A DNA stretch of 64,000 bases from Ferrimicrobium acidiphilum DSM 19497 (lineage in GTDB: Bacteria; Actinomycetota; Acidimicrobiia; Acidimicrobiales; Acidimicrobiaceae), in assembly GCF_000949255.1 (NCBI RefSeq), contig NZ_JXUW01000001.1, forward strand, positions 1 to 64,000, given 5' to 3'. The notes under the pieces are model-generated. The model saw only the letters and a list, made by a program, of their open reading frames with translations. It made no database searches and was not told where the DNA came from. Made by a program: the position numbers and the translations under genes. Below, piece after piece: positions 1-64,000 of this stretch. Numbering within the stretch: position 1 is the stretch's first letter; each line of letters starts with the position of its first letter.

Positions 1-600
1 AAGCTTGTCAAGTTAGACCGTAAAGCCGTATACATCCGTCGTGAAAGCATCCACCAGTTGACTCGTTATCTGGTGGATAACTACAGCGAAGTTAAGATTG
101 AAGACCTTAACCTCGCTGCCATGAAACGGAGCATGGGAAGACGGGCATTCCGCCGTTCGGTATCCGATGCCGGACTCGGAGCCTTTCGACCAACGCTTAC
201 CTACAAGGCAGAACGTGTGGGAGTGAAGGTAGTCGTTGTAAATCGCTTCTTCCCGTCATCACAGATCCACCACAACTGCGGAGGCAGACTAACGGGTGCA
301 AAGCTCGCTAAAAGGCTTACCTGTGATACCTGCCACGTTGAGGTAGATCGCGATGAGAATGCTTCGCTAAATATCCGTGACTGGTCGGTTATCAGTCCTG
401 GGCTAGTTGAGTCCAGCGCCCTGTTCGTTCCCAGGCCATTTGGTACAGGCGGCAGTTCAGATGATGGGATGACTCATCACCTGGAGAGAGCATGTAAGAC
501 CGGTAGCAATACTGGCCGTGCTTGGCGAGGCAAGAACGACTCTTGGACGAGTGAGAATGAAGTCCGTGGGAAGAACCTTGTAAAAGGTGCATCTAAGTGA
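1..600 (+). CDS. tnpB: TnpB-family RNA-guided nuclease / transposon accessory protein, 3' part
   Basis: The frame is open from the first base, so the N-terminal part lies outside the window; about 199 residues are visible. The first visible TTG (58) is internal. The C-terminal half of TnpB is clear: a RuvC-like strand with the catalytic Glu in VKIEDL, the SSQIHH segment before the zinc ribbon, a CDTC pair, and the last catalytic Asp in VDRDENASLNI. TnpB proteins are transposon-encoded RNA-guided nucleases of IS200/IS605 and IS607 elements whose guide RNA usually overlaps the 3' end of the gene. No tnpA is seen next to it. About 80 residues follow the last RuvC motif. Whether it is intact cannot be told from the window. 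Confidence 0.85.
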   Translation, partial: KLVKLDRKAVYIRRESIHQLTRYLVDNYSEVKIEDLNLAAMKRSMGRRAFRRSVSDAGLGAFRPTLTYKAERVGVKVVVVNRFFPSSQIHHNCGGRLTGAKLAKRLTCDTCHVEVDRDENASLNIRDWSVISPGLVESSALFVPRPFGTGGSSDDGMTHHLERACKTGSNTGRAWRGKNDSWTSENEVRGKNLVKGASK

Positions 601-629
601 GTGACTCACCATTTATCATTCAGATGCAA
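587..629 (+). repeat. Nested inverted repeats at the end of tnpB
   Basis: An imperfect inverted repeat (GTGCATCT at 587-594 against AGATGC at 622-627, with pairing continuing inwards) starts inside the last codons of tnpB. Nested in it is the palindrome GTGAGTGACTCAC at 597-609, which spans the stop codon. The position fits either the right-end structure of the transposon, the 3' part of the guide RNA, or a terminator; there is no clear T-run. Confidence 0.45.
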
Positions 630-1072
630 CGGTCGGCATGTGGATGGTCACAGAGAGTTGTCTAGATGCTAAGAAGCACCCGAAGCGACCAAGGCGTGCA
701 AACAGACACGGCCAAGCAATAGTACAACGCACTAAATACCACGCTAGGGATGCGAGCGAAGGCGAATTGAGTGTGGAAGTGGGCGCTGCTGTCACCCACC
801 CGCACCACTGGTAAAATCCGCCGCGGCTCAGTATCCTTTCGAGCCCCAGATCGCATGGCAATCATGCACGTCATCAAAACCGCTGATTCCACCCGAAGCA
901 GCTCTTGACTACTGTTCCCGTGATGACCACTTCCACCCCTTCCTTGACCTCGAACCAGGGTGGGCACATGAGTGCTGCAGTAGCTCGACCAGGTGCACAT
1001 AGTGGTCCAGGATCGATCAGCAGCCGTGCTAAGGTCAGGTGAACCGTGAAGCCAGCGGAAAGGAGAAGACTA
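630..1072. other. Gap without a supported gene
   Basis: I see no credible gene between tnpB and the MFS transporter. The minus-strand open frames here are rich in Cys, Trp and Ser, lack ribosome-binding sites, and match no family I recognise. It is probably transposon right-end flank plus the promoter region of the next gene. Confidence 0.4.
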
Positions 1073-2284
1073 GTGAGCCAGCCTTCCTCATGGCGAACAG
1101 GAGAGGTATGGGCAATCGCCGCTTCAGCCTTCTTTGCTGACCTCGGTTACCAAGCCGTCTTGGCAGCCTTTCCGTTATTCCTTGTTATTGCTCTTCATCA
1201 GCCAGTCTGGGAGTACGGACTGGCAGCCTCTCTGAGTTACGGAGGAGGAGCGCTCTTCTCTTGGTACGGAGCCAAGTTAGGCGACAGGATTGGACATCGC
1301 AGGTTGGCAATCCTAGGAAACTCGTTCATACCGTTACTCTCGCTCTCTGCCATGGTAGCCAATCCCATCTGGGCAGTAGGATTCCTCACCGGAGGCTGGT
1401 GGGCACGCAATCTTAGGTCTCCATCGCGTCGCGTACTACTGGTCACGGCGGTGCAAGATGAGGAGCAGCGTGCCAGAGCCTTTGGCTTCCTGCATGCCCT
1501 AGATGTCGGAGGCGGCGCCCTTGCTGGCGTGGCTGTTCTGCTCGCCGTCCTCTCTCATTCCGACTACCGTTGGCTGTTCTTGGCAACGGCGGTGCCACTT
1601 ATCATCTCCACCCTGCTTTTAACGACGACTCCCCGACCCAACCAGGCTGCTGAGGCGCAACCGGCATCCGACCCAGTCAAACCCGCCTACCCAGCACCTC
1701 CAATGAAGACAACTCGTTCACTCTTGATCGCAGCGACTCTGTACGGATTCACCTTCTACAGCGCTGGATTTCCAGTCCTCACACTCGCCCAACGTGGCAA
1801 TGGTATTGCATTGGGGATCGTCGCATTTTTGTTGATACAACTAACATCGGCACTGACTGGCTACCTTCTCCCTCATTATCTCGATACCAGACTTTGGAGG
1901 AGGGTGCGGAGCTTAGGCTGGTTCGGATACCTCGCAATGGGGTTGGGAAACGGCTTGATCGGTCTCGGTTATAGCCTGCATCACAACCTGATTCTGCTCT
2001 TGCTCGGTGTAGTCATAACCGGCTACTCGTTGGGTGCCGTGGAGACACTCGAACCCACCGTGATGTCGATCCTTCGCTCTGGGAGCCAGGCAGGACGTGG
2101 TTTCGGTTCATTGTCTGCAGCACGAAGCACCGGCACCTTTATTGCCAATCTAGCGATGGGCCTACTCTACGGAGTTGCAGTTGGCCTCGCCTATGGCTAT
2201 GCCGCGTTGTTAGCTATTGCGGCCGCCTTGGTCATGTTGGCCGCTGTGCCAGCGTTACGGCAGAGGCAAGCATCTGGCGATTAA
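1073..2284 (+). CDS. MFS transporter
   Basis: A 403-residue polytopic membrane protein of the major facilitator superfamily. The N-terminal half has the GAKLGDRIGHRR loop between TM2 and TM3, the classic MFS motif A, followed by alternating hydrophobic segments; a hydrophilic Pro/Ala-rich central loop lies around residues 200-220, then a second set of hydrophobic segments. The GTG at 1073 is preferred over the upstream GTG at 1046 because AAGGAG at 1060-1065 sits 7 bases before it. The substrate cannot be told; family members export drugs or take up small metabolites. It stands alone, with a hairpin 12 bases after the stop. Confidence 0.85.
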   Translation: MSQPSSWRTGEVWAIAASAFFADLGYQAVLAAFPLFLVIALHQPVWEYGLAASLSYGGGALFSWYGAKLGDRIGHRRLAILGNSFIPLLSLSAMVANPIWAVGFLTGGWWARNLRSPSRRVLLVTAVQDEEQRARAFGFLHALDVGGGALAGVAVLLAVLSHSDYRWLFLATAVPLIISTLLLTTTPRPNQAAEAQPASDPVKPAYPAPPMKTTRSLLIAATLYGFTFYSAGFPVLTLAQRGNGIALGIVAFLLIQLTSALTGYLLPHYLDTRLWRRVRSLGWFGYLAMGLGNGLIGLGYSLHHNLILLLLGVVITGYSLGAVETLEPTVMSILRSGSQAGRGFGSLSAARSTGTFIANLAMGLLYGVAVGLAYGYAALLAIAAALVMLAAVPALRQRQASGD

Positions 2285-2295
2285 ATAACTTCGCT

Positions 2296-2320
2296 AGCCC
2301 ACTGCGCGAACGCAGTGGCT
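2296..2320 (+). terminator. Hairpin after the MFS gene
   Basis: CACTGCG and CGCAGTG pair around a CGAA tetraloop, extended by AGC/GCT across one bulged C. It lies 12 bases after the stop codon. GNRA-like and CGAA-closed GC-rich stems of this sort are typical of intrinsic terminators, but no T-tract follows, so termination is a moderate inference. Confidence 0.5.
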
Positions 2321-2340
2321 TACGAGCGACCAGCTATGGA

Positions 2341-2374
2341 TGCAATTTGTGGCGCATTCGCGCCACAAATTGCA
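2341..2374. repeat. Perfect 15-bp inverted repeat
   Basis: TGCAATTTGTGGCGC (2341-2355) and its exact complement at 2360-2374 are separated by ATTC. The perfect match and lack of a T-tract make it unlike the ordinary terminators nearby. It may be a bidirectional terminator, a REP-like element or a relic of a mobile element end. The rest of the gap up to 2663 shows nothing I can name. Confidence 0.6.
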
Positions 2375-2663
2375 GGCTACTGGGTGCTCGTCAACTTCGA
2401 GGAAGCGATGGACTTACCTCAACCGCGCCACCTGATGCGAGAGCCGTCGACTCACGAAGAGAGTGACGAGCTCTTGTGAGGCTCTGACCCAACGTCTAAG
2501 TTCGCATCCACAGATACATGGCACCATGGGTTCCCAACCGCGGACAGTTAGTCTCCCGCAACTCCCGACAAGACTAAGATGGCTTGCGGCGATGGAGTTC
2601 GCTGATGCGTCTCAGACTGATGACTCCTACTAAAGCAGCGACGGCTAGTGGAAGGGGTGCTCC

Positions 2664-4262
2664 GTGTCAAAGGCTTACCTTAGGGAGTTGATCAGGCGTG
2701 ATCCGACTACGAGTTGGGATACTAGTCAACTATCTGATCATCAGCAGAAAAATCCAGATCCACTCCTATCGCCTGCAAGCTTGCTTTGGCCGACCTCTGA
2801 GAACTACCACGTCATTCCCTCTAACGTCTTGGCTGACCTTGCTCTCGACCGTATGTTCACATCGCTGGCTACGGCAAGGCTTGAATCATTCGACCTTTAC
2901 TCACTATGGACAACCATGCCGGTGGACGCGACCACCACCCGGTACCGTCAAGCCGTCGCCCGAGATCTTCTCGACGCCAAGGCGCGCGTACCGATCCTTA
3001 GCTTCATCGACGGCATCGAAAAAGTTGAGCAGTACCTACGAGCAGCTGCTGGAGCGCGCCAACCTAGCGGTGAAGAGCGGTGGCTCCTCGACGCAGTGCT
3101 AACGTACACGAAAACGATCAAGACCGTGAGCGAACAGATGGCGCTGGTGTCTTGGAGTTCCGAGGGATTGCAGACGTTTCAGGACGCGCTTACCGAACTC
3201 GAGAGCAGCGAACGATTCCTAGAACTCTCTCAATCATCTATACGTGTAGCATCTGAGCTTAGCCAAATTCGCTACAAGCTCATTTTGGAGGATAGTACAA
3301 TCACCGTCGATCGGAGTGAATCGACAGACCAGGATTATCGCGATCATCTCCAAGTCTTATTCGAGCGCTTCGGTGACATCGATATACAATCGCCGATTAT
3401 TGCTTCTTCTTATCGCTCTAGAACTCACATTGATGACCGGATTCTAACCATCCTTGCACGAATCTTTACGGAGGAATTCTCTGACTTGGCCGCATTTGCA
3501 CATGAGAATCACGCTTTCGTTGCAGCCTGGATTCCACGGCTCGAGCGCGAGCTCATCTACTACCTTGCATGGATTGAAGAGATTCTCGGCTTTGAGGCTA
3601 GAGGGTTAGCGTGGACCCTGCCGGTCTTGAACGATGGACCTGGCGTGCAGCATGCTGAGGCCCTGTATGATCTCGCTCTCGCTCATGATCTTCAACATGT
3701 ACCCACTCCACCGGTCACCAACCAATGGCACCTCGATGGCAACGAGTCGATCACCGTTGTCACTGGCCCCAACAACGGAGGCAAAACTACCTATGCTCGT
3801 TCCGTTGGTCAGCTCTACATCGTCGCCGCCCTCGGGCTCCCCGTGGGAGCATCAGACGCACAAATTACGCTTGCACCCTCAGTCACCACCATCTTCTCCG
3901 AACGCGAAGCAGCTGATCGTGCCACCGGGCGACTCGAGGATGAAGTCCTTAGAATACAGTCCTTCTTTAAGACAGCCGAGCCAGAGTCGTTCCTTATAGC
4001 AAATGAGATATTCAGTTCGACGAGTGTGAGCGATGCAATCGCTCTAGGCCGTCTCCTCATCGAACGGTGTCAGGATCGACAACTACGAGCTATCATCGTC
4101 ACCTTCGTCGACGAACTCGCCAAACCCACCCCCGGAGTGGTGTCGCTGGTTGGATCAAGTGACAGGGTTACCCATCAACGCAGTTACAAGTTTGAACGGA
4201 GACCACCGCAAGGTCGCGCCCAGGCACTCGAACTAGCGCTAGAGCACGGACTAATCTCATGA
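2664..4262 (+). CDS. MutS-like ATPase, first of a tandem pair
   Basis: A 532-residue protein with a C-terminal MutS-type ABC ATPase domain. Walker A is GPNNGGKT at residues 368-375. The Walker B region reads FLIANEIFSSTSVSDA, with Asn447-Glu448 where classical MutS has Asp-Glu; the NE form is, from memory, seen in a subgroup of MutS-related bacterial proteins outside the true mismatch-repair MutS. The N-terminal 330 residues look helical, like the core/lever region, and there is no mismatch-binding domain with the Phe-X-Glu motif and no Smr domain. GTG start with GAAGGGG 6 bases upstream. It overlaps the next gene by 4 bases (ATGA), so the two are probably co-translated and may form a heterodimer. 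Its role is unknown. Confidence 0.75.
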   Translation: MSKAYLRELIRRDPTTSWDTSQLSDHQQKNPDPLLSPASLLWPTSENYHVIPSNVLADLALDRMFTSLATARLESFDLYSLWTTMPVDATTTRYRQAVARDLLDAKARVPILSFIDGIEKVEQYLRAAAGARQPSGEERWLLDAVLTYTKTIKTVSEQMALVSWSSEGLQTFQDALTELESSERFLELSQSSIRVASELSQIRYKLILEDSTITVDRSESTDQDYRDHLQVLFERFGDIDIQSPIIASSYRSRTHIDDRILTILARIFTEEFSDLAAFAHENHAFVAAWIPRLERELIYYLAWIEEILGFEARGLAWTLPVLNDGPGVQHAEALYDLALAHDLQHVPTPPVTNQWHLDGNESITVVTGPNNGGKTTYARSVGQLYIVAALGLPVGASDAQITLAPSVTTIFSEREAADRATGRLEDEVLRIQSFFKTAEPESFLIANEIFSSTSVSDAIALGRLLIERCQDRQLRAIIVTFVDELAKPTPGVVSLVGSSDRVTHQRSYKFERRPPQGRAQALELALEHGLIS

Positions 4263-5734
4263 TCGGGGTTCATCTACTTTGGCCTCCTGGGTGTCCAGAC
4301 TCAAAGACCATCTTCACGGATGCGCGATCTCTAACTGATATTGGTATCGAGATGATAATCGACGCTATGGCAGATGGGGATCCAGACATAGCGTCAGTAG
4401 CCAATGACCTGTTTATCCACGCTCCCACGGACTCGACCGTAATTCGTTGGCGGCAAGAGGTCTTGATCGACGCCCTTGCTCATCCACAACTCATTCGCGA
4501 CCTTGACTCCATAGCGCGCCACAGCGCCGTACTAGAACGTCGAAGCTCTTATGCGACCCGACAACAGGCACCCTTTTCTCAACTGCTTCGCTCTCGCGAA
4601 CTCTTGAGTTTACTCATCGGTGATCTCGAGGCGCTTGCAAAGCGTGTTCGGGAGCCAGATAACGACGTCAGTTCGAAGGGACTCAAACTCCTGATCGCCA
4701 CGATCAACGACAACTTTAATGATGAATACCTACAATCACTCCAGGCAGAGCTTCAACTACTCCGGTTCGAAAATGGCATGGTTACTCGAGCTACCCTTGG
4801 CGCAGGGAACTTGACGAGCGATGAACTTATAGTTGAAAGTCCTTTCCAAGGGCGCGGGTGGAGAGACCGGCTGCATCTAGTGCTTGGCGATGACAATAGG
4901 ATCGAGATCGCTCCCCGTGATCAAGCGGGTGGTGAGACACTCCGCGAACTTCGGAACCTGGCCCTCAGTCAAATAGGCACCATAGTCGCTCACGGACTCG
5001 GCACAGTGATCAGCTTCTTCGTCACCCTACATCATGAGCTCGCCTGGCTCGTCGGCGCCATCAACCTACGGAGTCAATTTGAGCAGCTAGATTTACCCAT
5101 CTGCATGCCAGAACCAGCAGCTGATGGCTGGCATCTGGGCTTTCACGGCCTCTGTGAACCAACGCTCGGCTTACGCACTCGCGCACGGCCGATAACCAAC
5201 AACCTGGCGCTAGACGACAGCTCTCCGATCGTTCTGAGCGGAGCAAACTCCGGAGGCAAGACCACATGGCTCCAGAGCGTGGCACTCGGCATCTTGATGA
5301 TGCAGACGGGGCTCTTTGTCACGGCAGACGAATTCCGAGCAACCATCCGGACGAACCTGCGCACGTTCTTCCCAGACGACGAGGATCGTGAGCTTCAGCA
5401 TGGCAGACTCGACGATGAGCTCATACGACTGGCAGCCACAATAACAGAACTCCAAGAGGATGGGTTAGTCCTGCTAAACGAGCCATTGACTTCAACGAAC
5501 GAGATCGAGGCATCGGAGATAGCCACCGCTGTGTTCCGTGATCTCGACAAACGAGGTGTGACGGTTATCGTTGTGACTCACTACCCGACCCTGGCACGTG
5601 AACTTGCAACCAGCGGCTTGAGCCTCGAACCCGAAATATTGGGCGATGGGGTACGCAGCTATCGTATCGAGCCATCACCACCACCCAAAAACTCGTCAGC
5701 CATGGACATCTACCGTCGCCTTGGCGGTTGGTAA
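4259..5734 (+). CDS. MutS-like ATPase, second of a tandem pair
   Basis: A 491-residue paralogue of the preceding gene. Walker A is GANSGGKT at residues 328-335 and the Walker B segment is LVLLNEPLTSTNEIEA with Asn407-Glu408, again Asn for Asp. The signature-like stretch ELQHGRLDDELIRL and a following switch His in VIVVTHYPTLARE are visible. The N-terminal part is helical and lacks a mismatch-recognition domain. It begins within the last codons of the first gene (ATGA overlap). Because dimeric MutS ATPases form composite sites, two different subunits encoded together suggest a heterodimer. The pair lies between a transporter and a mobile element, which leaves a housekeeping, defence or stress role open. 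Confidence 0.75.
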   Translation: MIGVHLLWPPGCPDSKTIFTDARSLTDIGIEMIIDAMADGDPDIASVANDLFIHAPTDSTVIRWRQEVLIDALAHPQLIRDLDSIARHSAVLERRSSYATRQQAPFSQLLRSRELLSLLIGDLEALAKRVREPDNDVSSKGLKLLIATINDNFNDEYLQSLQAELQLLRFENGMVTRATLGAGNLTSDELIVESPFQGRGWRDRLHLVLGDDNRIEIAPRDQAGGETLRELRNLALSQIGTIVAHGLGTVISFFVTLHHELAWLVGAINLRSQFEQLDLPICMPEPAADGWHLGFHGLCEPTLGLRTRARPITNNLALDDSSPIVLSGANSGGKTTWLQSVALGILMMQTGLFVTADEFRATIRTNLRTFFPDDEDRELQHGRLDDELIRLAATITELQEDGLVLLNEPLTSTNEIEASEIATAVFRDLDKRGVTVIVVTHYPTLARELATSGLSLEPEILGDGVRSYRIEPSPPPKNSSAMDIYRRLGGW

Positions 5735-5758
5735 TGATCGACCGGGAGACGTTGTAGC

Positions 5759-7531
5759 TCAACCTGTCCATCGATTGAGAGCTAAACCCATTGCCCTCCG
5801 CCCTACAGGCAGAGACGGAGGTACATCAGACCACATGTTCACAACCCGCTCCGAAATACATATACATCCATATGCACCTCTTTTGTCTTCGCTCTCCAGC
5901 CGCCTTTGAGTGTTCTGCCCTATCCACAGGGACAGAACTAGGGCGAGTCGATGGTTGACCACCTCCCACGTCCAACTTGGGTTGTCGTGGTATGCTTGGA
6001 GTCTCAGCCGTTGAGCGGTAGCAGCATCGTCTGTCGGGATTCCTCTGCTCTCCAGTCGGCGTAGGAACCTCTCCTCTAGGATCTTCTTCACTTCCCTATA
6101 GGGAGTGAACCGGCTGATCTGGCGATCTTTGATCCTGTTGAGTAGGTTCATGGCAGCTACGTGATCTACATCACCCTGCCAGTTACAATCCCAATAGGGA
6201 TTGCGACAGTGAAACACATCCCCGTGTCGGTTGTCATGATGGACATACCCACACCCTGGATCAGGACATGTTTGGCTGCTGTAGGCCGCGTTGACCGTTT
6301 TAATGCCGGAACCTCCGACATAGGCATGTACCGTAATGCGTTCTTGGTTCTCGTTCCTTGCCCATGATGAGCAGAGTCGAGAGATGTTCTTAGACCTGGC
6401 CTTACCTTGCAAGCGAGAGAGGTCTTCGATGATGATCTCTCTTGGCCGCTGTGATGGAAGTTGGGGGACTCGCTTCTTGGCTCTGGTTCTGTTCCCGTCT
6501 CCATAGACCACCTCCTTGATTGTGGCACCAGAGATCGTCTGTAGTTGTGCCTTTGTGCGCCGGAGTCGAGCCTGCTGCTTCTTTGTACCCAAGTTGTTGC
6601 GTGCGATGTGCTTGGTTCGCCTAGAGCCAGCATCTCTCTTTGATAGAGCGTGAAGTCTGTTCCTTGCTTTGCCGGTCTTGTTCCGGCGTTCAGTCATGGA
6701 TGTAAGCGCTCGGCCATACTCGTTGCCATGATGGACTCCCGAGCTATCAGTACAGACCTCGGTGATCCCCCAGTCAAGAGCCACGGCGGGGCCGGTGGCC
6801 CGGTCTTGGCGTGCAACGTCGTAGCTTACGTGGACGAAGGCTCGCTTGTGTTCTTCGTCTAGTACAACCCTGATATTGCCTGACACCTGAGAGATGCCAG
6901 ACAGCGGTAGTGAGATGCGCTTGTTGCGGGTTGAGCTAATGACTTTGACGTAGCGTCTGGTTTTGCCTGTTCGAGTCTCATTGTCGACCACCGAGTACAA
7001 GCTAGAGTCCAAAGACATAGAGCGAGACTTGACGACGGTTGGCCAGCTACTACCGAGCGCATCTCGAATAACACGGTGCAGGTACGAGGCTATCTTCGCT
7101 CTCGCGTCAGGAGGGATAGCCACCGTTGGAATCTCTGGCACGCCACCACCCATGATCTGCCCAATGGCCGAGTATCGGGCGAGACAGGCGTAGGCATAAT
7201 GCCTCTCGTTCTTGTCTGTGAATCGCCGCCATGTCTTTGCTTTGATGTCAGCACGGGCAAAACAGGACTCGATGTGGCGAATGCAGGTATCCACGGCATC
7301 AAAGGCGGCTTGGTCTATCAGATGAACGTTGATGCTCGTTGGGTATAGCCCTCGTGCCTTGGCATAGTCACGGAAGCTCTTGCTTCGATCTAGTAGTCCC
7401 CACAGGCTAGTCTGGCGCAGATGAGCCACAAAGACGCGCTTTGCATCGGTATAGCGCTTAATTACCGAGCACAGCTCGTCGTACTTGCCCTTGTTGAGTG
7501 GCAACGTGGCTAGGCGTACCGTGCGCTTCAT
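5759..7531 (-). CDS. tnpB: IS607-type TnpB
   Basis: A full-length 590-residue TnpB. The three RuvC acidic residues are visible: Asp253 in ALDWGI, Glu369 in EIIIEDL and Asp456 in QGDVDHVAAMN. A zinc ribbon (CPDPGC, then CRN and CNW) lies between the last two. About 130 residues follow the last catalytic residue, including TPYREVKKILEERF, as in actinobacterial IS607 TnpBs. It is transcribed in the same direction as, and just downstream of, a broken tnpA recombinase, the usual IS607 order. TnpB acts as an RNA-guided DNA nuclease that helps retain the element; the guide RNA would be expected past or over the 3' end near 5759. The gene has no visible lesion although its partner does. Confidence 0.88.
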   Translation of the reverse strand: MKRTVRLATLPLNKGKYDELCSVIKRYTDAKRVFVAHLRQTSLWGLLDRSKSFRDYAKARGLYPTSINVHLIDQAAFDAVDTCIRHIESCFARADIKAKTWRRFTDKNERHYAYACLARYSAIGQIMGGGVPEIPTVAIPPDARAKIASYLHRVIRDALGSSWPTVVKSRSMSLDSSLYSVVDNETRTGKTRRYVKVISSTRNKRISLPLSGISQVSGNIRVVLDEEHKRAFVHVSYDVARQDRATGPAVALDWGITEVCTDSSGVHHGNEYGRALTSMTERRNKTGKARNRLHALSKRDAGSRRTKHIARNNLGTKKQQARLRRTKAQLQTISGATIKEVVYGDGNRTRAKKRVPQLPSQRPREIIIEDLSRLQGKARSKNISRLCSSWARNENQERITVHAYVGGSGIKTVNAAYSSQTCPDPGCGYVHHDNRHGDVFHCRNPYWDCNWQGDVDHVAAMNLLNRIKDRQISRFTPYREVKKILEERFLRRLESRGIPTDDAATAQRLRLQAYHDNPSWTWEVVNHRLALVLSLWIGQNTQRRLESEDKRGAYGCICISERVVNMWSDVPPSLPVGRRAMGLALNRWTG

Positions 7532-7557
7532 GGGAATCTAACCATAGGATGAGGCTT

Positions 7558-7597
7558 GGACATCGAAGGCTCTGGCATCGAAGGCTCGGACATCGGG
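7558..7597. repeat. Short tandem repeat between tnpA and tnpB
   Basis: A 15-base unit GGACATCGAAGGCTC is present about 2.7 times (7558-7572, 7573-7587 with one change, then a partial copy) in the interval between the tnpA end and the tnpB start. It probably arose by slippage; a regulatory role is not indicated. Confidence 0.6.
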
Positions 7598-8216
7598 TCA
7601 TGGACTTACCTCTTTGGCTATCTCTTGAAGCCGTTCCATAACCTGTCTGTTCTTATCGCTTCTGGAGCCATGTAGCCTGGCCGAGAATACGGTCACAATC
7701 TCGATAACATCATTTGCAAGATCCTCTTCAAAGGTCGAGTCCTCACTAGCGTTGATAATGATTACCTCAGTGCTCACACAGGGAGAACACCAGTTACGAT
7801 CCAAACCGGAGCAGTCTGTCCTTATGACTGAGCACCAGTCGTCCAACCTCGCCAGAACAGATCCTCGATACGAGCGCCTTTAGTCCTCGTTTGTGATGGT
7901 TGAGTCCTGACCCTAGATCAGAGATGACCTCGTAGGTCCACCCGTTCACAGCACAGTAGCTCTCCAAGAGAGCTACCTGGCGCACTAGGTCGTCTTTTTG
8001 ACCGTTGGTTGATACGCGAGCATAAGCAATGGTGGTCCTGGTAGATGGAGCCTTATGAGGCGCAATGGCACGAAGTTTAGCCAGGTCATAACGCCTTCTA
8101 CCTCCCTGAGTGTGCACAGGAGGATCAATACGTCCCTCTGTTTCCCATCTCCGTAGCGTCATGGGGTGAACTTAGAGTTCCTGTGCTGCTACCACAATGG
8201 GGACCAACCTAGTCAT
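7598..8216 (-). pseudogene. tnpA: IS607-family TnpA serine recombinase, inactivated
   Basis: Reads as an IS607 TnpA: a MerR-type DNA-binding segment (MTLRRWETEGRIDPP), then a small serine recombinase domain (IAYARVSTNGQKDDL, with the catalytic Ser in ARVS) and the ending EIVTVFSARLHGSRS. The plausible start is the ATG at 8216 (MTRLVPIVVAAQEL). Three lesions break it: an in-frame TAA at 8174-8172, an in-frame TAA at 7796-7794 after LLRFGS, and a frameshift near 7775, where a few bases of the expected EHFGTEV stretch are missing. The intact reading therefore has three pieces. Mobility would depend on a recombinase supplied by another copy. Confidence 0.82.
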
Positions 8217-8298
8217 AAAAACTGAAAGTAAACAACACTCAAGAGTGCTTAGCTTAGAGATAGCAGTGGCGTGCCCCGTCTCGCTGGGGCGCGAAACG

Positions 8299-8976
8299 AT
8301 GACCACCCTGCGAGAGCGGATCGTTGAGCCCATAACGACCAGCTCTCGCACCACGATCGTCTGGGTGCCGCAACCAGCCCAGTTCCACAGGTATGCATGG
8401 CACCCACATTCGCCATCAGCAACTACGTCGGCGTCTACTCATCGTTCCCGCACACGACCTATCCCGGGCGACTCTTCGGCTAGATGGCGATCCGCTCACC
8501 CACAACTGGCGCCATCTGATTATCGGCTGCTAGGCACACAGTTCGACGATCGTCGTCGGGTTAACGCATGGGTTAATCCGCACGAGGCGTTCTCAATGCT
8601 GGAACCAGCGCCGTCTACCAGAATCCAACTCCGGCCGCGTATCTTATCGATAATGACCCTTGGAATCTAGCCCTTAATCTAGCGATAGAACTAAATGGTT
8701 CGATCAACTCGTACCCACCAGCCCTTCAATGGTGCCGATGCCTGCGTCGGTGATCCATTCGCCTCTGGCACTATCTCTGGCACCCAACCCGACCAATTTG
8801 GCCCTCTCGTCGAGCTGCCGAGCACAGCCACCAGACCACTCACACTCGCAGATGGGTCCGAGTACGGGTTTTTAGAAGATGGTGACAGCATCACAATCCG
8901 AGCAAGCGCTCCATCGATGAACGGAGGTCAGCAACATCTTGGTGAGGTGCGCGCTACTACCACAGGCTCGAACTAG
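8299..8976 (+). pseudogene. Decayed fumarylacetoacetase
   Basis: Fumarylacetoacetase (final step of tyrosine/homogentisate breakdown) is recognisable in fragments spread over several frames: a WVPQPAQF start, FAISNYVGVYSS, then PLTHNWRHLIIGC, a stop, and AHSSTIVVG (matching the NWRHLPIGYHGR-STIVVSGT region of the family), and a good C-terminal piece from 8695 with GDPFASGTISG, FGPLVELPS and FLEDGDSITIR. At least one in-frame stop and two or more frameshifts separate these. Spacing between fragments fits a shortened family member. The gene is clearly dead; an open frame from 8197 to 8670 across it is only partly in the right phase. Confidence 0.78.
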
Positions 8977-9031
8977 TCCTGCCTCAGCCCCCGGAAGCCA
9001 TTGGTGAACGTGAGACCTAGGCTAGAGAACC

Positions 9032-9553
9032 ATGGAACGAAGCTCAAGGCTTTTAATCAACACCGGCGAGGGCAAGGGCAAGTCATCGGCAGCCTTTGGC
9101 GTCATGAGCAGAGGATGGGCTCGCGGATGGCGAGTGGTTGTCATCCAGTTCGTCAAGGGGGGCAAGTGGAAGACGGGAGAACGCAAACTCGCCGATCAGC
9201 TCGAGATCGAGTTCCATACCCTCGGAGATGGTTTTACCTGGGAATCTGATGACTTGACCACTACCGCTCATCTCGGCCAAGAAGCCTGGGACCTAGCCAA
9301 AGCCAAGATCGACTCCAACGACTACGATCTCGTCATTCTCGACGAACTCACCTACGCCATCACCTATGGCTGGATCGAGGAGACTACGGTTGTTGAGACT
9401 CTGCGAACACGGCCCGCACGCACCAACATCGTCATCACTGGCCGTGGCGCAACCGAAGGGCTTATTGAGATAGCTGACACCGTGACCGAGATGCGTAAGG
9501 TCAAGCACGCCTACGATCAGGGAATCAAGGCCAAGAAGGGAATCGAGTACTGA
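9032..9553 (+). CDS. cobO: Corrinoid adenosyltransferase (CobO type)
   Basis: Transfers the adenosyl group of ATP to the cobalt of cob(I)yrinic acid a,c-diamide or related corrinoids. The 173-residue length is typical. The family P-loop NTGEGKGKSSAAFG is at residues 10-23, the VVIQFVKGGKWKTGE segment follows, and DLVILDELTYAI carries the Walker B-like acidic residues. The C-terminus ends in the family-like KAKKGIEY. It opens the cobalamin operon and overlaps the next gene by 4 bases. No cobalamin riboswitch is visible in the 55 bases between it and the upstream pseudogene. Confidence 0.93.
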   Translation: MERSSRLLINTGEGKGKSSAAFGVMSRGWARGWRVVVIQFVKGGKWKTGERKLADQLEIEFHTLGDGFTWESDDLTTTAHLGQEAWDLAKAKIDSNDYDLVILDELTYAITYGWIEETTVVETLRTRPARTNIVITGRGATEGLIEIADTVTEMRKVKHAYDQGIKAKKGIEY

Positions 9554-10917
9554 GTACCCGTGGGCTCATTATCGCCGGCACTGCCTCAGGTGTAGGCAAG
9601 ACCTCTGTCACTCTCGGACTCTTAGCTGCCCTCGGCGAACGAGTTCGCATAGGCTCAGCTAAGGTTGGCCCCGACTACATCGATCCGCATCTGCATGCGT
9701 TCGCCACCAAGCGAGCGAGCTACAACCTAGACCCGGTGCTGACTGGACCCTCAGGCGTGAAGGCTAGTCTCGCACGAGCCGCACGCCAGGTGGACCTCGT
9801 AGTAGTCGAGGGGGTTATGGGCCTCTTTGACGGGACGGACCTGCCCAGCGTTGATGGTACGCCTGCCCAGCCATCTCTAGGATCGACAGCACAGGTGGCC
9901 CAACTCACCGGCCTACCAGTCGTTCTGGTTATGGACTGTGCCCATCTTTCGCAGTCTGCCGCAGCCGTTGCGCTTGGCTATCGTTCACTCGATCCCGACG
10001 TCCATGTCGTAGGGATCATTCTCAATCACCTCAAAAGCGCAGCGCACGAAGCATTCGTCCGCGAAGCAATGGCCGCCATCGGCGTCGAAGTACTTGGCGT
10101 CATTCCGCACGGCGGACTGCCTACGCGAGACTCGCGTCATCTCGGACTCTTGACTGCCGAGGAGGCGCCGACTAGTACACGTGAATGGATCACAGCCTTG
10201 GGCTCAGCGATCCGTACCCATCTTGAACTCGAACGCATCATCTCCCTAGCTGAACGTATCGACATCGACGTTGCCGACACCGGAGAAGCAGCAACCGTCG
10301 CCGGGCACCCGATCATCGCCTACTCCAAGGGGCCTGCTGCCAGTTTTATCTATCCTGAAAACCTTGAGCTTCTTCGCGAAGCCGGAGGTGATACCGTCGG
10401 CTTTGATCCACGCTACGATTCAATTCCAGCAGAGGCGGGGCTGATTTGGCTCCACGGCGGATATCCAGAGAACTACCGCGAAGAGATAGCCAGCAACCAA
10501 CCCCTACTTGATACACTCCGTAAATCCGTGGCGATGCAACGACCATTGGTCGCCGAATGTGGCGGACACCTCCTGTTGGGCGACAGACTCGAAGACAGCC
10601 AGATGGCCGGCATTCTCCCCTTTAACTCGACTATCTCACCTCGACTTACGCTTGGTTACCGAAACGCGCGATCTACCACTTCAACATCCCTCCTCCTATC
10701 CGACCGCCGGACAATCCCAGCTCATGAGTTCCATTACGCTACCTCTACACCCCAAGGAGACGGGATAGATCTGCAGACCGCGCGCGCACGATGGAGGGCA
10801 GGTTACGCTAGCTGTTCGCTGCTCTCGTCGTACCTCCATTGGCATCTTGGGGCCGACCCTGGACTCGCCTTCGCTCTAGTGTCGGCAGCCTCGTCTACGG
10901 GCTACTCGTGCGAGTAG
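9550..10917 (+). CDS. cbiA: Cobyrinic acid a,c-diamide synthase
   Basis: Amidates the a and c side chains of cobyrinic acid using glutamine and ATP. The N-terminal P-loop AGTASGVGKTS (residues 9-19) lies upstream of the first ATG/GTG/TTG in this frame, so the gene must begin earlier than the GTG at 9736. The only candidate between the upstream in-frame stop (9496) and the P-loop is CTG at 9550, overlapping the cobO stop as CTGA, with AAGAAGGGA about 10 bases before it. This gives 455 residues, the usual CbiA length. The C-terminal glutaminase domain has the nucleophile Cys337 in ECGGHLLLGD and a His in HEFHYAT. The function is firm; the CTG start is inferred. Confidence 0.9.
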   Translation: MSTRGLIIAGTASGVGKTSVTLGLLAALGERVRIGSAKVGPDYIDPHLHAFATKRASYNLDPVLTGPSGVKASLARAARQVDLVVVEGVMGLFDGTDLPSVDGTPAQPSLGSTAQVAQLTGLPVVLVMDCAHLSQSAAAVALGYRSLDPDVHVVGIILNHLKSAAHEAFVREAMAAIGVEVLGVIPHGGLPTRDSRHLGLLTAEEAPTSTREWITALGSAIRTHLELERIISLAERIDIDVADTGEAATVAGHPIIAYSKGPAASFIYPENLELLREAGGDTVGFDPRYDSIPAEAGLIWLHGGYPENYREEIASNQPLLDTLRKSVAMQRPLVAECGGHLLLGDRLEDSQMAGILPFNSTISPRLTLGYRNARSTTSTSLLLSDRRTIPAHEFHYATSTPQGDGIDLQTARARWRAGYASCSLLSSYLHWHLGADPGLAFALVSAASSTGYSCE

Positions 10918-10926
10918 GATGACCTC

Positions 10927-11748
10927 ATGGAGCACATAAGTTTTGTTGGGGCAGGTCCAGGCGCGCCGGATCTTATCACTCTTCGTGGCCAAGCACGGCT
11001 ACGCGAAGCCGACATCGTCATTTGGGCGTCCTCACTGATCCCAGAGGAGATGTTGGGCTGGACAGATGACAAAGCTGTGCTGATGGACTCTGCAGAGATG
11101 ACTCTCGAGGATGTCTTGCTAGTTTTCGAGAACAATCCTGGGGCCCGAATCGTTCGTCTGCACTCTGGAGATCCGTCAGTCTATGGTGCGATCCAAGAAC
11201 AGATCAGCTGGTGCGAAGCCCATGACCGTCCATTCGAAATTGTGCCTGGAGTCACCTCCATATCGGCAGCCGCCGCCGCTGTAGGCCGTGAACTAACGAT
11301 ACCGGAGGTTGCCCAATCTATAGTAACCACTCGGGTAGCCAGGCGGACCTCGGCATCGATGCCAAAAGGCGAATCGCTCTCCGGCTATGCGCAATTGGGG
11401 GGTACCATCGCCGTTCTGCTATCCGGCGCGCATCCACAACGGATCGTCGATGAGCTCCTCTCTGAGGGATCAAAATTTAGCGCCAGTACGCCAGCAGCCG
11501 TAGTAGTCCGCGCTTCCTGGCCCGATGAGCAGGTGGCACTGACTACCATCGGAGAACTAGTATCAACGATCTCCGATCTCGGTGCGAAAAGAACTCTTTT
11601 AGTGCTGATAGGAGAGGTTCTCACCACGACCGACATACGGCGATCGCACCTTTACTCTCCTAGCTTCTCGCATCGCTTCCGATCGCGATCGGAGCCTGGC
11701 ACCACCTCCGGGCGAGCCAAGCGACGCGCTAATCGAACGGTGCACTGA
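10927..11748 (+). CDS. cbiF: Cobalt-precorrin-4 C11-methyltransferase
   Basis: A 273-residue tetrapyrrole methylase using S-adenosylmethionine to methylate C11 of the corrin ring. Family features: VGAGPGAPDLITLRG at the N-terminus, RLHSGDPSVYGAIQEQ in the SAM/substrate cleft, and IVPGVTSISAAAAAVG. The basic, Arg-rich C-terminal tail (from about residue 245) is longer than usual. ATG start 9 bases after cbiA; the next gene starts one base after its stop, so it is within the same operon. Confidence 0.93.
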   Translation: MEHISFVGAGPGAPDLITLRGQARLREADIVIWASSLIPEEMLGWTDDKAVLMDSAEMTLEDVLLVFENNPGARIVRLHSGDPSVYGAIQEQISWCEAHDRPFEIVPGVTSISAAAAAVGRELTIPEVAQSIVTTRVARRTSASMPKGESLSGYAQLGGTIAVLLSGAHPQRIVDELLSEGSKFSASTPAAVVVRASWPDEQVALTTIGELVSTISDLGAKRTLLVLIGEVLTTTDIRRSHLYSPSFSHRFRSRSEPGTTSGRAKRRANRTVH

Positions 11749-11749
11749 C

Positions 11750-12808
11750 GTGACCGAACGACTACGTTCGGGGTATACCACCGGCGCCTGCGCTGCTGGT
11801 GCTGCTAAAGCTGCGATCATCGGTCACATCAATGGTCAAATGCCAGAATCTGTCGAGATCACCCTTCCCAAGGGTCAACGGGTTGTCTTCCCGGTCTGCC
11901 AAGACGAACTTGGACGGGCGGTGGTGATCAAAGACGCTGGTGATGACCCAGACTGCACCGACGGAGCTCATGTCACGGCGTCCGTAAGTCTGATCGACGG
12001 CGACGAGGTTCGCATCTCCGGCGGAGAGGGGGTAGGCGTCGTCACGAAAGCGGGGCTCGGCCTTACTGTAGGCCATGCTGCGATCAACCCGGTTCCTCGC
12101 CGGATGATCACCGATGCTATTCGCGAGGTGACTGACCACGGAGTTGAGGTCATCATCTCAGTCCCCGGCGGAGAGGAGATGGCACGAGCTACCACAAACG
12201 ATCGTCTTGGGATCCTCGGAGGTATCTCCATTCTTGGTACAACTGGGATCGTCAAGCCGTTCTCCACCGCCGCCTACCGCGCCAGCATTGTTCAACAGAT
12301 CGATGTTGCCGCCGCCAACGGGCAACGCCATCTCGTTCTCGTCACCGGCTCTCGCACCGAAACTGCCGCAATCGGGCTCTTTCCCAACCTCGACCCAGTC
12401 GCCATTGTGGAGGTGGGAGACTACACCGGGGTCGCAATCAAACGCGCCGCGTCACATCAGCCTGATGTCATCACCTGGATAGGCATGGTCGGAAAGGTAG
12501 CCAAACTAGCGCAAGGACTCCTGATGACCCATTTTCATCGAGCTAACGTCGACACCGAACTTCTTGCCGACGTTGCCCGCTCGGTTGGATCTAACGAGAG
12601 CCTGGTGCTTGAGGCTACAGCCACCACCACTGCTCGCCACTTCTACGAGAGCTGCCGGAGCGAAGGAGATCTACGCCCCCTAGTTGAGTTGACGCGCCTG
12701 GCTACCACCACCTGTTTTGAGGCGGTGGGGCATAGGGTACCTGTAGAGGTTTTCATGGTCGACTTTGATTCACTCCAGGTAATCGCCGACCATAGACTGA
12801 CACCGTGA
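11750..12808 (+). CDS. cbiD: Cobalt-precorrin-5B C1-methyltransferase
   Basis: CbiD methylates C1 in the oxygen-independent (early cobalt insertion) cobalamin route and marks this as the anaerobic-type pathway. The 352-residue protein begins with the diagnostic RSGYTTGACAAGAAKAA and contains EVIISVPGGEEMA, LGILGGISILGTTGIV and VLVTGSRTE. GTG start one base after the cbiF stop; its last 4 bases overlap the next gene. Confidence 0.94.
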   Translation: MTERLRSGYTTGACAAGAAKAAIIGHINGQMPESVEITLPKGQRVVFPVCQDELGRAVVIKDAGDDPDCTDGAHVTASVSLIDGDEVRISGGEGVGVVTKAGLGLTVGHAAINPVPRRMITDAIREVTDHGVEVIISVPGGEEMARATTNDRLGILGGISILGTTGIVKPFSTAAYRASIVQQIDVAAANGQRHLVLVTGSRTETAAIGLFPNLDPVAIVEVGDYTGVAIKRAASHQPDVITWIGMVGKVAKLAQGLLMTHFHRANVDTELLADVARSVGSNESLVLEATATTTARHFYESCRSEGDLRPLVELTRLATTTCFEAVGHRVPVEVFMVDFDSLQVIADHRLTP

Positions 12809-14007
12809 TCACAATTATCGGCTGGCTAGGCAACCGCGAGGAGTCGCTGACTGGCGAACAGCTCCTAGCCCTTGCCAAATCTCGCACCATCTTCGCGCGG
12901 CCACAGCTTCACGACACACTCCACAGACTATCTCCGTCATCGAACATCATAGATTTCCGCTCTCCATTTCGCACGACAATCGATGTCATCGGAGCGTACG
13001 AAGAGGACTGCACCGTCATCGCCAGCGGAGATCCGAACTTCTTTGGAATCACCAAGACACTCCTGCGTGCACACCCAGATCGCAACTTCCAAGTCCTGCC
13101 AGCTCCGAGCTCGATAGCCATCTTGGCCGCTCGACTTGGACGCCCATGGGATGATCTAAGCGTTATCTCTCTCGTAGGGAGAGACAGTGACGCAGCCTTC
13201 CTCCGGGCTCGACTCCGACTCGCCGAGCGCCAAGCCGGGGCGGTCGCTCTCCTTGTACCTCCAAACACCTCGATCACTGGCCTCGTTGAGCATTTGGCAA
13301 ACCTTCACAATGAGGTCAGAATCGTCGTCGCCACCGACCTTTCAACCGCCGAGGAGTCGATTACCTCAATGAGGCTAGACGAAGCGACCAGCTGGAGGTC
13401 ATCATCGCCAGCGGTGGTATTAGTAGAGGTCGGCACGATACCAACCTCGCCGACCATCGACTTCAATAGACACTCGGCCAGCCTCTTCCGCGATGGCCAA
13501 CTCTTAACCGACGGTACTAACTTCACCAAGCTCGAGCTGAGAATGTCGGCAATTGCCCGTCTCAATCCAGACCAGCTGCCGCTCGGGGCCCGAGTCATGG
13601 AGGTTGGAGCGGGTAGTGGCATGATTGGGCTCACTCTCTTGTATCTTCGCCCCGACATCGAACTAACTCAACTCGAACCCCGACACGAGAGAGCAACCAT
13701 GGCTCGTGCCAACGCGGAGACGCTAGGCTATCGAACCACAGTGTCCGAGCAGCCAGTAGAAACTATCTCAACGAACTTTGACGCCGCCATCGTCGGTGGA
13801 GGCGGACTTTCAGCGTTGACTCATACCCTAGATCTAATTGATCCGTCAGCGCCAGTGGTCGCGACCTACGCTGACCTCAGTCGTGCAGCATCCGCAGAGC
13901 GGCTGTTAGGCAATCTCTCTCTAATTCAGGTAGCCCACGGGAGATCCCTTGGTGGAGATGGGGTCCGGTTGGTTCCACAAACCCCGATCTACCTCGTGTG
14001 GCGTTAA
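12805..14007 (+). CDS. cbiET: CbiE-CbiT fusion, precorrin-6Y/7 methyltransferase and decarboxylase
   Basis: Two enzymes in one 400-residue chain (the CobL arrangement). Residues 1 to about 200 form a CbiE tetrapyrrole methylase that modifies C5, with ASGDPNFFGITKTLL and VLPAPSSIAILAARLG. Residues from about 225 form a CbiT class I SAM methyltransferase that methylates C15 and removes the C12 acetate carboxyl; ELRMSAIARLN is followed by the SAM-binding GARVMEVGAGSGMIGL. GTG start overlapping cbiD by 4 bases (GTGA). Confidence 0.92.
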   Translation: MITIIGWLGNREESLTGEQLLALAKSRTIFARPQLHDTLHRLSPSSNIIDFRSPFRTTIDVIGAYEEDCTVIASGDPNFFGITKTLLRAHPDRNFQVLPAPSSIAILAARLGRPWDDLSVISLVGRDSDAAFLRARLRLAERQAGAVALLVPPNTSITGLVEHLANLHNEVRIVVATDLSTAEESITSMRLDEATSWRSSSPAVVLVEVGTIPTSPTIDFNRHSASLFRDGQLLTDGTNFTKLELRMSAIARLNPDQLPLGARVMEVGAGSGMIGLTLLYLRPDIELTQLEPRHERATMARANAETLGYRTTVSEQPVETISTNFDAAIVGGGGLSALTHTLDLIDPSAPVVATYADLSRAASAERLLGNLSLIQVAHGRSLGGDGVRLVPQTPIYLVWR

Positions 14008-15683
14008 TGACATCCACTCAGTTCACAAACGGCATCGTGCTGTCTTTAGCTACACCACCATATGGTCTCGCAGCCCAGCTCGGCTTTCGCGAGATCGCTT
14101 TTGCCAAGTTCGGAGATCTAGTTGACGCCCTGACTCACCATCGGGCGGTGGTCATTATTGCCGCCTACCCCATCGTGGTGCGAGCACTTGCCCAAACTCT
14201 TTCAACTAAGGGTGATGATCCCGCAGTCGTCGCCATCGACGAGAGCACCAGCTTTGTAACCGTCCTTGCCGGCGCCCATCACGGAGGTGAGCCACTAGCG
14301 CGACAGGTGGCAGATTACCTTGGCGCGACACCGGTAATCACCACCGCCTCCTCGGCACTAGACACAATCGCACTCGATCAGACACCGCAGCTCTGTTTTG
14401 GACAGATGAACGCTGGCATACAGGCGCGAGTTAACCGCGGAGATGGGATCTCCCTCGTCAACCCCACCGATCTTGTCCTCTCCGACGCCATCATGAATTT
14501 GGTTCATGATGGCTCGAGTCCCGTCAAACTCGTGATCAGCGATCGCCTCGCCGATGAGCAGCTAGGTGATGTACGGGGCAGCGTAAAGACGCTGACGATT
14601 GGAGTTGGCTGCTCAAGCGATGCTACTGCTGATGAAGTCAACGAACTCATCAACACGGTAGTTCATTCTGCCGGCCTCGATATCGCAGCGATCGACCGCA
14701 TCGCGACCATCGACCGACGACTTGATCATCCGGCCCTGCGCGGTCTTCATCGTGAACTCGTCGGTTATGGTGCGGCACAGCTGGATGTTATGACGACCCC
14801 GAGCCCATCGACGATCGTACATCAATCAGTCGGTACCCATTCGGTCGCTGAAGCCGCAGCTCTCCTAGCAAGTGGAGAAGGGGGAAGCCTCATCGTCAAC
14901 AAGGTGAAGACTGCTCGGGTAACGGTTGCTATCGCACGTCGGAGATCACTGCGCGGATCATTAGCGGTTGTTGGTATTGGACCAGGATCTTTAGATCTGC
15001 TCACGCCCAGGGCATTTGCGGCGTTGCGCTCGGCGCAGTATGTGATTGGCTTTAGCCGTTACCTCGATCTCATAGAACCAATAATTGAACGGGGTCAAGA
15101 GCTGCACCGCTATCCGATTGGTCAAGAGATTGAACGCGTCGCTGAATCTCTTGCCTTGGCGGCAAGGGGTAACCATGTCGCCCTAGTCACCTCAGGAGAT
15201 CCCGCAGTCTATGCGATGGCCCAACTCGTCGTAGAGCGACTTAGCCCAGACGTTGCCATCCGCGTCATACCCGGTGTGACTGCCGCTTACGCGGCGTCAT
15301 CCACCGCCGGTGCGATCGTCGGTCACGACCACGCGATGATCTCACTTTCGGACTTGCTCACCCCGTGGAGCATCATCGAAAACCGTATTGCTGCCGCCGC
15401 TGAGGCTGACTTCGTAATAGCGTTCTACAATCCACGCTCGAAGCAAAGGAGTTGGCAACTGGAAAAGGCTCTGGCGCTCATTGGCGAGCACCGACGACCC
15501 ACTACACCCGTCCTTATAGCCTCTAGAGTCGAACGCGCCGGTGCCCGAGTCACGGTAACCACGCTTGAGGACCTAGATCCAGAATCCGTCGACATGGAGA
15601 CGATCGTGATCGTCGGCGCCACCACTACAGCCCTACGTCATGGCTATCTCTACACCCCGCGTGGATACCAAGGCACCCCATGA
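14007..15683 (+). CDS. cbiGH: CbiG-CbiH fusion, precorrin-5A hydrolase and precorrin-3B C17-methyltransferase
   Basis: A 558-residue fusion. The N-terminal part (to about residue 315) is CbiG, which opens the lactone of cobalt-precorrin-5A: it contains VAIDESTSFVTVLAGAHHGG and the C-terminal domain ending SLIVNKVKTARVTVAIARR. The C-terminal part is CbiH/CobJ, the ring-contracting C17 methylase: VVGIGPGSLDLLTPRA, LVTSGDPAVYAMA, VIPGVTAAYAASSTAGA and FVIAFYNPRS. The ATG at 14007 overlaps the cbiET stop by one base (TAATG); a GTG at 13998 in the same frame is possible. No Fe-S domain is fused to CbiH, but a ferredoxin gene follows directly. Confidence 0.92.
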   Translation: MTSTQFTNGIVLSLATPPYGLAAQLGFREIAFAKFGDLVDALTHHRAVVIIAAYPIVVRALAQTLSTKGDDPAVVAIDESTSFVTVLAGAHHGGEPLARQVADYLGATPVITTASSALDTIALDQTPQLCFGQMNAGIQARVNRGDGISLVNPTDLVLSDAIMNLVHDGSSPVKLVISDRLADEQLGDVRGSVKTLTIGVGCSSDATADEVNELINTVVHSAGLDIAAIDRIATIDRRLDHPALRGLHRELVGYGAAQLDVMTTPSPSTIVHQSVGTHSVAEAAALLASGEGGSLIVNKVKTARVTVAIARRRSLRGSLAVVGIGPGSLDLLTPRAFAALRSAQYVIGFSRYLDLIEPIIERGQELHRYPIGQEIERVAESLALAARGNHVALVTSGDPAVYAMAQLVVERLSPDVAIRVIPGVTAAYAASSTAGAIVGHDHAMISLSDLLTPWSIIENRIAAAAEADFVIAFYNPRSKQRSWQLEKALALIGEHRRPTTPVLIASRVERAGARVTVTTLEDLDPESVDMETIVIVGATTTALRHGYLYTPRGYQGTP

Positions 15684-15883
15684 TTACGATCACTAACGCC
15701 TGCACCGGCTGTGGTGCATGCATCGCCACCTGCCCAACACACGCGCTCAGACCTCATACCGGCACCCCGGCTTGGTTGGCCTCACGTTGCGGCGAGCACC
15801 GCGACTGCGTAGAGATCTGCCCAGTCGGCGCTATCAGATGGAGTCCTATTCCCGTCCACCAGCCAGGTCTAGGTGCACATTGA
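15680..15883 (+). CDS. Small dicluster-type ferredoxin in the cobalamin operon
   Basis: A 67-residue ferredoxin. The first motif is a canonical CTGCGACIATCP for a [4Fe-4S] cluster. The second is CGEHRDCVEICP, in which spacing differs from CxxCxxCxxxCP and one usual cysteine is absent, so the second cluster may be atypical or share ligands. It overlaps cbiGH (ATGA) and cbiC (TTGA), so it is made with the corrin enzymes. It could donate electrons to a reduction step, for example precorrin-6A reduction or cobalt reduction; that is inference. Confidence 0.82.
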   Translation: MITITNACTGCGACIATCPTHALRPHTGTPAWLASRCGEHRDCVEICPVGAIRWSPIPVHQPGLGAH

Positions 15884-16476
15884 CCACCTCATCAATCGAG
15901 TTAGAGAGTTTTGCACGGATTCAAAGAGAGGTGAGCTTCGCGCATCTTGGTCGTCAGGCCGCCGAGATCGCAGCTCGCATCATCCACGCGACCGGAGACA
16001 TCGAACTCATCGACGATCTAATCATAAACGAGGATGCCATTGAGCGAATTATCTGGGGACTAGACCATCAGGTACCGATCATCGTCGATGTCCGCATGGT
16101 TGGGGCTGGTGTAACCAAGCTCGCCCCACTGATCGCGATCGATGCCGTGCAGACTCCTCGCGACCCAAACGAAACCCGATCTCATAACGGTATGGCGGCG
16201 CTGCTTGATGCGACCGCAGGACGCGCGCCGATCATCGTCGTTGGCTCAGCGCCGACGGCACTGAGAGCAGTCCTGGAGTACACCGGCGAACATCCACTCG
16301 CCGTAATCGGCATGCCGGTTGGATTCGTGGACGCGCTGGAGTCCAAACAAGCGCTCGCGCACTCCGGACTCGCCCATATCACCAACTCGTCCAGGCGCGG
16401 AGGATCGCCGATGGCAGCGGCGACACTCAACGCGCTGCTGCTGCTATCCAAAGGAGAATACCGTCTTGACTACTAG
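15880..16476 (+). CDS. cbiC: Cobalt-precorrin-8 methylmutase
   Basis: Moves the methyl group from C11 to C12 to give cobyrinic acid. The 198-residue reading starts at TTG 15880, overlapping the ferredoxin stop as TTGA; the longer open frame upstream is antiphase to the ferredoxin and Arg-rich. Family motifs: RIIHATGDIELID (substrate-binding His), VDVRMVGAGV, NGMAALLDA, VGSAPTALRAVLE and GMPVGFVDALESK. The next gene starts 11 bases before its stop. Confidence 0.9.
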   Translation: MTTSSIELESFARIQREVSFAHLGRQAAEIAARIIHATGDIELIDDLIINEDAIERIIWGLDHQVPIIVDVRMVGAGVTKLAPLIAIDAVQTPRDPNETRSHNGMAALLDATAGRAPIIVVGSAPTALRAVLEYTGEHPLAVIGMPVGFVDALESKQALAHSGLAHITNSSRRGGSPMAAATLNALLLLSKGEYRLDY

Positions 16477-17263
16477 TGGACTCATGTTCATGGGGCATGG
16501 CACAACATCGCTAAGAGGGCAAGCCCAATTCTTTGAACTAGTCGCTCTTGCAGAACAGCGATTCGATGGACCCGTTCGCGGAGGCTTCATTGAACTTGCA
16601 CAACCATCGATGTATGCCGCCATCGATGAGCTCGCCGCGCAAGGAGTCGATGAACTCATCATCGCTCCTGTTGTCCTGCTGCCAGCAGGACACCTCAAAG
16701 ACGACGCAGCTCAACTGACCATCTATGCACGCGATCGTTGGCCCGAGCTCACCGTTCGCTTGGCGAGTGATCTCGGAACTGCCACTGAACTCTTAGACTG
16801 CTTCAACCAGCGGATCGAAGCTCTCGATACACCAGCAGATGCCATCCTCGTCGTCGGTCGTGGATCGAGCGACCCTAGTGCCAACGCCGAGCTTCACGCA
16901 ATCACGCGGCTGATCGCAGAACGGCGAGGCTTCCCCACCACCAATACCGCCTTTGTGTCTTTAGCCCCGCCTGATGTCGTCAGTGGCCTCACGACTTTGG
17001 CTCAACTTGGAGCACAATCGATAGTAGTTGCGCCCTATTTTCTCTTTCATGGCGTCCTGCTTGATCGAATCGAGGATCAGGCACGAACATGGGCGAGTGC
17101 CCATCAAAGCACCGTCGTCATCAGCGATGAGCTCGGCCCTGACCCTCTCGTCCTCGACACGCTATGGCTGCGTATTCAAGAGGCACAAGGAGACAAGGTC
17201 CGTACGAACTGCGACACCTGCCTCTATCGCACACGAGAAGCAATCAAGCTTCGCATCATATGA
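16466..17263 (+). CDS. cbiX: Sirohydrochlorin cobaltochelatase
   Basis: Inserts Co2+ into sirohydrochlorin, the entry step of the anaerobic pathway. A 265-residue long-form CbiX with two chelatase halves: LMFMGHGTTSLRG with the metal-binding His and GGFIELAQPS, APVVLLPAGHLKDD; then VVGRGSSDPSANAE, TAFVSLAPPDV and VVAPYFLFHGVLLDRI. TTG start at 16466 with AAGGAG 9 bases upstream. The C-terminus has CDTC; some CbiX proteins bind a [4Fe-4S] cluster through an MxCxxC, so this may be a reduced version. Last clear gene of the operon. Confidence 0.92.
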   Translation: MTTSGLMFMGHGTTSLRGQAQFFELVALAEQRFDGPVRGGFIELAQPSMYAAIDELAAQGVDELIIAPVVLLPAGHLKDDAAQLTIYARDRWPELTVRLASDLGTATELLDCFNQRIEALDTPADAILVVGRGSSDPSANAELHAITRLIAERRGFPTTNTAFVSLAPPDVVSGLTTLAQLGAQSIVVAPYFLFHGVLLDRIEDQARTWASAHQSTVVISDELGPDPLVLDTLWLRIQEAQGDKVRTNCDTCLYRTREAIKLRII

Positions 17264-17444
17264 AGACTGTCTGCTCCACCGTCGTTGGCGAAGAGACTCT
17301 CTGCCAACAAGAGGCGATCCGGCAGTTTATACTCACGAGCACAAGTCAGGGAGTGGCTGGACTTAGAGAACAAATCTGGGAGCCGAGGAGACGCATGCCG
17401 AACCGTGATCTGCTTTCGCCTCATATCCAAACGAAGGGACAATT

Positions 17445-18275
17445 ATGCGATTCGGGATCTTTCTACCACCATTTCACGACTTCGCTGATCCCCGGGCTGT
17501 CGTAGAACTAGCCAGCAGCGCAGAGAGCGCTGGCTGGGACGGCATCTTTCTTTGGGATCACATGCTGAGCGAACCAGGGTTTGCCGTCGCTGACGCCTGG
17601 ATCACCATGGCCGCCATCGCGAGTAAGACCGAAGTCTTACGCATCGGCGCCATGGTCACACCGCTGGCACGACGCCGGCCCTGGGTTCTGGCACGACAAA
17701 TTGCCAGCTTGGACCACCTCTCATCCGGCCGACTCATCGTCGGAGTAGGCCTCGGGGACGATGGGTGGAGGGAGTTCAGCTCCTTCGGTGAAAAGGTCAA
17801 CCCAAAGGATCGCGCTACCCAACTCGATGAGGCGCTCGAACTTCTCCAACTCTTCGCCACCGGTGAAGCAGTCGACTTCAACGGAGTTGAATACCAAGTT
17901 CACGCGCCACCCTTCCTTCCAAGACCACTGCAACGTCCAGTCCCCATCTGGGTTGCAGGTCGGTGGCCAAATCGGCGTCCAATGGAGAGGGCATCTCGCT
18001 ACCAGGGCTTCTTCCCTATCTTCGCTGCTCCCGAGCCACTAGCCATGCCTGAACTAGACGATATCGAAGCGATCACCCAGCATCTCCCACCCACTGGACC
18101 GGTCTACGACCTCGTAGTACGCTACGCCATGTCATCGGCTAACGAACCCATCGAAGAGGCGGCGCGGCTAGCAGAGGCTGGGGTGACCTGGATTCTCGAA
18201 AACTTTGGCGCCTTCGGACCCGATTTCGAGACCATCAGAGAGATCGTTGCCGCAGGGCCGGCTGGGAGAGCCTAA
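17445..18275 (+). CDS. LLM-class flavin-dependent oxidoreductase
   Basis: A 276-residue luciferase-like (alpha/beta)8 barrel protein. The N-terminus RFGIFLPPFHDFADP, the segment GWDGIFLWDHM, and SGRLIVGVGLGDDGWREF are standard for the LLM family, whose members use FMN or F420; in actinobacteria F420 is common. The substrate cannot be told. ATG start with GAAGGGA 6 bases upstream. It is 181 bases after cbiX in the same direction and could be a late member of that operon or have its own promoter; no terminator is evident between. Confidence 0.85.
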   Translation: MRFGIFLPPFHDFADPRAVVELASSAESAGWDGIFLWDHMLSEPGFAVADAWITMAAIASKTEVLRIGAMVTPLARRRPWVLARQIASLDHLSSGRLIVGVGLGDDGWREFSSFGEKVNPKDRATQLDEALELLQLFATGEAVDFNGVEYQVHAPPFLPRPLQRPVPIWVAGRWPNRRPMERASRYQGFFPIFAAPEPLAMPELDDIEAITQHLPPTGPVYDLVVRYAMSSANEPIEEAARLAEAGVTWILENFGAFGPDFETIREIVAAGPAGRA

Positions 18276-18298
18276 CCAAAACAGATAGGTCGGTTAGG
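18271..18298 (+). terminator. Possible hairpin at the end of the LLM gene
   Basis: CCTAACC (18271-18277, containing the TAA stop) and GGTTAGG (18292-18298) are exact complements separated by 14 bases. It lies in the convergent gap before the M20 gene. No T-tract follows, so the terminator call is tentative. Confidence 0.35.
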
Positions 18299-18377
18299 TG
18301 TAGAGCGAAAACCAACAGCCAATCAGACTACCGCCGAAGCGTCTGATCAGGCAAGGGGCAGCGTCTATACATCCACC

Positions 18378-19562
18378 TCAGTCGGCTAGAGCTAAAAGTG
18401 CATGGAGTGCAACGCCTCTGTGTAGTGCAGCCTCATCAACCAGCATCTTGTTGGAGTGGTTTGGTGCTGGCCGCTCGATGCCCGAGGGTGCTACGCCGAG
18501 GAAGATCATTGCGCCTGGCGAGGCCTGCAACATATACGAAAAGTCCTCAGCACCCATCACCGGGGTCTCCATCTCGTGAACACTATCCTTGCCCACCAGC
18601 GTGCGAGCAAGTCCAAGCGCGCGCTCCGCACCGGCAGCATCGTTGAGCGTCACCGGGTAACCCTCCATAGGAAAGCTGACAGCAACCTCGACGCCATGGG
18701 CATCGGCAATCCCATGGGCAACACGACTTACCAGCTCCTCGACGGCGGCGCGAGTCTCCTCAGACAGTGCACGGAAGGTTCCCCGAACGGTAGCCAGCTC
18801 AGGAATGATGTTAAACGTAGTTCCTGCCTCGATCTGACCCACTGTGAGGACGGCTGGATCAAAGACATTGACGCGCCTGGTGAGCGCAACTTGAAGTGCC
18901 ATGACGAGCTCTGCGGCGACCGGAATTGGATCGAGTGTATCGTGTGGGGCTGAGGCATGGCCGCCGCGGCCGGTGAGGACGATCAGAAATTCATCGGCAG
19001 ACGCCATCATTGGCCCACCGCGAGTCGCAATTATACCGCTCGGAAGATTGCTAAACACGTGCTGGGCGTAGCACCGATCTGGCTTCGGATCGACAAGACC
19101 CTCCTCGATCATACGTCGAGCACCCCCCGCGCCCTCCTCTCCTGGCTGGAAGGCAAGAATCACCGACCCTCGCAGCTCGGAACGATGCGCCATCAGCAGC
19201 TGAGCAGCACCCAAGAGCATCGCAACGTGCGCGTCATGGCCACAGGCATGCATGACTCCAGGGATCTTTGAGGCGAAGGGCAAATCGGTCTCCTCCACCA
19301 AAGCAAGTGCATCCATGTCGGCTCTCAGGAGTGTCGTCGGACCTGGCTGGCCACCCTCGATCGTCGCCACCACCGATGACAACGAATCTCCTGGCACCGC
19401 TGGGATACCCAAAGTCTCGAGATGTGCTAGCACCAGTGCCTGCGTTACTGGAAGATCCAATCCAAGTTCAGGGTGGGCATGAACCGCTCTACGCAACTCA
19501 ATGACCTGTGGGTCAAGGGCCTTGGCCTCTGCGAGCAGCGCTCGCGTATCGATCTTGGTCAT
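18378..19562 (-). CDS. M20 family amidohydrolase
   Basis: A 394-residue zinc-type amidohydrolase related to N-acyl-amino-acid, indole-acetyl-amino-acid and hippurate hydrolases. Metal-binding motifs are visible: GVMHACGHDAHVAMLLG and FQPGEEGAGGARRMIEEG, then HVFSNLPSGI and GAEDFSYML near the end. The ATG at 19562 has a strong GGAGGAG 4-6 bases upstream and is preferred over the TTG at 19586. The substrate is unknown; hydrolysis of hippurate would release benzoate for the box pathway 14 kb away, which is only a speculation. Divergent from the disulfide reductase gene. Confidence 0.87.
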   Translation of the reverse strand: MTKIDTRALLAEAKALDPQVIELRRAVHAHPELGLDLPVTQALVLAHLETLGIPAVPGDSLSSVVATIEGGQPGPTTLLRADMDALALVEETDLPFASKIPGVMHACGHDAHVAMLLGAAQLLMAHRSELRGSVILAFQPGEEGAGGARRMIEEGLVDPKPDRCYAQHVFSNLPSGIIATRGGPMMASADEFLIVLTGRGGHASAPHDTLDPIPVAAELVMALQVALTRRVNVFDPAVLTVGQIEAGTTFNIIPELATVRGTFRALSEETRAAVEELVSRVAHGIADAHGVEVAVSFPMEGYPVTLNDAAGAERALGLARTLVGKDSVHEMETPVMGAEDFSYMLQASPGAMIFLGVAPSGIERPAPNHSNKMLVDEAALHRGVALHALLALAD

Positions 19563-19630
19563 CGTCTCCTCCAACCACTCGCGCAATGATTACGCTCAGC
19601 CTAACGAGGTACTTGCCTAATGAGTCACCT

Positions 19631-19673
19631 GTATCACAGACGGCACCACATACGTGTGAGTTGTCTGTGATAC
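19631..19673. promoter_or_regulatory. Long inverted repeat between M20 gene and disulfide reductase
   Basis: GTATCACAGAC (19631-19641) and GTCTGTGATAC (19663-19673) are perfect 11-base complements separated by 21 bases that themselves contain the palindrome CACATACGTGTG. It lies in a divergent promoter region, so an operator for a dimeric or tetrameric regulator is likely; a cruciform or RNA hairpin is an alternative. Confidence 0.55.
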
Positions 19674-19683
19674 CTGGCTATGA

Positions 19684-19705
19684 TCTATCGTGTATCGACG
19701 ATAGA
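19684..19705. promoter_or_regulatory. Candidate ArsR operator upstream of the disulfide reductase
   Basis: TCTATCGT (19684-19691) and ACGATAGA (19698-19705) are perfect complements with a 6-base spacer. The core TCGACGATA also occurs in an inverted repeat upstream of arsB (23077-23085). An ArsR gene lies between the two target genes, so both sites are plausible ArsR operators. It is 72 bases before the disulfide reductase start. Confidence 0.5.
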
Positions 19706-19776
19706 CGTTTCCTACCTTGATCATCTTATGAATGATGATGAGGGAGCAGACCAACCCAGCTCGAAGGAGGCTAACC

Positions 19777-21189
19777 ATGCGACTCGTAATCATCGGAGGT
19801 AGCGACGCTGGTATTGCTGGAGCACTAAGGGCCCGCGAACTCGACCCCTCATGCGATGTTACCGTCGTCCTTGACGACGCCTATCCGAATTTTTCGATCT
19901 GTGGAATCCCATACTACCTCTCCGGCGAAGTAGTCGACTGGTCGAAGCTCGCCCATCGCACTCTCGAAGAACTCTCAAGCTACGGGATTGCAATTCGCAT
20001 GAACACGCGCGCGCTAGCGATAGACCGTAGCCGCCATCAGCTTCTCTGTCGTACTCCCGATGGCGGCTCCCAAGAGATCTCATGGGATCGCTTGATTATC
20101 GCCACCGGTGCCACCCCAGTGATACCCACAATCGAAGGGCTCAGCGCTGGGCTACAAACGGACCGTGTCTTCCTTGTCCACACGATCGCGGATGCTCGTG
20201 CCCTGATGAGTGCGCTGAGCAGCGTCCAAGTAACTCGAGCTCTTATAATCGGTGCCGGCTACATCGGACTCGAATTAGCAGAGGCACTCACCACCCGTGG
20301 CGTCACCGTAGCACAGTTCGAGGCCAGGGAACACCTTCTGGCAACCATCGACCCAACGCTAGCAGGTCAGTTGGAGGCCGAGCTCGCAATCAAAGGCGTT
20401 GAGCTTGTCACCGGCACCCGTGTTAGTTCTCTCACCGCTAACGATGATGTGACCGTCACCCTATCGAGAGATTTGTCAACCAACACAACTACCACTACCG
20501 GCGACATCGCGATCGTCGTCGCAGGAGTTCAACCCGAGACTGATCTAGCAGTAGCGGCAGGAGCAAGGCTGGGTCATGCTGGGGCTATCTGGGTAAATCG
20601 GCGTATGGAGACTGGCATCGACGGGATTTTCGCCGCAGGTGACTGTGTCATAACCCATCACCAACTACTCGGTGAGTCCTATCTCCCACTTGGAACGACA
20701 GCGCATAAACAAGGGCGAATCGCCGGTGCGGCCGCGGTGGGCAAGACAGATGAAGAGTTCCGAGGGGTAGTTGGCACCCAAGTTGTCAAGGTCTTCGACC
20801 AAGTGGTTGCTCGTACCGGGCTAACCGAACTCGAAGCGAGCACCGCTGGGTTCGAGCCGTTCACGATCACGACCAACGCAGATGATCACAAGCGCTACTA
20901 TCCAGGGGCGCGGACGATTAACATACGGCTCACCGGGGACGTCTCCACCCACCGCCTGCTTGGAATCGACATGCTGGGGCCAACGTCCGCCGCCGTTCAC
21001 AAGCGGATCGACGTTGCCGCCACAGCACTCCAGAGCGGTACAAGTATTGAAGAGCTGATAGACCTAGACCTCGCCTACACACCACCGCTCGGGACCCCAT
21101 GGGATGCCCTCCAGATCGCTGCAACGGAGTGGCTACAGCTTGTCTCTCAGAGGCAAGAGTCGATAAGTCGAGAAGTGGCACTGGGATAG
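19777..21189 (+). CDS. FAD-dependent pyridine nucleotide-disulfide oxidoreductase (CoA-disulfide reductase/NADH oxidase-like)
   Basis: A 470-residue flavoprotein. The N-terminal FAD site RLVIIGGSDAGIAGALRARE, the single redox Cys42 in FSICGIPYYLSGEV, the NAD(P)H site ALIIGAGYIGLELAEAL and the second FAD motif GIFAAGDCV are in the standard order, and a C-terminal dimerisation domain follows. The single Cys and GIPYYLSG segment place it with CoA-disulfide reductases, NADH oxidases and related persulfide reductases. ATG 19777 has AAGGAGG 6 bases upstream. arsR starts 9 bases after the stop, so the gene is probably under ArsR control and linked to metalloid or sulfur stress. Confidence 0.85.
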   Translation: MRLVIIGGSDAGIAGALRARELDPSCDVTVVLDDAYPNFSICGIPYYLSGEVVDWSKLAHRTLEELSSYGIAIRMNTRALAIDRSRHQLLCRTPDGGSQEISWDRLIIATGATPVIPTIEGLSAGLQTDRVFLVHTIADARALMSALSSVQVTRALIIGAGYIGLELAEALTTRGVTVAQFEAREHLLATIDPTLAGQLEAELAIKGVELVTGTRVSSLTANDDVTVTLSRDLSTNTTTTTGDIAIVVAGVQPETDLAVAAGARLGHAGAIWVNRRMETGIDGIFAAGDCVITHHQLLGESYLPLGTTAHKQGRIAGAAAVGKTDEEFRGVVGTQVVKVFDQVVARTGLTELEASTAGFEPFTITTNADDHKRYYPGARTINIRLTGDVSTHRLLGIDMLGPTSAAVHKRIDVAATALQSGTSIEELIDLDLAYTPPLGTPWDALQIAATEWLQLVSQRQESISREVALG

Positions 21190-21198
21190 AATCAGGCC

Positions 21199-21585
21199 AT
21201 GTCACCAACAAAGTCTATCGTCACCGCGCAAGTCGGAAACGAAACTCCTCCCGTCGGCAAGGCTAGCTCGCGAAGTGCATGCGCTGCACCCGACCAGCCA
21301 ATCGATGAGGTTGATCCGCTTGAAGATCCAGAGCTCGCCCAAGCCATGAAGGCGCTTGGCAATCCCACTCGAATCAAGATTTTTCGCTTGATTGCTGAAC
21401 GCCATACTTGCATAACCGGAGAACTCGTCGCCGAGTTACCGCTTGCGCAGTCAACAGTCTCCGAGCATCTGCGCATCCTGCGTGAGGCGAATCTGATTCA
21501 AGGAGAGATTGAAGGACCCAGAACCTCTTACTGCATCAACCAGCGGATCCTGACGGCGCTAAAGCGCTCGATAATGGCGCTTTAA
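21199..21585 (+). CDS. arsR: ArsR-family transcriptional repressor
   Basis: A 128-residue winged-helix regulator with a 45-residue hydrophilic N-terminal extension. The ArsR core begins at KALGNPTRIKIFRLI; the recognition helix is AQSTVSEHLRILREANLI (residues 84-101). Cys28, Cys71 and Cys112 are available for As(III) or metal binding; none forms the classic ELCVCDL motif, so the sensing site would be of another type. It follows the disulfide reductase in an operon and converges on arsB. Confidence 0.87.
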   Translation: MSPTKSIVTAQVGNETPPVGKASSRSACAAPDQPIDEVDPLEDPELAQAMKALGNPTRIKIFRLIAERHTCITGELVAELPLAQSTVSEHLRILREANLIQGEIEGPRTSYCINQRILTALKRSIMAL

Positions 21586-21621
21586 CCCCTATGGGCTCAA
21601 TCTAATCTTCGCCAAATCATA

Positions 21622-22935
21622 TCAGTGGAGCCAGAGGACCCAACCAGCCAGGGCAAGCAAGGTGATAGCAAGCACAGGCGCAGCCAATACGATTCCCTGC
21701 CGGAAGTACTGACCCCAACTTATTTTAATACCTTTGGTATCGAGGACATGAAGCCACAACAAGGTTGCCAGCGAGCCAATCGGTGTGAACTTCGGTCCGA
21801 TATCTGCTCCTACTACGAGAGCGTAAACTGCGACAGTATGTGAAACTCCGACCAGATGAGATCCCTTGATGGCGAGCGCCCCGATCAGAGTCGTGGGCAT
21901 GTTGTTCGTGATGGCCGACAGTATGCCAGCGCCGAACCCGCCGACCAGCGAGGTTATCAATGCTCCGTGATGGCTCGCATCGCTGAGCCCGTGCGAAAGA
22001 TAGATCGTCAATCCAGCGTTATAGAGACCGTAGACAACAAGATACATTCCTACTGAGAAGACGACAATTCTCCACGGCGCCTCGCGGAGGACTGCCATGC
22101 TTGACAGAGCAGTAGACCTACTGGCTGCCGCGAGGAAGATTAAGGCGACGATCGAAGCCGGCACAGAGACTGGGAAGCGCAAAGGCTCCGAAAGTAGATA
22201 GCCGGCCAGCAAAACCGCCAAGACTATCCAACCAATTTGGAAGAGCCTGTAGTCGCGCAGGGCAGACCTAGGCTCCGCCAAAGAACTGGGTTCATAGGAG
22301 CGTGGAAGCGAACGTCGATAGTAGACCAGCAAGACGCCGAGGCTGGCCAAGAAGGATATCAAGTCAATGGGTGCCATCCTTGAGGCGTATGTAATGAACC
22401 CGATATGGAAGTAGCTGGCGGTGACGATATTCACAAGATTCGAGACGACGAGGGGAAGACTGGTGGTATCCGCGATGAAACCAGCTGCCATTACAAACGG
22501 GAGTGCACGGCGACGATCGAAGCCGAGTGCACGCGTCTGTTGGTAGACGATGGGGGTGAGAATCAATGCAGCGCCATCGTTGGCGAAGACAGAAGCGACT
22601 AGGGCACCAAGTATGAGCAGATAGACAAATGCACGAAGCGCACTTCCTCGTGCGAAACGCAAAACATAGAGCGCAGCCCATTCGAAGAACCCAATCCGAT
22701 CGAGAATGAGTGAGATGATGATCACCGCAACGAAGGTGATCGTTGCATTCCAGACAATCCCCCAGACCATCGCCACGTTGGCGAGCTGATCGACACCGAC
22801 AGCCAGGGCTACAATGGCGCCACCAAGAGCCGAAATGCCAATCGAGAGACCCCGGGGTTGCCAGATCACCAGAACCAACGTGACCACAAAGAGGAAGACA
22901 GCTGCCAGTGTCAACACATCGCCGTGCAGTGCCAC
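21622..22935 (-). CDS. arsB: Arsenite efflux permease ArsB
   Basis: A 437-residue inner-membrane transporter of the ArsB/NhaD group that exports arsenite. The sequence follows E. coli-type ArsB closely: VIWQPRGLSIG, VWGIVWNATITFVAVIIISL, GFFEWAALYVLRFARG, FANDGAALILTPIV and NNMPTTLIGALAI, GADIGPKFTPIGSLATLLWL. GTG 22935 is chosen because AGGAGG lies 7 bases upstream and the N-terminus then matches the family; the longer frame to 23019 would add an unusual hydrophilic tail. It ends 36 bases from the convergent arsR. Confidence 0.92.
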   Translation of the reverse strand: MALHGDVLTLAAVFLFVVTLVLVIWQPRGLSIGISALGGAIVALAVGVDQLANVAMVWGIVWNATITFVAVIIISLILDRIGFFEWAALYVLRFARGSALRAFVYLLILGALVASVFANDGAALILTPIVYQQTRALGFDRRRALPFVMAAGFIADTTSLPLVVSNLVNIVTASYFHIGFITYASRMAPIDLISFLASLGVLLVYYRRSLPRSYEPSSLAEPRSALRDYRLFQIGWIVLAVLLAGYLLSEPLRFPVSVPASIVALIFLAAASRSTALSSMAVLREAPWRIVVFSVGMYLVVYGLYNAGLTIYLSHGLSDASHHGALITSLVGGFGAGILSAITNNMPTTLIGALAIKGSHLVGVSHTVAVYALVVGADIGPKFTPIGSLATLLWLHVLDTKGIKISWGQYFRQGIVLAAPVLAITLLALAGWVLWLH

Positions 22936-23068
22936 CCAGTAACCTCCTAGCCACTCTCTAGTATTTCGACCGTCTTCACACCACGCCCTTGGATAATCAT
23001 CACGACCAAGATCAGCCACTGAGCAAACCTGCTGTCAACAAACAGTCGCTTAAACAACCCAATCATCC

Positions 23069-23085
23069 ATCGTCTTTCGACGATA
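23069..23085. promoter_or_regulatory. Candidate ArsR operator upstream of arsB
   Basis: ATCGTC (23069-23074) and GACGAT (23079-23084) are complementary around TTTC. The stretch TCGACGATA is shared with the inverted repeat before the disulfide reductase. It lies about 135 bases upstream of the arsB start codon and 165 bases before the divergent exporter gene, so it may regulate either. Confidence 0.45.
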
Positions 23086-23249
23086 TACGATCATAGCGGT
23101 AACCAAGGGCGAACGCTCCGCCACCCATGTCAAACCCTGAAGACATGAGCCGAAGTATTTGTTCCTTATTGTAAACTATTTACAGGAATAAAGTTCGTAG
23201 CTACTTGTTCTTACAGAGAACTAGGTAGATCAATCTTTATAGGAGTACA

Positions 23250-24710
23250 ATGTCACGAAGAAGCACCAACCTCGCCATCGCCGTGGTCGCTGGAGCCCAG
23301 TTGATGATCACGCTTGATCTGACCATCGTCAACGTCGCACTACCCTCGATCCATACCGCTCTCCACTTCTCGCCATCATCTCTTGCATGGGTGGTGAACG
23401 CATACACGTTAGTCTTCGGTGGCCTCCTCCTCCTTGGCGGTCGCTCTGGGGACCTCTTTGGCCGCCGTAAAATGTTCACGATTGGCACCCTTCTTTTCGC
23501 TGGAGCAAGTCTGTTTGGTGGCTTCGCAACAACGTCAAGCTGGCTCCTGACAGGTCGCGCCCTCCAGGGCATCGGAGCTGCGATTGCATCTCCAACTGCG
23601 CTAGCGTTGATCTCTACGAACTTCGTGGAGCCGAAGGAACGCGGACGAGCCTTCGCAATCTATTCCGCCGTCTCCGTAGCAGGTGTCGCACTTGGACTTC
23701 TCTTGGGTGGCGTGCTAACTCAATACGTATCTTGGAGATGGGTTTTCTTTGTCAACGCGCCAATTGCAATTCTGCTTGCTTTTGCCGCTCCTAGAGTCCT
23801 CCAGGAGAGCACAAAGGTTCGCACGAAGATCGACCTCGGTGGTGCTTTTATCGGTACCGCAGGACTTGCGAGCTTGGTCTATGGAATCATTAATGCGTCG
23901 TCACACTCATGGACGACCACGTCCACCGTGCTCCCAGGGATCATCGGCATCGTCCTACTTATCATCTTTGTACTCTTCGAACTCAGAGTCACGGCTCCAA
24001 TCATAAACTTCGCCATTCTAAAGAGTCGGGATCGTGCCGGCGCTATAGGAATGATTCTCTTCGTCATGGCCGGCATGTATAGCATCTTCTTCTTCCTTAC
24101 CCAGTACATGCAAGAGGTAATGGGGTATTCGCCAACAAAGACCGGCTTCGCCTTCCTCCCAATGACGCTTGGTATCGTCCTGTTTGCACAGGTCGCTGCC
24201 CGAATGCTCCACCGTGTCGGTCCAAAGGTATTCATGATGCTGGGTGGTCTGGCGATTACTATTGCCATGTTCCTGCTATCCTTCATTGGCCCACACAGCA
24301 GCTACCTCGAGATCTTGCTACCGCTCCTGATCATGTCCGCCGGTTCCGGTCTATCATTCGTGTCGATCTTTCCAACCGCCACTCATGGTGTAGACCCCAA
24401 GGAGGCGGGAATGGCCTCCGCCCTTGTCAATGTGGGCCAGCAGGTCGGTGGCACGATTGGCCTTGCGGTGCTCGTTACGATCGCGGTCTCGGCCACCCGA
24501 CGCCGTGCAGGCGCACTCCATGGAGCTCTGCTTCATCATCAGCTCACACCAACGGCAGTAACTCTGATCGCAGAGACTCACGGCTGGGCTATGAGCTTCC
24601 GACTCGCCTCTCTCTTTGGCTTGATTGCCTTCCTGATCGCGACTGTTGTAGTGACACGTTTCAAGAACCCAGCGGACGAGAATACCGCCGGTGAAGCAAT
24701 GGTGTTCTAG
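23250..24710 (+). CDS. MFS drug exporter, DHA2 (EmrB/QacA) family
   Basis: A 486-residue, 14-transmembrane-segment proton-coupled exporter. Family marks: LMITLDLTIVNVALPSI in TM1 (motif D1), GGRSGDLFGRRKMF (motif A), LTGRALQGIGAAIASPTALAL (motif B) and GVALGLLLGGVL (motif C). Typical substrates are lipophilic drugs and cations. ATG start with AGGAG 6 bases upstream. Divergent from arsB over a 314-base region with AT-rich promoter-like stretches around 23150-23200. Confidence 0.88.
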   Translation: MSRRSTNLAIAVVAGAQLMITLDLTIVNVALPSIHTALHFSPSSLAWVVNAYTLVFGGLLLLGGRSGDLFGRRKMFTIGTLLFAGASLFGGFATTSSWLLTGRALQGIGAAIASPTALALISTNFVEPKERGRAFAIYSAVSVAGVALGLLLGGVLTQYVSWRWVFFVNAPIAILLAFAAPRVLQESTKVRTKIDLGGAFIGTAGLASLVYGIINASSHSWTTTSTVLPGIIGIVLLIIFVLFELRVTAPIINFAILKSRDRAGAIGMILFVMAGMYSIFFFLTQYMQEVMGYSPTKTGFAFLPMTLGIVLFAQVAARMLHRVGPKVFMMLGGLAITIAMFLLSFIGPHSSYLEILLPLLIMSAGSGLSFVSIFPTATHGVDPKEAGMASALVNVGQQVGGTIGLAVLVTIAVSATRRRAGALHGALLHHQLTPTAVTLIAETHGWAMSFRLASLFGLIAFLIATVVVTRFKNPADENTAGEAMVF

Positions 24711-24932
24711 AGGCACAGCTTTCTAGAGGCACGGTGCGGGTGTGGCAGACGCCAAATTTATTCGCACCTGTGCACACCAGCTTCAGTCGTACCGCCGAAC
24801 ACTCTCGGGCCTGGCTTCAGTAGCGAAGATGGACAGGTCCGAAGGGCCCAAGACCAGCGATTGTACTCGGCTTCCAGCCCCAGTTAACCCACATCCAGCA
24901 CGGCGGCTATCCCCGGCAACTAATGTCAAGTC

Positions 24933-25217
24933 ATGATTCGCAATGTCGTCATGATGAAAATGAAGCCTGACTTTGACGCTTCTCTACTCGAGGAGCTGTT
25001 GGCACGCCTTAGGCGGATGAACTGTCCCGGCACCATTTCATATACTGCCGATCTTGACGCCGGCCTCCGAGAAGGTAACTGGACACTAGCGATCGTCTCA
25101 GACTTCGTCGACGTTGAAGCCTATCGTGGATACGATAGCGATCATGAACATAACCAAATACGCGCCGAATTAGCACCGATGATCGAGGAGATAGCACGGG
25201 TCCAGTTCGCATTGTGA
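24933..25217 (+). CDS. Dabb (stress-responsive alpha/beta barrel) domain protein
   Basis: A 94-residue single-domain protein of the dimeric alpha/beta barrel (Dabb) group: the start MIRNVVMMKMKPD, the central GLREGNWTLAIVSDFVD strand and the YDSDHEHNQIRAELAPMIEE helix are typical. Members act as small dimers, some as polyketide cyclases or with unknown function. The 220-base gap before it shows only a short direct repeat of TTCTAGAGGCAC around 24707-24730. Confidence 0.78.
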   Translation: MIRNVVMMKMKPDFDASLLEELLARLRRMNCPGTISYTADLDAGLREGNWTLAIVSDFVDVEAYRGYDSDHEHNQIRAELAPMIEEIARVQFAL

Positions 25218-25329
25218 GCTAGACACATCGATCAAGCTATTCGCGAAACCTAGATGCTGATATGGCTTTCGGCATCGTCCTTGTTTTGCTAAGGTAGACA
25301 AGGTACCATCGAATGAGGGGGAAGTCGCA

Positions 25330-26913
25330 ATGATGGATGTTGATCTCAACAGCTGGATGCTATTCCGTAATGCTGAGCAATCCTATGGCGATACGCCAAT
25401 CGTGACCCAGACCAGTGCTGACTCACAGCACCGATACACCTATGCAGAATTCGCCAACCGGGTACGAAGGCTCATCACGGTACTCGATGGGCTTGATCTA
25501 TCTGAGCACGCTCGCGTCGCCACCATGGCATGGAACAGCTTCGAACATCTGGAGTGCTACTTCGCTATTCCCTGCTCCGGGCGTGTTCTCCATACCGTCA
25601 ATGCTCGTCTAAGCTTCGACGACCTCGTGTTCATAATTAACGACGCCCAAGATGAGGCGCTCTTCGTCCCTGCAGATCTCGCCGAGACCGCTGAGAGACT
25701 CCGCGCCAAGTGCCCTAGCCTCCGTCACCTGGTAGTCTTCGGCAAGAGTCCTCGCGATGACATGCTCTCCTATGAATCCCTGATCAATGACGCAGAGCCG
25801 TTTCTCGGCGAAAGGGCGATACCAGAACGCGCCCCTTTTGGCATCTGTTACACCTCAGGCACCACCGGTCGGCCCAAGGGGGTGCTTGCTACCCACCGAT
25901 CAACCTATCTTCACGCACTCACGGTCTGCGCTGGCAACGGTCCTGCCCTCTCAGCGAGTGAATGTGTGCTACCAATCGTTCCAATGTTTCACGTCTATGC
26001 CTGGGGGCTCCCCTTTGGTGCCATTGCCTCAGGATCAAAAATCGTCTTTCCGACACCCTCATTCGATCCCAAGGTGGTTATAGAGCTGATCAATCAAGAG
26101 GGGGTGACCAAAGCTGCCGGAGTGCCGACTATTTGGATCGCAGTCCTCGATGAACTCCATCGGAGCGGCGCACGGCTCGGGGGCTTGAAGGAGCTGCTCT
26201 GCGGCGGTTCGCAGCCACCCTATGCCATGATCAAGTCCTATAGGGAGGAGTACGGAGTTGGCCTTCTACAGGCCTGGGGCATGACCGAAACATCTCCGAT
26301 TGCCACCACAACTCGCCTACCTAATGCACTGCTCGACAAGCCTATCGATGTTCAAGTCGATTACATCGCCAAAGCCGGAGTGCCGGTAACGGGAGTCTTT
26401 ACCTCACTCCTTGGTGACGACCACCAGCCAGTGCCGAACGATGGCAAAAGCATGGGCAATATCTATGTACGCGGTCCGTGGGTCCTCGACTCCTACATGG
26501 GCGGCCATGGTGCCGAGTCTTTTGAGGTTGATGGATGGTTCCGCACTGGAGACGTTGGGGTCATGTACCCTTCAGGGGTTATTGAGCTGGTCGACCGCAC
26601 CAAAGATCTGATCAAATCTGGTGGAGAGTGGATATCGTCAGTAGCGCTTGAAGGAGCGCTTATGGGACACCCTAAGGTCCTCGAGGCTGCTGTCATCGCT
26701 GTTCCCGATCCCAAATGGCAGGAGCGCCCACTTGCTACCGTCGTGCCAAAGCCGGGAGAGACAATCGAACTTGAAGAGATACACGACTATTTACTCGGGC
26801 TGGGATTCCCCAAGTGGCAGCTCCCAGATCGAGTCGAAGTCATCGACGAGGTTCCGAGGACCTCCGTTGGCAAATTTGACAAGAAGGTCCTCAGAGCACG
26901 TTTTAGTGAGTAG
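25330..26913 (+). CDS. Acyl-CoA ligase (AMP-binding, medium/long-chain type)
   Basis: A 527-residue adenylate-forming enzyme that activates a carboxylic acid to its CoA thioester via an acyl-AMP. Motifs: ICYTSGTTGRPKGVLATH (P-loop-like A3), QAWGMTETSP (A5), GWFRTGDVG (A7), DRTKDLIKSGGEWIS (A8 hinge) and the catalytic Lys in RTSVGKFDKKVL (A10). The sequence resembles AlkK-type medium-chain ligases. ATG start after GAGGGGGAAG. The acyl-ACP thioesterase follows 87 bases later, so the two may feed free fatty acids into CoA pathways. Confidence 0.88.
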   Translation: MMDVDLNSWMLFRNAEQSYGDTPIVTQTSADSQHRYTYAEFANRVRRLITVLDGLDLSEHARVATMAWNSFEHLECYFAIPCSGRVLHTVNARLSFDDLVFIINDAQDEALFVPADLAETAERLRAKCPSLRHLVVFGKSPRDDMLSYESLINDAEPFLGERAIPERAPFGICYTSGTTGRPKGVLATHRSTYLHALTVCAGNGPALSASECVLPIVPMFHVYAWGLPFGAIASGSKIVFPTPSFDPKVVIELINQEGVTKAAGVPTIWIAVLDELHRSGARLGGLKELLCGGSQPPYAMIKSYREEYGVGLLQAWGMTETSPIATTTRLPNALLDKPIDVQVDYIAKAGVPVTGVFTSLLGDDHQPVPNDGKSMGNIYVRGPWVLDSYMGGHGAESFEVDGWFRTGDVGVMYPSGVIELVDRTKDLIKSGGEWISSVALEGALMGHPKVLEAAVIAVPDPKWQERPLATVVPKPGETIELEEIHDYLLGLGFPKWQLPDRVEVIDEVPRTSVGKFDKKVLRARFSE

Positions 26914-27000
26914 AAACAGGCGTACCTTTTAATACTCTCTCGATTTGTCCACAAGCGAACCCGTCCAGCGCAACCTCTGCGCCACATTAGGGTAAAAGGG

Positions 27001-27780
27001 GTGGAATTTACTCCGGAACCCGAAGACGGTCGGATCTTCGTCAGCGAGCACTGGAATCTGCTGTCGGACTGCGATCCATTGGGCAGGTTACGCCTCGATG
27101 GACTTGCCCGGATTCTGCATAACGCCGCGACACTAGACAACGAAAGCTCACCCGCCGCTGACAAAGGGCTGTGGATCCTTCGCAGGGTCGTCACTCGTCT
27201 CGGTGCGTGGCCGCGTTATCTCGACGCCATTGAGACACGCACTTGGTGCTCTGGACTCGGAAGAGCTTGGGCTGAGCGACGTACCGACCTCTATCACAAC
27301 GGAGACCGAGTCACTAAAGCGAAAGCTCTCTGGGTCAACGTGGCCCCCGCTACTGGCTTTCCCCGCTCGCTACCAGATGGATTCCTAGAAGTGTTTGGCC
27401 CATCAGCCAACGGACGGAATGTGAAGCCACGCTTCGAGCTATCGGTCCCCAAGAGTGCGTCTTCCGCGACTGGGAGTATTCCCTTACGCTATAGCGATCT
27501 CGACATCGTCGATCATGTCAACAACGCGATCCATCTCGCGTTAGCGGAGGAGGTGCTCGCCCCCACAGTACGAGGTACGGCCTCACAGATCACCCCTTAC
27601 AACCGTGTTACCGTCGAGTTCCACGATGCTCTCCAACTACCTGAACCAGCCGACTGGCAAGTATGGCACGACTCGCGATCAACAACCCTTCGCCTTTCAC
27701 AGGCCGACGTAACCGCATCGGTTGTACTTTTGGAACAAGACAACGACGACGACAGTATCCCACATGATTTGAGGTCGTAG
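27001..27780 (+). CDS. Acyl-ACP thioesterase (FatA-like, double hotdog)
   Basis: A 259-residue protein resembling bacterial acyl-ACP thioesterases, which release fatty acids from acyl carrier protein. The first hotdog holds HWNLLSDCDPLGRLRLDGLARILHNAATLD; WILRRVVTRLGAWPRY and TRTWCSGLGRAWAERRTDLY follow as in the family; the second hotdog has the active-site-like RYSDLDIVDHVNNAIHLAL (Asp, Asn, His). GTG start, no strong ribosome-binding site. A DUF3054 gene starts 2 bases after its stop. Confidence 0.8.
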   Translation: MEFTPEPEDGRIFVSEHWNLLSDCDPLGRLRLDGLARILHNAATLDNESSPAADKGLWILRRVVTRLGAWPRYLDAIETRTWCSGLGRAWAERRTDLYHNGDRVTKAKALWVNVAPATGFPRSLPDGFLEVFGPSANGRNVKPRFELSVPKSASSATGSIPLRYSDLDIVDHVNNAIHLALAEEVLAPTVRGTASQITPYNRVTVEFHDALQLPEPADWQVWHDSRSTTLRLSQADVTASVVLLEQDNDDDSIPHDLRS

Positions 27781-27782
27781 CG

Positions 27783-28181
27783 TTGAACCAAGTAAATAGG
27801 AACCGGGCAGGAAGTCGTGCCCAGGGTGCATGGATGATCCTGCTCGATCTTTTGGCAGTCTTGATCTTCGTGTCCGTAGGCCGCGATGTACACGGCCATG
27901 TAGACAACCTGGCAGGTATCGCCTCAACCGCTTGGCCTTTTGCAACCGGAGTGGTCGTTGGTTGGTTGGTCACTCGTCACTGGCGGAGTCCACTTGGCTG
28001 GTCAGCAGTGATTGTGTGGCTAGCTACAGTTGCAGTTGGAATGACCCTGCGGGTAGTGACGAATCAAGGAATTGCAATACCCTTCATCTTCGTCTCACTT
28101 GGCTACTTTGCGCTTACCGAACTCGGCTGGAGAATTGCGGGTGTGTCGTGGCTCCGGTGGCGACGTCGCTCTCCATCGTAA
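27783..28181 (+). CDS. DUF3054 family membrane protein
   Basis: A 132-residue protein with four predicted transmembrane helices. The features of DUF3054 are visible: LLDLLAVLIFVSVGRDVHGH, STAWPFATGVVVGWLVTRHWRS split over two helices, and a C-terminal helix ending in a basic WLRWRRR tail. Function unknown; common in actinobacteria. TTG start 2 bases after the thioesterase, so the two are co-transcribed. Confidence 0.75.
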   Translation: MNQVNRNRAGSRAQGAWMILLDLLAVLIFVSVGRDVHGHVDNLAGIASTAWPFATGVVVGWLVTRHWRSPLGWSAVIVWLATVAVGMTLRVVTNQGIAIPFIFVSLGYFALTELGWRIAGVSWLRWRRRSPS

Positions 28182-28246
28182 GAGCCCCCCATTGAAGTTC
28201 CAAGTCAGCAACTAGAATGCAAGCGAAGACGCAAGGGAGAGAACCA

Positions 28247-28630
28247 ATGCAATCGCTATCAGTTGAGACTACCAAACCACTATCCGAAGCTGAGGAGATG
28301 ATCCGGACTCAACTCAGTGCCGTTGGTTTTGGCATCTTGAGCGAGATCGACCTAGGTGCCACCTTGACCGCCAAGCTCAACAAATCCGTTGGCAATATGA
28401 AAATTCTCGGCGCTTGTAACCCGCAATTCGCCTATGAGGCCTTAAGCACTGATAGATCGGTCGCACTGTTGCTCCCCTGCAACGTTGTACTTGACGAGAC
28501 AGATACAGGAACTCGCATCAGCATTCCATCCCCTGAAGTATTGATGCCCGGTCGTCCGGACATCACCGAACCAGTCACCGACCTCTTGATGACAGCACTT
28601 GGCGCCTTAGGGGACGTTATCATCGGCTGA
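28247..28630 (+). CDS. DUF302 family protein
   Basis: A 127-residue cytosolic protein of the DUF302 fold: LSEAEEMIRTQLSAVGFGIL, the NMKILGACNPQFAYEAL segment and LLLPCNVVLDETD are typical, with the Cys pair in GACNP and LPCNV. The family's role is unclear, though links to metal or redox stress have been noted. ATG 28247 is preceded by GGGAGAG and preferred over the ATG at 28217. Confidence 0.78.
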   Translation: MQSLSVETTKPLSEAEEMIRTQLSAVGFGILSEIDLGATLTAKLNKSVGNMKILGACNPQFAYEALSTDRSVALLLPCNVVLDETDTGTRISIPSPEVLMPGRPDITEPVTDLLMTALGALGDVIIG

Positions 28631-28758
28631 AGCTCCCCGGTGAAATAGTTTAATAATCGTACTCAAAGGGGCGAACTCTGCGCCGAAATCTGTTGAAGAC
28701 CCCCTGTTTCAAAATGTGTAGCTGCAACTCCAGCAGATCATCAGGGTAAGCACCTTTG

Positions 28759-28968
28759 TCAGCGAACGCGGTGTCTATGTTTCTCAAGTCTACGGAGGCC
28801 AGCCACGATCAAGAATCCTGTCCACACCGAAACAACGGTCAGCGTGACGTTTGCCCACCCGTTGCGAGGTACGAATACTCCACCAATCAGTCCGACAGGG
28901 AACATATAAACACTAGGCGCATACCAGTTGTGGTAATCAAACACCTTTTTGGCGGCGTGACGGATCAT
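28759..28968 (-). CDS. Small two-helix membrane protein
   Basis: A 69-residue reading from ATG 28968 (AAGAAGAG upstream) with two hydrophobic segments, PSVYMFPVGLIGGVFV and NVTLTVVSVWTGFLIVAGL, followed by a basic tail LRRLEKHRHRVR. I do not recognise a family. The longer frame to 29067 adds a Cys/Gly-rich leader without a start signal. It lies in the decayed region beside the tRNA, so it may be real or a leftover. Confidence 0.45.
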   Translation of the reverse strand: MIRHAAKKVFDYHNWYAPSVYMFPVGLIGGVFVPRNGWANVTLTVVSVWTGFLIVAGLRRLEKHRHRVR

Positions 28969-29114
28969 TGACTCTTCTTGACGTTTTCCGCTATTCCTAT
29001 TCCCCTCGATCTCGAAGAGGTGTGTACCATATCGTGAGTGATTTCCTGGGCACAAATTTGGGCACATGCAGACCTACGACGGTGCAGCTCCTGCAAGGCT
29101 CCTCAGCTTGCTCG

Positions 29115-29504
29115 CTAGCGGACCTTCGCTTTCATGGAAAGGCGTAAGGACCCAATGTCAACGAAGAGCATGAACGTCGAGACCACAACCCCCATCTTTG
29201 CTAGCACGGACAATCCTTGGACCCCCACGACTGACGCGAATGCAAAGGAGACACTAGCGCCTGCAACGGCTACCAACCAGAGCGGGACCGGGAAGACGCC
29301 AAAGTAAAGAGCATCGGCAGGGTCAACAAAGCAGGCATCAAGCATCGAGAAGTGACCATCCACTCTCCTCAACGCAATCAGGATGATAAGCGCGATGAAC
29401 GACACGGTACTCGCAACACCGAGTGCCTCGAGTACCGGATGGAACACAATAAACCCGATAGCCGACGAAATCAATTCAAGAACCATCAGGGGAACCAAAC
29501 GCAT
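29115..29504 (-). CDS. Hypothetical four-helix membrane protein
   Basis: A 129-residue protein with four hydrophobic stretches (for example LELISSAIGFIVFHPVLEAL and VSFIALIILIALRRV) and a short basic C-terminus. The ATG at 29504 has a strong GGAGG 8 bases upstream, which supports a real gene. I recognise no family. It is in the same direction as the small membrane protein downstream. Confidence 0.6.
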   Translation of the reverse strand: MRLVPLMVLELISSAIGFIVFHPVLEALGVASTVSFIALIILIALRRVDGHFSMLDACFVDPADALYFGVFPVPLWLVAVAGASVSFAFASVVGVQGLSVLAKMGVVVSTFMLFVDIGSLRLSMKAKVR

Positions 29505-29957
29505 ACTAACACCTCCGAATGTCTATGTCTGGGACAACCTTGAGATCCGACGAGCTTTAAGACTCCGAACTCCAGACTGGACCAGTTTCGCATCGTCGGA
29601 TGTTTAGGTTCTTTCGTCCCAACTCCCCAGGCAGGAGAGCATAACAGTTTAGGATTCACTGACAAATTTGGACTTGTTGGTCCGACTCTAGTTGTGCCGC
29701 CGGGACTTGATCGCTTGGCTTCGCTGGTGTGGCTGGCCATCAGCCCCATCTCCGTCCCCAGCGTCGCGAGATTTCCATTATGACCCTCTCGCGTCGAGGA
29801 ACTGTTTTGTTGAACACCCTCTTCGGGATAGCAGTACCGTGTGGACCTAGCTTCCCAGGGCCAGCCTCAAGCGCTGCTCGCCGATCGCTCTCTTCCCGCT
29901 TGACTCGTTCTGTCTTCCTCTTTTTTCGCCTGCTCCACATCTCTATACCACCCCTCG
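29505..29957. other. Gap without a firmly supported gene
   Basis: The only notable reading is a 66-residue, very basic frame on the minus strand at 29740-29940 (starts MWSRRKKRKTERVKREE), 17 bases after the broken secreted-protein gene. It lacks a clear ribosome-binding site and matches nothing I know. The remainder looks like non-coding or decayed sequence. Confidence 0.35.
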
Positions 29958-30527
29958 CTAGCTGTAAATTGTCTCACAGGGTTTGCCGGAGTTCGCAAAC
30001 CATGTATTGCACACCTGACTGTTGTTAGGGAAGTATTCCTCAGGCGAAAAGTCTACATAGGCCCAATCACCCGGAGCGGCATAAAAGCTACGAGAGGTTG
30101 TCTCGACCTTACCGTTGAGCCAGTAGGTCTCGAACGTCTCGGTGTAATTGGCGAAATATGCCTTTGTGTCCCACGCTTGAACGAAAAGTCCCTGACCAGT
30201 GACTGTGATGCAAACAGATTGATTGCATTCATACGCGTCTGTGGGCTGGATCTTCAACGTGCTGGGTTTTACAATCGGTATGGTTCCGTTGAGTCCTGGC
30301 ATCCCAGGATGGATACCGAATTTGGCGGCTTGTTCTATCGTCATGAAACTTCGCTCGATACCCCGCGGGTGCCGAAGCGGCGATTCTGATCCACGAGCAG
30401 CGCTAGATTGATACGATGACCCCATGATTCAATGACTAACAGTCAACCCCATGCTGGTGATTCCAAGACTGACGGCTACAATCGCCCCACCTCGAACCAT
30501 GTTCCATACTCTAATCTTCCCTCCCAT
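29958..30527 (-). pseudogene. Secreted protein gene interrupted by TGA after the signal peptide
   Basis: From ATG 30527 the frame encodes a clean signal peptide (MGGKIRVWNMVRGG, then the hydrophobic AIVAVSLGITSMGLTV), then TGA at 30431-30429, and continues in the same frame for about 155 codons to 29958. The downstream part has pairs of Cys (CNQSVC, CNTWFANSGKPC), many Tyr/Trp and no membrane segment, as in an exported protein. The downstream part alone could start at ATG 30425 but would lack a secretion signal. I do not recognise a family. A nonsense mutation is the simplest reading; readthrough or sequence error are alternatives. Confidence 0.6.
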
Positions 30528-30664
30528 ATCTGCAGTTAACGCATCTATGGTCGGCTACTAGTTCTTACTGTAGCGCATACCACCAACGATTGCAACGAGT
30601 TTTCGACAGCTACTGTTGGCATGTCATCCTTTCGGAGGACATAGGAGATGGATTCGCCAGAGGT

Positions 30665-30787
30665 TCAGCGTGTGGAGCTCTGGGATCGCGCCTCAAGCCC
30701 GCCCAGACGGGCCTCGATTGAGACGAGGGCTTGGTTGGTTAAGAGGATGACCTCTTCGAGTTTGGCAAGGAACACGGGTTTATTCAC
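30665..30787 (-). CDS. Possible 40-residue helical peptide
   Basis: A short frame from GTG 30787 encodes a mostly helical peptide (VFLAKLEEVILLTNQALVSI, then EARLGGLEARSQSSTR) with coiled-coil character. No ribosome-binding site is visible. It lies directly after the integrase remnant and may be part of the decayed element. Confidence 0.25.
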   Translation of the reverse strand: MNKPVFLAKLEEVILLTNQALVSIEARLGGLEARSQSSTR

Positions 30788-30821
30788 ACCGGTAGTTCTG
30801 TAACGTCTTGGGTGCCAATTT

Positions 30822-31035
30822 CTAAGTCTCGTAGAACCGAAGCCAATCGGCGAGCATGTGCTCGACTGCGACCGAACTGGTAGGGGGCACCAGGTTCGCC
30901 TCTTGCACCATCTGGTTTAAGATCTGCTCTGCCTGAAGTTTAGGTCCGCGCACAATGTTGCATTGTTACCGCTTCTTGCCAGTGGCTGGATCACGACCAA
31001 GGTACAATCTGAGCCCCAGACGTTGGGTTATCCTT
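30822..31035 (-). pseudogene. N-terminal remnant of a tyrosine integrase
   Basis: The minus strand reads RLGLRLYLGRDPATGKKR, TAA (30968-30966), then in the same frame QCNIVRGPKLQAEQILNQM, VQEANLVPPTSSVAVEHM and LADWLRFYET before TAG at 30824-30822. This matches the start of actinobacterial phage-type integrases: the arm-binding domain (W-LRVY-GRDPVTGRKR-QVSRTVRGTKREAE) and the beginning of the SAM-like domain. The catalytic domain is missing. It begins about 110 bases from the 3' end of tRNA-Arg, the classical position for an integrase beside its attachment site. Confidence 0.7.
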
Positions 31036-31146
31036 TGTGAGGTGTCAGACTGCCTCGCATAAAGCCATGCAGTTATTGACCTGGACTTCTGGGATAGGAT
31101 TAGATGTCACAGCTGGTTTAGACTCAGCAAGTCCTTGCTTGTCACC

Positions 31147-31222
31147 TGGCGCCCCCGGTAGGACTCGAACCTACGACCGACTGCTTAGAAGGCAGCTGCT
31201 CTATCCGCTGAGCTACAGGGGC
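31147..31222 (-). tRNA. tRNA-Arg (anticodon UCU)
   Basis: The minus strand folds as a full cloverleaf: acceptor GCCCCTG/CGGGGGC (one G-U pair), D-arm AGCTCAGCGGATAGAGC, anticodon stem around CTTCTAA giving anticodon TCT, T-arm GTAGGTTCGAGTCCTAC, discriminator G and an encoded CCA (31149-31147). It reads AGA codons. The integrase remnant next to its 3' end marks it as a likely old attachment site. Confidence 0.95.
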
Positions 31223-31342
31223 ACCCCATAAAGTGTAAAGCCAGCAACGCATTGGGCGGCAATCTAGGCCAGTTCTGGCGGCTAGATTGGTAAGAGAAGT
31301 CCTCCGCGATCAAACTCTCGCTTTCCGACGTGGAGGCAGAGG

Positions 31343-32602
31343 GTGGCTCGTATGCAACAGCGGTCGCGACTACGATCGTTTCCCCATAGCGTCTTTGGAC
31401 TCTACACCGTGGCCGGGTTCTATCGCGGTGCCCAAAACATGGCGCTCACGACACTTGCGCTGATTATCAAGGAAGATCTAGGCTACGGAGCTGGGACCAT
31501 AGGAGTGATCTCCGCGCTCTCAGGCATCGTTTTGGTGTTGGTCACCTTATTCATCAGCGCGCGACTCAAGCCAGCTCAGCTGGAACGCGCAGTCTCGATC
31601 TCGCTCATCGCCTTAGCAATCGGCTTACTGATTATTGGGATTAGCAATTCGATCTACTTGACAGCATTTGCTTCAATCCTCCTAGGCATTGGCGGAGGAT
31701 TAGGTATGCCCGGACTAGCTGGGTCAGTTCAGCTTGCGGCGGGCAAAGGCTCTGCGAATCCACAACGAATTCTTGCCATCTACACGTTAGTTTTGAGCAT
31801 CTCGCTGGCGATTGGGCCACTCCTTGAGGCCGGTCTCCTTAACGCTACCCACCAGGACGTCCGCTGGCCATTCATCGCTTTCGCCGTCCTCCCACTGCTT
31901 GCGCTTGCCATCATGTTTGCACGCCGCAGAGAGGCGCTAGCTTTAGCTGCCCGCATGGATGCCAACGGGGAGGTTGAACCGCCTCATCCACCGGCTACCG
32001 AGCGAGTGCGACTGCTTCGGACCCCAGAGGTCGTAAAGGCGATCCTCGCACAACTCATGTACGCGGTTCCATTCGCTGCCCTTACCGTCTTTGGTGCCGA
32101 GGTTGCTCGGGTTACCGATCAGGCCACTGCCGCTCAAGCTCAACTCGCCTTCACCGTTTTCTTTGTGTTTTCACTCAGCTGTCGTGGGCTCGTCGCCTGG
32201 CGATCTCCGATCTTTCACAAAGGGGTCATCTATGCAATTTCCGGTCTTTTGACGATCACGGGACTCACCTTTATAGTTGTCGGCCACTCCTTCATGCTCT
32301 TTCTCGTTGGCATGGTCATCCTCGGCATCCCGCACGGGGTTATCTTTCCTCTCGTGCTATCGGCGCTGTCTAGTTCACTGCCGGCTGATCAACTACCGCG
32401 GGCAAATTCGCTGCTCATGGGTTCAAGCAACATAGTAGGCATCATCGCTCCGTTCATCCTCGGAGTCGTCGCGGCTGCCACCTCCTATCGTTTCATGATG
32501 GGAACGGTCCTCATACCCGTGGTCCTGGTCTTCGTGATCTTCGTCGTAATAGTTGGATTGATGCGCACGCAACACCGACCGGTCACCCAATCAGCTCCCT
32601 GA
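31343..32602 (+). CDS. MFS transporter
   Basis: A 419-residue transporter with about 12 hydrophobic segments, including GVISALSGIVLVLVTLFIS, LLGIGGGLGMPGLAGSVQ and a central hydrophilic loop (residues 195-215). GTG start with GGAGG 6 bases upstream; an ATG lies three codons on. The gene precedes the box cluster in the same direction but is separated from boxR by 186 bases. Aromatic acid uptake is possible from context, but the sequence alone does not show it. Confidence 0.8.
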   Translation: MARMQQRSRLRSFPHSVFGLYTVAGFYRGAQNMALTTLALIIKEDLGYGAGTIGVISALSGIVLVLVTLFISARLKPAQLERAVSISLIALAIGLLIIGISNSIYLTAFASILLGIGGGLGMPGLAGSVQLAAGKGSANPQRILAIYTLVLSISLAIGPLLEAGLLNATHQDVRWPFIAFAVLPLLALAIMFARRREALALAARMDANGEVEPPHPPATERVRLLRTPEVVKAILAQLMYAVPFAALTVFGAEVARVTDQATAAQAQLAFTVFFVFSLSCRGLVAWRSPIFHKGVIYAISGLLTITGLTFIVVGHSFMLFLVGMVILGIPHGVIFPLVLSALSSSLPADQLPRANSLLMGSSNIVGIIAPFILGVVAAATSYRFMMGTVLIPVVLVFVIFVVIVGLMRTQHRPVTQSAP

Positions 32603-32788
32603 GGTTGCCTCCGCTAGACCACGTGGGCGATAACTCAAGCTTTGGGTACACTCCTTCACGCCTGCAATCCTCCGTAGTACTACCGAACGCACTCGGGCAG
32701 CGCAAACCCGGTTAGGTTGCGTCTACTAAGGTAGGACCCGTGCAACAGCTTTCCACGACTGCCGCCTGCGATCTCACCGAGGATAAAC

Positions 32789-33688
32789 ATGCACACTAGT
32801 CAACCTCTACCCACTGAGTACGAGCGCATCGTTGCGCAACTCTCCCGGACGCTCCGGTCTGAAAGAGCTAACAGAAGGTTATCTCGCTACGAGCTAGCCC
32901 AACGAGCCCAGCTCTCCGAGCGCTACCTTGCCCAGCTCGAGTCCGGAGTTGCTAATCCGTCGTTGACTGTCCTCACTCGTCTCGCGGAGGCCCTCAACCT
33001 CAGCCTGTTGCAGCTGCTCGATATAGCCGCGCTTGTTACCCCGACGCAGGCAGAGTACCTCATCGAACGACTACAGTCTCGCGTTGCTACTCGCCATCTT
33101 GGTATCGCCCTTGTTGGACTTCGCGGAGCGGGCAAGACAACCCTTGGTCGACTGTTAGCAGATCGGCTCGATTGGAAATTCTTTCGCCTCACCGAACTGA
33201 TCACCGAGCGCACCCAGATACCGCTCGACGAGCTCTTCTCACTCGGTGGCGACGCTGCCTTCAGGCGGCTGGAACTCGAAACTCTACAACAACTCATCGA
33301 CACTAGCGATGACCAGTTCGTTATCGAGATCGGCGGCGGACTTGTCACCAACCGGCCAGCCTACGAGCTCCTGCGTCGCCACTGGATTACCATATGGCTA
33401 TCAACATCGCCCGAGGAGCACATGGAACGAGTCATTGCCCAGGGCGATGTACGCCCAATGCATGGCAATGCCCGCGCAATGGATGAATTACGCGCCATTC
33501 TAAACGAGCGGACCCCCTTCTATGAAGCAGCCGAGCTCCACCTATCCACCTCCAACCAGCAGTTAGAAGCCTCGTTGAACGCGCTCGAACAACTAGTACG
33601 TCAACATTTGGCCGCAGACGGCCGATATCAACACCCGCCTACGTCATTCGGACGCGCGGACGGAACGGAGGAGACTCACCTCAGTTAA
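32789..33688 (+). CDS. boxR: BoxR-type benzoyl-CoA-responsive repressor
   Basis: A 299-residue regulator with two parts. Residues about 15-80 form an XRE-type helix-turn-helix (YELAQRAQLSERYLAQLESG, then NPSLTVLTRLAEALNLSLLQ). Residues from about 105 form a shikimate-kinase-like domain with the P-loop GLRGAGKTT (110-118), FFRLTELI and EIGGGLVT. This architecture is that of BoxR/BzdR, where the kinase-like domain senses benzoyl-CoA and releases repression. It stands just before the benzoate-CoA ligase operon, whose promoter region has TGCA repeats suited to such a regulator. Confidence 0.92.
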   Translation: MHTSQPLPTEYERIVAQLSRTLRSERANRRLSRYELAQRAQLSERYLAQLESGVANPSLTVLTRLAEALNLSLLQLLDIAALVTPTQAEYLIERLQSRVATRHLGIALVGLRGAGKTTLGRLLADRLDWKFFRLTELITERTQIPLDELFSLGGDAAFRRLELETLQQLIDTSDDQFVIEIGGGLVTNRPAYELLRRHWITIWLSTSPEEHMERVIAQGDVRPMHGNARAMDELRAILNERTPFYEAAELHLSTSNQQLEASLNALEQLVRQHLAADGRYQHPPTSFGRADGTEETHLS

Positions 33689-33701
33689 TGTTGACTTAAT
33701 C

Positions 33702-33758
33702 TGCACAATAATGCATGTAATGCAAGACAACCTCGAGCTCGTTTTGCAGTATAGTGCA
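33702..33758. promoter_or_regulatory. Candidate BoxR operators upstream of benzoate-CoA ligase
   Basis: TGCA occurs at 33702 and 33712 (6-base spacer), again at 33721, and at 33745 and 33755 (6-base spacer, extended to TTGCA-GTATAG-TGCAA). From memory BoxR/BzdR regulators bind TGCA half-sites. A possible -10 box TATAGT (33750-33755) lies inside the last site, so binding would block transcription of the ligase operon. Confidence 0.6.
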
Positions 33759-33856
33759 AGTGTGCCAAGTCACTCGGGAGAGTGGAAGACTGATGCTCCT
33801 GACAGGGAACCATAACTTGCCCTAAGGAAGGTGTCATCGTAAAAGGGGGATGCGAC

Positions 33857-35434
33857 ATGCGTATCGAAGAGCGAGAAGCGATGCCAATCGAGGACTGGTT
33901 GGCAGCCTTGCCAAAGGTTTACAACATTGCCGATAGACTCCTAGCCAACTCACAACTGCTTCCCGCCACCAAGAGGGCAGTTATAGATGCCGATGGGTCC
34001 TACTCATATCTGGAGGTTCAAGATCTAGTTCTCCGAGCGGCAACCGCCCTCAGAGAATTAGGACTTGAACCAGAAGACCGCCTGCTCCTCATCATCGGGG
34101 ATACGATACTTTTCCCAACACTTTTTCTGGGCGCGATACGCGCTGGCATTGTCCCTATCCCACTCAACCCTCTGCTGTCCGAGGAGGACTTCAGGTACAT
34201 CATCGAGGACTCGCGCGTCAAAGCTATCATCGCCGCTAGCCACGATACGGATAAGATCAACCACGCGGCGAGCACGGCGGCGCGTATCAAATGGATCGAG
34301 TATGACAATGGCCTGAACGGCCCTGGGATTGGTGCTCGCATCCTGGCGGCCTCCCCGTATCAGCTACCTGTGGCGACCGTCGCCGACGAGATAGCCTTCT
34401 GGCTCTACTCGTCGGGATCGACGGGTCGGCCGAAAGGAGTTCGCCATCTCCATCGCAACGTCGCCGTCACCATCGAGTGCTTTGCAGAACGCGTCCTTGG
34501 CCTCCGATCGACCGACGCAGTCTTCTCTGCCGCCAAGCTCTTCTTCGCCTACGGACTCGGCAACGGGCTTACCTTCCCATTCGGGGTTGGAGCCAGTGCT
34601 ATATATCTCAATGAACGTCCAACACCCGACTCGGTCATAGACCTCATGGAAACCACGCACCCGACGGTTTTCTGCGGTGTCCCGACCCTCTTCGCCTCTT
34701 TGCTCGCCAGTCCTAGAGCCGCGGAACTTGCAGATCTTGGGCTTCGAATCTGCACTTCAGCCGGCGAGGCGCTACCTCCCGAGATCGGACGCCGCTTCGA
34801 AGACCTGACTGGCGCTCCCATCATCGATGGTCTTGGCTCAACCGAGATGCTCCACATTTTTCTGGCTAATCGTCCTGGTCAGATACGCTACGGATCGAGT
34901 GGCGTACCAGTGCCAGGTTACGAGGCCCAGCTACTAGACGAGAATGGCTCGGTTGTGACCCTTCCAGATACCATCGGTGAACTCGTAGTGCGTGGGTACT
35001 CAGCTGCCGATGGTTATTGGAATCAGCGTGACAAATCGCTAGCCACCTTTAGGGGACACTGGACACACACCGGCGACAAGTATCTAAGAGACGACGACGG
35101 TTTCTACTACTACGCCGGTCGTTCCGACGACATGATGAAGGTCAGTGGGAACTGGGTTTCACCATTTGAGGTTGAGTCTGCGCTCATAGCTCATCCAAAG
35201 GTTCTCGAGGCCGCCGTCGTCCCGTGGAAGGACACTGACACACTGATAAAACCCAAGGCTTATGTCGTGCTTCAACCTAAGGTTGTCGCCACCACCGAGC
35301 TAACCGTCGAACTCCAGGCCTTTGTCAAGGAACAAGTTTCACCTTGGAAGTATCCACGATGGATTGAGTTCGTCGAGGAACTCCCAAAAACCGCTACCGG
35401 CAAAATCCAGCGCTTCAAACTTCGAGAATCGTGA
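33857..35434 (+). CDS. bclA: Benzoate-CoA ligase
   Basis: A 525-residue adenylate-forming ligase of the benzoate-CoA ligase family, converting benzoate, ATP and CoA to benzoyl-CoA, the first step of the box pathway. Motifs: WLYSSGSTGRPKGVRHLH, AAKLFFAYGLGNGLTFP (substrate-side segment typical of benzoate ligases), IDGLGSTEMLHIF, TGDKYLRDDDGFYYYAGR, DDMMKVSGNWVSPFEVE and the catalytic Lys in PKTATGKIQRFKL. Start ATG after a purine-rich AAAGGGGG. Overlaps the next gene by 4 bases (GTGA). Related aryl acids could also be substrates. Confidence 0.9.
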   Translation: MRIEEREAMPIEDWLAALPKVYNIADRLLANSQLLPATKRAVIDADGSYSYLEVQDLVLRAATALRELGLEPEDRLLLIIGDTILFPTLFLGAIRAGIVPIPLNPLLSEEDFRYIIEDSRVKAIIAASHDTDKINHAASTAARIKWIEYDNGLNGPGIGARILAASPYQLPVATVADEIAFWLYSSGSTGRPKGVRHLHRNVAVTIECFAERVLGLRSTDAVFSAAKLFFAYGLGNGLTFPFGVGASAIYLNERPTPDSVIDLMETTHPTVFCGVPTLFASLLASPRAAELADLGLRICTSAGEALPPEIGRRFEDLTGAPIIDGLGSTEMLHIFLANRPGQIRYGSSGVPVPGYEAQLLDENGSVVTLPDTIGELVVRGYSAADGYWNQRDKSLATFRGHWTHTGDKYLRDDDGFYYYAGRSDDMMKVSGNWVSPFEVESALIAHPKVLEAAVVPWKDTDTLIKPKAYVVLQPKVVATTELTVELQAFVKEQVSPWKYPRWIEFVEELPKTATGKIQRFKLRES

Positions 35435-36249
35435 GCACGCTATCGACGCTTCATCACGATACCGCAACCCTCGAAGTTGCCGGTTGGATGCCCAGCGGTG
35501 AGCTGCGTGGGGATCTCGAGATTGTTCTTCTACACGAGGGGTTAGGGTGCGTCGCGATGTGGAAACAGTTCCCACAACAATTGGCTGACCGCATCGGAGT
35601 TCGAGTCGTTGCCTATTCACGGGCAGGTTACGGTGGTTCAAGTAGCGTCGAACTGCCACGACCTCTCGACTACATGCAGCGCGAGGCTGACGAGGTACTG
35701 CCAAGTTTGTTAGCCAAACTCTCTCCTAGGCCCAGGGTTATCGTTGGCCACTCAGACGGGGCCACTATTGCGTTAGCCTATGCCGGTTCGCATCGAGATG
35801 AGCTCCTAGCTGGTGTCGTCGCGATCGCTCCCCACGTGATCACAGAGGACGTCACGATCGCATCGATCGAACGCGCTAAATATGACTTCCTGCAAGGTGA
35901 TCTCGCCCAAAGACTGGCACGCTACCACGGTGCTAATCTATCCACCGCTTTTTGGGGTTGGAACGACGTTTGGCTCGACCCTGACTTCCGTACCTTCTCT
36001 ATCCTCGACCGGCTTGACAACATCGATATTCCACTGCTCGTCATACAGGGTACCGAGGATAACTATGGAAGCATGACCCAGCTAGAGCTGATCCAATCAA
36101 GGGTTCCGTCGGCGGTCATCGCCCCCATCGATGGAGCAAACCACTCCCCTCATCTCAGCCATCCAAACTATGTCATGAGCCGACTTGAAAACTTTTTCGA
36201 GCGTGAGATCTGCGTACCCTCCTCAACGAGCGAGAGGAACGAGCAATGA
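35431..36249 (+). CDS. Alpha/beta hydrolase of the box cluster
   Basis: A 272-residue alpha/beta hydrolase. Nucleophile Ser in VGHSDGATIAL, oxyanion region VLLHEGLGC, acidic residue in IQGTEDNYG and His in DGANHSPHLSHP. Such hydrolases often accompany box genes and may act as a thioesterase or hydrolase that removes stalled CoA esters; the exact substrate is unknown. It is translationally coupled to the ligase. Confidence 0.82.
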   Translation: MSTLSTLHHDTATLEVAGWMPSGELRGDLEIVLLHEGLGCVAMWKQFPQQLADRIGVRVVAYSRAGYGGSSSVELPRPLDYMQREADEVLPSLLAKLSPRPRVIVGHSDGATIALAYAGSHRDELLAGVVAIAPHVITEDVTIASIERAKYDFLQGDLAQRLARYHGANLSTAFWGWNDVWLDPDFRTFSILDRLDNIDIPLLVIQGTEDNYGSMTQLELIQSRVPSAVIAPIDGANHSPHLSHPNYVMSRLENFFEREICVPSSTSERNEQ

Positions 36250-36274
36250 CACCAGCCAGTGACCACCTTGGACA

Positions 36275-36320
36275 TGCAATATATTGCAGTTCAAACTATC
36301 TTATCGGTAATTATACTGCA
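36275..36320 (+). promoter_or_regulatory. Promoter and candidate BoxR operator before boxC
   Basis: TGCA-ATATAT-TGCA (36275-36288) is a perfect 14-base palindrome with the same TGCA-N6-TGCA spacing as upstream of the ligase. Just after it TTCAAA (36290-36295) and TATACT (36312-36317) could be -35 and -10 boxes 16 bases apart, and another TGCA overlaps the -10. boxCBA therefore probably has its own regulated promoter. Confidence 0.6.
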
Positions 36321-36334
36321 CTCAAGGAGAAGCG

Positions 36335-37942
36335 ATGATTGACCTACGCACCCACCCAGACCGCTACCACCATTGGACACTCAAAATCGGCGGTCGACAA
36401 GCGGAGCTGGTCTTGAATGTCGATGAGCATGAGACGATAGGCGATGGGTACGAGCTCAAAATGAACTCCTATGACCTGGGGGTAGATATCGAACTCGCAG
36501 ATGCCTTAGAGCGGCTACGGTTCTCACACCCGGAGATCACCACAGTGCTGGTCAGGTCAGCCAAGGATCGTGTCTTCTGTGCAGGAGCTAACATCGGAAT
36601 GCTCGCCGGCGCCTCTCATCAGCACAAGGTGAACTTCTGCAAATTCACCAACGAAACAAGGCTCTTTCTAGAAGATACACCGGCTCACTTCATCGCCATC
36701 GTAGAGGGAACGGCAGCAGGCGGTGGGTACGAACTTGCCTTGAGCTGCGACACCATCGTTCTAGTCGACGACGGCTCCGCCTCGGTTTCACTTCCTGAGG
36801 TTCCGCTGCTCGCCGTCCTACCCGGAACGGGCGGACTAACTCGGCTCACCGACAAGCGCAAAGTCCGTCGAGATAGAGCCGACTATTTTTGCACACTAGA
36901 GGAGGGAGTGCGCGGCCATCGTGCCAAAGAGTGGAATCTGGTCGACTATGTGGTCCCTCGCTCCGGTCTCCCGAGTCTTCTCGATTCACTAACGCCCTCC
37001 ATCGATGAACCCCACCAACGTCATGTGACAGGCATCGTCCTCAATGAGCTCACCCGAGAACTCACCGCAGACTCGATCGACTACACACATATTCACGCGC
37101 ACTTCGACCGCGCCAACGGTGTCGCGAATATAACCATCCAGGGACCGGATGTCACCCCAGAAACACCAGCTGAACTCCTTGCCGAAGGTGACGCTTCCTG
37201 GTTGATCGCTACCGCCCGTGAATTCAATGATCTCATTTGTCATCTACGCTTCAACGAGCCAACGCTTGGAACCCTACTCTTGACTACCCAAGGAGACCAC
37301 ACGGTCGCGCAGCACTATATCGAGGCCATCGAACTCTGGCGCGACGAGTGGATAGTTGATGAAGGGCTTGCCCTTTGGAGTCGCACGCTTGCAAGACTCG
37401 ATCTAACATCGCGATCGCTCATCACCGCTGTCGACTCCAACAGCTGTTTTGTGGGACCACTCGCCGAGCTCGTTTTTGGTGCCGACCGTTCGTTCTATCT
37501 TGACGATGGAGACGCAAGGCTGACGGTTAGTCGAATCAACCTTGACGCCTTTCCAATGATGAATGGGATTTCGCGCTTAGCTTCACGCTTCTGGGGAGAG
37601 CCAACCCGCTTGGAGGAGCTGACGGCGGTGTTGAATCAGGCGCTTGATGCCCAAACGGCGGAGCATCTCGGTCTTGTCACATTCATCCCAGATGCATTCG
37701 ACTGGGATGATGAGCTTCGACTTGCCCTCGCTGGACGCAACTCCTTCTCACCTGATGCTCTCAGCGCTATGGAGGCGAACCTCCGATTTGTCGGCCCCGA
37801 GACCATGGCCACAAAGATCTTCGGCCGCCTGAGCGCGTGGCAAAACTGGGTCTTCAACCGACCCAATGCGGTAGGCCCAGAAGGAGCACTGCAGCGTTAC
37901 GGCACGGGGCTCACGGCAAGCTTCCAACGAGAAAGGATCTGA
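36335..37942 (+). CDS. boxC: 2,3-epoxybenzoyl-CoA dihydrolase (BoxC)
   Basis: Cleaves the ring of 2,3-epoxybenzoyl-CoA hydrolytically to 3,4-dehydroadipyl-CoA semialdehyde and formate. A 535-residue enzyme with a crotonase-fold first half: VLVRSAKDRVFCAGANIGML and AIVEGTAAGGGYELALSCDT form the CoA oxyanion-hole region, as in BoxC; a second crotonase-like half follows. ATG start with AAGGAG 7 bases upstream. First gene of boxC-boxB-boxA, with a one-base gap to boxB. Confidence 0.94.
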   Translation: MIDLRTHPDRYHHWTLKIGGRQAELVLNVDEHETIGDGYELKMNSYDLGVDIELADALERLRFSHPEITTVLVRSAKDRVFCAGANIGMLAGASHQHKVNFCKFTNETRLFLEDTPAHFIAIVEGTAAGGGYELALSCDTIVLVDDGSASVSLPEVPLLAVLPGTGGLTRLTDKRKVRRDRADYFCTLEEGVRGHRAKEWNLVDYVVPRSGLPSLLDSLTPSIDEPHQRHVTGIVLNELTRELTADSIDYTHIHAHFDRANGVANITIQGPDVTPETPAELLAEGDASWLIATAREFNDLICHLRFNEPTLGTLLLTTQGDHTVAQHYIEAIELWRDEWIVDEGLALWSRTLARLDLTSRSLITAVDSNSCFVGPLAELVFGADRSFYLDDGDARLTVSRINLDAFPMMNGISRLASRFWGEPTRLEELTAVLNQALDAQTAEHLGLVTFIPDAFDWDDELRLALAGRNSFSPDALSAMEANLRFVGPETMATKIFGRLSAWQNWVFNRPNAVGPEGALQRYGTGLTASFQRERI

Positions 37943-37943
37943 A

Positions 37944-39386
37944 ATGGAACTCATCGATTACGACGCACAAATACCCAACAACGTCTCGCTAGCGAGCGAC
38001 GAACGCCTCAAACGAGCACTCGAACAGTGGTATCCAGGCTACCTCAACTGGTGGAATCAGATGGGGCCGAACGGCTTTTCCGAGTCAGAGGTCTACCTGC
38101 GTACCGCTACGGGTGTCGACCCCAAAGGTTGGGCACAGTTCCAGTACGTGAAGATGCCAGAGTACCGTTGGGGTATTTTTCTTGCCCCAGGTGATCCCGA
38201 ACGTCGTATCGGTTTTGGTGAACATCTCGGTGAACCGGTATGGCAAGAGGTGCCAGGTGAATACCGCGCAATGCTCCGTCGCCTGCTGGTAGTGCAAGGC
38301 GACACCGAGCCCGCCAGTGTCGAGCAGCAACGCCATCTAGGTGCCACCGCTCCCTCACTCTATGACCTTCGCAACCTCTTTCAAGTCAACGTAGAGGAGG
38401 GACGTCATCTCTGGGCGATGGTCTACCTCCTCCAGCGTTACTTCGGACGAGATGGCAGGGAAGAGGCTGAAGCCCTCCTGACCCGGCGCTCCGGTGACGA
38501 AGATCGCCCTAGAATGCTCGGCGCTTTCAATGAAGATACCCCCGACTGGCTATCGTTTTTTATGTTCACCTTCTTCACCGACCGCGATGGCAAGTATCAG
38601 CTCGAAGCCCTAGCACAATCCGGGTTCGACCCTCTGGCGCGTACGACTCGATTCATGCTTACCGAAGAGGCCCACCATATGTTTGTCGGCGAAAGCGGCA
38701 TCGGTCGTGTCATCGAAGCAACCGTCAATGCGATGAAGGCATCCGCAATCGAGGACCCCTATGACACCGACCGAATCCGTGCACTCGGGGTGATCGACCT
38801 ACCAACGTTGCAGCGCTACCTAAACTTCCACTTCTCGGTTAGCCTGGATCTCTTTGGAGCAGAGGCCTCGTCCAACGCCGCGAACGCCTTCGCTGCAGGG
38901 CTAAAAGGCCGGTTCAATGAGCACAAAATCGACGACGACCACCAGCTTGCCTCGGCTACCTACCCCGTGCTTCGCCGCGACGGTGATAACATCGTGGCTC
39001 GCGATGAGCCAGCCCTCACGGTCTTAAACGCGCGCCTCAGAGATGACTACGCCAATGACTGTACCAACGGTGTAAAGAGATGGAATAAAGCAATCGAGAG
39101 GTCGAGCATTCAATTCCAACTCAGCTTGCCCCACCTCGGCTTCCACCGTCGTGTCGGCGAGTTTCAGATGATGCCCATCGACCCCGATGGCCATATTGCG
39201 CCATCAACAGCCAGCTTCGACGACTTTACTGCGGAATACCTACCAACCGCCGCAGACCGTAGCTACATCAACTCACTAATGCAACCAGTCTATGATCGCG
39301 GAACTTATGCGAGTTGGATCGCAGCACCCAAGGTCGCCATCGACAACAAGCCCGGGGATTTTGAGTTCGTTCGCCTGCACGCATGA
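37944..39386 (+). CDS. boxB: Benzoyl-CoA 2,3-epoxidase, oxygenase subunit BoxB
   Basis: The di-iron oxygenase that epoxidises benzoyl-CoA with O2, using electrons from BoxA. 480 residues, the usual size. Iron-ligand motifs are visible: NVEEGRHLWAMVYLL (Glu, Glu, His) and TEEAHHMFVGESG (Glu, Glu, His) as in class I di-iron proteins. LNWWNQMGPNGF near the N-terminus is typical of BoxB. Translationally close to boxC and overlapping boxA by 4 bases. Confidence 0.95.
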   Translation: MELIDYDAQIPNNVSLASDERLKRALEQWYPGYLNWWNQMGPNGFSESEVYLRTATGVDPKGWAQFQYVKMPEYRWGIFLAPGDPERRIGFGEHLGEPVWQEVPGEYRAMLRRLLVVQGDTEPASVEQQRHLGATAPSLYDLRNLFQVNVEEGRHLWAMVYLLQRYFGRDGREEAEALLTRRSGDEDRPRMLGAFNEDTPDWLSFFMFTFFTDRDGKYQLEALAQSGFDPLARTTRFMLTEEAHHMFVGESGIGRVIEATVNAMKASAIEDPYDTDRIRALGVIDLPTLQRYLNFHFSVSLDLFGAEASSNAANAFAAGLKGRFNEHKIDDDHQLASATYPVLRRDGDNIVARDEPALTVLNARLRDDYANDCTNGVKRWNKAIERSSIQFQLSLPHLGFHRRVGEFQMMPIDPDGHIAPSTASFDDFTAEYLPTAADRSYINSLMQPVYDRGTYASWIAAPKVAIDNKPGDFEFVRLHA

Positions 39387-40582
39387 CCATCACCTCTGGC
39401 CTCCTAAGGCAACATCTGATCGACCCCGAGGTCTGTATTCGCTGCAATACCTGCGAAGAGACCTGTCCTATCGATGCGATCACTCACAACGACGACAACT
39501 ACGTCGTTGATCCCAACATCTGCGCATCCTGCGGTGACTGTTTGGGACCGTGCCCAACGGGTGCCATTGATTCATGGCGGATCGTAACCACTCCTCACCC
39601 AATCGAAGCGCAGTTGGGTTGGGATCTGCTGCCCGACGACGCCGAGGAGGTGGTTGACCAAGAGCACGAGTTCTCCTTAACCGACAACGACGTGCAGGCA
39701 CTCCTCGATGTCGCTCATCAATCCGCACCTAGAGCCGTCGCCCCGGCGAGCGCAAGTGCACCACACCTTAACATCGCCACTCGGCGCTCACCGATGACCG
39801 CCACCGTGACTGGGAACTACCGAATCACGGCGGCTAACACCGAGTCCGACGTGCATCATATAGTTCTCGATCTCGGAGCTCAGGCCTTCCCAATCCTCGA
39901 GGGGCAGAGCGTGGGGGTCATCCCACCTGCATCCACCGATACCTCACAGAACTCGGTCATTCGACTGTATTCTGTCTGTTCACCACGTGATGGTGAACGC
40001 CCAGCCCACAACAATCTTGCTCTCACCGTCAAGAGGGTGGCAGACAATGGGCATGGTCAGCCGGGACTGGTCTCAAACTACCTCTGTGATCTCAGCAAAG
40101 GCGATGAGGTCGTGTTGGTAGGACCCTTTGGCGACTCCTTCTTGATGCCCACCGACCCAGCAAGCAATCTAATCATGATCTGCACGGGGACTGGCTCCGC
40201 ACCCTTCCGCGCTATGACTGAATACCACCGCCGACACCTTCCAGCTGGACCCGGCAGACTAATGCTCTTCTTTGGTGCTCGCACTCGCGCCGAACTACCC
40301 TATTTTGGACCTCTCATGCAGCTAAAACCCTCCCTCATCGACATCGAGCTATGCCTTTCTCGAGAGCCCGAGCTACCTAGTCGCCACGTTCAAGATGGTC
40401 TTCGTGATCGCATTGAAGATCTATGCGAACTCCTGAATCAAGACCAAACCTATCTTTATCTGTGCGGGGTTAAGGGGATGGAGAACTCGGTTCGCTCGGT
40501 GCTAGCTGAAACGATTGAAGACTGGGGCGCACGCGAACTGAGGCTCACGGCAGAGGGTCGTCTGCACATCGAGACCTATTAG
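39383..40582 (+). CDS. boxA: Benzoyl-CoA 2,3-epoxidase, reductase subunit BoxA
   Basis: Passes electrons from NADPH to BoxB. A 399-residue chain with an N-terminal dicluster ferredoxin (CIRCNTCEETCP and CASCGDCLGPCP) and, after an acidic linker at about 85-135, a ferredoxin-NADP+ reductase-type FAD/NADPH module with RLYSVCSP, MICTGTGSAPFRAM and LYLCGVKGME. All eight Cys of the two [4Fe-4S] clusters are present. ATGA overlap with boxB. No boxD (aldehyde dehydrogenase) follows; the next gene is convergent. Confidence 0.95.
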   Translation: MTITSGLLRQHLIDPEVCIRCNTCEETCPIDAITHNDDNYVVDPNICASCGDCLGPCPTGAIDSWRIVTTPHPIEAQLGWDLLPDDAEEVVDQEHEFSLTDNDVQALLDVAHQSAPRAVAPASASAPHLNIATRRSPMTATVTGNYRITAANTESDVHHIVLDLGAQAFPILEGQSVGVIPPASTDTSQNSVIRLYSVCSPRDGERPAHNNLALTVKRVADNGHGQPGLVSNYLCDLSKGDEVVLVGPFGDSFLMPTDPASNLIMICTGTGSAPFRAMTEYHRRHLPAGPGRLMLFFGARTRAELPYFGPLMQLKPSLIDIELCLSREPELPSRHVQDGLRDRIEDLCELLNQDQTYLYLCGVKGMENSVRSVLAETIEDWGARELRLTAEGRLHIETY

Positions 40583-40648
40583 TTGCCACCGGATCAAGGA
40601 GACTACTAGATCATCGCGAACAGTGTGGAGCGACTTGTTCATGCCAGG

Positions 40649-40665
40649 CCATGTTCGGAACATGG
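40649..40665. terminator. Inverted repeat between boxA and the DAHP synthase gene
   Basis: CCATGTTC and GAACATGG flank one G, giving a stem with a short loop in the convergent gap. It could serve as a shared terminator, though no T-tract is seen on either strand. Confidence 0.35.
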
Positions 40666-40681
40666 TCTCCGTCAGCCGACC

Positions 40682-42025
40682 TCAGCGAATCAGAAGCTCT
40701 GCGACTCGGTATGCAAGATCGAGGGATTGGCGTGCATTCAACCGCGGGTCACAGATGGTGTCGTAAGCGCGGGAAAGCTCCTCCTCCAGCACCTCTTCTC
40801 CACCGCCTAGACACTCGGTGACATCCTGGCCGGTTAGTTCTATATGAATCCCTCCTGGCCAGGTGCCAAGGCGCCGGTGCACCTCAAAAAAACCAGAGAT
40901 CTCATCCATGATGTCTTCAAAGTCGCGTGTCTTGTACCCAGCCTCGGACAGGAAGGTATTCCCATGCATGGGGTCACAGAGCCAGACAACGGGATGGCCC
41001 GCATCCCTGACAGCGGTGACCAAATCACCCAGCTTGTCCCGAACCGCACCGCGTCCCATCCGAGCCACCAGCATCAACCTGCCTGGTTCCCGATCTGGAT
41101 CCAGCTCCCTACACACGTCGAGTAGATCGCTAATGCCCATCGAAGGCCCAACCTTGACTCCAATAGGATTGGCTACGCCACTCGCGAACCGCACATGGGC
41201 ACCTTTCGGATCACGAGTCCGATCGCCAATCCAGAGTTGATGAGCGGAGAGGTCGTAGAAACGTTGTGACGCCGGATCCAATCGGGTTAGAGCTGCCTCA
41301 TAGCCAAGCAACAACGCTTCATGCGAGGTCCAGAGCGTGATCTGGTGCAGAACCTCCTCCTTAGAAAGATCGATACCGCAAGCGGCCATAAAGTGTAGGG
41401 CGCGCTCTATCTCCGCCGCTATGCTCTCGTAACGTTCGCCCTCCGGCGAGGATGCAACAAAATCCTGATTCCAGCTATGCGCGCGAGAGAGGTCAGAAAA
41501 TCCACCTTCAGTCAGCGCCTTAACCGTAGAAACAGTGGCGCGCGAGAGGTCGTAAGCGGTTAACATACGCTGCGGATCGGGACGACGGGCCTCGAGGGTT
41601 GGTCTATCGTCATGGACGATATGACCTCGAAAGACCGGTATCTGCACTCCGTGATGGACTTCGGTCTCCGAGGATCTCGGTTTTGCGTACTGTCCAGCGA
41701 TGCGACCGATCTTAACGACCGACACACCAGAAGAGTAGGTGAGCACCACCGCCATCTGAAGAATGACACGTAGCTTGGCCCGAATGGTGGCTGCCGAATG
41801 ATCATTAAATGACTCAGCACAGTCACCTGCCTGAAGCACAAACGCTTTACCATGGGCGGCTCTCGCGAGTCCACGCTTGAGCGAGTCGATCTCTCGGGGA
41901 AAAACCAAGGGGGCGCGCAAGCTTAGCTCTCGTCGAACAGCATCAAGCTCGTCCCGACTGTGCCATGTTGGTTGCTGAGCTATCGGGTAGTTCTGCCAAT
42001 CCCACGGATCCCACTGCAGCGACAT
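40682..42025 (-). CDS. aroG: Class II 3-deoxy-7-phosphoheptulonate (DAHP) synthase
   Basis: First step of aromatic amino acid biosynthesis: condenses phosphoenolpyruvate and erythrose 4-phosphate. 447 residues, class II (plant/mycobacterial type). Family marks: WDPWDWQNYPIAQQP at the N-terminus, AFVLQAGDCAESF with the metal-binding Cys, VVKIGRIAGQYAKPRS, HTWNQDFV-like AHSWNQDFV, LWIGDRTRD, GVANPIGVKVGP and WLCDPMHGNT. ATG start with AGGAGG 6 bases upstream. Alone in this direction; runs towards boxA. Confidence 0.94.
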   Translation of the reverse strand: MSLQWDPWDWQNYPIAQQPTWHSRDELDAVRRELSLRAPLVFPREIDSLKRGLARAAHGKAFVLQAGDCAESFNDHSAATIRAKLRVILQMAVVLTYSSGVSVVKIGRIAGQYAKPRSSETEVHHGVQIPVFRGHIVHDDRPTLEARRPDPQRMLTAYDLSRATVSTVKALTEGGFSDLSRAHSWNQDFVASSPEGERYESIAAEIERALHFMAACGIDLSKEEVLHQITLWTSHEALLLGYEAALTRLDPASQRFYDLSAHQLWIGDRTRDPKGAHVRFASGVANPIGVKVGPSMGISDLLDVCRELDPDREPGRLMLVARMGRGAVRDKLGDLVTAVRDAGHPVVWLCDPMHGNTFLSEAGYKTRDFEDIMDEISGFFEVHRRLGTWPGGIHIELTGQDVTECLGGGEEVLEEELSRAYDTICDPRLNARQSLDLAYRVAELLIR

Positions 42026-42186
42026 TTCAACCTCCTATGGTCAGTCTAAGTGACAGGAACCCACCCGACGGTTCGCCCTCTGCACGTACTCACCAGTAAG
42101 ATTGCATAGCAACGCATTCGCGCAGTGGAGGAGCGTACCAGAATGAAGCGAGACCAGGTCGCTCACCAGTTAATGATGGACCAGCC

Positions 42187-42783
42187 ATGCGGCTAGGAGT
42201 ATTCGGTGGAACGTTCGATCCGATCCATATCGGGCACCTTGTTGCCGCCCAAAATGCGATGCATGCCGCCAAACTAGACCGGGTGCTGTTTATCGTCGCA
42301 AACCAGCCATGGCAAAAAGAAGGCACGAGAGAGGTTACCGACGCCCACTTACGTTATTTGGTGGTGACTCAAGTTCTAGAGTCCATTCCAGGACTTGACG
42401 CTAGCGATATCGAGATTAGACGTGGGGGACTGTCGTATTCGGTAGATACACTTATTGAGCTCAACACCGCCCACCCTGATTATGAACTCTTTCTAGTCGT
42501 AGGAGCAGACGCTGCTCTGCAGATGCCGACCTGGGAGCGAGCTGAAGAACTCTCGAGACTAGCACGCCTAGTAATCGTCAATCGTTATGGTTATCCCACC
42601 ATCGACAACGTCCTAGATTTTGACGAACCCATCCTTGCCGAGATGCCATGGCTCGACATCTCCTCAACCGACTTGCGCGAGAGGGTGCGCGATCATCGAC
42701 CACTCCAATTTCTACTACCGGAGACCGCTATAGACGCCATCGAGGTCCACTCGCTCTACCGCGGTGATGAAGTCATCAACTGA
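42187..42783 (+). CDS. nadD: Nicotinate-nucleotide adenylyltransferase
   Basis: Makes nicotinic acid adenine dinucleotide in NAD synthesis. 198 residues with the nucleotidyltransferase start RLGVFGGTFDPIHIGHLVAA (GxxxPxHxGH), the segment FLVVGADAALQMPTW and the C-terminal ISSTDLRERVRDH (ISSTxxR). Begins a short plus-strand group nadD-hypothetical-rsfS. In actinobacteria these genes are usually near obg-proB-proA, which here lie some 8 kb away on the other strand. Confidence 0.94.
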   Translation: MRLGVFGGTFDPIHIGHLVAAQNAMHAAKLDRVLFIVANQPWQKEGTREVTDAHLRYLVVTQVLESIPGLDASDIEIRRGGLSYSVDTLIELNTAHPDYELFLVVGADAALQMPTWERAEELSRLARLVIVNRYGYPTIDNVLDFDEPILAEMPWLDISSTDLRERVRDHRPLQFLLPETAIDAIEVHSLYRGDEVIN

Positions 42784-42825
42784 TGCACTGAACGGGTCCT
42801 CCCTCATTATCCACTAAAATGGATT

Positions 42826-43248
42826 GTGCCTGGGATCGAAAGCACGATCGGGACGGTAATGTCCTTGCAGATTGGAACACTACGCATGGCCGCACGCATC
42901 CACGAATCAAATGATCGCTACGAGACTATAGAAACCTGCAACAGTCTGTGGGTTTTCGAGGCACAAGAAAGAAGGTTTTTGCGGCTGCCGCGGACACACC
43001 CCCTCCCTAGCTCGTATTCACTGCTGCCTGAATCGGCATGGGAGCACTATGAGTCGCTCACGCTCGACCCCGTATCCGGCGAGTTCATCGTCCGCCTCAC
43101 AGCTGACGGTTCGCGAGTGTTGCGATCACAGCGACACAAGCAACCCTGTCCAATCTGCTCTGCAGAGGTCGACCTCTCCGTAACTCGCGAGATCGGGACC
43201 ATCGAACTATCTCTTCTAGACGGCACGTCTTTAGAACCCGATGCATAG
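42826..43248 (+). CDS. Hypothetical protein between nadD and rsfS
   Basis: A 140-residue soluble protein I do not recognise. It has a mixed composition without membrane segments, a single CPIC motif near residue 107, and an acidic C-terminus. GTG 42826 is given as start; ATG 42859 is an alternative, neither with a good ribosome-binding site. The place between nadD and rsfS suggests co-transcription, and in related genomes a regulator or LytR-type gene can occupy this slot, but nothing here shows that. Confidence 0.6.
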   Translation: MPGIESTIGTVMSLQIGTLRMAARIHESNDRYETIETCNSLWVFEAQERRFLRLPRTHPLPSSYSLLPESAWEHYESLTLDPVSGEFIVRLTADGSRVLRSQRHKQPCPICSAEVDLSVTREIGTIELSLLDGTSLEPDA

Positions 43249-43311
43249 TGAGAAAATCTGTTCAGCTGATCTACCCCTTGGCCAGCGTGCTGCGGGTAGG
43301 ATGAAGTTACC

Positions 43312-43761
43312 GTGAAGCATGATCTACGACCAGGGCAAAAATTAGGGATAGAGATCTACCCCGGCCCCAACCCCCACACCGAACGCAAAAGCATCGATGT
43401 CGACCCACTTGAGTTGACTATGTTTCTTGCCCAGGTGGCCACAGACAAATCAGCAAGTGATGTTCTAGCGATCGATATCGGGAATATCTCTAGCTTTGCT
43501 AGCTACTTCCTCATCTTGACTGCCTCAAACGTAAGACTGCTGCACTCGGTCGTCGATGAGCTTCGAGATCGAGCACGCGACGAATATGGACTGCACGTCC
43601 GAGTCGAGGGCGATCGGAGTGAAGAGTGGATACTGCTAGATTTTGGATCGCTGATCGTCCACTGCTTCTCCGCTGAGGCTCGCGAGTTTTATCAACTTGA
43701 ACGCCTCTGGTCTGATGCAGCTCACCTTGACATACCAGCTCCAACAGGTGCTCCTAAATAA
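43312..43761 (+). CDS. rsfS: Ribosomal silencing factor RsfS
   Basis: Binds ribosomal protein L14 and blocks subunit joining under starvation. The domain starts near residue 36: MFLAQVATDKSASDVLAIDIG, then FASYFLILTASNVRLLHSVVDEL, EGDRSEEWILLDFGSLIVHCF and FYQLERLWSDA. GTG 43312 adds about 30 hydrophilic residues to the family core; an internal ATG (43420) would give the bare domain. Last gene of the nadD group. Confidence 0.9.
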   Translation: MKHDLRPGQKLGIEIYPGPNPHTERKSIDVDPLELTMFLAQVATDKSASDVLAIDIGNISSFASYFLILTASNVRLLHSVVDELRDRARDEYGLHVRVEGDRSEEWILLDFGSLIVHCFSAEAREFYQLERLWSDAAHLDIPAPTGAPK

Positions 43762-44203
43762 CCACACGGCGACTGGACCCTAGCTCTAGGTTGACTGGTA
43801 TTATCGCTGTGTCCTGGCGCCTCTGCGCGCGAGCGCATTCCGATCGCGAGGGTCAATGCGGCGGTACAGAATCGGAAGCGCTGCCTTACATCAGGTCAAC
43901 ATTGCCAAAGTGAGAATCAAGCGGATTGCTAGCAACGAATGAGGGTGTTCGTCTCAGCAGTCTCTAACCCGATCGCTAACCGATGATCTAGCTCAATGTG
44001 GAACGCCAGCGTTCCTAGCACGCACTGCAGTTAGCGAGTTGGGCTCCGCCATTAACCCCATGCATCGAAGCAGGTGAGATAAGTAGTGATCTAGTTGAGC
44101 CTGGGTAAGTAGTGGTCAAGTTTGACCAGCTTAGATCCTCACTGCTCCACCCACTCATTGCCAATAGTGAGTAGATCCCACCTCATCTGAGGCTGAGTAG
44201 CAT
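43762..44203. other. Gap with imperfect direct repeats
   Basis: No gene is supported in this 440-base stretch. At 44080-44125 two copies of TAAGTAGTGRTCWAGTT(T)GA lie 26 bases apart; multiple short repeats of this kind occur at the ends of some insertion sequences (the IS21 type, from memory), so this may be an IS-end relic. I see no tRNA or known small RNA. Confidence 0.4.
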
Positions 44204-44818
44204 TTAGTCGTCTTGTTCTTCAGGGGAGAGATCAGTGATATCGGAACCAACCGTCTCAAGCTTCGCAAGGTAGCGGTATAAGCCGATTACCGAAGGTTGA
44301 ATCGAGTCGATCAACTCCTCGGCGAAACCGTCCTGGTTCTCCTCGAGAGCATCGAGCCCCTCCTCGGTGCCAAAGACGACGAACGGTAACATGAGATTGA
44401 CGGCCTCATCGTCATCGGCTAGCGTCGAGAACGCCTCAGGGAACAGATCAGTGGCTAGCAAAAACCCGGCACACCACTCAACAGGCGATATCTCTTCGAG
44501 TTCCTCGTCGCCATCCATCTCAACGATAGAGTCAAAGATCGGTAAAAACTCCTCTGGGCGTGTGCGAATCACCTCTCGCGCAACCTGAGCATGGCGCGCC
44601 ATGAAGTCAACTATGACTGGGTCTATGATCTCGTCTTCGCGTATCACTCCAAGTGCGAGTTCAAGCCACTCATCCTGCTCTACTCCAATAGGAGCCACAG
44701 CGAGGCCTGCGACAAAGCCGTCGAAGGCGGTAAGCGTCAATCGCTCAGGAGGAGCCTCTGGATCATCAAGAAACTCAGCAAGAGCGTCGAGCTCCTCTTC
44801 GGTCAATTGGTCAGTCAA
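44204..44818 (-). CDS. YecA/UPF0149 family protein
   Basis: A 204-residue, strongly acidic protein of the UPF0149 (YgfB/YecA) group. Typical stretches: LTEEELDALAEFLDDPEAPP, LTLTAFDGFVAGLAVAP and VEWCAGFLLATDLFPEAFSTL. The C-terminal SEC-C zinc motif of YecA is absent. TTG start with GGGAG 7 bases upstream. Function in this group is poorly known. Monocistronic, divergent from the FAH-family gene. Confidence 0.8.
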   Translation of the reverse strand: MTDQLTEEELDALAEFLDDPEAPPERLTLTAFDGFVAGLAVAPIGVEQDEWLELALGVIREDEIIDPVIVDFMARHAQVAREVIRTRPEEFLPIFDSIVEMDGDEELEEISPVEWCAGFLLATDLFPEAFSTLADDDEAVNLMLPFVVFGTEEGLDALEENQDGFAEELIDSIQPSVIGLYRYLAKLETVGSDITDLSPEEQDD

Positions 44819-45024
44819 AGCTTGCTCCCGTCATCAGTTCTATCATGCAACCCGCAAACACGTCATTGGGATAACCGTAGCTGGCCACCAGCTCAGGCTA
44901 GCCGGTATCAGGTTTCGGATCGCCATGTGTCCCTATAGACTAACTGCCGACCAGTTCGAACGTTGGCTCTCTATTTTGGTGCGCCTTCGATTCGTCCCAG
45001 ATTTATCCGCTGAAGGGAGCCAAT

Positions 45025-45870
45025 ATGCGCTTTGCCACCGTCGATTTCCAAGGTTCACCACGAGCGGCGATAGATTTTGGAAGCCACTACCGTGTAACTC
45101 CATTTCAGGATCTCTCCGAGGCTCTCCGTGAACTAGATGGAGACATCGCAGCGCTAGCAGATATCAGCGAGTTCGAGACCATCGACGCAGGCGAAGCCAT
45201 TCTGTATGCCACAACCAAAACCCCACACAAGATCATCTGCCTTGGGCTGAATTTCACAGACCACGTGGCAGAGATGCTCCATGACCGACCCGCGTTTCCT
45301 ACATTGTTTGCCAAATACGCACTCACGCTGACCGACCCGTACGCAGCAATCGTAAAACCTGAAGCCTCTAACGCCATGGATTGGGAGGTCGAGATCGGAG
45401 TGGTCATTGGCAAGCCGGCAAGAGATGTATCACTCGAGCATGCTCTTGACCATGTGGCTGGTTACACGGTAGTCAATGACGTCTCCTTCCGTGATTTCCA
45501 GAACCGAACCAGCCAGTTTCTTCAAGGGAAAATATTCGAACGGACTACCCCAGTTGGACCATGGCTAGTGACTCGTGACGAGGTCGATGACGCCAATGAC
45601 CTCGCCATGACGCTGACAGTAAATGGTGAGCTCATGCAAAGCGGACGAAGCTCGCAGATGATCTTTGGCATCGCAGAGACGATTGTATATCTCTCGCGGA
45701 TTCTCACACTAGAACCCGGCGACTTGCTTAGCATGGGAACTCCCTCAGGAGTCGGCGCCGGCCGTACCCCTCAGAGATTTCTTGTCCCCGGTGAGGTTAT
45801 GGAATCGAGTGTTGAAGGCATCGGCGTATTGACCAACCGCATCATCTCCACTGGGTCGTCTACAAGCTGA
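45025..45870 (+). CDS. Fumarylacetoacetate hydrolase-family protein
   Basis: A 281-residue FAH-family enzyme, of the group acting on 2-hydroxyhepta-2,4-diene-1,7-dioate, acylpyruvates or oxaloacetate tautomers. IICLGLNFTDHVAEM, the metal-ligand segment DWEVEIGVVIGKPARD, YTVVNDVSFRDFQ and LEPGDLLSMGTPSGVG are typical. ATG start with AAGGGAG upstream. It is a different subfamily from the decayed fumarylacetoacetase at 8.3 kb. The substrate is not clear. Its last 100 bases overlap a minus-strand gene. Confidence 0.87.
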   Translation: MRFATVDFQGSPRAAIDFGSHYRVTPFQDLSEALRELDGDIAALADISEFETIDAGEAILYATTKTPHKIICLGLNFTDHVAEMLHDRPAFPTLFAKYALTLTDPYAAIVKPEASNAMDWEVEIGVVIGKPARDVSLEHALDHVAGYTVVNDVSFRDFQNRTSQFLQGKIFERTTPVGPWLVTRDEVDDANDLAMTLTVNGELMQSGRSSQMIFGIAETIVYLSRILTLEPGDLLSMGTPSGVGAGRTPQRFLVPGEVMESSVEGIGVLTNRIISTGSSTS

Positions 45871-46061
45871 CAGGAGACGATGCTGTCGAGCCCAAGCACG
45901 ACATCAGTCTCGTCGCCGTCAACCTCTGTCAACCACATGGTGGGGTGGACCCCACCTGCAACACTCAACAGCCTCCCCAACAGATGCTGCTCGCCGACCA
46001 TGAGCACATCCATACGTCTATCCAGAAAACGACGAACGCTTTGTGGTTGTAACGGTCCCAT
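45771..46061 (-). CDS. Small hypothetical protein, antisense overlap with the FAH-family gene
   Basis: A 96-residue reading from ATG 46061 with a strong AGGAGG 5 bases upstream, unlike random antisense frames. The sequence (RRFLDRRMDVLMVGEQHLLG, then MWLTEVDGDETDVVLGLDSI) suggests a small beta-barrel, perhaps LSm/SH3-like, but I do not recognise a family. About 100 bases of its 3' end overlap the end of the convergent FAH-family gene, so one of the two ends could be misread. Real by its start signals, unknown by function. Confidence 0.5.
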   Translation of the reverse strand: MGPLQPQSVRRFLDRRMDVLMVGEQHLLGRLLSVAGGVHPTMWLTEVDGDETDVVLGLDSIVSCQLVDDPVEMMRLVNTPMPSTLDSITSPGTRNL

Positions 46062-46232
46062 TGCCACCTCCTAGTCGATCTCTCGGCAAGTCAGCATCGA
46101 TCTTTACACAATGTTCATGGTCACGAATTTTTTTATTGAACATTTGTTGGATGTATTCGCTTAATAGTTGGACCGCGACTGACGATAGAGGGTAACATAA
46201 CTACCGTCGATTCACCGTTGCCTGGGGGTATC

Positions 46233-48167
46233 ATGTTCAGACACGGCCTTAAAACTAGCCTACGCTCGTTGGCCATAAGCCTCATACTCGTTCTCGCCGC
46301 TATCGCGATCCCACAAGCACAGGGGAGGACAACTAGCACATCGCTTCCGCCCTCCCACCTCACCAGCACGACTACCGCGAGTGCTGGTTATCTGCTCGCA
46401 GGTGCCGATGGCTCGGTCTATGGTTTTGGTACACAAACCTATGGATCCACCTACTCAGATGGCATCACCGGTCTCTCTGGATCCCATCCGCTCAACGCCC
46501 CTATCGTTGGCATGGCTGCTACCTCCAACGGTGGCGGTTACTGGATGGTCGGTAAAGATGGCGGGGTTTTTAACTTTGGGAATGCCACCAACTATGGATC
46601 AACCTATACCTATGGCATCACCGGTCTCTCTGGATCCCATCCACTCAACGCTCCTATCGTTGGCATGGCTGCTACCCCAAATGGCAAGGGCTACTGGCTC
46701 GTGTCCGCTGACGGTGGGGTTTTTAACTTTGGGAATGCTCGCTTCTATGGATCAACCTATACCTATGGCATCACCGGTCTCTCTGGATCCCATCCACTCA
46801 ACGCCCCTATCGTTGGCATCGTTCCGACAGCTAACGGGCAGGGTTACTGGTTAATCGCGGCTGACGGTGGGGTCTTCGACTTTGGGAACGCAGGATTCTA
46901 CGGCTCCACCTATACCTATGGCATCACCGGTCTCTCTGGATCTCATCCACTCAACGCCCCTATCGTTGGCATGGCTGCTACCTCCAACGGTGGCGGTTAC
47001 TGGATGGTCGCGGCCGACGGTGGGGTCTTCGACTTTGGGAACGCAGGATTCTACGGCTCCACCTACTCAGACGGACTTACGGGTTTGAGTGGATCGCACC
47101 CCTTGAATAAACCGGTGGTTGGCATGACGGTCACCCCTGGAGGCCACGGCTACTGGCTCGTCGCCGCTGACGGTGGGGTCTTTAACTTCGGGTCTGCCCC
47201 ATTCTTAAATTCGCTCGGAAGCCAGAAGATACCGGCCCCGATCGTGGCGATGGTGATGGTTCCACAAATACATGGGTATGACGTCTCCAACTGGAACTGC
47301 CAAGATCTTCCTAACTCGCCACAGGGGCTCATGTTCGTAGAGACCAACGGCTACCCCTTCAGCTTCGACTACGCACCCCCGAACAGCCCATCATGTGGAG
47401 TACCTTCGGGTGGTATCTCTCAAGGCCTCATGGCCGCCCTCCAGATCGCAGGGAACGCCACCCAACCCTTCGTGTACCTCGGTGACAACCCGAGCCCAAG
47501 CAACGCTAACCCTGCTGTCACCGACTTCGTTCCGAGTGGGTGTGCGAACAACAGCACCGACGTGGGTCTCGCAGCGGTTGGCACCTCGCTGCCCGGTTGG
47601 AACTCAACTACTTGCCAGTACGACGAACCCACCGCAACCGGTACCTTCGCCAACACTCCAGTAACTACCCAAGGCTGCCAACTCTACGTGGATGCTGGAC
47701 ACTCATGCGCGGCTCCAGGTGCGAACTTCAACTTTGGTTGGCAACAGGCGATCTTTGCCTACGACACCGCAACACTCAATGCCAACGCTGCCAACCTTCC
47801 CTCCATCGTTCGCAATACCTGGTGGCTAGATATAGAGAGCGGCGGAAGCTGGACCGGCAACGGCGCTCACAACTACGACGCCATCCTGGGTTCGATAGCC
47901 GCGCTAGAGTCGCTCGGAGTCGCTAATGTCGGCTTCTACTCAACGAACTACCAATGGTCACAGATCACTGCCGGTGCGCCCAACGGAGCAGCACTGCCCT
48001 CGGGCTCCCCGCTATGGGTGCCCGATCCAGGAGCCAGCCCCGCATCTGTCTGCTCTGGAACTGCAGGCTATAGCTATGCACCCTTCGGTGGGGGCACTAT
48101 CCGCTACGTCCAGTACGGTACCACGAGCCAGTTTGGTGGAGCAGTGGATGAGGACGCTAGTTGCTAG
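46233..48167 (+). CDS. Secreted repeat protein with C-terminal glycoside hydrolase (lysozyme)-like domain
   Basis: A 644-residue exported protein. ATG 46233 (after GGGGG) gives a signal peptide: MFRHGLKTSLRSL, then a hydrophobic AISLILVLAAIAI and cleavage near AQG. A Ser/Thr linker leads to five full and one partial repeat of about 51 residues (GYWLVAADGGVFNFGNA...YGSTYTYGITGLSGSHPLN), likely beta-propeller or surface-binding repeats, common in Acidimicrobiia. From about residue 335 a DUF1906/GH25-like domain follows: HGYDVSNWNC, WWLDIESGGSW and NVGFYSTNYQW. It probably acts on peptidoglycan or as a surface protein. Its TAG shares CTAG with the stop of the convergent VWA gene. Confidence 0.85.
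   Translation: MFRHGLKTSLRSLAISLILVLAAIAIPQAQGRTTSTSLPPSHLTSTTTASAGYLLAGADGSVYGFGTQTYGSTYSDGITGLSGSHPLNAPIVGMAATSNGGGYWMVGKDGGVFNFGNATNYGSTYTYGITGLSGSHPLNAPIVGMAATPNGKGYWLVSADGGVFNFGNARFYGSTYTYGITGLSGSHPLNAPIVGIVPTANGQGYWLIAADGGVFDFGNAGFYGSTYTYGITGLSGSHPLNAPIVGMAATSNGGGYWMVAADGGVFDFGNAGFYGSTYSDGLTGLSGSHPLNKPVVGMTVTPGGHGYWLVAADGGVFNFGSAPFLNSLGSQKIPAPIVAMVMVPQIHGYDVSNWNCQDLPNSPQGLMFVETNGYPFSFDYAPPNSPSCGVPSGGISQGLMAALQIAGNATQPFVYLGDNPSPSNANPAVTDFVPSGCANNSTDVGLAAVGTSLPGWNSTTCQYDEPTATGTFANTPVTTQGCQLYVDAGHSCAAPGANFNFGWQQAIFAYDTATLNANAANLPSIVRNTWWLDIESGGSWTGNGAHNYDAILGSIAALESLGVANVGFYSTNYQWSQITAGAPNGAALPSGSPLWVPDPGASPASVCSGTAGYSYAPFGGGTIRYVQYGTTSQFGGAVDEDASC
46386..47267 (+). repeat. In-frame tandem repeats of about 153 bp
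   Basis: Five full units and one partial unit within the secreted protein gene. Units are nearly identical at DNA level: the segment beginning GGCATCACCGGTCTCTCTGG recurs at about 46462, 46615, 46768 and 46920. Such identity points to recent duplication or gene conversion and makes unit number prone to change. Confidence 0.85.
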
Positions 48168-49501
48168 AGGACCTGTTCGACAAAGTGCTCTAGTTGGCGC
48201 AGGGTGCGACACTCGACCACCGCGCTACACCAAGGGGAGTAGTGGCCCAAAGCTGAGTCACCGGTATTCCAGTAGCCCTGCGGCTCGGGATTCAACCAAT
48301 AGGTCGCCTTCGCTCGCTCGGCGAAGGCTCGAAAGTGATCTGCCTCTGGTTCATGATAGTTAGACCGTGCATCACCACAGATCACCACGGTAGTCGATGG
48401 CGAAATAGCTGACCCGTAGCGCTCATCGAAGTGACGAAATGTCGCTCCATAATCTGAGTGTCCTACTAAACCGACCACCTTGGCGGACTGCGCCACGCCG
48501 CGCAGCGCGGCTTCGATATCCTGATCTCCAGCGAGAAGCTCGGTAACCTCATCTACCTCATCTATAAATGCAAAACTTCTGAGCCGCCGCAACTCATGCG
48601 AGAGTGCGAACAAAAGCTGCATGGTAAAGCGCGCGAATGATGCCACCGACCCGGAGACATCAGCCAACAGCACCACCTCCGGACGCATAGGTCGATCATC
48701 ACGAGTAATCGGATCAAGCGGAATGCCACCAGTAGATAACGACCGCCGAATAGTCGCCCTAAAGTCGAGTCGGCCCACATTCCGAGCTCGGTGACGGCGT
48801 TCAAGCTTTGCAGTAAGTTTGACAGCCAGTGGCGTGACTATACGCCGCAACTCCCGAAGTTCCTCTCGTGAGGCGTGCATGATCTCCACATCCTCCGGCA
48901 AGTGGAGGCCAAGCGTGCGTGCCACCTCTGCAGCTCCTCTGGCCTCGACAATACGCGACAACACCTCCCGATCTATAGTCTGACTCAGCTCCTTGAGCCG
49001 CTGAGAGGCTTGAAAGTCGGGGTCATCAAAGACGGAGGTCGCCTCCCCCTCTTGACGAGTCGCCAGACCTGCCAGAAGCTCAAAACGCAGACGATCGAGG
49101 TCAAGAGCTCTAGAGGTTCGATACGCATAATAGACGCCCGAGACTGGCCGCTCCGGTGAGACACCAGCAAAACGCTCGACAGCCTGACCTACCAGCTCGT
49201 TGAGTCGCTGATAATCCTCGGACAACAATGCATCCCGAATCGCAGCTCCCAGATCGTCGTCCTCCACCGACGAGTCCAGATGCGACCCAGCAGCGAAGAA
49301 TACATCGAAGAGCCGATTAAATATAGTCAGCGACGACTGCTCCTTGATCAAGGTGACTGCCAATGCTGCTCGCACCACATCCCTGTCTAGGAGATCTATA
49401 GTCATCAACGCTGAAGCAGCGTCGATGACCGAAGACGGGCCAAGGGAAACCCCCGCAGACCGCAAGGCGTAGACGAAAGCGAGCAGAGTTGTCAGCAGCA
49501 C
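48164..49501 (-). CDS. VWA-domain protein (CoxE-like), partner of MoxR ATPase
   Basis: A 445-residue cytosolic protein with a C-terminal von Willebrand A domain. The MIDAS motif DVSGS is in VVLLADVSGSVASFARF, and a Thr/Asp-containing TTVVICGDARSNY is further on. It resembles CoxE and related VWA proteins that work with MoxR-type AAA+ ATPases in metal-centre or complex assembly. GTG start with GGAG inside the end of the MoxR gene. The stop shares CTAG with the convergent lysozyme-like gene. The target complex is unknown. Confidence 0.87.
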   Translation of the reverse strand: MLLTTLLAFVYALRSAGVSLGPSSVIDAASALMTIDLLDRDVVRAALAVTLIKEQSSLTIFNRLFDVFFAAGSHLDSSVEDDDLGAAIRDALLSEDYQRLNELVGQAVERFAGVSPERPVSGVYYAYRTSRALDLDRLRFELLAGLATRQEGEATSVFDDPDFQASQRLKELSQTIDREVLSRIVEARGAAEVARTLGLHLPEDVEIMHASREELRELRRIVTPLAVKLTAKLERRHRARNVGRLDFRATIRRSLSTGGIPLDPITRDDRPMRPEVVLLADVSGSVASFARFTMQLLFALSHELRRLRSFAFIDEVDEVTELLAGDQDIEAALRGVAQSAKVVGLVGHSDYGATFRHFDERYGSAISPSTTVVICGDARSNYHEPEADHFRAFAERAKATYWLNPEPQGYWNTGDSALGHYSPWCSAVVECRTLRQLEHFVEQVL

Positions 49502-49502
49502 A

Positions 49503-50354
49503 TTAGCTCCGTGTCAAGAGTTCCTTGGCGGCTCTCTCGATATCGGCGCGATTTTTCAACAAGATGGGGAGTGTCGACGCCATCACCTCGTCATCAAGGG
49601 CCTGGACCGAGAGAGCCAGCAGTGAACGAGCCCAATCTAGCGTCTCTGAAATAGAGGGACTCTTTTTGAGATCCAAAGAACGCAGCCGTGCAACGACCGA
49701 GACTAGCCGATCTGCAAGCTCCTCCTCGATCTCAGGAATGGCAGCACATACTATATCCCGCTCGCGAGCTTGACTAGGATAGTCGAGGTATAGGTAGAGC
49801 GCTCTTCGCTTCAGTGCCTCCGAGAGTTCGCGCATACCATTGGAGGTCAAAATAACGATAGGCTTGGAGGTCGCCGTCACCGTCCCCAACTCAGGAACAG
49901 TTACCTGAAACTCCGCCAGGACCTCGAGGAGCAGCGCCTCAGTCTCGATCTCGAGCCGGTCTACCTCGTCTATCAACAATATCTTCTCAGTCGTTCCACG
50001 TAGCGCTGCCAGCAAGGGTCGCTCCAAGAGGAACTCCGATGAAAAAATCGACTGTACCTCCTGCTCAGCATGCGCCTGAAGGGCGAGCAGTTGCTTGCGG
50101 TAATCCCATTCGTACAATGCGCGCGACTCATCCAGACCCTCATAGCACTGAAGTCGAATCAACTCTAGCGAAAACGCCCGTGCCAAAGCCTTGGCGAGCT
50201 CGGTTTTACCGGTTCCAGCAGGTCCTTCAACCAAGATGGGTTTCGAAAGCTTGGTAGCGAGGAAGACGGTCGTGGCGATCTCTGTACTCGGCAGGTAGCC
50301 AACCTGCGAGAGTGCATCAGAGACCTCCTCTTGACTTTGAAGAAACAACACCAC
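49503..50354 (-). CDS. MoxR-family AAA+ ATPase
   Basis: A 283-residue AAA+ ATPase with Walker A GPAGTGKTELAKAL, Walker B KILLIDEVDRLE and sensor 1 PIVILTSNGMRELS. MoxR ATPases act as chaperone-like machines together with VWA proteins, and the VWA gene begins one base after the stop. It lies 6 bases downstream of proA, so it is probably transcribed with the obg-proB-proA group. Confidence 0.9.
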   Translation of the reverse strand: MVLFLQSQEEVSDALSQVGYLPSTEIATTVFLATKLSKPILVEGPAGTGKTELAKALARAFSLELIRLQCYEGLDESRALYEWDYRKQLLALQAHAEQEVQSIFSSEFLLERPLLAALRGTTEKILLIDEVDRLEIETEALLLEVLAEFQVTVPELGTVTATSKPIVILTSNGMRELSEALKRRALYLYLDYPSQARERDIVCAAIPEIEEELADRLVSVVARLRSLDLKKSPSISETLDWARSLLALSVQALDDEVMASTLPILLKNRADIERAAKELLTRS

Positions 50355-50360
50355 TCCAGG

Positions 50361-51671
50361 CTAGTGACGAACCTGCCCCTCCCCTTCGATCACTATCTTG
50401 GTGGTGGTAAGCTGCTCAATACCCATCGGACCCCGCGCGTGCAGCTTCTGAGTGCTGATCCCGATCTCAGCGCCCATTCCAAGCTGGCCACCGTCAACGA
50501 ACCGAGTTGAAGCGTTGACCAAGACACACGCTGCATCAACCTCACGCTCAAAGCATTGTGCGTTAGCAAAGCTTTCAGTGATGATCGCCTCTGAATGGCC
50601 AGAGCTAAACCGCCGAATATGATCTATCGCCTCATTCAAGCTGTCAACGACCCGCACCGCCAGAATGAGGTCCAAAAATTCACGAGCGTAGTCCTCCTCG
50701 GTCGCCTCCAATGCACGTTCACAGATTTGCCTTGTACGCTCATCGCCGCGAAGCTCGACAGCCGCCAACTCCTCATCGAGTAGGCGCAACAACGGCTCCG
50801 CCACATCCACGTGGATCAACAGCGTCTCCATAGCATTACACACCCCAGGCCGTTGCGTTTTAGCGTTCTTGATGATATCCACCGCCATCCCAAGATCTGC
50901 GCTTGCATCTACATAGACATGACAGTTGCCATCTCCGTCTATGATCGTCGGCACCGTAGCTTGCGATCTAACCGTGGCAATCAGCTCTGGCCCACCTCGT
51001 GGTATTAGCACATCCATGGCCGCACCAAGCTGCATAAATGCGAGTGCACCTTCGCGGCTCGTCTCGGTCGCCATACCAACAAGTCCCTCCGGTAAGCCAA
51101 CCTCTGAAATGGCGCTCCTGAGCGACTCCACGATGGCCCTATTTGAGTAGAACGCCTGCGACGAGCCACGCAACAGAATAGCGTTGCCCGAGTACAGGGC
51201 CAATGCGCTCGCATCCGAGGTGACGTTCGGGCGGTTCTCGTAGATTACCCCTACCACGCCAAGCGGAACTCGAATCCTACGCACACGGAGACCATTGGGC
51301 AGCACCCAGCCGTCGACGACCTCACCCACCACGTCACGTTGGCGACCCACCTCTCTAACCGAGGCAGCCATCGCCTCGACACGTGCCGCATTGAGCGTCA
51401 GTCGGTCACGCTGAGCAACCGTCAGTGCCGCTGAACCATCGAGATCTCGGCGGTTAGCGAGTAGGATCTCGGTGATATCGTTCTCGAGCGCTGTCGCCAT
51501 TGCTTCGAGTAGCTGACCGCGGAGTGCGCCTGAGCTAGCCGCCAGCCAGCGTTGTGCCGCCCTCGCCTCCTTGGCCATAGTCTCAAGGCCAACCTGATTG
51601 GGAACTGGCTCGGCGGTGCCAGCACTCGGAGATCTCCCCGGTGGCGGCGTATCTACAGTCGATCTCTCCAT
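50361..51671 (-). CDS. proA: Gamma-glutamyl phosphate reductase
   Basis: Second step of proline synthesis, NADPH-dependent reduction of glutamyl-5-phosphate. 436 residues from ATG 51671; GTG 51695 would overlap proB. The core starts near ARAAQRWLAASSGALRGQLLEAM-type sequence and contains GVVGVIYENRPNVTSDASAL, ILLRGSSQAFYSN, LIPRGGPELI, the Cys nucleophile region KTQRPGVCNAMETLL and NASTRFVDGGQLGMGAEIGI. The first 25 residues are Pro/Ser-rich and may not all be translated. Confidence 0.93.
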   Translation of the reverse strand: MERSTVDTPPPGRSPSAGTAEPVPNQVGLETMAKEARAAQRWLAASSGALRGQLLEAMATALENDITEILLANRRDLDGSAALTVAQRDRLTLNAARVEAMAASVREVGRQRDVVGEVVDGWVLPNGLRVRRIRVPLGVVGVIYENRPNVTSDASALALYSGNAILLRGSSQAFYSNRAIVESLRSAISEVGLPEGLVGMATETSREGALAFMQLGAAMDVLIPRGGPELIATVRSQATVPTIIDGDGNCHVYVDASADLGMAVDIIKNAKTQRPGVCNAMETLLIHVDVAEPLLRLLDEELAAVELRGDERTRQICERALEATEEDYAREFLDLILAVRVVDSLNEAIDHIRRFSSGHSEAIITESFANAQCFEREVDAACVLVNASTRFVDGGQLGMGAEIGISTQKLHARGPMGIEQLTTTKIVIEGEGQVRH

Positions 51672-51675
51672 TCTC

Positions 51676-52767
51676 CTAGCGTAACGGTTGAGCACCGCGA
51701 CTGCCTACACCTGGCACCACAAGAGCGAGATCGTCTCGGTGGACAATGACTCCTCGAGTTCCAAGAATCGCTGATGCATCAACCCGAGCTATACCGCGCG
51801 CGAACACTCCACTCTCAGCGGTCGCAATCTCAACGACGTTCCCTGCTATGAATCGACCTCTCACCTCGCTAACGCCAACCGCCAACAACGAGGCAGAACC
51901 GGTCCGCAGGGCAGCTTGAGCCCCTTCATCCACGACGAGTAGACCCTCCGGATCAGTGGCATAGGCTATCCACAGCCGACGAGCAGGTTCGCGCACCCCG
52001 AGGGAGGGAATGAGCGTGGACGGGTACGGGCGTGAACACACTGCAGTCAGCACAACCGACTCGGTCTGTGCAGATGCAATCAGGCAGTCCACCCCTGAAC
52101 GAGCGGCGATGCTGGCCGCCGCCAGCTTTGAAGACATTCCACCACTTCCTCTACCGGACACTGATCCACGTGCCTCGACAGAATCGAATGCATCGACCTC
52201 TAGCCGCTCGATCAGTCGAGCATCGCTGACCAAATTCGGATCAGCATCATAGACGCCTGGAAGATCGGTAAGCAAGAGTAAAAGGTCAGCATGGACCAGA
52301 TGAGACACAAGAGCGGCTAGGCGATCGTTGTCTCCAAAACGTATCTCCTCATTGGCTACCGCATCGTTCTCGTTGATCACTGGAACTACGTTCATACGCA
52401 GAAGCCCTTCGAGCGTCGATCGCGCATGCAGGTACTGACGACGGTCACCAAAATCCTGTGGAGCCAGAAGTATCTGCCCGATCTCTAACCCTCGACCCCG
52501 AAAGAGTTGAGAGAGTTGCGCGAGCAGTTCAACCTGCCCAACCGCACTAATAGCCTGCAGTACTGCAGGCTCGGTCGGTCGCTCAATCCCTAGTCTACGG
52601 ACACCAAGCGCTATCGCTCCAGATACGACCAGGACGACTTCGACCCCAATCCTTCGCACTGCATCTATGCCCTCGATTAGGGCTAAGGCTACATCGCTGC
52701 GAAACTCACCGGCCTCGGTGGTCAAAGATGTCGTCCCTACCTTCACCACCAGACGAGATACGGACAT
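51676..52767 (-). CDS. proB: Glutamate 5-kinase
   Basis: First committed step of proline synthesis. 363 residues: an amino-acid kinase domain (RLVVKVGTTSLT, VSSGAIALG-like VVSGAIALGVRRLG, PVINENDAVA, FGDNDRLAALVSHLV and GSGGMSSKLAAA) and a C-terminal PUA domain from about residue 275. Its ATG overlaps the obg stop (TGATG). Confidence 0.95.
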   Translation of the reverse strand: MSVSRLVVKVGTTSLTTEAGEFRSDVALALIEGIDAVRRIGVEVVLVVSGAIALGVRRLGIERPTEPAVLQAISAVGQVELLAQLSQLFRGRGLEIGQILLAPQDFGDRRQYLHARSTLEGLLRMNVVPVINENDAVANEEIRFGDNDRLAALVSHLVHADLLLLLTDLPGVYDADPNLVSDARLIERLEVDAFDSVEARGSVSGRGSGGMSSKLAAASIAARSGVDCLIASAQTESVVLTAVCSRPYPSTLIPSLGVREPARRLWIAYATDPEGLLVVDEGAQAALRTGSASLLAVGVSEVRGRFIAGNVVEIATAESGVFARGIARVDASAILGTRGVIVHRDDLALVVPGVGSRGAQPLR

Positions 52768-54047
52768 CAGTCCTCCTCGAAGGTGAACTCAAAGCTTCCT
52801 ATTCTGACACTATCTCCCTCTCGGCAGCCCAGGCGTCGCAACATACGAAAGACTCCCATACGCTCTAGCCGCGTGTGCACAATTGCGAGTGCGTCAGCCT
52901 GACCGAGATCACTCAACCCCACGGCGTGCAAGGCATCCCGCCCCTCGACAACAAAGCTAGCGTCGCCTGTACGAGTCACATTGACCTCAAAGTTAGGGCG
53001 AGGTCGATAGATCATCTTCTCTACAGTCGCCGGCGCAGAGGCCCTTGCTGACTCCACGATTTTGGCAAATCCATAGACCACACTCGACATCCCTTGGCGA
53101 TCTAGATTAGATACCACCCCTACCAAGGGCATCGAGAAATCCTCGGCTACCCGCGACATGCGTTCCCTCGCCTGCTCCTCGTCATCGACAAGATCAAGTC
53201 GAGTACCAACGAGCACCCGTGGGCGATGGCCAAGAGACTCTTGATAGTTGGTCAGTTCGTGGAGCAGCTGGTTGACACGCTCATGCATCACAACCTCCTC
53301 CAGATCCGCCGGCACTACCAATGCCAATGCTACCGCTCGCTCCACATGACGCAAAAACGCATGCCCCAAACCACGGCCCTCGCTGGCCCCCTCGATCAGA
53401 CCCGGGATGTCGGCCACGATGTACTCGGTGGCATCTGGAGGGCGCACTACACCCAGGTTTGGGACCAAGGTCGTGAACGCATAATCTGCTATCTTCGGAC
53501 GAGCTCTGGATATGTTGGCGATCAGTGAAGACTTGCCAACATTCGGCTCCCCAATCAAGCAGACATCAGCCTTGAGCTTGAGCTCTAAGTTGAACCAAAA
53601 CTCCTCCCCCACCTCTCCTTGTTCTCCAAAACCAGGGGCACGGCGACGGTTTGAGAGGAATCGAGCATTACCAGCACCGCCTCTCCCGCCTCTAGCGATC
53701 ACAATTTTCGAGCCGGTCTCGGCAAGATCAGCAATCAGGGTTCCATCGAAGTCACGCACCACCGTTCCAAGAGGCACACCTACCACCTGGTCGCGTCCTC
53801 CTGCTCCGTGCATCTTTTTCCCTTGTCCGTGCGCGCCATCGCCCGCACGGCGAAACGGTTGGTCCCGAAATACAATCAACGACGCCAGCTGTGGGTCGAC
53901 CACAAGTACTACATCGCCGCCCTTCCCACCATCGCCACCATCTGGACCACCACGATCCACATGGGCCTCTCGTCGAAATGAGACCGCTCCAGCCCCCCCA
54001 TTACCAGCCTTCACATGGATCTGCGCAGCATCTACGAACTCCGCCAT
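52767..54047 (-). CDS. obg: GTPase Obg/CgtA
   Basis: Essential GTPase for 50S assembly and stress control. 426 residues from ATG 54047 (MAEFVDAAQIHVKAGNGGAG). The glycine-rich Obg fold contains RGGPDGGDGGKGGDVV; the G domain has GEPNVGKSSLIANI (G1), the switch TTLVPNLGVV, DIPGLIEGASEGRGLG (G3) and GTRLDLV (G4); a C-terminal OCT domain follows from about 340. The upstream TTG at 54062 would add five residues. Confidence 0.96.
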   Translation of the reverse strand: MAEFVDAAQIHVKAGNGGAGAVSFRREAHVDRGGPDGGDGGKGGDVVLVVDPQLASLIVFRDQPFRRAGDGAHGQGKKMHGAGGRDQVVGVPLGTVVRDFDGTLIADLAETGSKIVIARGGRGGAGNARFLSNRRRAPGFGEQGEVGEEFWFNLELKLKADVCLIGEPNVGKSSLIANISRARPKIADYAFTTLVPNLGVVRPPDATEYIVADIPGLIEGASEGRGLGHAFLRHVERAVALALVVPADLEEVVMHERVNQLLHELTNYQESLGHRPRVLVGTRLDLVDDEEQARERMSRVAEDFSMPLVGVVSNLDRQGMSSVVYGFAKIVESARASAPATVEKMIYRPRPNFEVNVTRTGDASFVVEGRDALHAVGLSDLGQADALAIVHTRLERMGVFRMLRRLGCREGDSVRIGSFEFTFEED

Positions 54048-54250
54048 CCTCACCTCGCTCAAACCAACGAAGGCGGAGTCCCGAGACCCCGCCTTCTATA
54101 TCCATTATGGAATCCTGATGTTCAACAAGCTCCACACGATCATCCACCAAGATCGCCGCGCAAATCCTGATTGATTCGACACTGCCATAGGGCCCGTTTG
54201 TCTAATCGCGTGGAAAGCCTGAGATCCGCTCACCCTTGCAAAAGCGAGCG

Positions 54251-54523
54251 CTATGACTTGTGTGCGTCCTGTTCCATCGAGATGACCGAGACGACCTTAC
54301 GACCTCGATGCAGACCGTAGACGACCTGGCCGCAGTCCTTCGCAAACAAAGTATCATCGCTGCCTCGTCCAACATTGACACCAGGATAAAACTTGGTGCC
54401 GCGCTGGCGCACAATAATGGAACCAGCCTGAACAGTCTGGCCGCCATAGACTTTGACTCCTAGCCGCTGCGCATTTGAATCGCGACCGTTCTTAGTCGAT
54501 CCACCACCCTTAGTCTTAGACAT
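54251..54523 (-). CDS. rpmA: 50S ribosomal protein L27
   Basis: 90 residues beginning [20 protein letters not shown], with the L27 core [20 protein letters not shown] and [15 protein letters not shown]. It starts directly with the KGGGS form, without the cleavable extension of firmicutes. Between L21 and obg as in nearly all bacteria. Confidence 0.97.
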
Positions 54524-54738
54524 AGTCTCCTCAATTCTGCTACAACATTAACTCTGTTTTGTCGGCATTAAACTCGCCTCTTGATTCATGTCATCATACA
54601 ACACAGAACCCAAGACCCAGATGCCCTGCTAGTCCACCGTCCACTCTCGTGGACCTGACCATACTCAGTATCAGAGCATACACCCAACCCACACTAACCG
54701 TGAGCGTCAGGAAGCACTCGACACCGCTAGCCGATCAG

Positions 54739-55050
54739 TTACTCGGCCACGATCGATGTAATCTTGACCCGGGTGTACTTCTGACGATGTCCGAAATGCT
54801 TGCGCTCGTTGGCCTTCGATTTGTATCGAAATCCGATAACCTTAGTACCCTTGACCTCGTCAACAATCTCGCCACGAACCGTTACCCGAGCGAGTTCATC
54901 AGATCGCGCTAGAACACGATCGTCGTCAACGAACAAAACCGGACGAAGGGACACCTCGTCTCCAGCGAGCGCATGAATACGCTCGACGAGAACTGTCCTG
55001 CCCTCAAAAACCTTGGCTTGCTTAGAGCCTACATCAACAACTGCATACAT
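54739..55050 (-). CDS. rplU: 50S ribosomal protein L21
   Basis: 103 residues: MYAVVDVGSKQAKVFEGRTV at the N-terminus and FRYKSKANERKHFGHRQKYT near the C-terminus are diagnostic. It lies 19 bases after the RNase E/G gene and 215 bases before rpmA; that gap shows no gene. Confidence 0.97.
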   Translation of the reverse strand: MYAVVDVGSKQAKVFEGRTVLVERIHALAGDEVSLRPVLFVDDDRVLARSDELARVTVRGEIVDEVKGTKVIGFRYKSKANERKHFGHRQKYTRVKITSIVAE

Positions 55051-55069
55051 ATCGGGATCAGTATAGGCC

Positions 55070-56635
55070 CTACTGAGTGATCATCGGGTCGATAACGTAG
55101 CCACTTCCACCGCAGCTTGGACAGATCTCCGATAACGCCTCTACCAGTCCCTCGGCGATCCGATGCCGAGTCATCTGCACCAAGCCTAACTGCGACATCT
55201 CGTAGACATGAGTCTTGGTCTTATCACGCGCCAGCGCCGCCCTAAACGCACGCATGACGTCTTCACGATTCTGTGCCTCTATCATGTCGACTACGTCGAT
55301 CACTATAATACCGCCTATGTCGCGAAGCCTCAGTTGCCGAGCTATCTCCTCGACCGCCTCGAGATTGTTCTTGTGGATAGTCTCTTCGAGCGAGACGGTA
55401 CCAACATTACGCGAGGTATTGACGTCAATAACCGTCAACGCCTCCGTTCGATCGATCACGATAGATCCACCAGAGGGGAGCCATACCTTATGCTCAAGAA
55501 CCTTCTGAAGCTGCTCGCGGACGTGAAACTGATCAAAAATCGCCAGCTTCTCGGCGGCTGAATCAAAATACTCCACCCGATCAGCCAACTCAGGAGAGAT
55601 CGCAGACACATAGCCAGCTATCTCTTGATATAGGGACATATCATCGATGGTAACGCTACGGAACTCACGATTGAACTCCTCACGAATGACACGGACTGCT
55701 GATGGCGGCTCTCGATAGAGGAGGGCTGGAGCATGGGCCGACTTGGCCATCTCCTCAATCTTTTTCCACGACTCCATCAGGCTATCGACGTCACGCTTGA
55801 GCTCCTCCTTCGTGGAACCCTCTGCCGCAGTACGTAGAATCACACCAAAACCCTCTGGCGCTACGTCGTCGAGGATACGTCGAAGGCGGCGACGCTCATC
55901 ATCGGGCAGACGCTTGGAGATACCAAAGCTTCCACCGCCCGGAAGCAAAACGGCGAAGCGTCCCGGCAACGACACCTCCTGGGTAAGCCTTGCACCCTTT
56001 TGAGCAATCGGATTCTTCACCACCTGGCAGATGACCACTTGCTTAGGCCGTAGCAACTGCTCGATCCGGACGTTACGATCGAACGACTCTAAGTCCTCTC
56101 GATCATAGCGAACATCACCCCGATAGAGAACGGCATTCTTGTTGGTGCCAATATCCACAAAGGCAGCCTCCATCCCCGGGAGCACATTCGCCACTCTCCC
56201 AAGATAGATATTGCCGCTGATATTCGATTGTGAATCCGACGCCCTAGAGACAAAATGCTGAATAAGTGTTCTGCCCTCAAGAATGGCGACTTGAGTGACA
56301 TCGCCCGCGACATGAACCACCATCTGATAACGACCAACAGGTCTGCCATGGCGCTCACGTGGTGCACGTTGAGCAAAACGCCTTTTAATCTTTGCGCCAG
56401 CATCGAGAGACTCGGCCACCTGACCCTGAACCTCCATCTCAACCGGGGCCTGAGGCTTTGCTGGGCGCCTCCGTGATTGGCTACGGCGCGTATTAGCTAC
56501 TGCTGCATCTCCACTCTTTGGCGCTTGGCGAGATCGTGAATTCGATCGCCGACTCGACGTTCGTGGGTTTTGGGCTGACTTACTTTCGTTCGCAACCCCA
56601 TCGGTACCGGACCCCACCGGGTTCGTATCTTCCAT
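55070..56635 (-). CDS. rng: Ribonuclease E/G
   Basis: Endoribonuclease for mRNA decay and rRNA/tRNA processing. 521 residues: a basic, Ser/Arg-rich disordered N-terminal extension (about 1-95), an S1 domain (NIYLGRVANVLPGMEAAFVDIG), the RNase H-like and DNase I-like catalytic region with IDRTEALTVIDVNTSR and GGIIVIDVVDMIE carrying the metal-binding Asp residues, and the zinc-link ICPSCGGSG at the C-terminus. Next to rplU-rpmA as in actinobacteria. Confidence 0.94.
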   Translation of the reverse strand: MEDTNPVGSGTDGVANESKSAQNPRTSSRRSNSRSRQAPKSGDAAVANTRRSQSRRRPAKPQAPVEMEVQGQVAESLDAGAKIKRRFAQRAPRERHGRPVGRYQMVVHVAGDVTQVAILEGRTLIQHFVSRASDSQSNISGNIYLGRVANVLPGMEAAFVDIGTNKNAVLYRGDVRYDREDLESFDRNVRIEQLLRPKQVVICQVVKNPIAQKGARLTQEVSLPGRFAVLLPGGGSFGISKRLPDDERRRLRRILDDVAPEGFGVILRTAAEGSTKEELKRDVDSLMESWKKIEEMAKSAHAPALLYREPPSAVRVIREEFNREFRSVTIDDMSLYQEIAGYVSAISPELADRVEYFDSAAEKLAIFDQFHVREQLQKVLEHKVWLPSGGSIVIDRTEALTVIDVNTSRNVGTVSLEETIHKNNLEAVEEIARQLRLRDIGGIIVIDVVDMIEAQNREDVMRAFRAALARDKTKTHVYEMSQLGLVQMTRHRIAEGLVEALSEICPSCGGSGYVIDPMITQ

Positions 56636-56916
56636 TCAAAAACCTTTCAAAATCACTCATGCGGGCACCACGGCGCAATTCATAGTGTGGAAGATGCCGA
56701 TAGTACCAATGCAGACGAGCACTGATCGCATGACTCAAAACAGACTGAGCGTGGTCCCTAGTGCCTACGGATTCGACCCCGTTGGCTACCGACGGCTGTT
56801 TAACGACCGTCAACTCGATTGGAACGCACTGCAACATCTCACTCGCCAGTGTAGTAGGCCAAAGGCGAGGGATCGCTCGGGAGCCTCCACCTAGACGAGC
56901 GCCGGCAGCGTCATCG

Positions 56917-58992
56917 CTAACCACCCGAGGTGATGGTTGTCTTCGTGGGTGAGGTAGTCGCGGATCCGGAGACACTCGTCTTCTTGGTCGTCTTCGTATT
57001 AGAAGACGTCCCCTGCTTGTTACCCGACTTAGCCGGCGCATTAAGAGCAACCGTAGATCCGGCTGCCAGATGCTTCAAACCATAGGTGGGGGCGCCAACA
57101 GGATGAGTCTTTAGGTATTGAAATATCTGTCTCACGACAGGCGCTGAACCGGTATCGCCGAATCCACCCTCTTTAATTACCACCACCACCACGTACTTCG
57201 GATTCGGCTCTGGGCCAAACGCGACAAACCAAGCATTAGGGACTTGGCCCTGCACCGACGCAGTACCAGTCTTACCCGCAAGTGTGTAGCTACTCTCTGG
57301 CCATCCCGCGAATATCCCGTGGGCAGTGCCTAACGGATTCGAGATAACACCCTCGAAACCGGCGAGAATAGCAGCTCGCACCGAAGGGCTCAAAGGAACA
57401 TGTCCTGCAACCTTGGGAGCAAAGCGCTTGACGAGCTTACCGCTACCGTTCACTACCCCTTCGGCGATTCTTGGCACATACCGTGTTCCGCCGTTCGCAA
57501 AGGTTGCGTAGGCATTAGCCATCTGCAGCGGACTGATCTCAGTAAGCCCCTGGCCGAAAGACATCTCAAGCTGATCAGCCACGTACCAGGTATTGTACGG
57601 ATACGCCTTCGGGTTTAGTGCATGCAGCTTCTTGCGCAGTGCAGGGGAGTCAACCATTCCAGCCGCCTCGCCCGGTAGCGCTATCCCGGTTGGGGATCCC
57701 CAACCATACTTTGCCGCCATATTCTGGATCGGGGTAGCACCAAACTTAGACTGCTGGGTGTAAAAACGATACCCCAAGGTATAGAAGAAGACGTCGTCGG
57801 AGGCGCTAATCGCCGTGCTAATATCGATGGGTCCGAGCGTCTCACCACCAGAGTTGTGCAAGCTACAGAACGAACCCGAGCAGTTAGGAATGACGAACTT
57901 TCCGGTGTCGTTGATGATGGTCGTCGGAGTAAGCAGCCCATCCTGAAGCGCAGCAGAGGAGGTAGCGAGCTTGAAGGTCGATCCAGGAGTATAGACACCC
58001 GAAATGGCCCGGTTCAAGAGTGGATTGTGTGCAGCAGGCGCGGTGAGTTTCGCGTAGTTGGCGTACGAGATACCGCCCACCCATTGGCTCGGCTTATAAG
58101 TTGGGTACGAGGCCATGGCCAACACCGATCCGCTATTCACATTCTCGACCACCGCAGCACCAGTGACGTCATTCGAATACTTGCCGAAATAGCTGTTATA
58201 GCTACCTTGCAGTTGGTTAACTCGCTGCGCCAACACCTTATCGACATACTGCTGAAGCGGCAACGAGATCGTCAATTGAAGATCTCCACCTGGCTTCGCA
58301 CTTGACCTCGAGGCAACTCCGACCTCTTGACCGAATGAATTCACAACCAATTTTTCCGAACCAGGAGTTCCATGCAGATAGTTTTGATAGCTAGCCTCTA
58401 CACCGGCTAGCCCGATCTGATCACCAGGAGCGTAGCCCTTCGAGGCAAGCTTGGCCAGCTGCTGAGGGCTAATCGCACCGACATAACCAAGCACGTGTGC
58501 GGCCGTCGAGCCGTAGGGATAGGTTCTCTGCGTCTCGAACGTGGTGGTGACGCCTGGAAACTCACTCGAGTGCTCGGCTACATAGAGCGCGGTAACCTGG
58601 GAAATATTGGATCCGATCGGTGTTGGGACATAGGTCGAATACACCGAATTGCGAAGGTCGGCTTTTACTTGAGATACTGGAATACCTAACAGGCGAGCCA
58701 CGCGACCCTCGACTTTCGGGTGCAACGTCGCCTCATACTGCGACAACCCCAGGACGTCAACTACCTTATTGCCTGCGAGCACGTTCTCTTCGCGTGACAA
58801 TATGAGACCCCGAGGAGCGGGAACCGCTACAGTGCGCGTCGAATTCTGAACCGCCGCCTGTTGAAAGCTCGGGGCCTCCAACACCTGCAGGGCATACAGG
58901 CGAGCCACGAGTCCACCCAACAACGCCAGCCCAGTCAGCCCAAGTAATCGAGCCCGAAAGCTCAATGAGACCTTCTTCGATTGCATTGGCAT
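56917..58992 (-). CDS. mrdA: Penicillin-binding protein 2 (peptidoglycan transpeptidase)
   Basis: Cross-links peptidoglycan during cell elongation. 691 residues from ATG 58992 (GGAGG 5 bases upstream): one N-terminal membrane anchor (LLGLTGLALLGGLVARLYAL), a PBP dimer domain, and the transpeptidase with SxxK in TPGSTFKLATS, SDD in the SxN position, and KTGTA. The C-terminal 50 residues are Ser/Thr/Lys-rich and probably disordered. Directly follows mreD. RodA, its usual glycosyltransferase partner, is not found between it and the RNase gene; the 280-base gap there holds no gene. Confidence 0.92.
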   Translation of the reverse strand: MPMQSKKVSLSFRARLLGLTGLALLGGLVARLYALQVLEAPSFQQAAVQNSTRTVAVPAPRGLILSREENVLAGNKVVDVLGLSQYEATLHPKVEGRVARLLGIPVSQVKADLRNSVYSTYVPTPIGSNISQVTALYVAEHSSEFPGVTTTFETQRTYPYGSTAAHVLGYVGAISPQQLAKLASKGYAPGDQIGLAGVEASYQNYLHGTPGSEKLVVNSFGQEVGVASRSSAKPGGDLQLTISLPLQQYVDKVLAQRVNQLQGSYNSYFGKYSNDVTGAAVVENVNSGSVLAMASYPTYKPSQWVGGISYANYAKLTAPAAHNPLLNRAISGVYTPGSTFKLATSSAALQDGLLTPTTIINDTGKFVIPNCSGSFCSLHNSGGETLGPIDISTAISASDDVFFYTLGYRFYTQQSKFGATPIQNMAAKYGWGSPTGIALPGEAAGMVDSPALRKKLHALNPKAYPYNTWYVADQLEMSFGQGLTEISPLQMANAYATFANGGTRYVPRIAEGVVNGSGKLVKRFAPKVAGHVPLSPSVRAAILAGFEGVISNPLGTAHGIFAGWPESSYTLAGKTGTASVQGQVPNAWFVAFGPEPNPKYVVVVVIKEGGFGDTGSAPVVRQIFQYLKTHPVGAPTYGLKHLAAGSTVALNAPAKSGNKQGTSSNTKTTKKTSVSGSATTSPTKTTITSGG

Positions 58993-58994
58993 CT

Positions 58995-59510
58995 CTACCT
59001 CCGTTCGAGCATCGGAGTTCGCTCCTGCGGCCCAAAGACCAATCGACACAGTCCGAGCGCTAACGGCGCAAGCACGAGATTGATACCACCTACGATGATC
59101 ACCTCGTCAAGCGTCCGTGATTGCAGCGGGTTGCCGATTCCAAGCAAATATAGGACCAGCGAACTCAATACCTCACCAAGAACGCTAGCTGCACCAACTA
59201 TGAGAATTTTGAGAGCGAGAGGAGTCGTTGCTCCAACTCGCTCGACCTCGCCAGCGACGTATCCGACAACACACAACACCAGTGCAGATATCCCAAATGG
59301 AGTCGTTAAAAACGAATCGACGACTAAACCAGCAAAAAAACCGGTCAATGCTCCCACCTCGCGCCCGCGATAGACACCGACCGCCGCGACCATCAACATC
59401 ACAAAATCAGGATGCACGCCAAGCAGAGAAAAGTCGCCAGCACCCGACCGCTGTACGACGACTGCGGTAAAGACCAAGAGCGGCAGACCAAACGCCCTCA
59501 CCCATCTCAT
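58995..59510 (-). CDS. mreD: Rod-shape protein MreD
   Basis: A 171-residue integral membrane protein with five or six helices that belongs to the elongasome. ATG 59510 overlaps the mreC stop (ATGA) and is preferred over the GTG at 59531. GREVGALTGFFAGLVVDSFL is the family-like helix with the Gly-Asp segment. Followed by PBP2 after two bases. Confidence 0.87.
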   Translation of the reverse strand: MRWVRAFGLPLLVFTAVVVQRSGAGDFSLLGVHPDFVMLMVAAVGVYRGREVGALTGFFAGLVVDSFLTTPFGISALVLCVVGYVAGEVERVGATTPLALKILIVGAASVLGEVLSSLVLYLLGIGNPLQSRTLDEVIIVGGINLVLAPLALGLCRLVFGPQERTPMLERR

Positions 59511-60340
59511 GAAGCCGACCCCGGAGTCCACTTAAGTACCGATACATACTGCAAGGCGGCATAGTTGACCAACGGCACCGCCCGAATACTCTCCTGCAGA
59601 TCACCCGAAGGGTTCGAGACTTGGGTGACTCGTGCCACAGGTAGCCCAGGTGGGAAGAGCTCTCCCTGAAGACCGGAGGTGACCAAAACAGCGCCTCGCC
59701 TAATATGGGTTCCCGGAATCACAAGGTTGACAGCCAACGATCGTCCAGTACCTTGCCCTACTGCTGCACCTACCTGACCTGAGTTTGGAATTCGCACACC
59801 CACGGTTGAAGAAGGATCAGTCAACATCAAGACTGTAGAGGTCGTCGACGTCACCTGCACGACTCGCCCAACAAGGCCGGCATCACCTACGACGGGGTTG
59901 CCAACCGCCACGCCATTAGCCGAACCCTTATCAATGACGAAAGTGAGCTGAAGATTTGTCGGCGTCATCTGTATAACCTCAGCAGGCACAGACGCCAGTG
60001 TTGTTGCGAAAGGAAGCTTTGTGAGACGGCTGAGCTGAGTCAACGCGTTCAATGCGCCTACATTTTCAAGGTGAGACCGCTGGATAGCACCTAACTTCGA
60101 CCTCAATTGTGCGATCTCGCGCTGATCCGCCGGGTACTGGACCACGCCATGGTAGGCATTGGCCAGCGGTCGAAACACGGTATCGAGCGCCGACCTGGTC
60201 GGGTTCACCACATCTGCCACTACCGCCTTGAACGAGCCGACATGGAGCCGTGTCGCATTGAAGTTAATGGTGATCAGCGACACCGAGAGCAGAATCAGAA
60301 CAGCAAGTGTTACCCTGGGTCGCTCGAGTAGTCGTGACAA
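59507..60340 (-). CDS. mreC: Rod-shape protein MreC
   Basis: 277-residue periplasmic elongasome protein with an N-terminal anchor (VTLAVLILLSVSLITI), a coiled coil around residues 65-95, and the double beta-barrel: ASVPAEVIQMTPTNLQLTF, DKGSANGVAVGNPVVGDAGL and VLVTSGLQGELFPPGLPV are typical. Between mreB and mreD. Confidence 0.92.
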   Translation of the reverse strand: MSRLLERPRVTLAVLILLSVSLITINFNATRLHVGSFKAVVADVVNPTRSALDTVFRPLANAYHGVVQYPADQREIAQLRSKLGAIQRSHLENVGALNALTQLSRLTKLPFATTLASVPAEVIQMTPTNLQLTFVIDKGSANGVAVGNPVVGDAGLVGRVVQVTSTTSTVLMLTDPSSTVGVRIPNSGQVGAAVGQGTGRSLAVNLVIPGTHIRRGAVLVTSGLQGELFPPGLPVARVTQVSNPSGDLQESIRAVPLVNYAALQYVSVLKWTPGSAS

Positions 60341-60353
60341 GTCGTTAGCAGAC

Positions 60354-61385
60354 CTAGCGTGACGAGGTAATCAAAACTTGTTTCAATGCCTCGAACTCCT
60401 CCAAGCACTGACCAGAACCTAGGGCCACGCACTGCAGCGGATTCTTGGCTACAACGATCGGCATTCCAGTCTCTTCATGGAGGCGTCGATCGAGACCAGC
60501 CAACAGCGCCCCACCACCGGTGAGCACAATCCCCTGGTCCATGATATCGGCAGCCAACTCCGGGGGAGTATTGTCAAGCGTAACCTTAACGGCATCGACA
60601 ATGGCGTTGATAGGTTCCGCGATGGCACTCCGGATCTCCTCTGTAGTCACGGAGATAGTCTTGGGAAGCCCGGTGACCAGATCACGACCCTTTATCTCAG
60701 CACGGAGCTCCTCCTCTAAAGGAAACGCTGAGGCCAAAGTCATCTTGATCGACTCAGAGGTTCGCTCACCAAGAGCAACCGAGTACTGCTTCTTGATGTA
60801 GGCAATGATAGCTTCGTCCATCTCATCGCCACCGACTCGAATGGAACGAGATGTCACTATCCCACCAAGCGAGATCACCGCAACTTCGGTGGTGCCTCCA
60901 CCGATATCAACAACCATGTTTCCGGCTGGCTCGTGAACCGGGAGACCAGCACCAATCGCAGCAGCCATCGGCTCTTCGATGATGTAAGCAGGCTTGCGTG
61001 CTCCGGCATACTCTGCGGCCTCTTGAACCGCTCGACGCTCAACGCCAGTAATACCGCTAGGCACACAAATAACCATACGAGGCTTGCCCATCTTGGACTG
61101 ACTCACCTTGTGAATGAAGTAGCGAAGCATCTTTTCACATATCTCGAAATCTGCTATCACTCCATCCTTGAGCGGCCTAATTGCCTGGATATTGGAGGGG
61201 GTACGTCCGATCATTCGCTTTGCTTCGGCACCTACTGCCAACGGACGACCGTCCTTGATATTGATAGCAACCACCGAGGGTTCGTTGAGTACGATACCTT
61301 TGCCTCTTACGTAGACCAAGGTGTTTGCCGTACCGAGATCCACTGCAATGTCTCTTCCGAAAAGACCGCTGCCACTCTTTGCCAC
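60354..61385 (-). CDS. mreB: Rod-shape actin homologue MreB
   Basis: Actin-like filament protein directing lateral wall synthesis. 343 residues: phosphate 1 segment [20 protein letters not shown], phosphate 2 [20 protein letters not shown] and adenosine segment [21 protein letters not shown] start with GGAGG 6 bases upstream. It indicates a rod-shaped cell. Confidence 0.97.
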
Positions 61386-61411
61386 GTTACCTCCTAATGT
61401 TGCAGCTTGGC

Positions 61412-61828
61412 CTACACTGGCCGAAACTCTGGAAAAAACAAACCTATTTCGCGTTCTGCCGACGCAGGCGAATCTGAACCATGAATCAAGTTCTCATCAA
61501 CGAGCATAGCAAGGTCGCCACGTATAGTGCCCGGCGCAGCCTTAGCTGAGTCCGTAGCACCCATCATCGTTCTCACCATCTCCACAACTTGCGCTGGACC
61601 CTCAATGATGCCAACGACAACCGGCCCTCTGGTCAAGAATGCGACCAGGTCGTCATAGAAGGGCTTGCCTCGATGCTCGGCATAGTGCTGTTGGACGAGC
61701 GAAGCCTCGAGCTGTCTCAATTCAAACGCCAAAAATCGAAGTCCACGACGCTCAAACCGCGTCGTTATCTCACCAATTAATCCACGCTCTACTGCATCGG
61801 GTTTTAGAATGATAAATGTTGTAGCCAT
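61412..61828 (-). CDS. ndk: Nucleoside diphosphate kinase
   Basis: 138 residues: [20 protein letters not shown] at the start, the active-site His in [16 protein letters not shown], and the terminal LFFPEF. Balances nucleoside triphosphate pools using ATP. Twenty-six bases before mreB and 22 after folC, probably one transcript. Confidence 0.97.
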
Positions 61829-61850
61829 ACGAGTGTTACAGGCTACCGCA

Positions 61851-63134
61851 TCAGCTCTCGTCTAGCAGCAGCTTTGGTGGATCTTTGCAAAGAACTGTGC
61901 CGCAGGCACAGTGTGAGCCGGTGATGAGGACTACTTCAGTTCCCAACGAGCCGATGAGTTCACCCACGGAGCGCAACTCATGCGACCAATCAAGGATCCT
62001 TGCCTCTGGATACACCTCCGTTGCCGCCTTCCAAAGTACGGGAACAGAGACTCCACAATCCAAAAGACCAAAAGCCTCAACGTCAACGATAGCGAGCGAT
62101 CTCAAGAATTCGGAGGGGTCTCGATCATGACTCATCCCAAAAACAACTCCAACAGAGTTCTCGCTGCCGAAGGTCTCAACCAGCGTTAGACCAAGCGAAG
62201 CCGCCGCCTCCGGGTTGTGGGCTGTATCCACTACCAAAATGTGTTCCCCTCGCAACACCTCGAAACATCCTGGCAGATGCAATCGTGCCAGTCCACTCTC
62301 GATGCGCTCGCTAGACAGGCGCTGACCAAGCAGTGCCTCTACCGCCAGCACCGCCAGCACCACGTTCCAAGCCGCCGCCAAACCAAAGAGAGGAACAAAA
62401 AAGGATCGGTCTCCGAGTGGAGAGTGTTCGACTATCTCCTGTCCACCCACGCCCGGAAAACGCTCGATAGCGAGATCCTCTATCCAGATAGTTGGATTCA
62501 GCGCCAAACGTTGCATTGCGATGGATCGCAACTCGGGGAGGAGAGCTCCGATACACACAGTCGCCCCATCATGGACGATACCCAATTTATGATCTAAGAC
62601 GTCCGTCAGCTCCGGGCCAAGTTGTGGCAAGTGATCGTGGCCGATAGAGGTGATCACCGCGACCTCCGCGTCGATGATATTGGTGGCATCGTCGCGGCCG
62701 CCCATTCCGACTTCGACTACAGCAATTTCACACCCTTCTAACGAAAACACCGAGAGCGCTGCAACAAAGAGCGCCTCAAAATGCGTGAGCTGTGGCACAA
62801 GCTTCTGCTCTGTCATCGCCGCTAGCTGGCATAACTCCTGATCTAGTCGCTCCGCGGCAACAGGAACTGCGTCGATCATGACCCGTTCCTCCAATCTGCA
62901 AAGATGAGGAGATCGGAAAAGCCCGACCCGGAATCCCATGTCACCCAAGAGGACTGCAGCCGCAGCTGCAACGCTTCCCTTCCCGTTGGTCCCAGCCACA
63001 TGGATAAATCTAAGCCCCGACTCGGTTCCTCCGAGAACTGATGCGGCGGATCTGACCGACTCAAGCGACGACAGCACAACCGAACGATCAGCCTCGAAAT
63101 TGGCGAGGCTCTCTAACCACTCGATTCCGAGCAA
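61851..63134 (-). CDS. folC: Folylpolyglutamate synthase / dihydrofolate synthase
   Basis: Adds glutamate to dihydropteroate and folates. 427 residues with the Mur-ligase-type P-loop IHVAGTNGKGSVAAAAAVLL, RVGLFRSPHLCRLEERV, VEVGMGGRDDATNII and ITSIGHDHLPQLGP. The C-terminal ligase domain has VDTAHNPEAAASL. TTG start immediately after the clpX stop. Confidence 0.93.
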   Translation of the reverse strand: MLGIEWLESLANFEADRSVVLSSLESVRSAASVLGGTESGLRFIHVAGTNGKGSVAAAAAVLLGDMGFRVGLFRSPHLCRLEERVMIDAVPVAAERLDQELCQLAAMTEQKLVPQLTHFEALFVAALSVFSLEGCEIAVVEVGMGGRDDATNIIDAEVAVITSIGHDHLPQLGPELTDVLDHKLGIVHDGATVCIGALLPELRSIAMQRLALNPTIWIEDLAIERFPGVGGQEIVEHSPLGDRSFFVPLFGLAAAWNVVLAVLAVEALLGQRLSSERIESGLARLHLPGCFEVLRGEHILVVDTAHNPEAAASLGLTLVETFGSENSVGVVFGMSHDRDPSEFLRSLAIVDVEAFGLLDCGVSVPVLWKAATEVYPEARILDWSHELRSVGELIGSLGTEVVLITGSHCACGTVLCKDPPKLLLDES

Positions 63135-64000
63135 CTACGATGCTTGCCTGGTAGTCGATCCATCCTGATCTGGGGCGGAAGGAATCAGCGTAGGTGCAAC
63201 GTGTTCTAGCACCACCTGCTCGTCAATGACACACTTGGTGATGTCATCGCGCGATGGCACCTCATACATCACATCAAGAAGTACCTCTTCGAGAATGGCC
63301 TTGAGACCACGCGCTCCGGTACCCCGAAGCATCGCCTGATCGGCTATCGCGACGAGCGCACTGTCGGTGATTTCAAGTTCAACTCCATCGAGATCAAGAA
63401 CCTTCTTGTACTGCTTGACGAGCGCATTCTTAGGCTCGGTCAAAATCTCAATCAACGCAGGACGATCCAGGTTGTCTATGGTGCCAACGATCGGCAACCG
63501 TCCGATAAACTCAGGCAAGAGTCCGAACTTCAGCAGATCCTCTGGCTGGACTTCGCGCAGTACTTCAGTCTCCCTGCGAGACTGCGCCACTGCCCCTGCG
63601 AAACCGATACCGCGTCTGCCTAGACGACTCCCGACTATCTCCTCTAATCCAACAAAGGCGCCACCGCAGATAAAGAGCACATTGGTCGTGTCGATCTGAA
63701 TGAACTCTTGATGCGGATGCTTTCTCCCACCCTGTGGAGGAACTGAAGCTACAGTTCCCTCCAAAATCTTGAGCAGTGCCTGTTGCACACCCTCTCCAGA
63801 GACATCGCGAGTGATCGACGGGTTCTCGCTCTTGCGTGCGATTTTATCGATCTCATCGATGTAAATGATCCCCATCTCCGCGCGTTTCACATCGAAATCT
63901 GCAGCTTGAATGAGCTTCAAGAGAATGTTCTCCACATCCTCACCGACGTAACCAGCCTCCGTCAGTGCAGTCGCATCAGCTATAGCAAATGGAACGTTAA
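63135..64000 (-). CDS. clpX: ATP-dependent protease ATPase subunit ClpX, partial
   Basis: Unfoldase partner of ClpP. The frame is open to the window edge, so the N-terminal zinc domain and Walker A are outside; about 287 residues are visible. Starting from [20 protein letters not shown], it has Walker [30 protein letters not shown], the pore-2 region, [19 protein letters not shown] and sensor 2 [17 protein letters not shown]. Confidence 0.96.

Follow-up and report, generated by a model that had tools for sequence, protein, structure and literature searches.

What is the role of two overlapping genes for different MutS-type ATPases that lie at positions 2664–5734 of a 64,000-nucleotide stretch of DNA from Ferrimicrobium acidiphilum DSM 19497 (the window)? 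A sequence-only reading described two such ATPases with Asn-Glu in their Walker B motifs, lacking mismatch-binding and Smr domains, overlapping by ATGA and set between a transporter and a transposon. This description is borne out by the features listed below and by the profile searches. The fluoride riboswitch at 2579–2636, just upstream of gene A, goes unmentioned in that reading. As argued in the following, the pair most likely helps cells to cope with fluoride and does not repair mismatches.

The operon and its leader

The features of the locus are as follows.

1046–2284: MFS transporter, upstream neighbour of the pair
2579–2636, plus strand: fluoride riboswitch aptamer (crcB RNA motif, RF01734), full length (model positions 1–64), Rfam gathering match
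2650–2658, plus strand: purine-rich Shine-Dalgarno-like stretch of gene A seen in the sequence, putative expression platform
2664–4262, plus strand: gene A, MutS-type ATPase with core, lever, clamp and ATPase (532 aa, GTG start)
3765–3791, plus strand: Walker A of gene A, GPNNGGKTT (sequence and alignment)
4002–4007, plus strand: Walker B Asn-Glu of gene A, N447-E448 (alignment)
4104–4106, plus strand: switch position of gene A, Phe481 replacing His (alignment)
4259–4262, plus strand: ATGA overlap, stop of A and start of B (sequence)
4259–5734, plus strand: gene B, MutS-type ATPase with core, lever, clamp and ATPase (491 aa, ATG start)
5240–5266, plus strand: Walker A of gene B, GANSGGKTT (sequence and alignment)
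5477–5482, plus strand: Walker B Asn-Glu of gene B, N407-E408 (alignment)
5579–5581, plus strand: switch His441 of gene B (aligned B rows)
5759–7531, minus strand: IS607-type element with TnpB, downstream neighbour

Both proteins belong to the MutS ATPase superfamily, Pfam MutS_V matching A with 48.0 bits and B with 46.5 bits (cut-off 30.2). The aptamer scores 35.6 bits against a cut-off of 34 (E 3.6e-6, whole window), and its 3′ end lies 27 nt ahead of the start codon of gene A, which places a curated aptamer in the 5′-leader. In this riboswitch class, binding of fluoride turns expression on. All seven genomes examined from the genus carry the riboswitch in the corresponding position, five times at Rfam gathering level and twice only by a model of our own, R1 (E 1.2e-12 and 3.6e-11). 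The only other RF01734 match in the genome precedes a formate-hydrogenlyase-like operon, a known fluoride-riboswitch target according to the available part of a published account (PMC11139923).

Within the leader, nucleotides 2653–2658 can pair with the 3′ strand of the aptamer (2623–2628, ACUCCU) and are paired in the minimum-energy fold, the stability of which does not exceed that of shuffled sequences (z 0.36); the leaders of relatives, read by eye, are a further basis. The Shine-Dalgarno region may thus serve as the expression platform here. That the pair is fluoride-induced is very probable.

Partnership, fold and ATP sites of the two proteins

Distant loci were collected in one scan with an A-type pattern, of which the best 80 of at least 99 confirmed were taken. 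Within these 80, two different subunits are encoded together in 69, while in two the contig breaks off within A and nine carry a single related protein. Of the 60 distant pairs measured from the same best 80 of at least 99, 47 retain a start/stop overlap of 4 nt. A and B constitute separate clades, with MutS1 and MutS2 jointly forming another, and they co-diverge (distance correlation r 0.954; 0 of 2000 permutations as high). The joint loci, the separate clades and the correlated distances argue for a real unit. On this sequence-based evidence A and B probably form an obligate heterodimer, and the earlier prediction of a dedicated heterodimer is well supported: the adjacent co-occurrence that it called for is what was found, and homologues, as sampled with the A-type pattern, do not mostly occur singly.

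Modelled as single chains, A (residues 46–532; Z 29.9, 440 aligned, rmsd 6.6) and B (residues 15–491; Z 32.8, 419 aligned, rmsd 8.0) align to the core, lever, clamp and ATPase of MutS, MSH2 and MSH3. In most structural alignments about 46 residues in A and 12–20 in B precede the core, a stretch so short that it leaves no room for a mismatch-binding domain I or a connector domain II; some alignments place the low-confidence first 45 residues of A earlier. Domains I and II of MutS1-type mismatch repair proteins were accordingly found in neither A nor B. Pfam likewise gave no match to mismatch-binding, connector or Smr domains in A or B at E ≤1, a result that is weak by itself because Pfam is equally blind to the lever and clamp of both proteins, which are visible only in the models. 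Canonical mismatch repair is very unlikely, since the draft genome (97.87% complete) contains no other MutS_V match and no match to MutL (PF01119; the control was positive in 11 of 14 genomes).

The models match MutS, MSH2 and MSH3 over nearly their whole length, and the fold is still DNA-clamp-like. The pair might therefore be a DNA clamp that is induced by fluoride and, as a prokaryotic counterpart of MSH4-MSH5, slides along branched or damaged DNA formed during fluoride and acid stress; DNA-damaging stress has been suggested by Weinberg et al. in the available part of their text (PMC2864571). Charge gives a mixed picture: the clamp hairpin of B is on average basic among homologues (+5.5 net charges per 100 aa), the window's own clamp hairpins are acidic, and no basic excess is seen in the halves that precede the ATPase (per 100 aa, A −3.4 and B −0.9 net charges; MutS1 −1.4, MutS2 0.0). 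The lack of a MutL match in the genome speaks against such a clamp, which we regard as possible but unlikely. A further alternative is a MutS2-like ribosome-associated factor that acts on ribosomes stalled by fluoride-blocked translational GTPases. It draws on the collided-ribosome-bound MutS2 of B. subtilis (7qv3), which the structural comparison also retrieved (Z 26.6 with A and 28.2 with B), and on the MutS2 core 7vuf, the best PDB sequence match for both proteins. However, MutS and MSH chains match A and B as well as 7qv3 does, the C-terminal Smr domain of MutS2 has no match in A or B at E ≤1, and the mutS2 model TIGR01069 yields 45.4 (A) and 56.1 bits (B) against a cut-off of 400, leaving a ribosome factor improbable.

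The Asn-Glu of Walker B is invariant in the alignment, window included (42/42 A rows, 41/41 B rows). The switch position differs between the subunits: of the 42 aligned A rows, 33 have Phe there and 9 have His, while the His of B is invariant (41/41 aligned rows). The two ATP sites should therefore work differently, as B keeps the switch His and A has lost it. Pairs with His in A—the His-type branch—come from Lachnospiraceae, other Clostridia and Cohnella. Asn-Glu is present in this branch and in most single-gene proteins as well, and its interpretation as a fluoride adaptation was rejected, given that branches without a fluoride link share it.

Fluoride context beyond the window

Pairs of this kind occur repeatedly across bacteria and archaea, frequently within fluoride-resistance gene clusters. 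Model R1 is small (6 base pairs, 17 seeds), and several of its seeds are loci that were counted later; independent evidence comes from the Rfam results. R1 was applied upstream of A in the 62 of 70 distant loci with at least 300 nt upstream (from the best 80 of at least 99) and matched within 450 nt before A in 26 of the 62, five of them R1 seeds; 0.54 loci would be expected by chance if each locus's other matches fell randomly. In the remaining 36 of these 62 loci, 14 of which are Phe-type, no riboswitch was detected before A. Rfam gathering matches precede A in 5 of 15 loci chosen for small size and in all 7 distant loci selected for their R1 match. Assigned by alignment (L078 and L106 left out; best 80 of at least 99), 25 of 39 Phe-type loci carry the riboswitch versus none of 21 His-type loci. 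Locus L072 counts as positive in this tally, since an Rfam riboswitch precedes its A gene, which the start estimate had missed. Both branches are clades, and p-values for the comparison therefore overstate independence. Rfam likewise found no riboswitch in nine His-type loci.

A survey of the class detected the pair in 6 of 198 genomes; a riboswitch lies directly upstream in 4 of these 6, while 22 of the 192 other genomes contain any riboswitch (p 0.003; p 0.015 without the window's own genome). On plasmids, where 48 records contain a match, an Rfam riboswitch precedes A in 5 of 8 scanned (L150, L151, L162, L163 and L165), and of 10 annotated plasmid stretches examined, 6 have crcB, CLC, eno or pyrophosphatase genes close to the pair. 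Some plasmid loci closely duplicate one another (the two from Rhodococcus; those from Klebsiella, Citrobacter and E. coli). RefSeq itself annotates the riboswitch on an E. coli plasmid, ahead of an antiporter-usp-MutS-MutS series. The pair on a Tsukamurella plasmid has no fluoride context, and only B was found on the Rhodococcus plasmid L161.

The patchy distribution in the class and the presence on plasmids would suit a selfish or anti-phage module riding in accessory DNA. Yet control by a fluoride riboswitch recurs, B matches only 7 of 50,697 phage records, a single one of them over the greater part of B, and PADLOC returned no supported match, its best hits (E 0.0025 for A, 0.02 for B) covering P-loop stretches only; such a module is hardly credible. 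The functions that the sequence-only reading had left open—DNA structure, stress or defence—can for the riboswitch-bearing branch be narrowed to fluoride stress by the riboswitch and the fluoride-island contexts. Such islands carry extra copies of inhibited enzymes according to the available text on one of them (PMC5533749), and the pair could by analogy with the island copies of eno, gpmA and ppa be a fluoride-tolerant stand-in for housekeeping MutS or MutS2. The draft genome, however, offers no MutS, MutS2 or MutL to be replaced, and the pair is devoid of mismatch and Smr domains, so that we consider a stand-in very improbable.

Neighbouring genes were scanned as ORFs called by length only, with up to three genes per side at 27 riboswitch loci (133 proteins) and up to two genes per side at 33 of 35 loci without a riboswitch (126 proteins; 21 His-type and 12 Phe-type loci). 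No fluoride gene occurs among the 25 commonest neighbour families of the latter 33 loci. The His-type branch shows no fluoride link, and the basic activity of the pair can therefore not be fluoride-specific. Neither DNA-repair nor ribosome-rescue families are prominent among the top 25 families of either set, which weighs against the DNA clamp and the ribosome factor, respectively. In the fluoride islands observed, named genes serve mostly ion transport and metabolism, again contrary to a DNA clamp. Within the same genus, and only there among the relatives fetched, homogentisate-type catabolic genes lie beside the pair. A link to the nearby cobalamin genes was rejected, as same-genus relatives have intervening genes and other genera have other neighbours.

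Proposed function and comparison with known systems

The best overall explanation, to which we assign about even odds (roughly 0.5), is a fluoride-response operon encoding a heterodimeric ATPase clamp or remodeller that frees a fluoride-blocked complex. Fluoride entering the cell would bind the crcB RNA aptamer, and the fluoride-bound aptamer would turn on expression of the two coupled genes. Their products would assemble into an asymmetric heterodimer without mismatch-binding, connector, Smr or nuclease parts. As no MutL and no nuclease are present, this heterodimer most likely works alone and, driven by ATP, would release the blocked complex. The target might conceivably be a phosphoryl-transfer enzyme locked by a Mg-fluoride mimic of phosphate. 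That a protein or ribonucleoprotein rather than DNA is remodelled falls somewhat short of even odds. The more specific version, in which an obligate prokaryotic MutS-type heterodimer with a normal ATP site and a degenerate one acts as a fluoride-induced, ATP-using reactivase of fluoride-locked enzymes or ribonucleoproteins, is tentative and rather unlikely as a whole.

Our results indicate that mutS-labelled genes behind fluoride riboswitches, as seen here, encode their own kind of two-subunit ATPase and are not mismatch repair genes, the fluoride-linked branch being marked by Phe for His in the first subunit. The small plasmid-borne operons with the pair allow direct testing. A reactivase, if confirmed, would give the MutS fold a new function and add to export and enzyme replacement another way of resisting fluoride, and rescue of fluoride targets could be useful for microbes that break or make carbon–fluorine bonds.

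The statement that nothing is known of such genes proves too strong. The available part of Weinberg et al. lists mutS, termed DNA repair, among the genes downstream of the crcB RNA motif as early as 2010 (PMC2864571). These are probably the same genes, given the same RNA family before a MutS-family gene; two coupled, different subunits without a mismatch domain are not described in that part of the paper. No account of the pair, nor any explanation of mutS behind the riboswitch, was found in the literature searched, in which subscription journals are thinly covered, and the pair as such is apparently undescribed there.

KamC, the reactivase of lysine 5,6-aminomutase (NCBIfam NF052383), has a similar size and a MutS-type ATPase and is the best NCBIfam match of B. 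Membership was rejected: A and B reach 46 and 78.6 bits against a cut-off of 300, and only the ATPase part aligns (model positions 306–433 of 508 in B). KamD (PF09043) has no match in the genome; its control matched in no genome either. MutS2 resembles A and B in combining core, lever, clamp and ATPase without domains I and II. It differs in its Smr domain and in its clade, which it shares with MutS1 and to which neither A nor B belongs; the rows used for MutS1 and MutS2, picked by such motifs, have Asp-Glu at Walker B in contrast to the Asn-Glu of A and B. MSH4-MSH5 is a MutS heterodimer without a mismatch domain, and eukaryotic MutS heterodimers work with MutL homologues. Likened by description only, they share two different subunits and asymmetric sites with A and B, whereas the genome of the window is without MutL. 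The FRM island of Enterobacter cloacae, described in a paper whose main text contains no occurrence of MutS, combines crcB, eno, gpmA, uspA and ppaC with a riboswitch in the part of the account available (PMC5533749), and on enterobacterial plasmids the pair has genes of these types on its flanks.

The fluoride aptamer at the head of the A-B operon

The two coupled MutS_V ATPase genes of the window, here termed A and B, share an ATGA overlap and follow a fluoride riboswitch (crcB motif) that had gone unmentioned in the sequence-only reading:

2579-2636, + strand: fluoride riboswitch aptamer (Rfam, 35.6 bits at a cut-off of 34; E 3.6e-6 for the whole window)
2664-4262, + strand: gene A, MutS_V ATPase, 532 aa
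4259-5734, + strand: gene B, MutS_V ATPase, 491 aa

The aptamer lies on the same strand as A, 27 nt upstream of its start codon, and its position at the head of the A-B operon is established or nearly so. Within the genus, an aptamer precedes A in all seven genomes examined, five at the Rfam gathering score and two by R1 alone, our own model with 17 seeds, several of which were later counted as loci. A survey of 70 pair loci with R1 (E up to 0.01, at most 450 nt upstream of A) gave a match in 26 of the 62 with enough upstream DNA, compared with 0.54 expected when each locus's other matches are randomly placed. Among 10 loci picked after R1 matches (7 distant, 3 of the class), Rfam returned a gathering match before A in 8, and in 15 distant loci picked for small size it identified 9 riboswitches, of which 5 immediately precede A (L056, L060, L061, L079, L106). 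Across 198 genomes of the class, the riboswitch stands right before A in 4 of the 6 bearing the pair, while any riboswitch occurs in 22 of the 192 others (p 0.003); leaving out the own genome, the proportion is 3/5 (p 0.015). The locus of Candidatus Formimonas warabiya (L054), with four Rfam-level fluoride riboswitches in 21 kb, one of which immediately precedes the pair, is likely a fluoride island.

Rfam identifies one further fluoride riboswitch in the own genome (G000:C32:3544-3605, within the stretch L155, G000:C32:500-9000). It precedes an operon encoding proteins with 60-82% identity to those of a cluster in L029, which we read as hydrogenase-4/formate-hydrogenlyase-like and of which one protein matches Pfam NADHdh; formate hydrogenlyase is given as a known target of the fluoride riboswitch in passages of PMC11139923 and PMC2864571. 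The two CrcB genes above cut-off and the CLC gene of this genome reside on another contig (G000:C3:98396-99458 and 40469-41533), where no fluoride riboswitch was found.

In this riboswitch class, binding of Mg-bound fluoride raises expression, according to part of PMC11139923. In the window, the 3′ strand of the aptamer, ACUCCU (2623-2628), can pair with AGGGGU (2653-2658) within the Shine-Dalgarno stretch; alternative pairing of the two might mask the latter, and fluoride binding would then free translation. On visual inspection, the leaders of relatives allow comparable pairings, yet CUCC pairs with any Shine-Dalgarno sequence, and the window leader folds no better than shuffled sequences.

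A co-inherited, asymmetric MutS-type pair

The Asn-Glu Walker B motif noticed earlier in both proteins is invariant among aligned distant homologues (42/42 rows for A, 41/41 for B). The switch histidine of MutS and ABC ATPases acts close to the gamma-phosphate; it is kept in all 41 rows of B, while A carries phenylalanine in 33 and histidine in 9 of 42 rows at this position. Pfam found no mismatch-binding, connector or Smr domain in either protein. AlphaFold models built from alignments of 42 (A) and 41 (B) sequences are confident (mean pLDDT 84.8 and 86.1) except for the first ~28 residues of A. VIA-align 2 matches nearly their whole length to MutS, MSH2, MSH3 and MutS2 (A 46-532 to 8rz8_A 297-838, Z 29.9, 440 aligned, rmsd 6.6; B 15-491 to 8omo_A 297-838, Z 32.8, 419 aligned, rmsd 8.0), with matches within Z 1 counted as tied and the MutS, MSH and MutS2 families not told apart by the ranking. 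Core, lever, clamp and ATPase are thus present in the modelled chains, whose length leaves no room for domains I and II.

Both genes are present in 69 of 80 distant loci (one genome per species; the best 80 of 99 confirmed); two loci stop at a contig edge within A, and nine encode one longer protein instead. The 4-nt start/stop overlap is retained in 47 of 60 pairs measurable by simple ORF calls. A tree built from 169 ATPase domains, by a quick method that leaves deep forks unsure, places A and B in clades of their own (71 rows each; support 97 and 98), distinct from both MutS1/MutS2 and the single proteins. Over 36 pairs, the pairwise distances among A and those among B correlate at 0.954, a value reached in none of 2000 label permutations and owed in part to shared ancestry. 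A and B thus constitute a co-inherited, asymmetric MutS-type pair, a conclusion we regard as shown or nearly so. Its hosts include Bacillota, Chloroflexota, Actinomycetota, Pseudomonadota, Spirochaetota, Deinococcota, Bacteroidota, Thermoplasmatota and Woesearchaeota, among others; in the own class it is rare (6/198 genomes, the own one counted), with A and B adjacent in all six.

The single MutS-type ATPases (L118-L120, L122-L127; ~550-600 aa) carry Asn-Glu in eight cases and are perhaps homodimeric cousins of the pair. Eight of the nine form one clade, with L127 separate; that of L119 extends to the end of its contig. R1 matched a riboswitch in none of the nine loci.

Genomic contexts of the pair

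A riboswitch precedes A in 25 of 39 loci with phenylalanine at the switch position of A (Phe-type) versus 0 of 21 with histidine (His-type), and Rfam found none in nine His-type loci (142,841 bases). The His-type A proteins, from Lachnospiraceae, other Clostridia and Cohnella, form one clade in the 169-domain tree. Among 133 neighbouring proteins of riboswitch loci are MFS (9), Usp (4), CrcB, DUF190, histidine phosphatase and E1-E2 ATPase (3 each) and enolase (1), while CrcB, Usp, DUF190 and enolase are absent from the 25 commonest neighbour families of 33 riboswitch-free loci (21 His-type, 12 Phe-type; 126 proteins). The basic activity of the pair therefore predates fluoride or extends beyond it, and one branch seems tied to fluoride. 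One MFS family recurs in nine loci with the pair or its neighbourhood (L029, at 11940-13160, L034, L037, L069, L071, L072, L076, L094, L096), which makes it a candidate for a transporter linked to fluoride; the MFS gene of the window (1046-2284) does not match it.

B has matches on 48 plasmid records, all at 60% identity or less; 11 of these records (10 annotated, 1 unannotated) were inspected. A and B are both present on 10; a Rhodococcus plasmid (L161) carries B only. Six of the 10 annotated stretches, from Klebsiella, Citrobacter, two Burkholderia and two Rhodococcus, have named fluoride genes (crcB, CLC-family channel, enolase, phosphoglycerate mutase or pyrophosphatase) close to the pair or B; proteins are common to both Rhodococcus stretches and likewise to Klebsiella and Citrobacter. 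By annotated name, such genes are absent from the Mycobacterium branderi, Alicyclobacillus, Rubrobacter and Tsukamurella stretches; the first three contain Rfam fluoride riboswitches, right before A in two, and that of Tsukamurella contains none. Over eight plasmid stretches, Rfam places the riboswitch right before A in five (L150, L151, L162, L163, L165). A waste-water plasmid, sole near-identical carrier of this pair among 5426 complete E. coli genomes, has three RefSeq-annotated fluoride riboswitches in its stretch, one heading antiporter, universal stress protein, MutS and MutS.

Downstream of B in the window lies an IS607-type element:

5759-7531: TnpB
7794-8162: TnpA piece

It occupies the spot at which a relative (G006, L023; 88% identical) carries genes that cluster with an FAD monooxygenase, a metallo-hydrolase and a homogentisate-dioxygenase-like gene from other genomes of the genus. 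A short ORF (8695-8976) clustering with the fumarylacetoacetase of these genomes looks like a remnant. The TnpA frame spans only model positions 13-135 of 187; its end may continue in another frame (7598-7846), and TnpA may therefore be broken. Window positions 1-600, at the contig's very start, encode the C-terminal part of another TnpB.

Possible role and relation to known systems

The own draft genome (97.87% completeness) contains no MutS_V match beyond A and B and no MutL, with controls for each positive in 11 of 14 genomes. It is therefore very unlikely that the pair feeds a MutL pathway here, and equally so that it stands in for a housekeeping MutS. Given a clamp that lacks both nuclease and MutL, remodelling or unlocking seems a better fit than DNA repair, and the ATPase might remodel or unlock a target. 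KamC, a MutS-like ATPase of similar size, is named an enzyme reactivase by NCBIfam. Fluoride inhibits metal-dependent enzymes, e.g., enolase, pyrophosphatase and kinases (in part of PMC11139923), and these are plausible clients of A-B. The main rival reading is a DNA clamp resembling MSH4-MSH5, and the next is a ribosome factor resembling MutS2.

Our literature searches that combined MutS or mismatch repair with the fluoride riboswitch, or MutS with fluoride resistance, found no paper on this subject, and the main texts of a 2024 fluoride-resistance review (PMC11139923) and of the E. cloacae FRM island paper (PMC5533749) do not mention MutS. Weinberg et al. 2010, in a passage of PMC2864571, place the crcB motif before genes including DNA repair (mutS), and the riboswitch-MutS link is thus known in outline; within the literature searched, the two-subunit nature of the pair, its asymmetry, the lack of a mismatch pathway and the division into two branches appear new.
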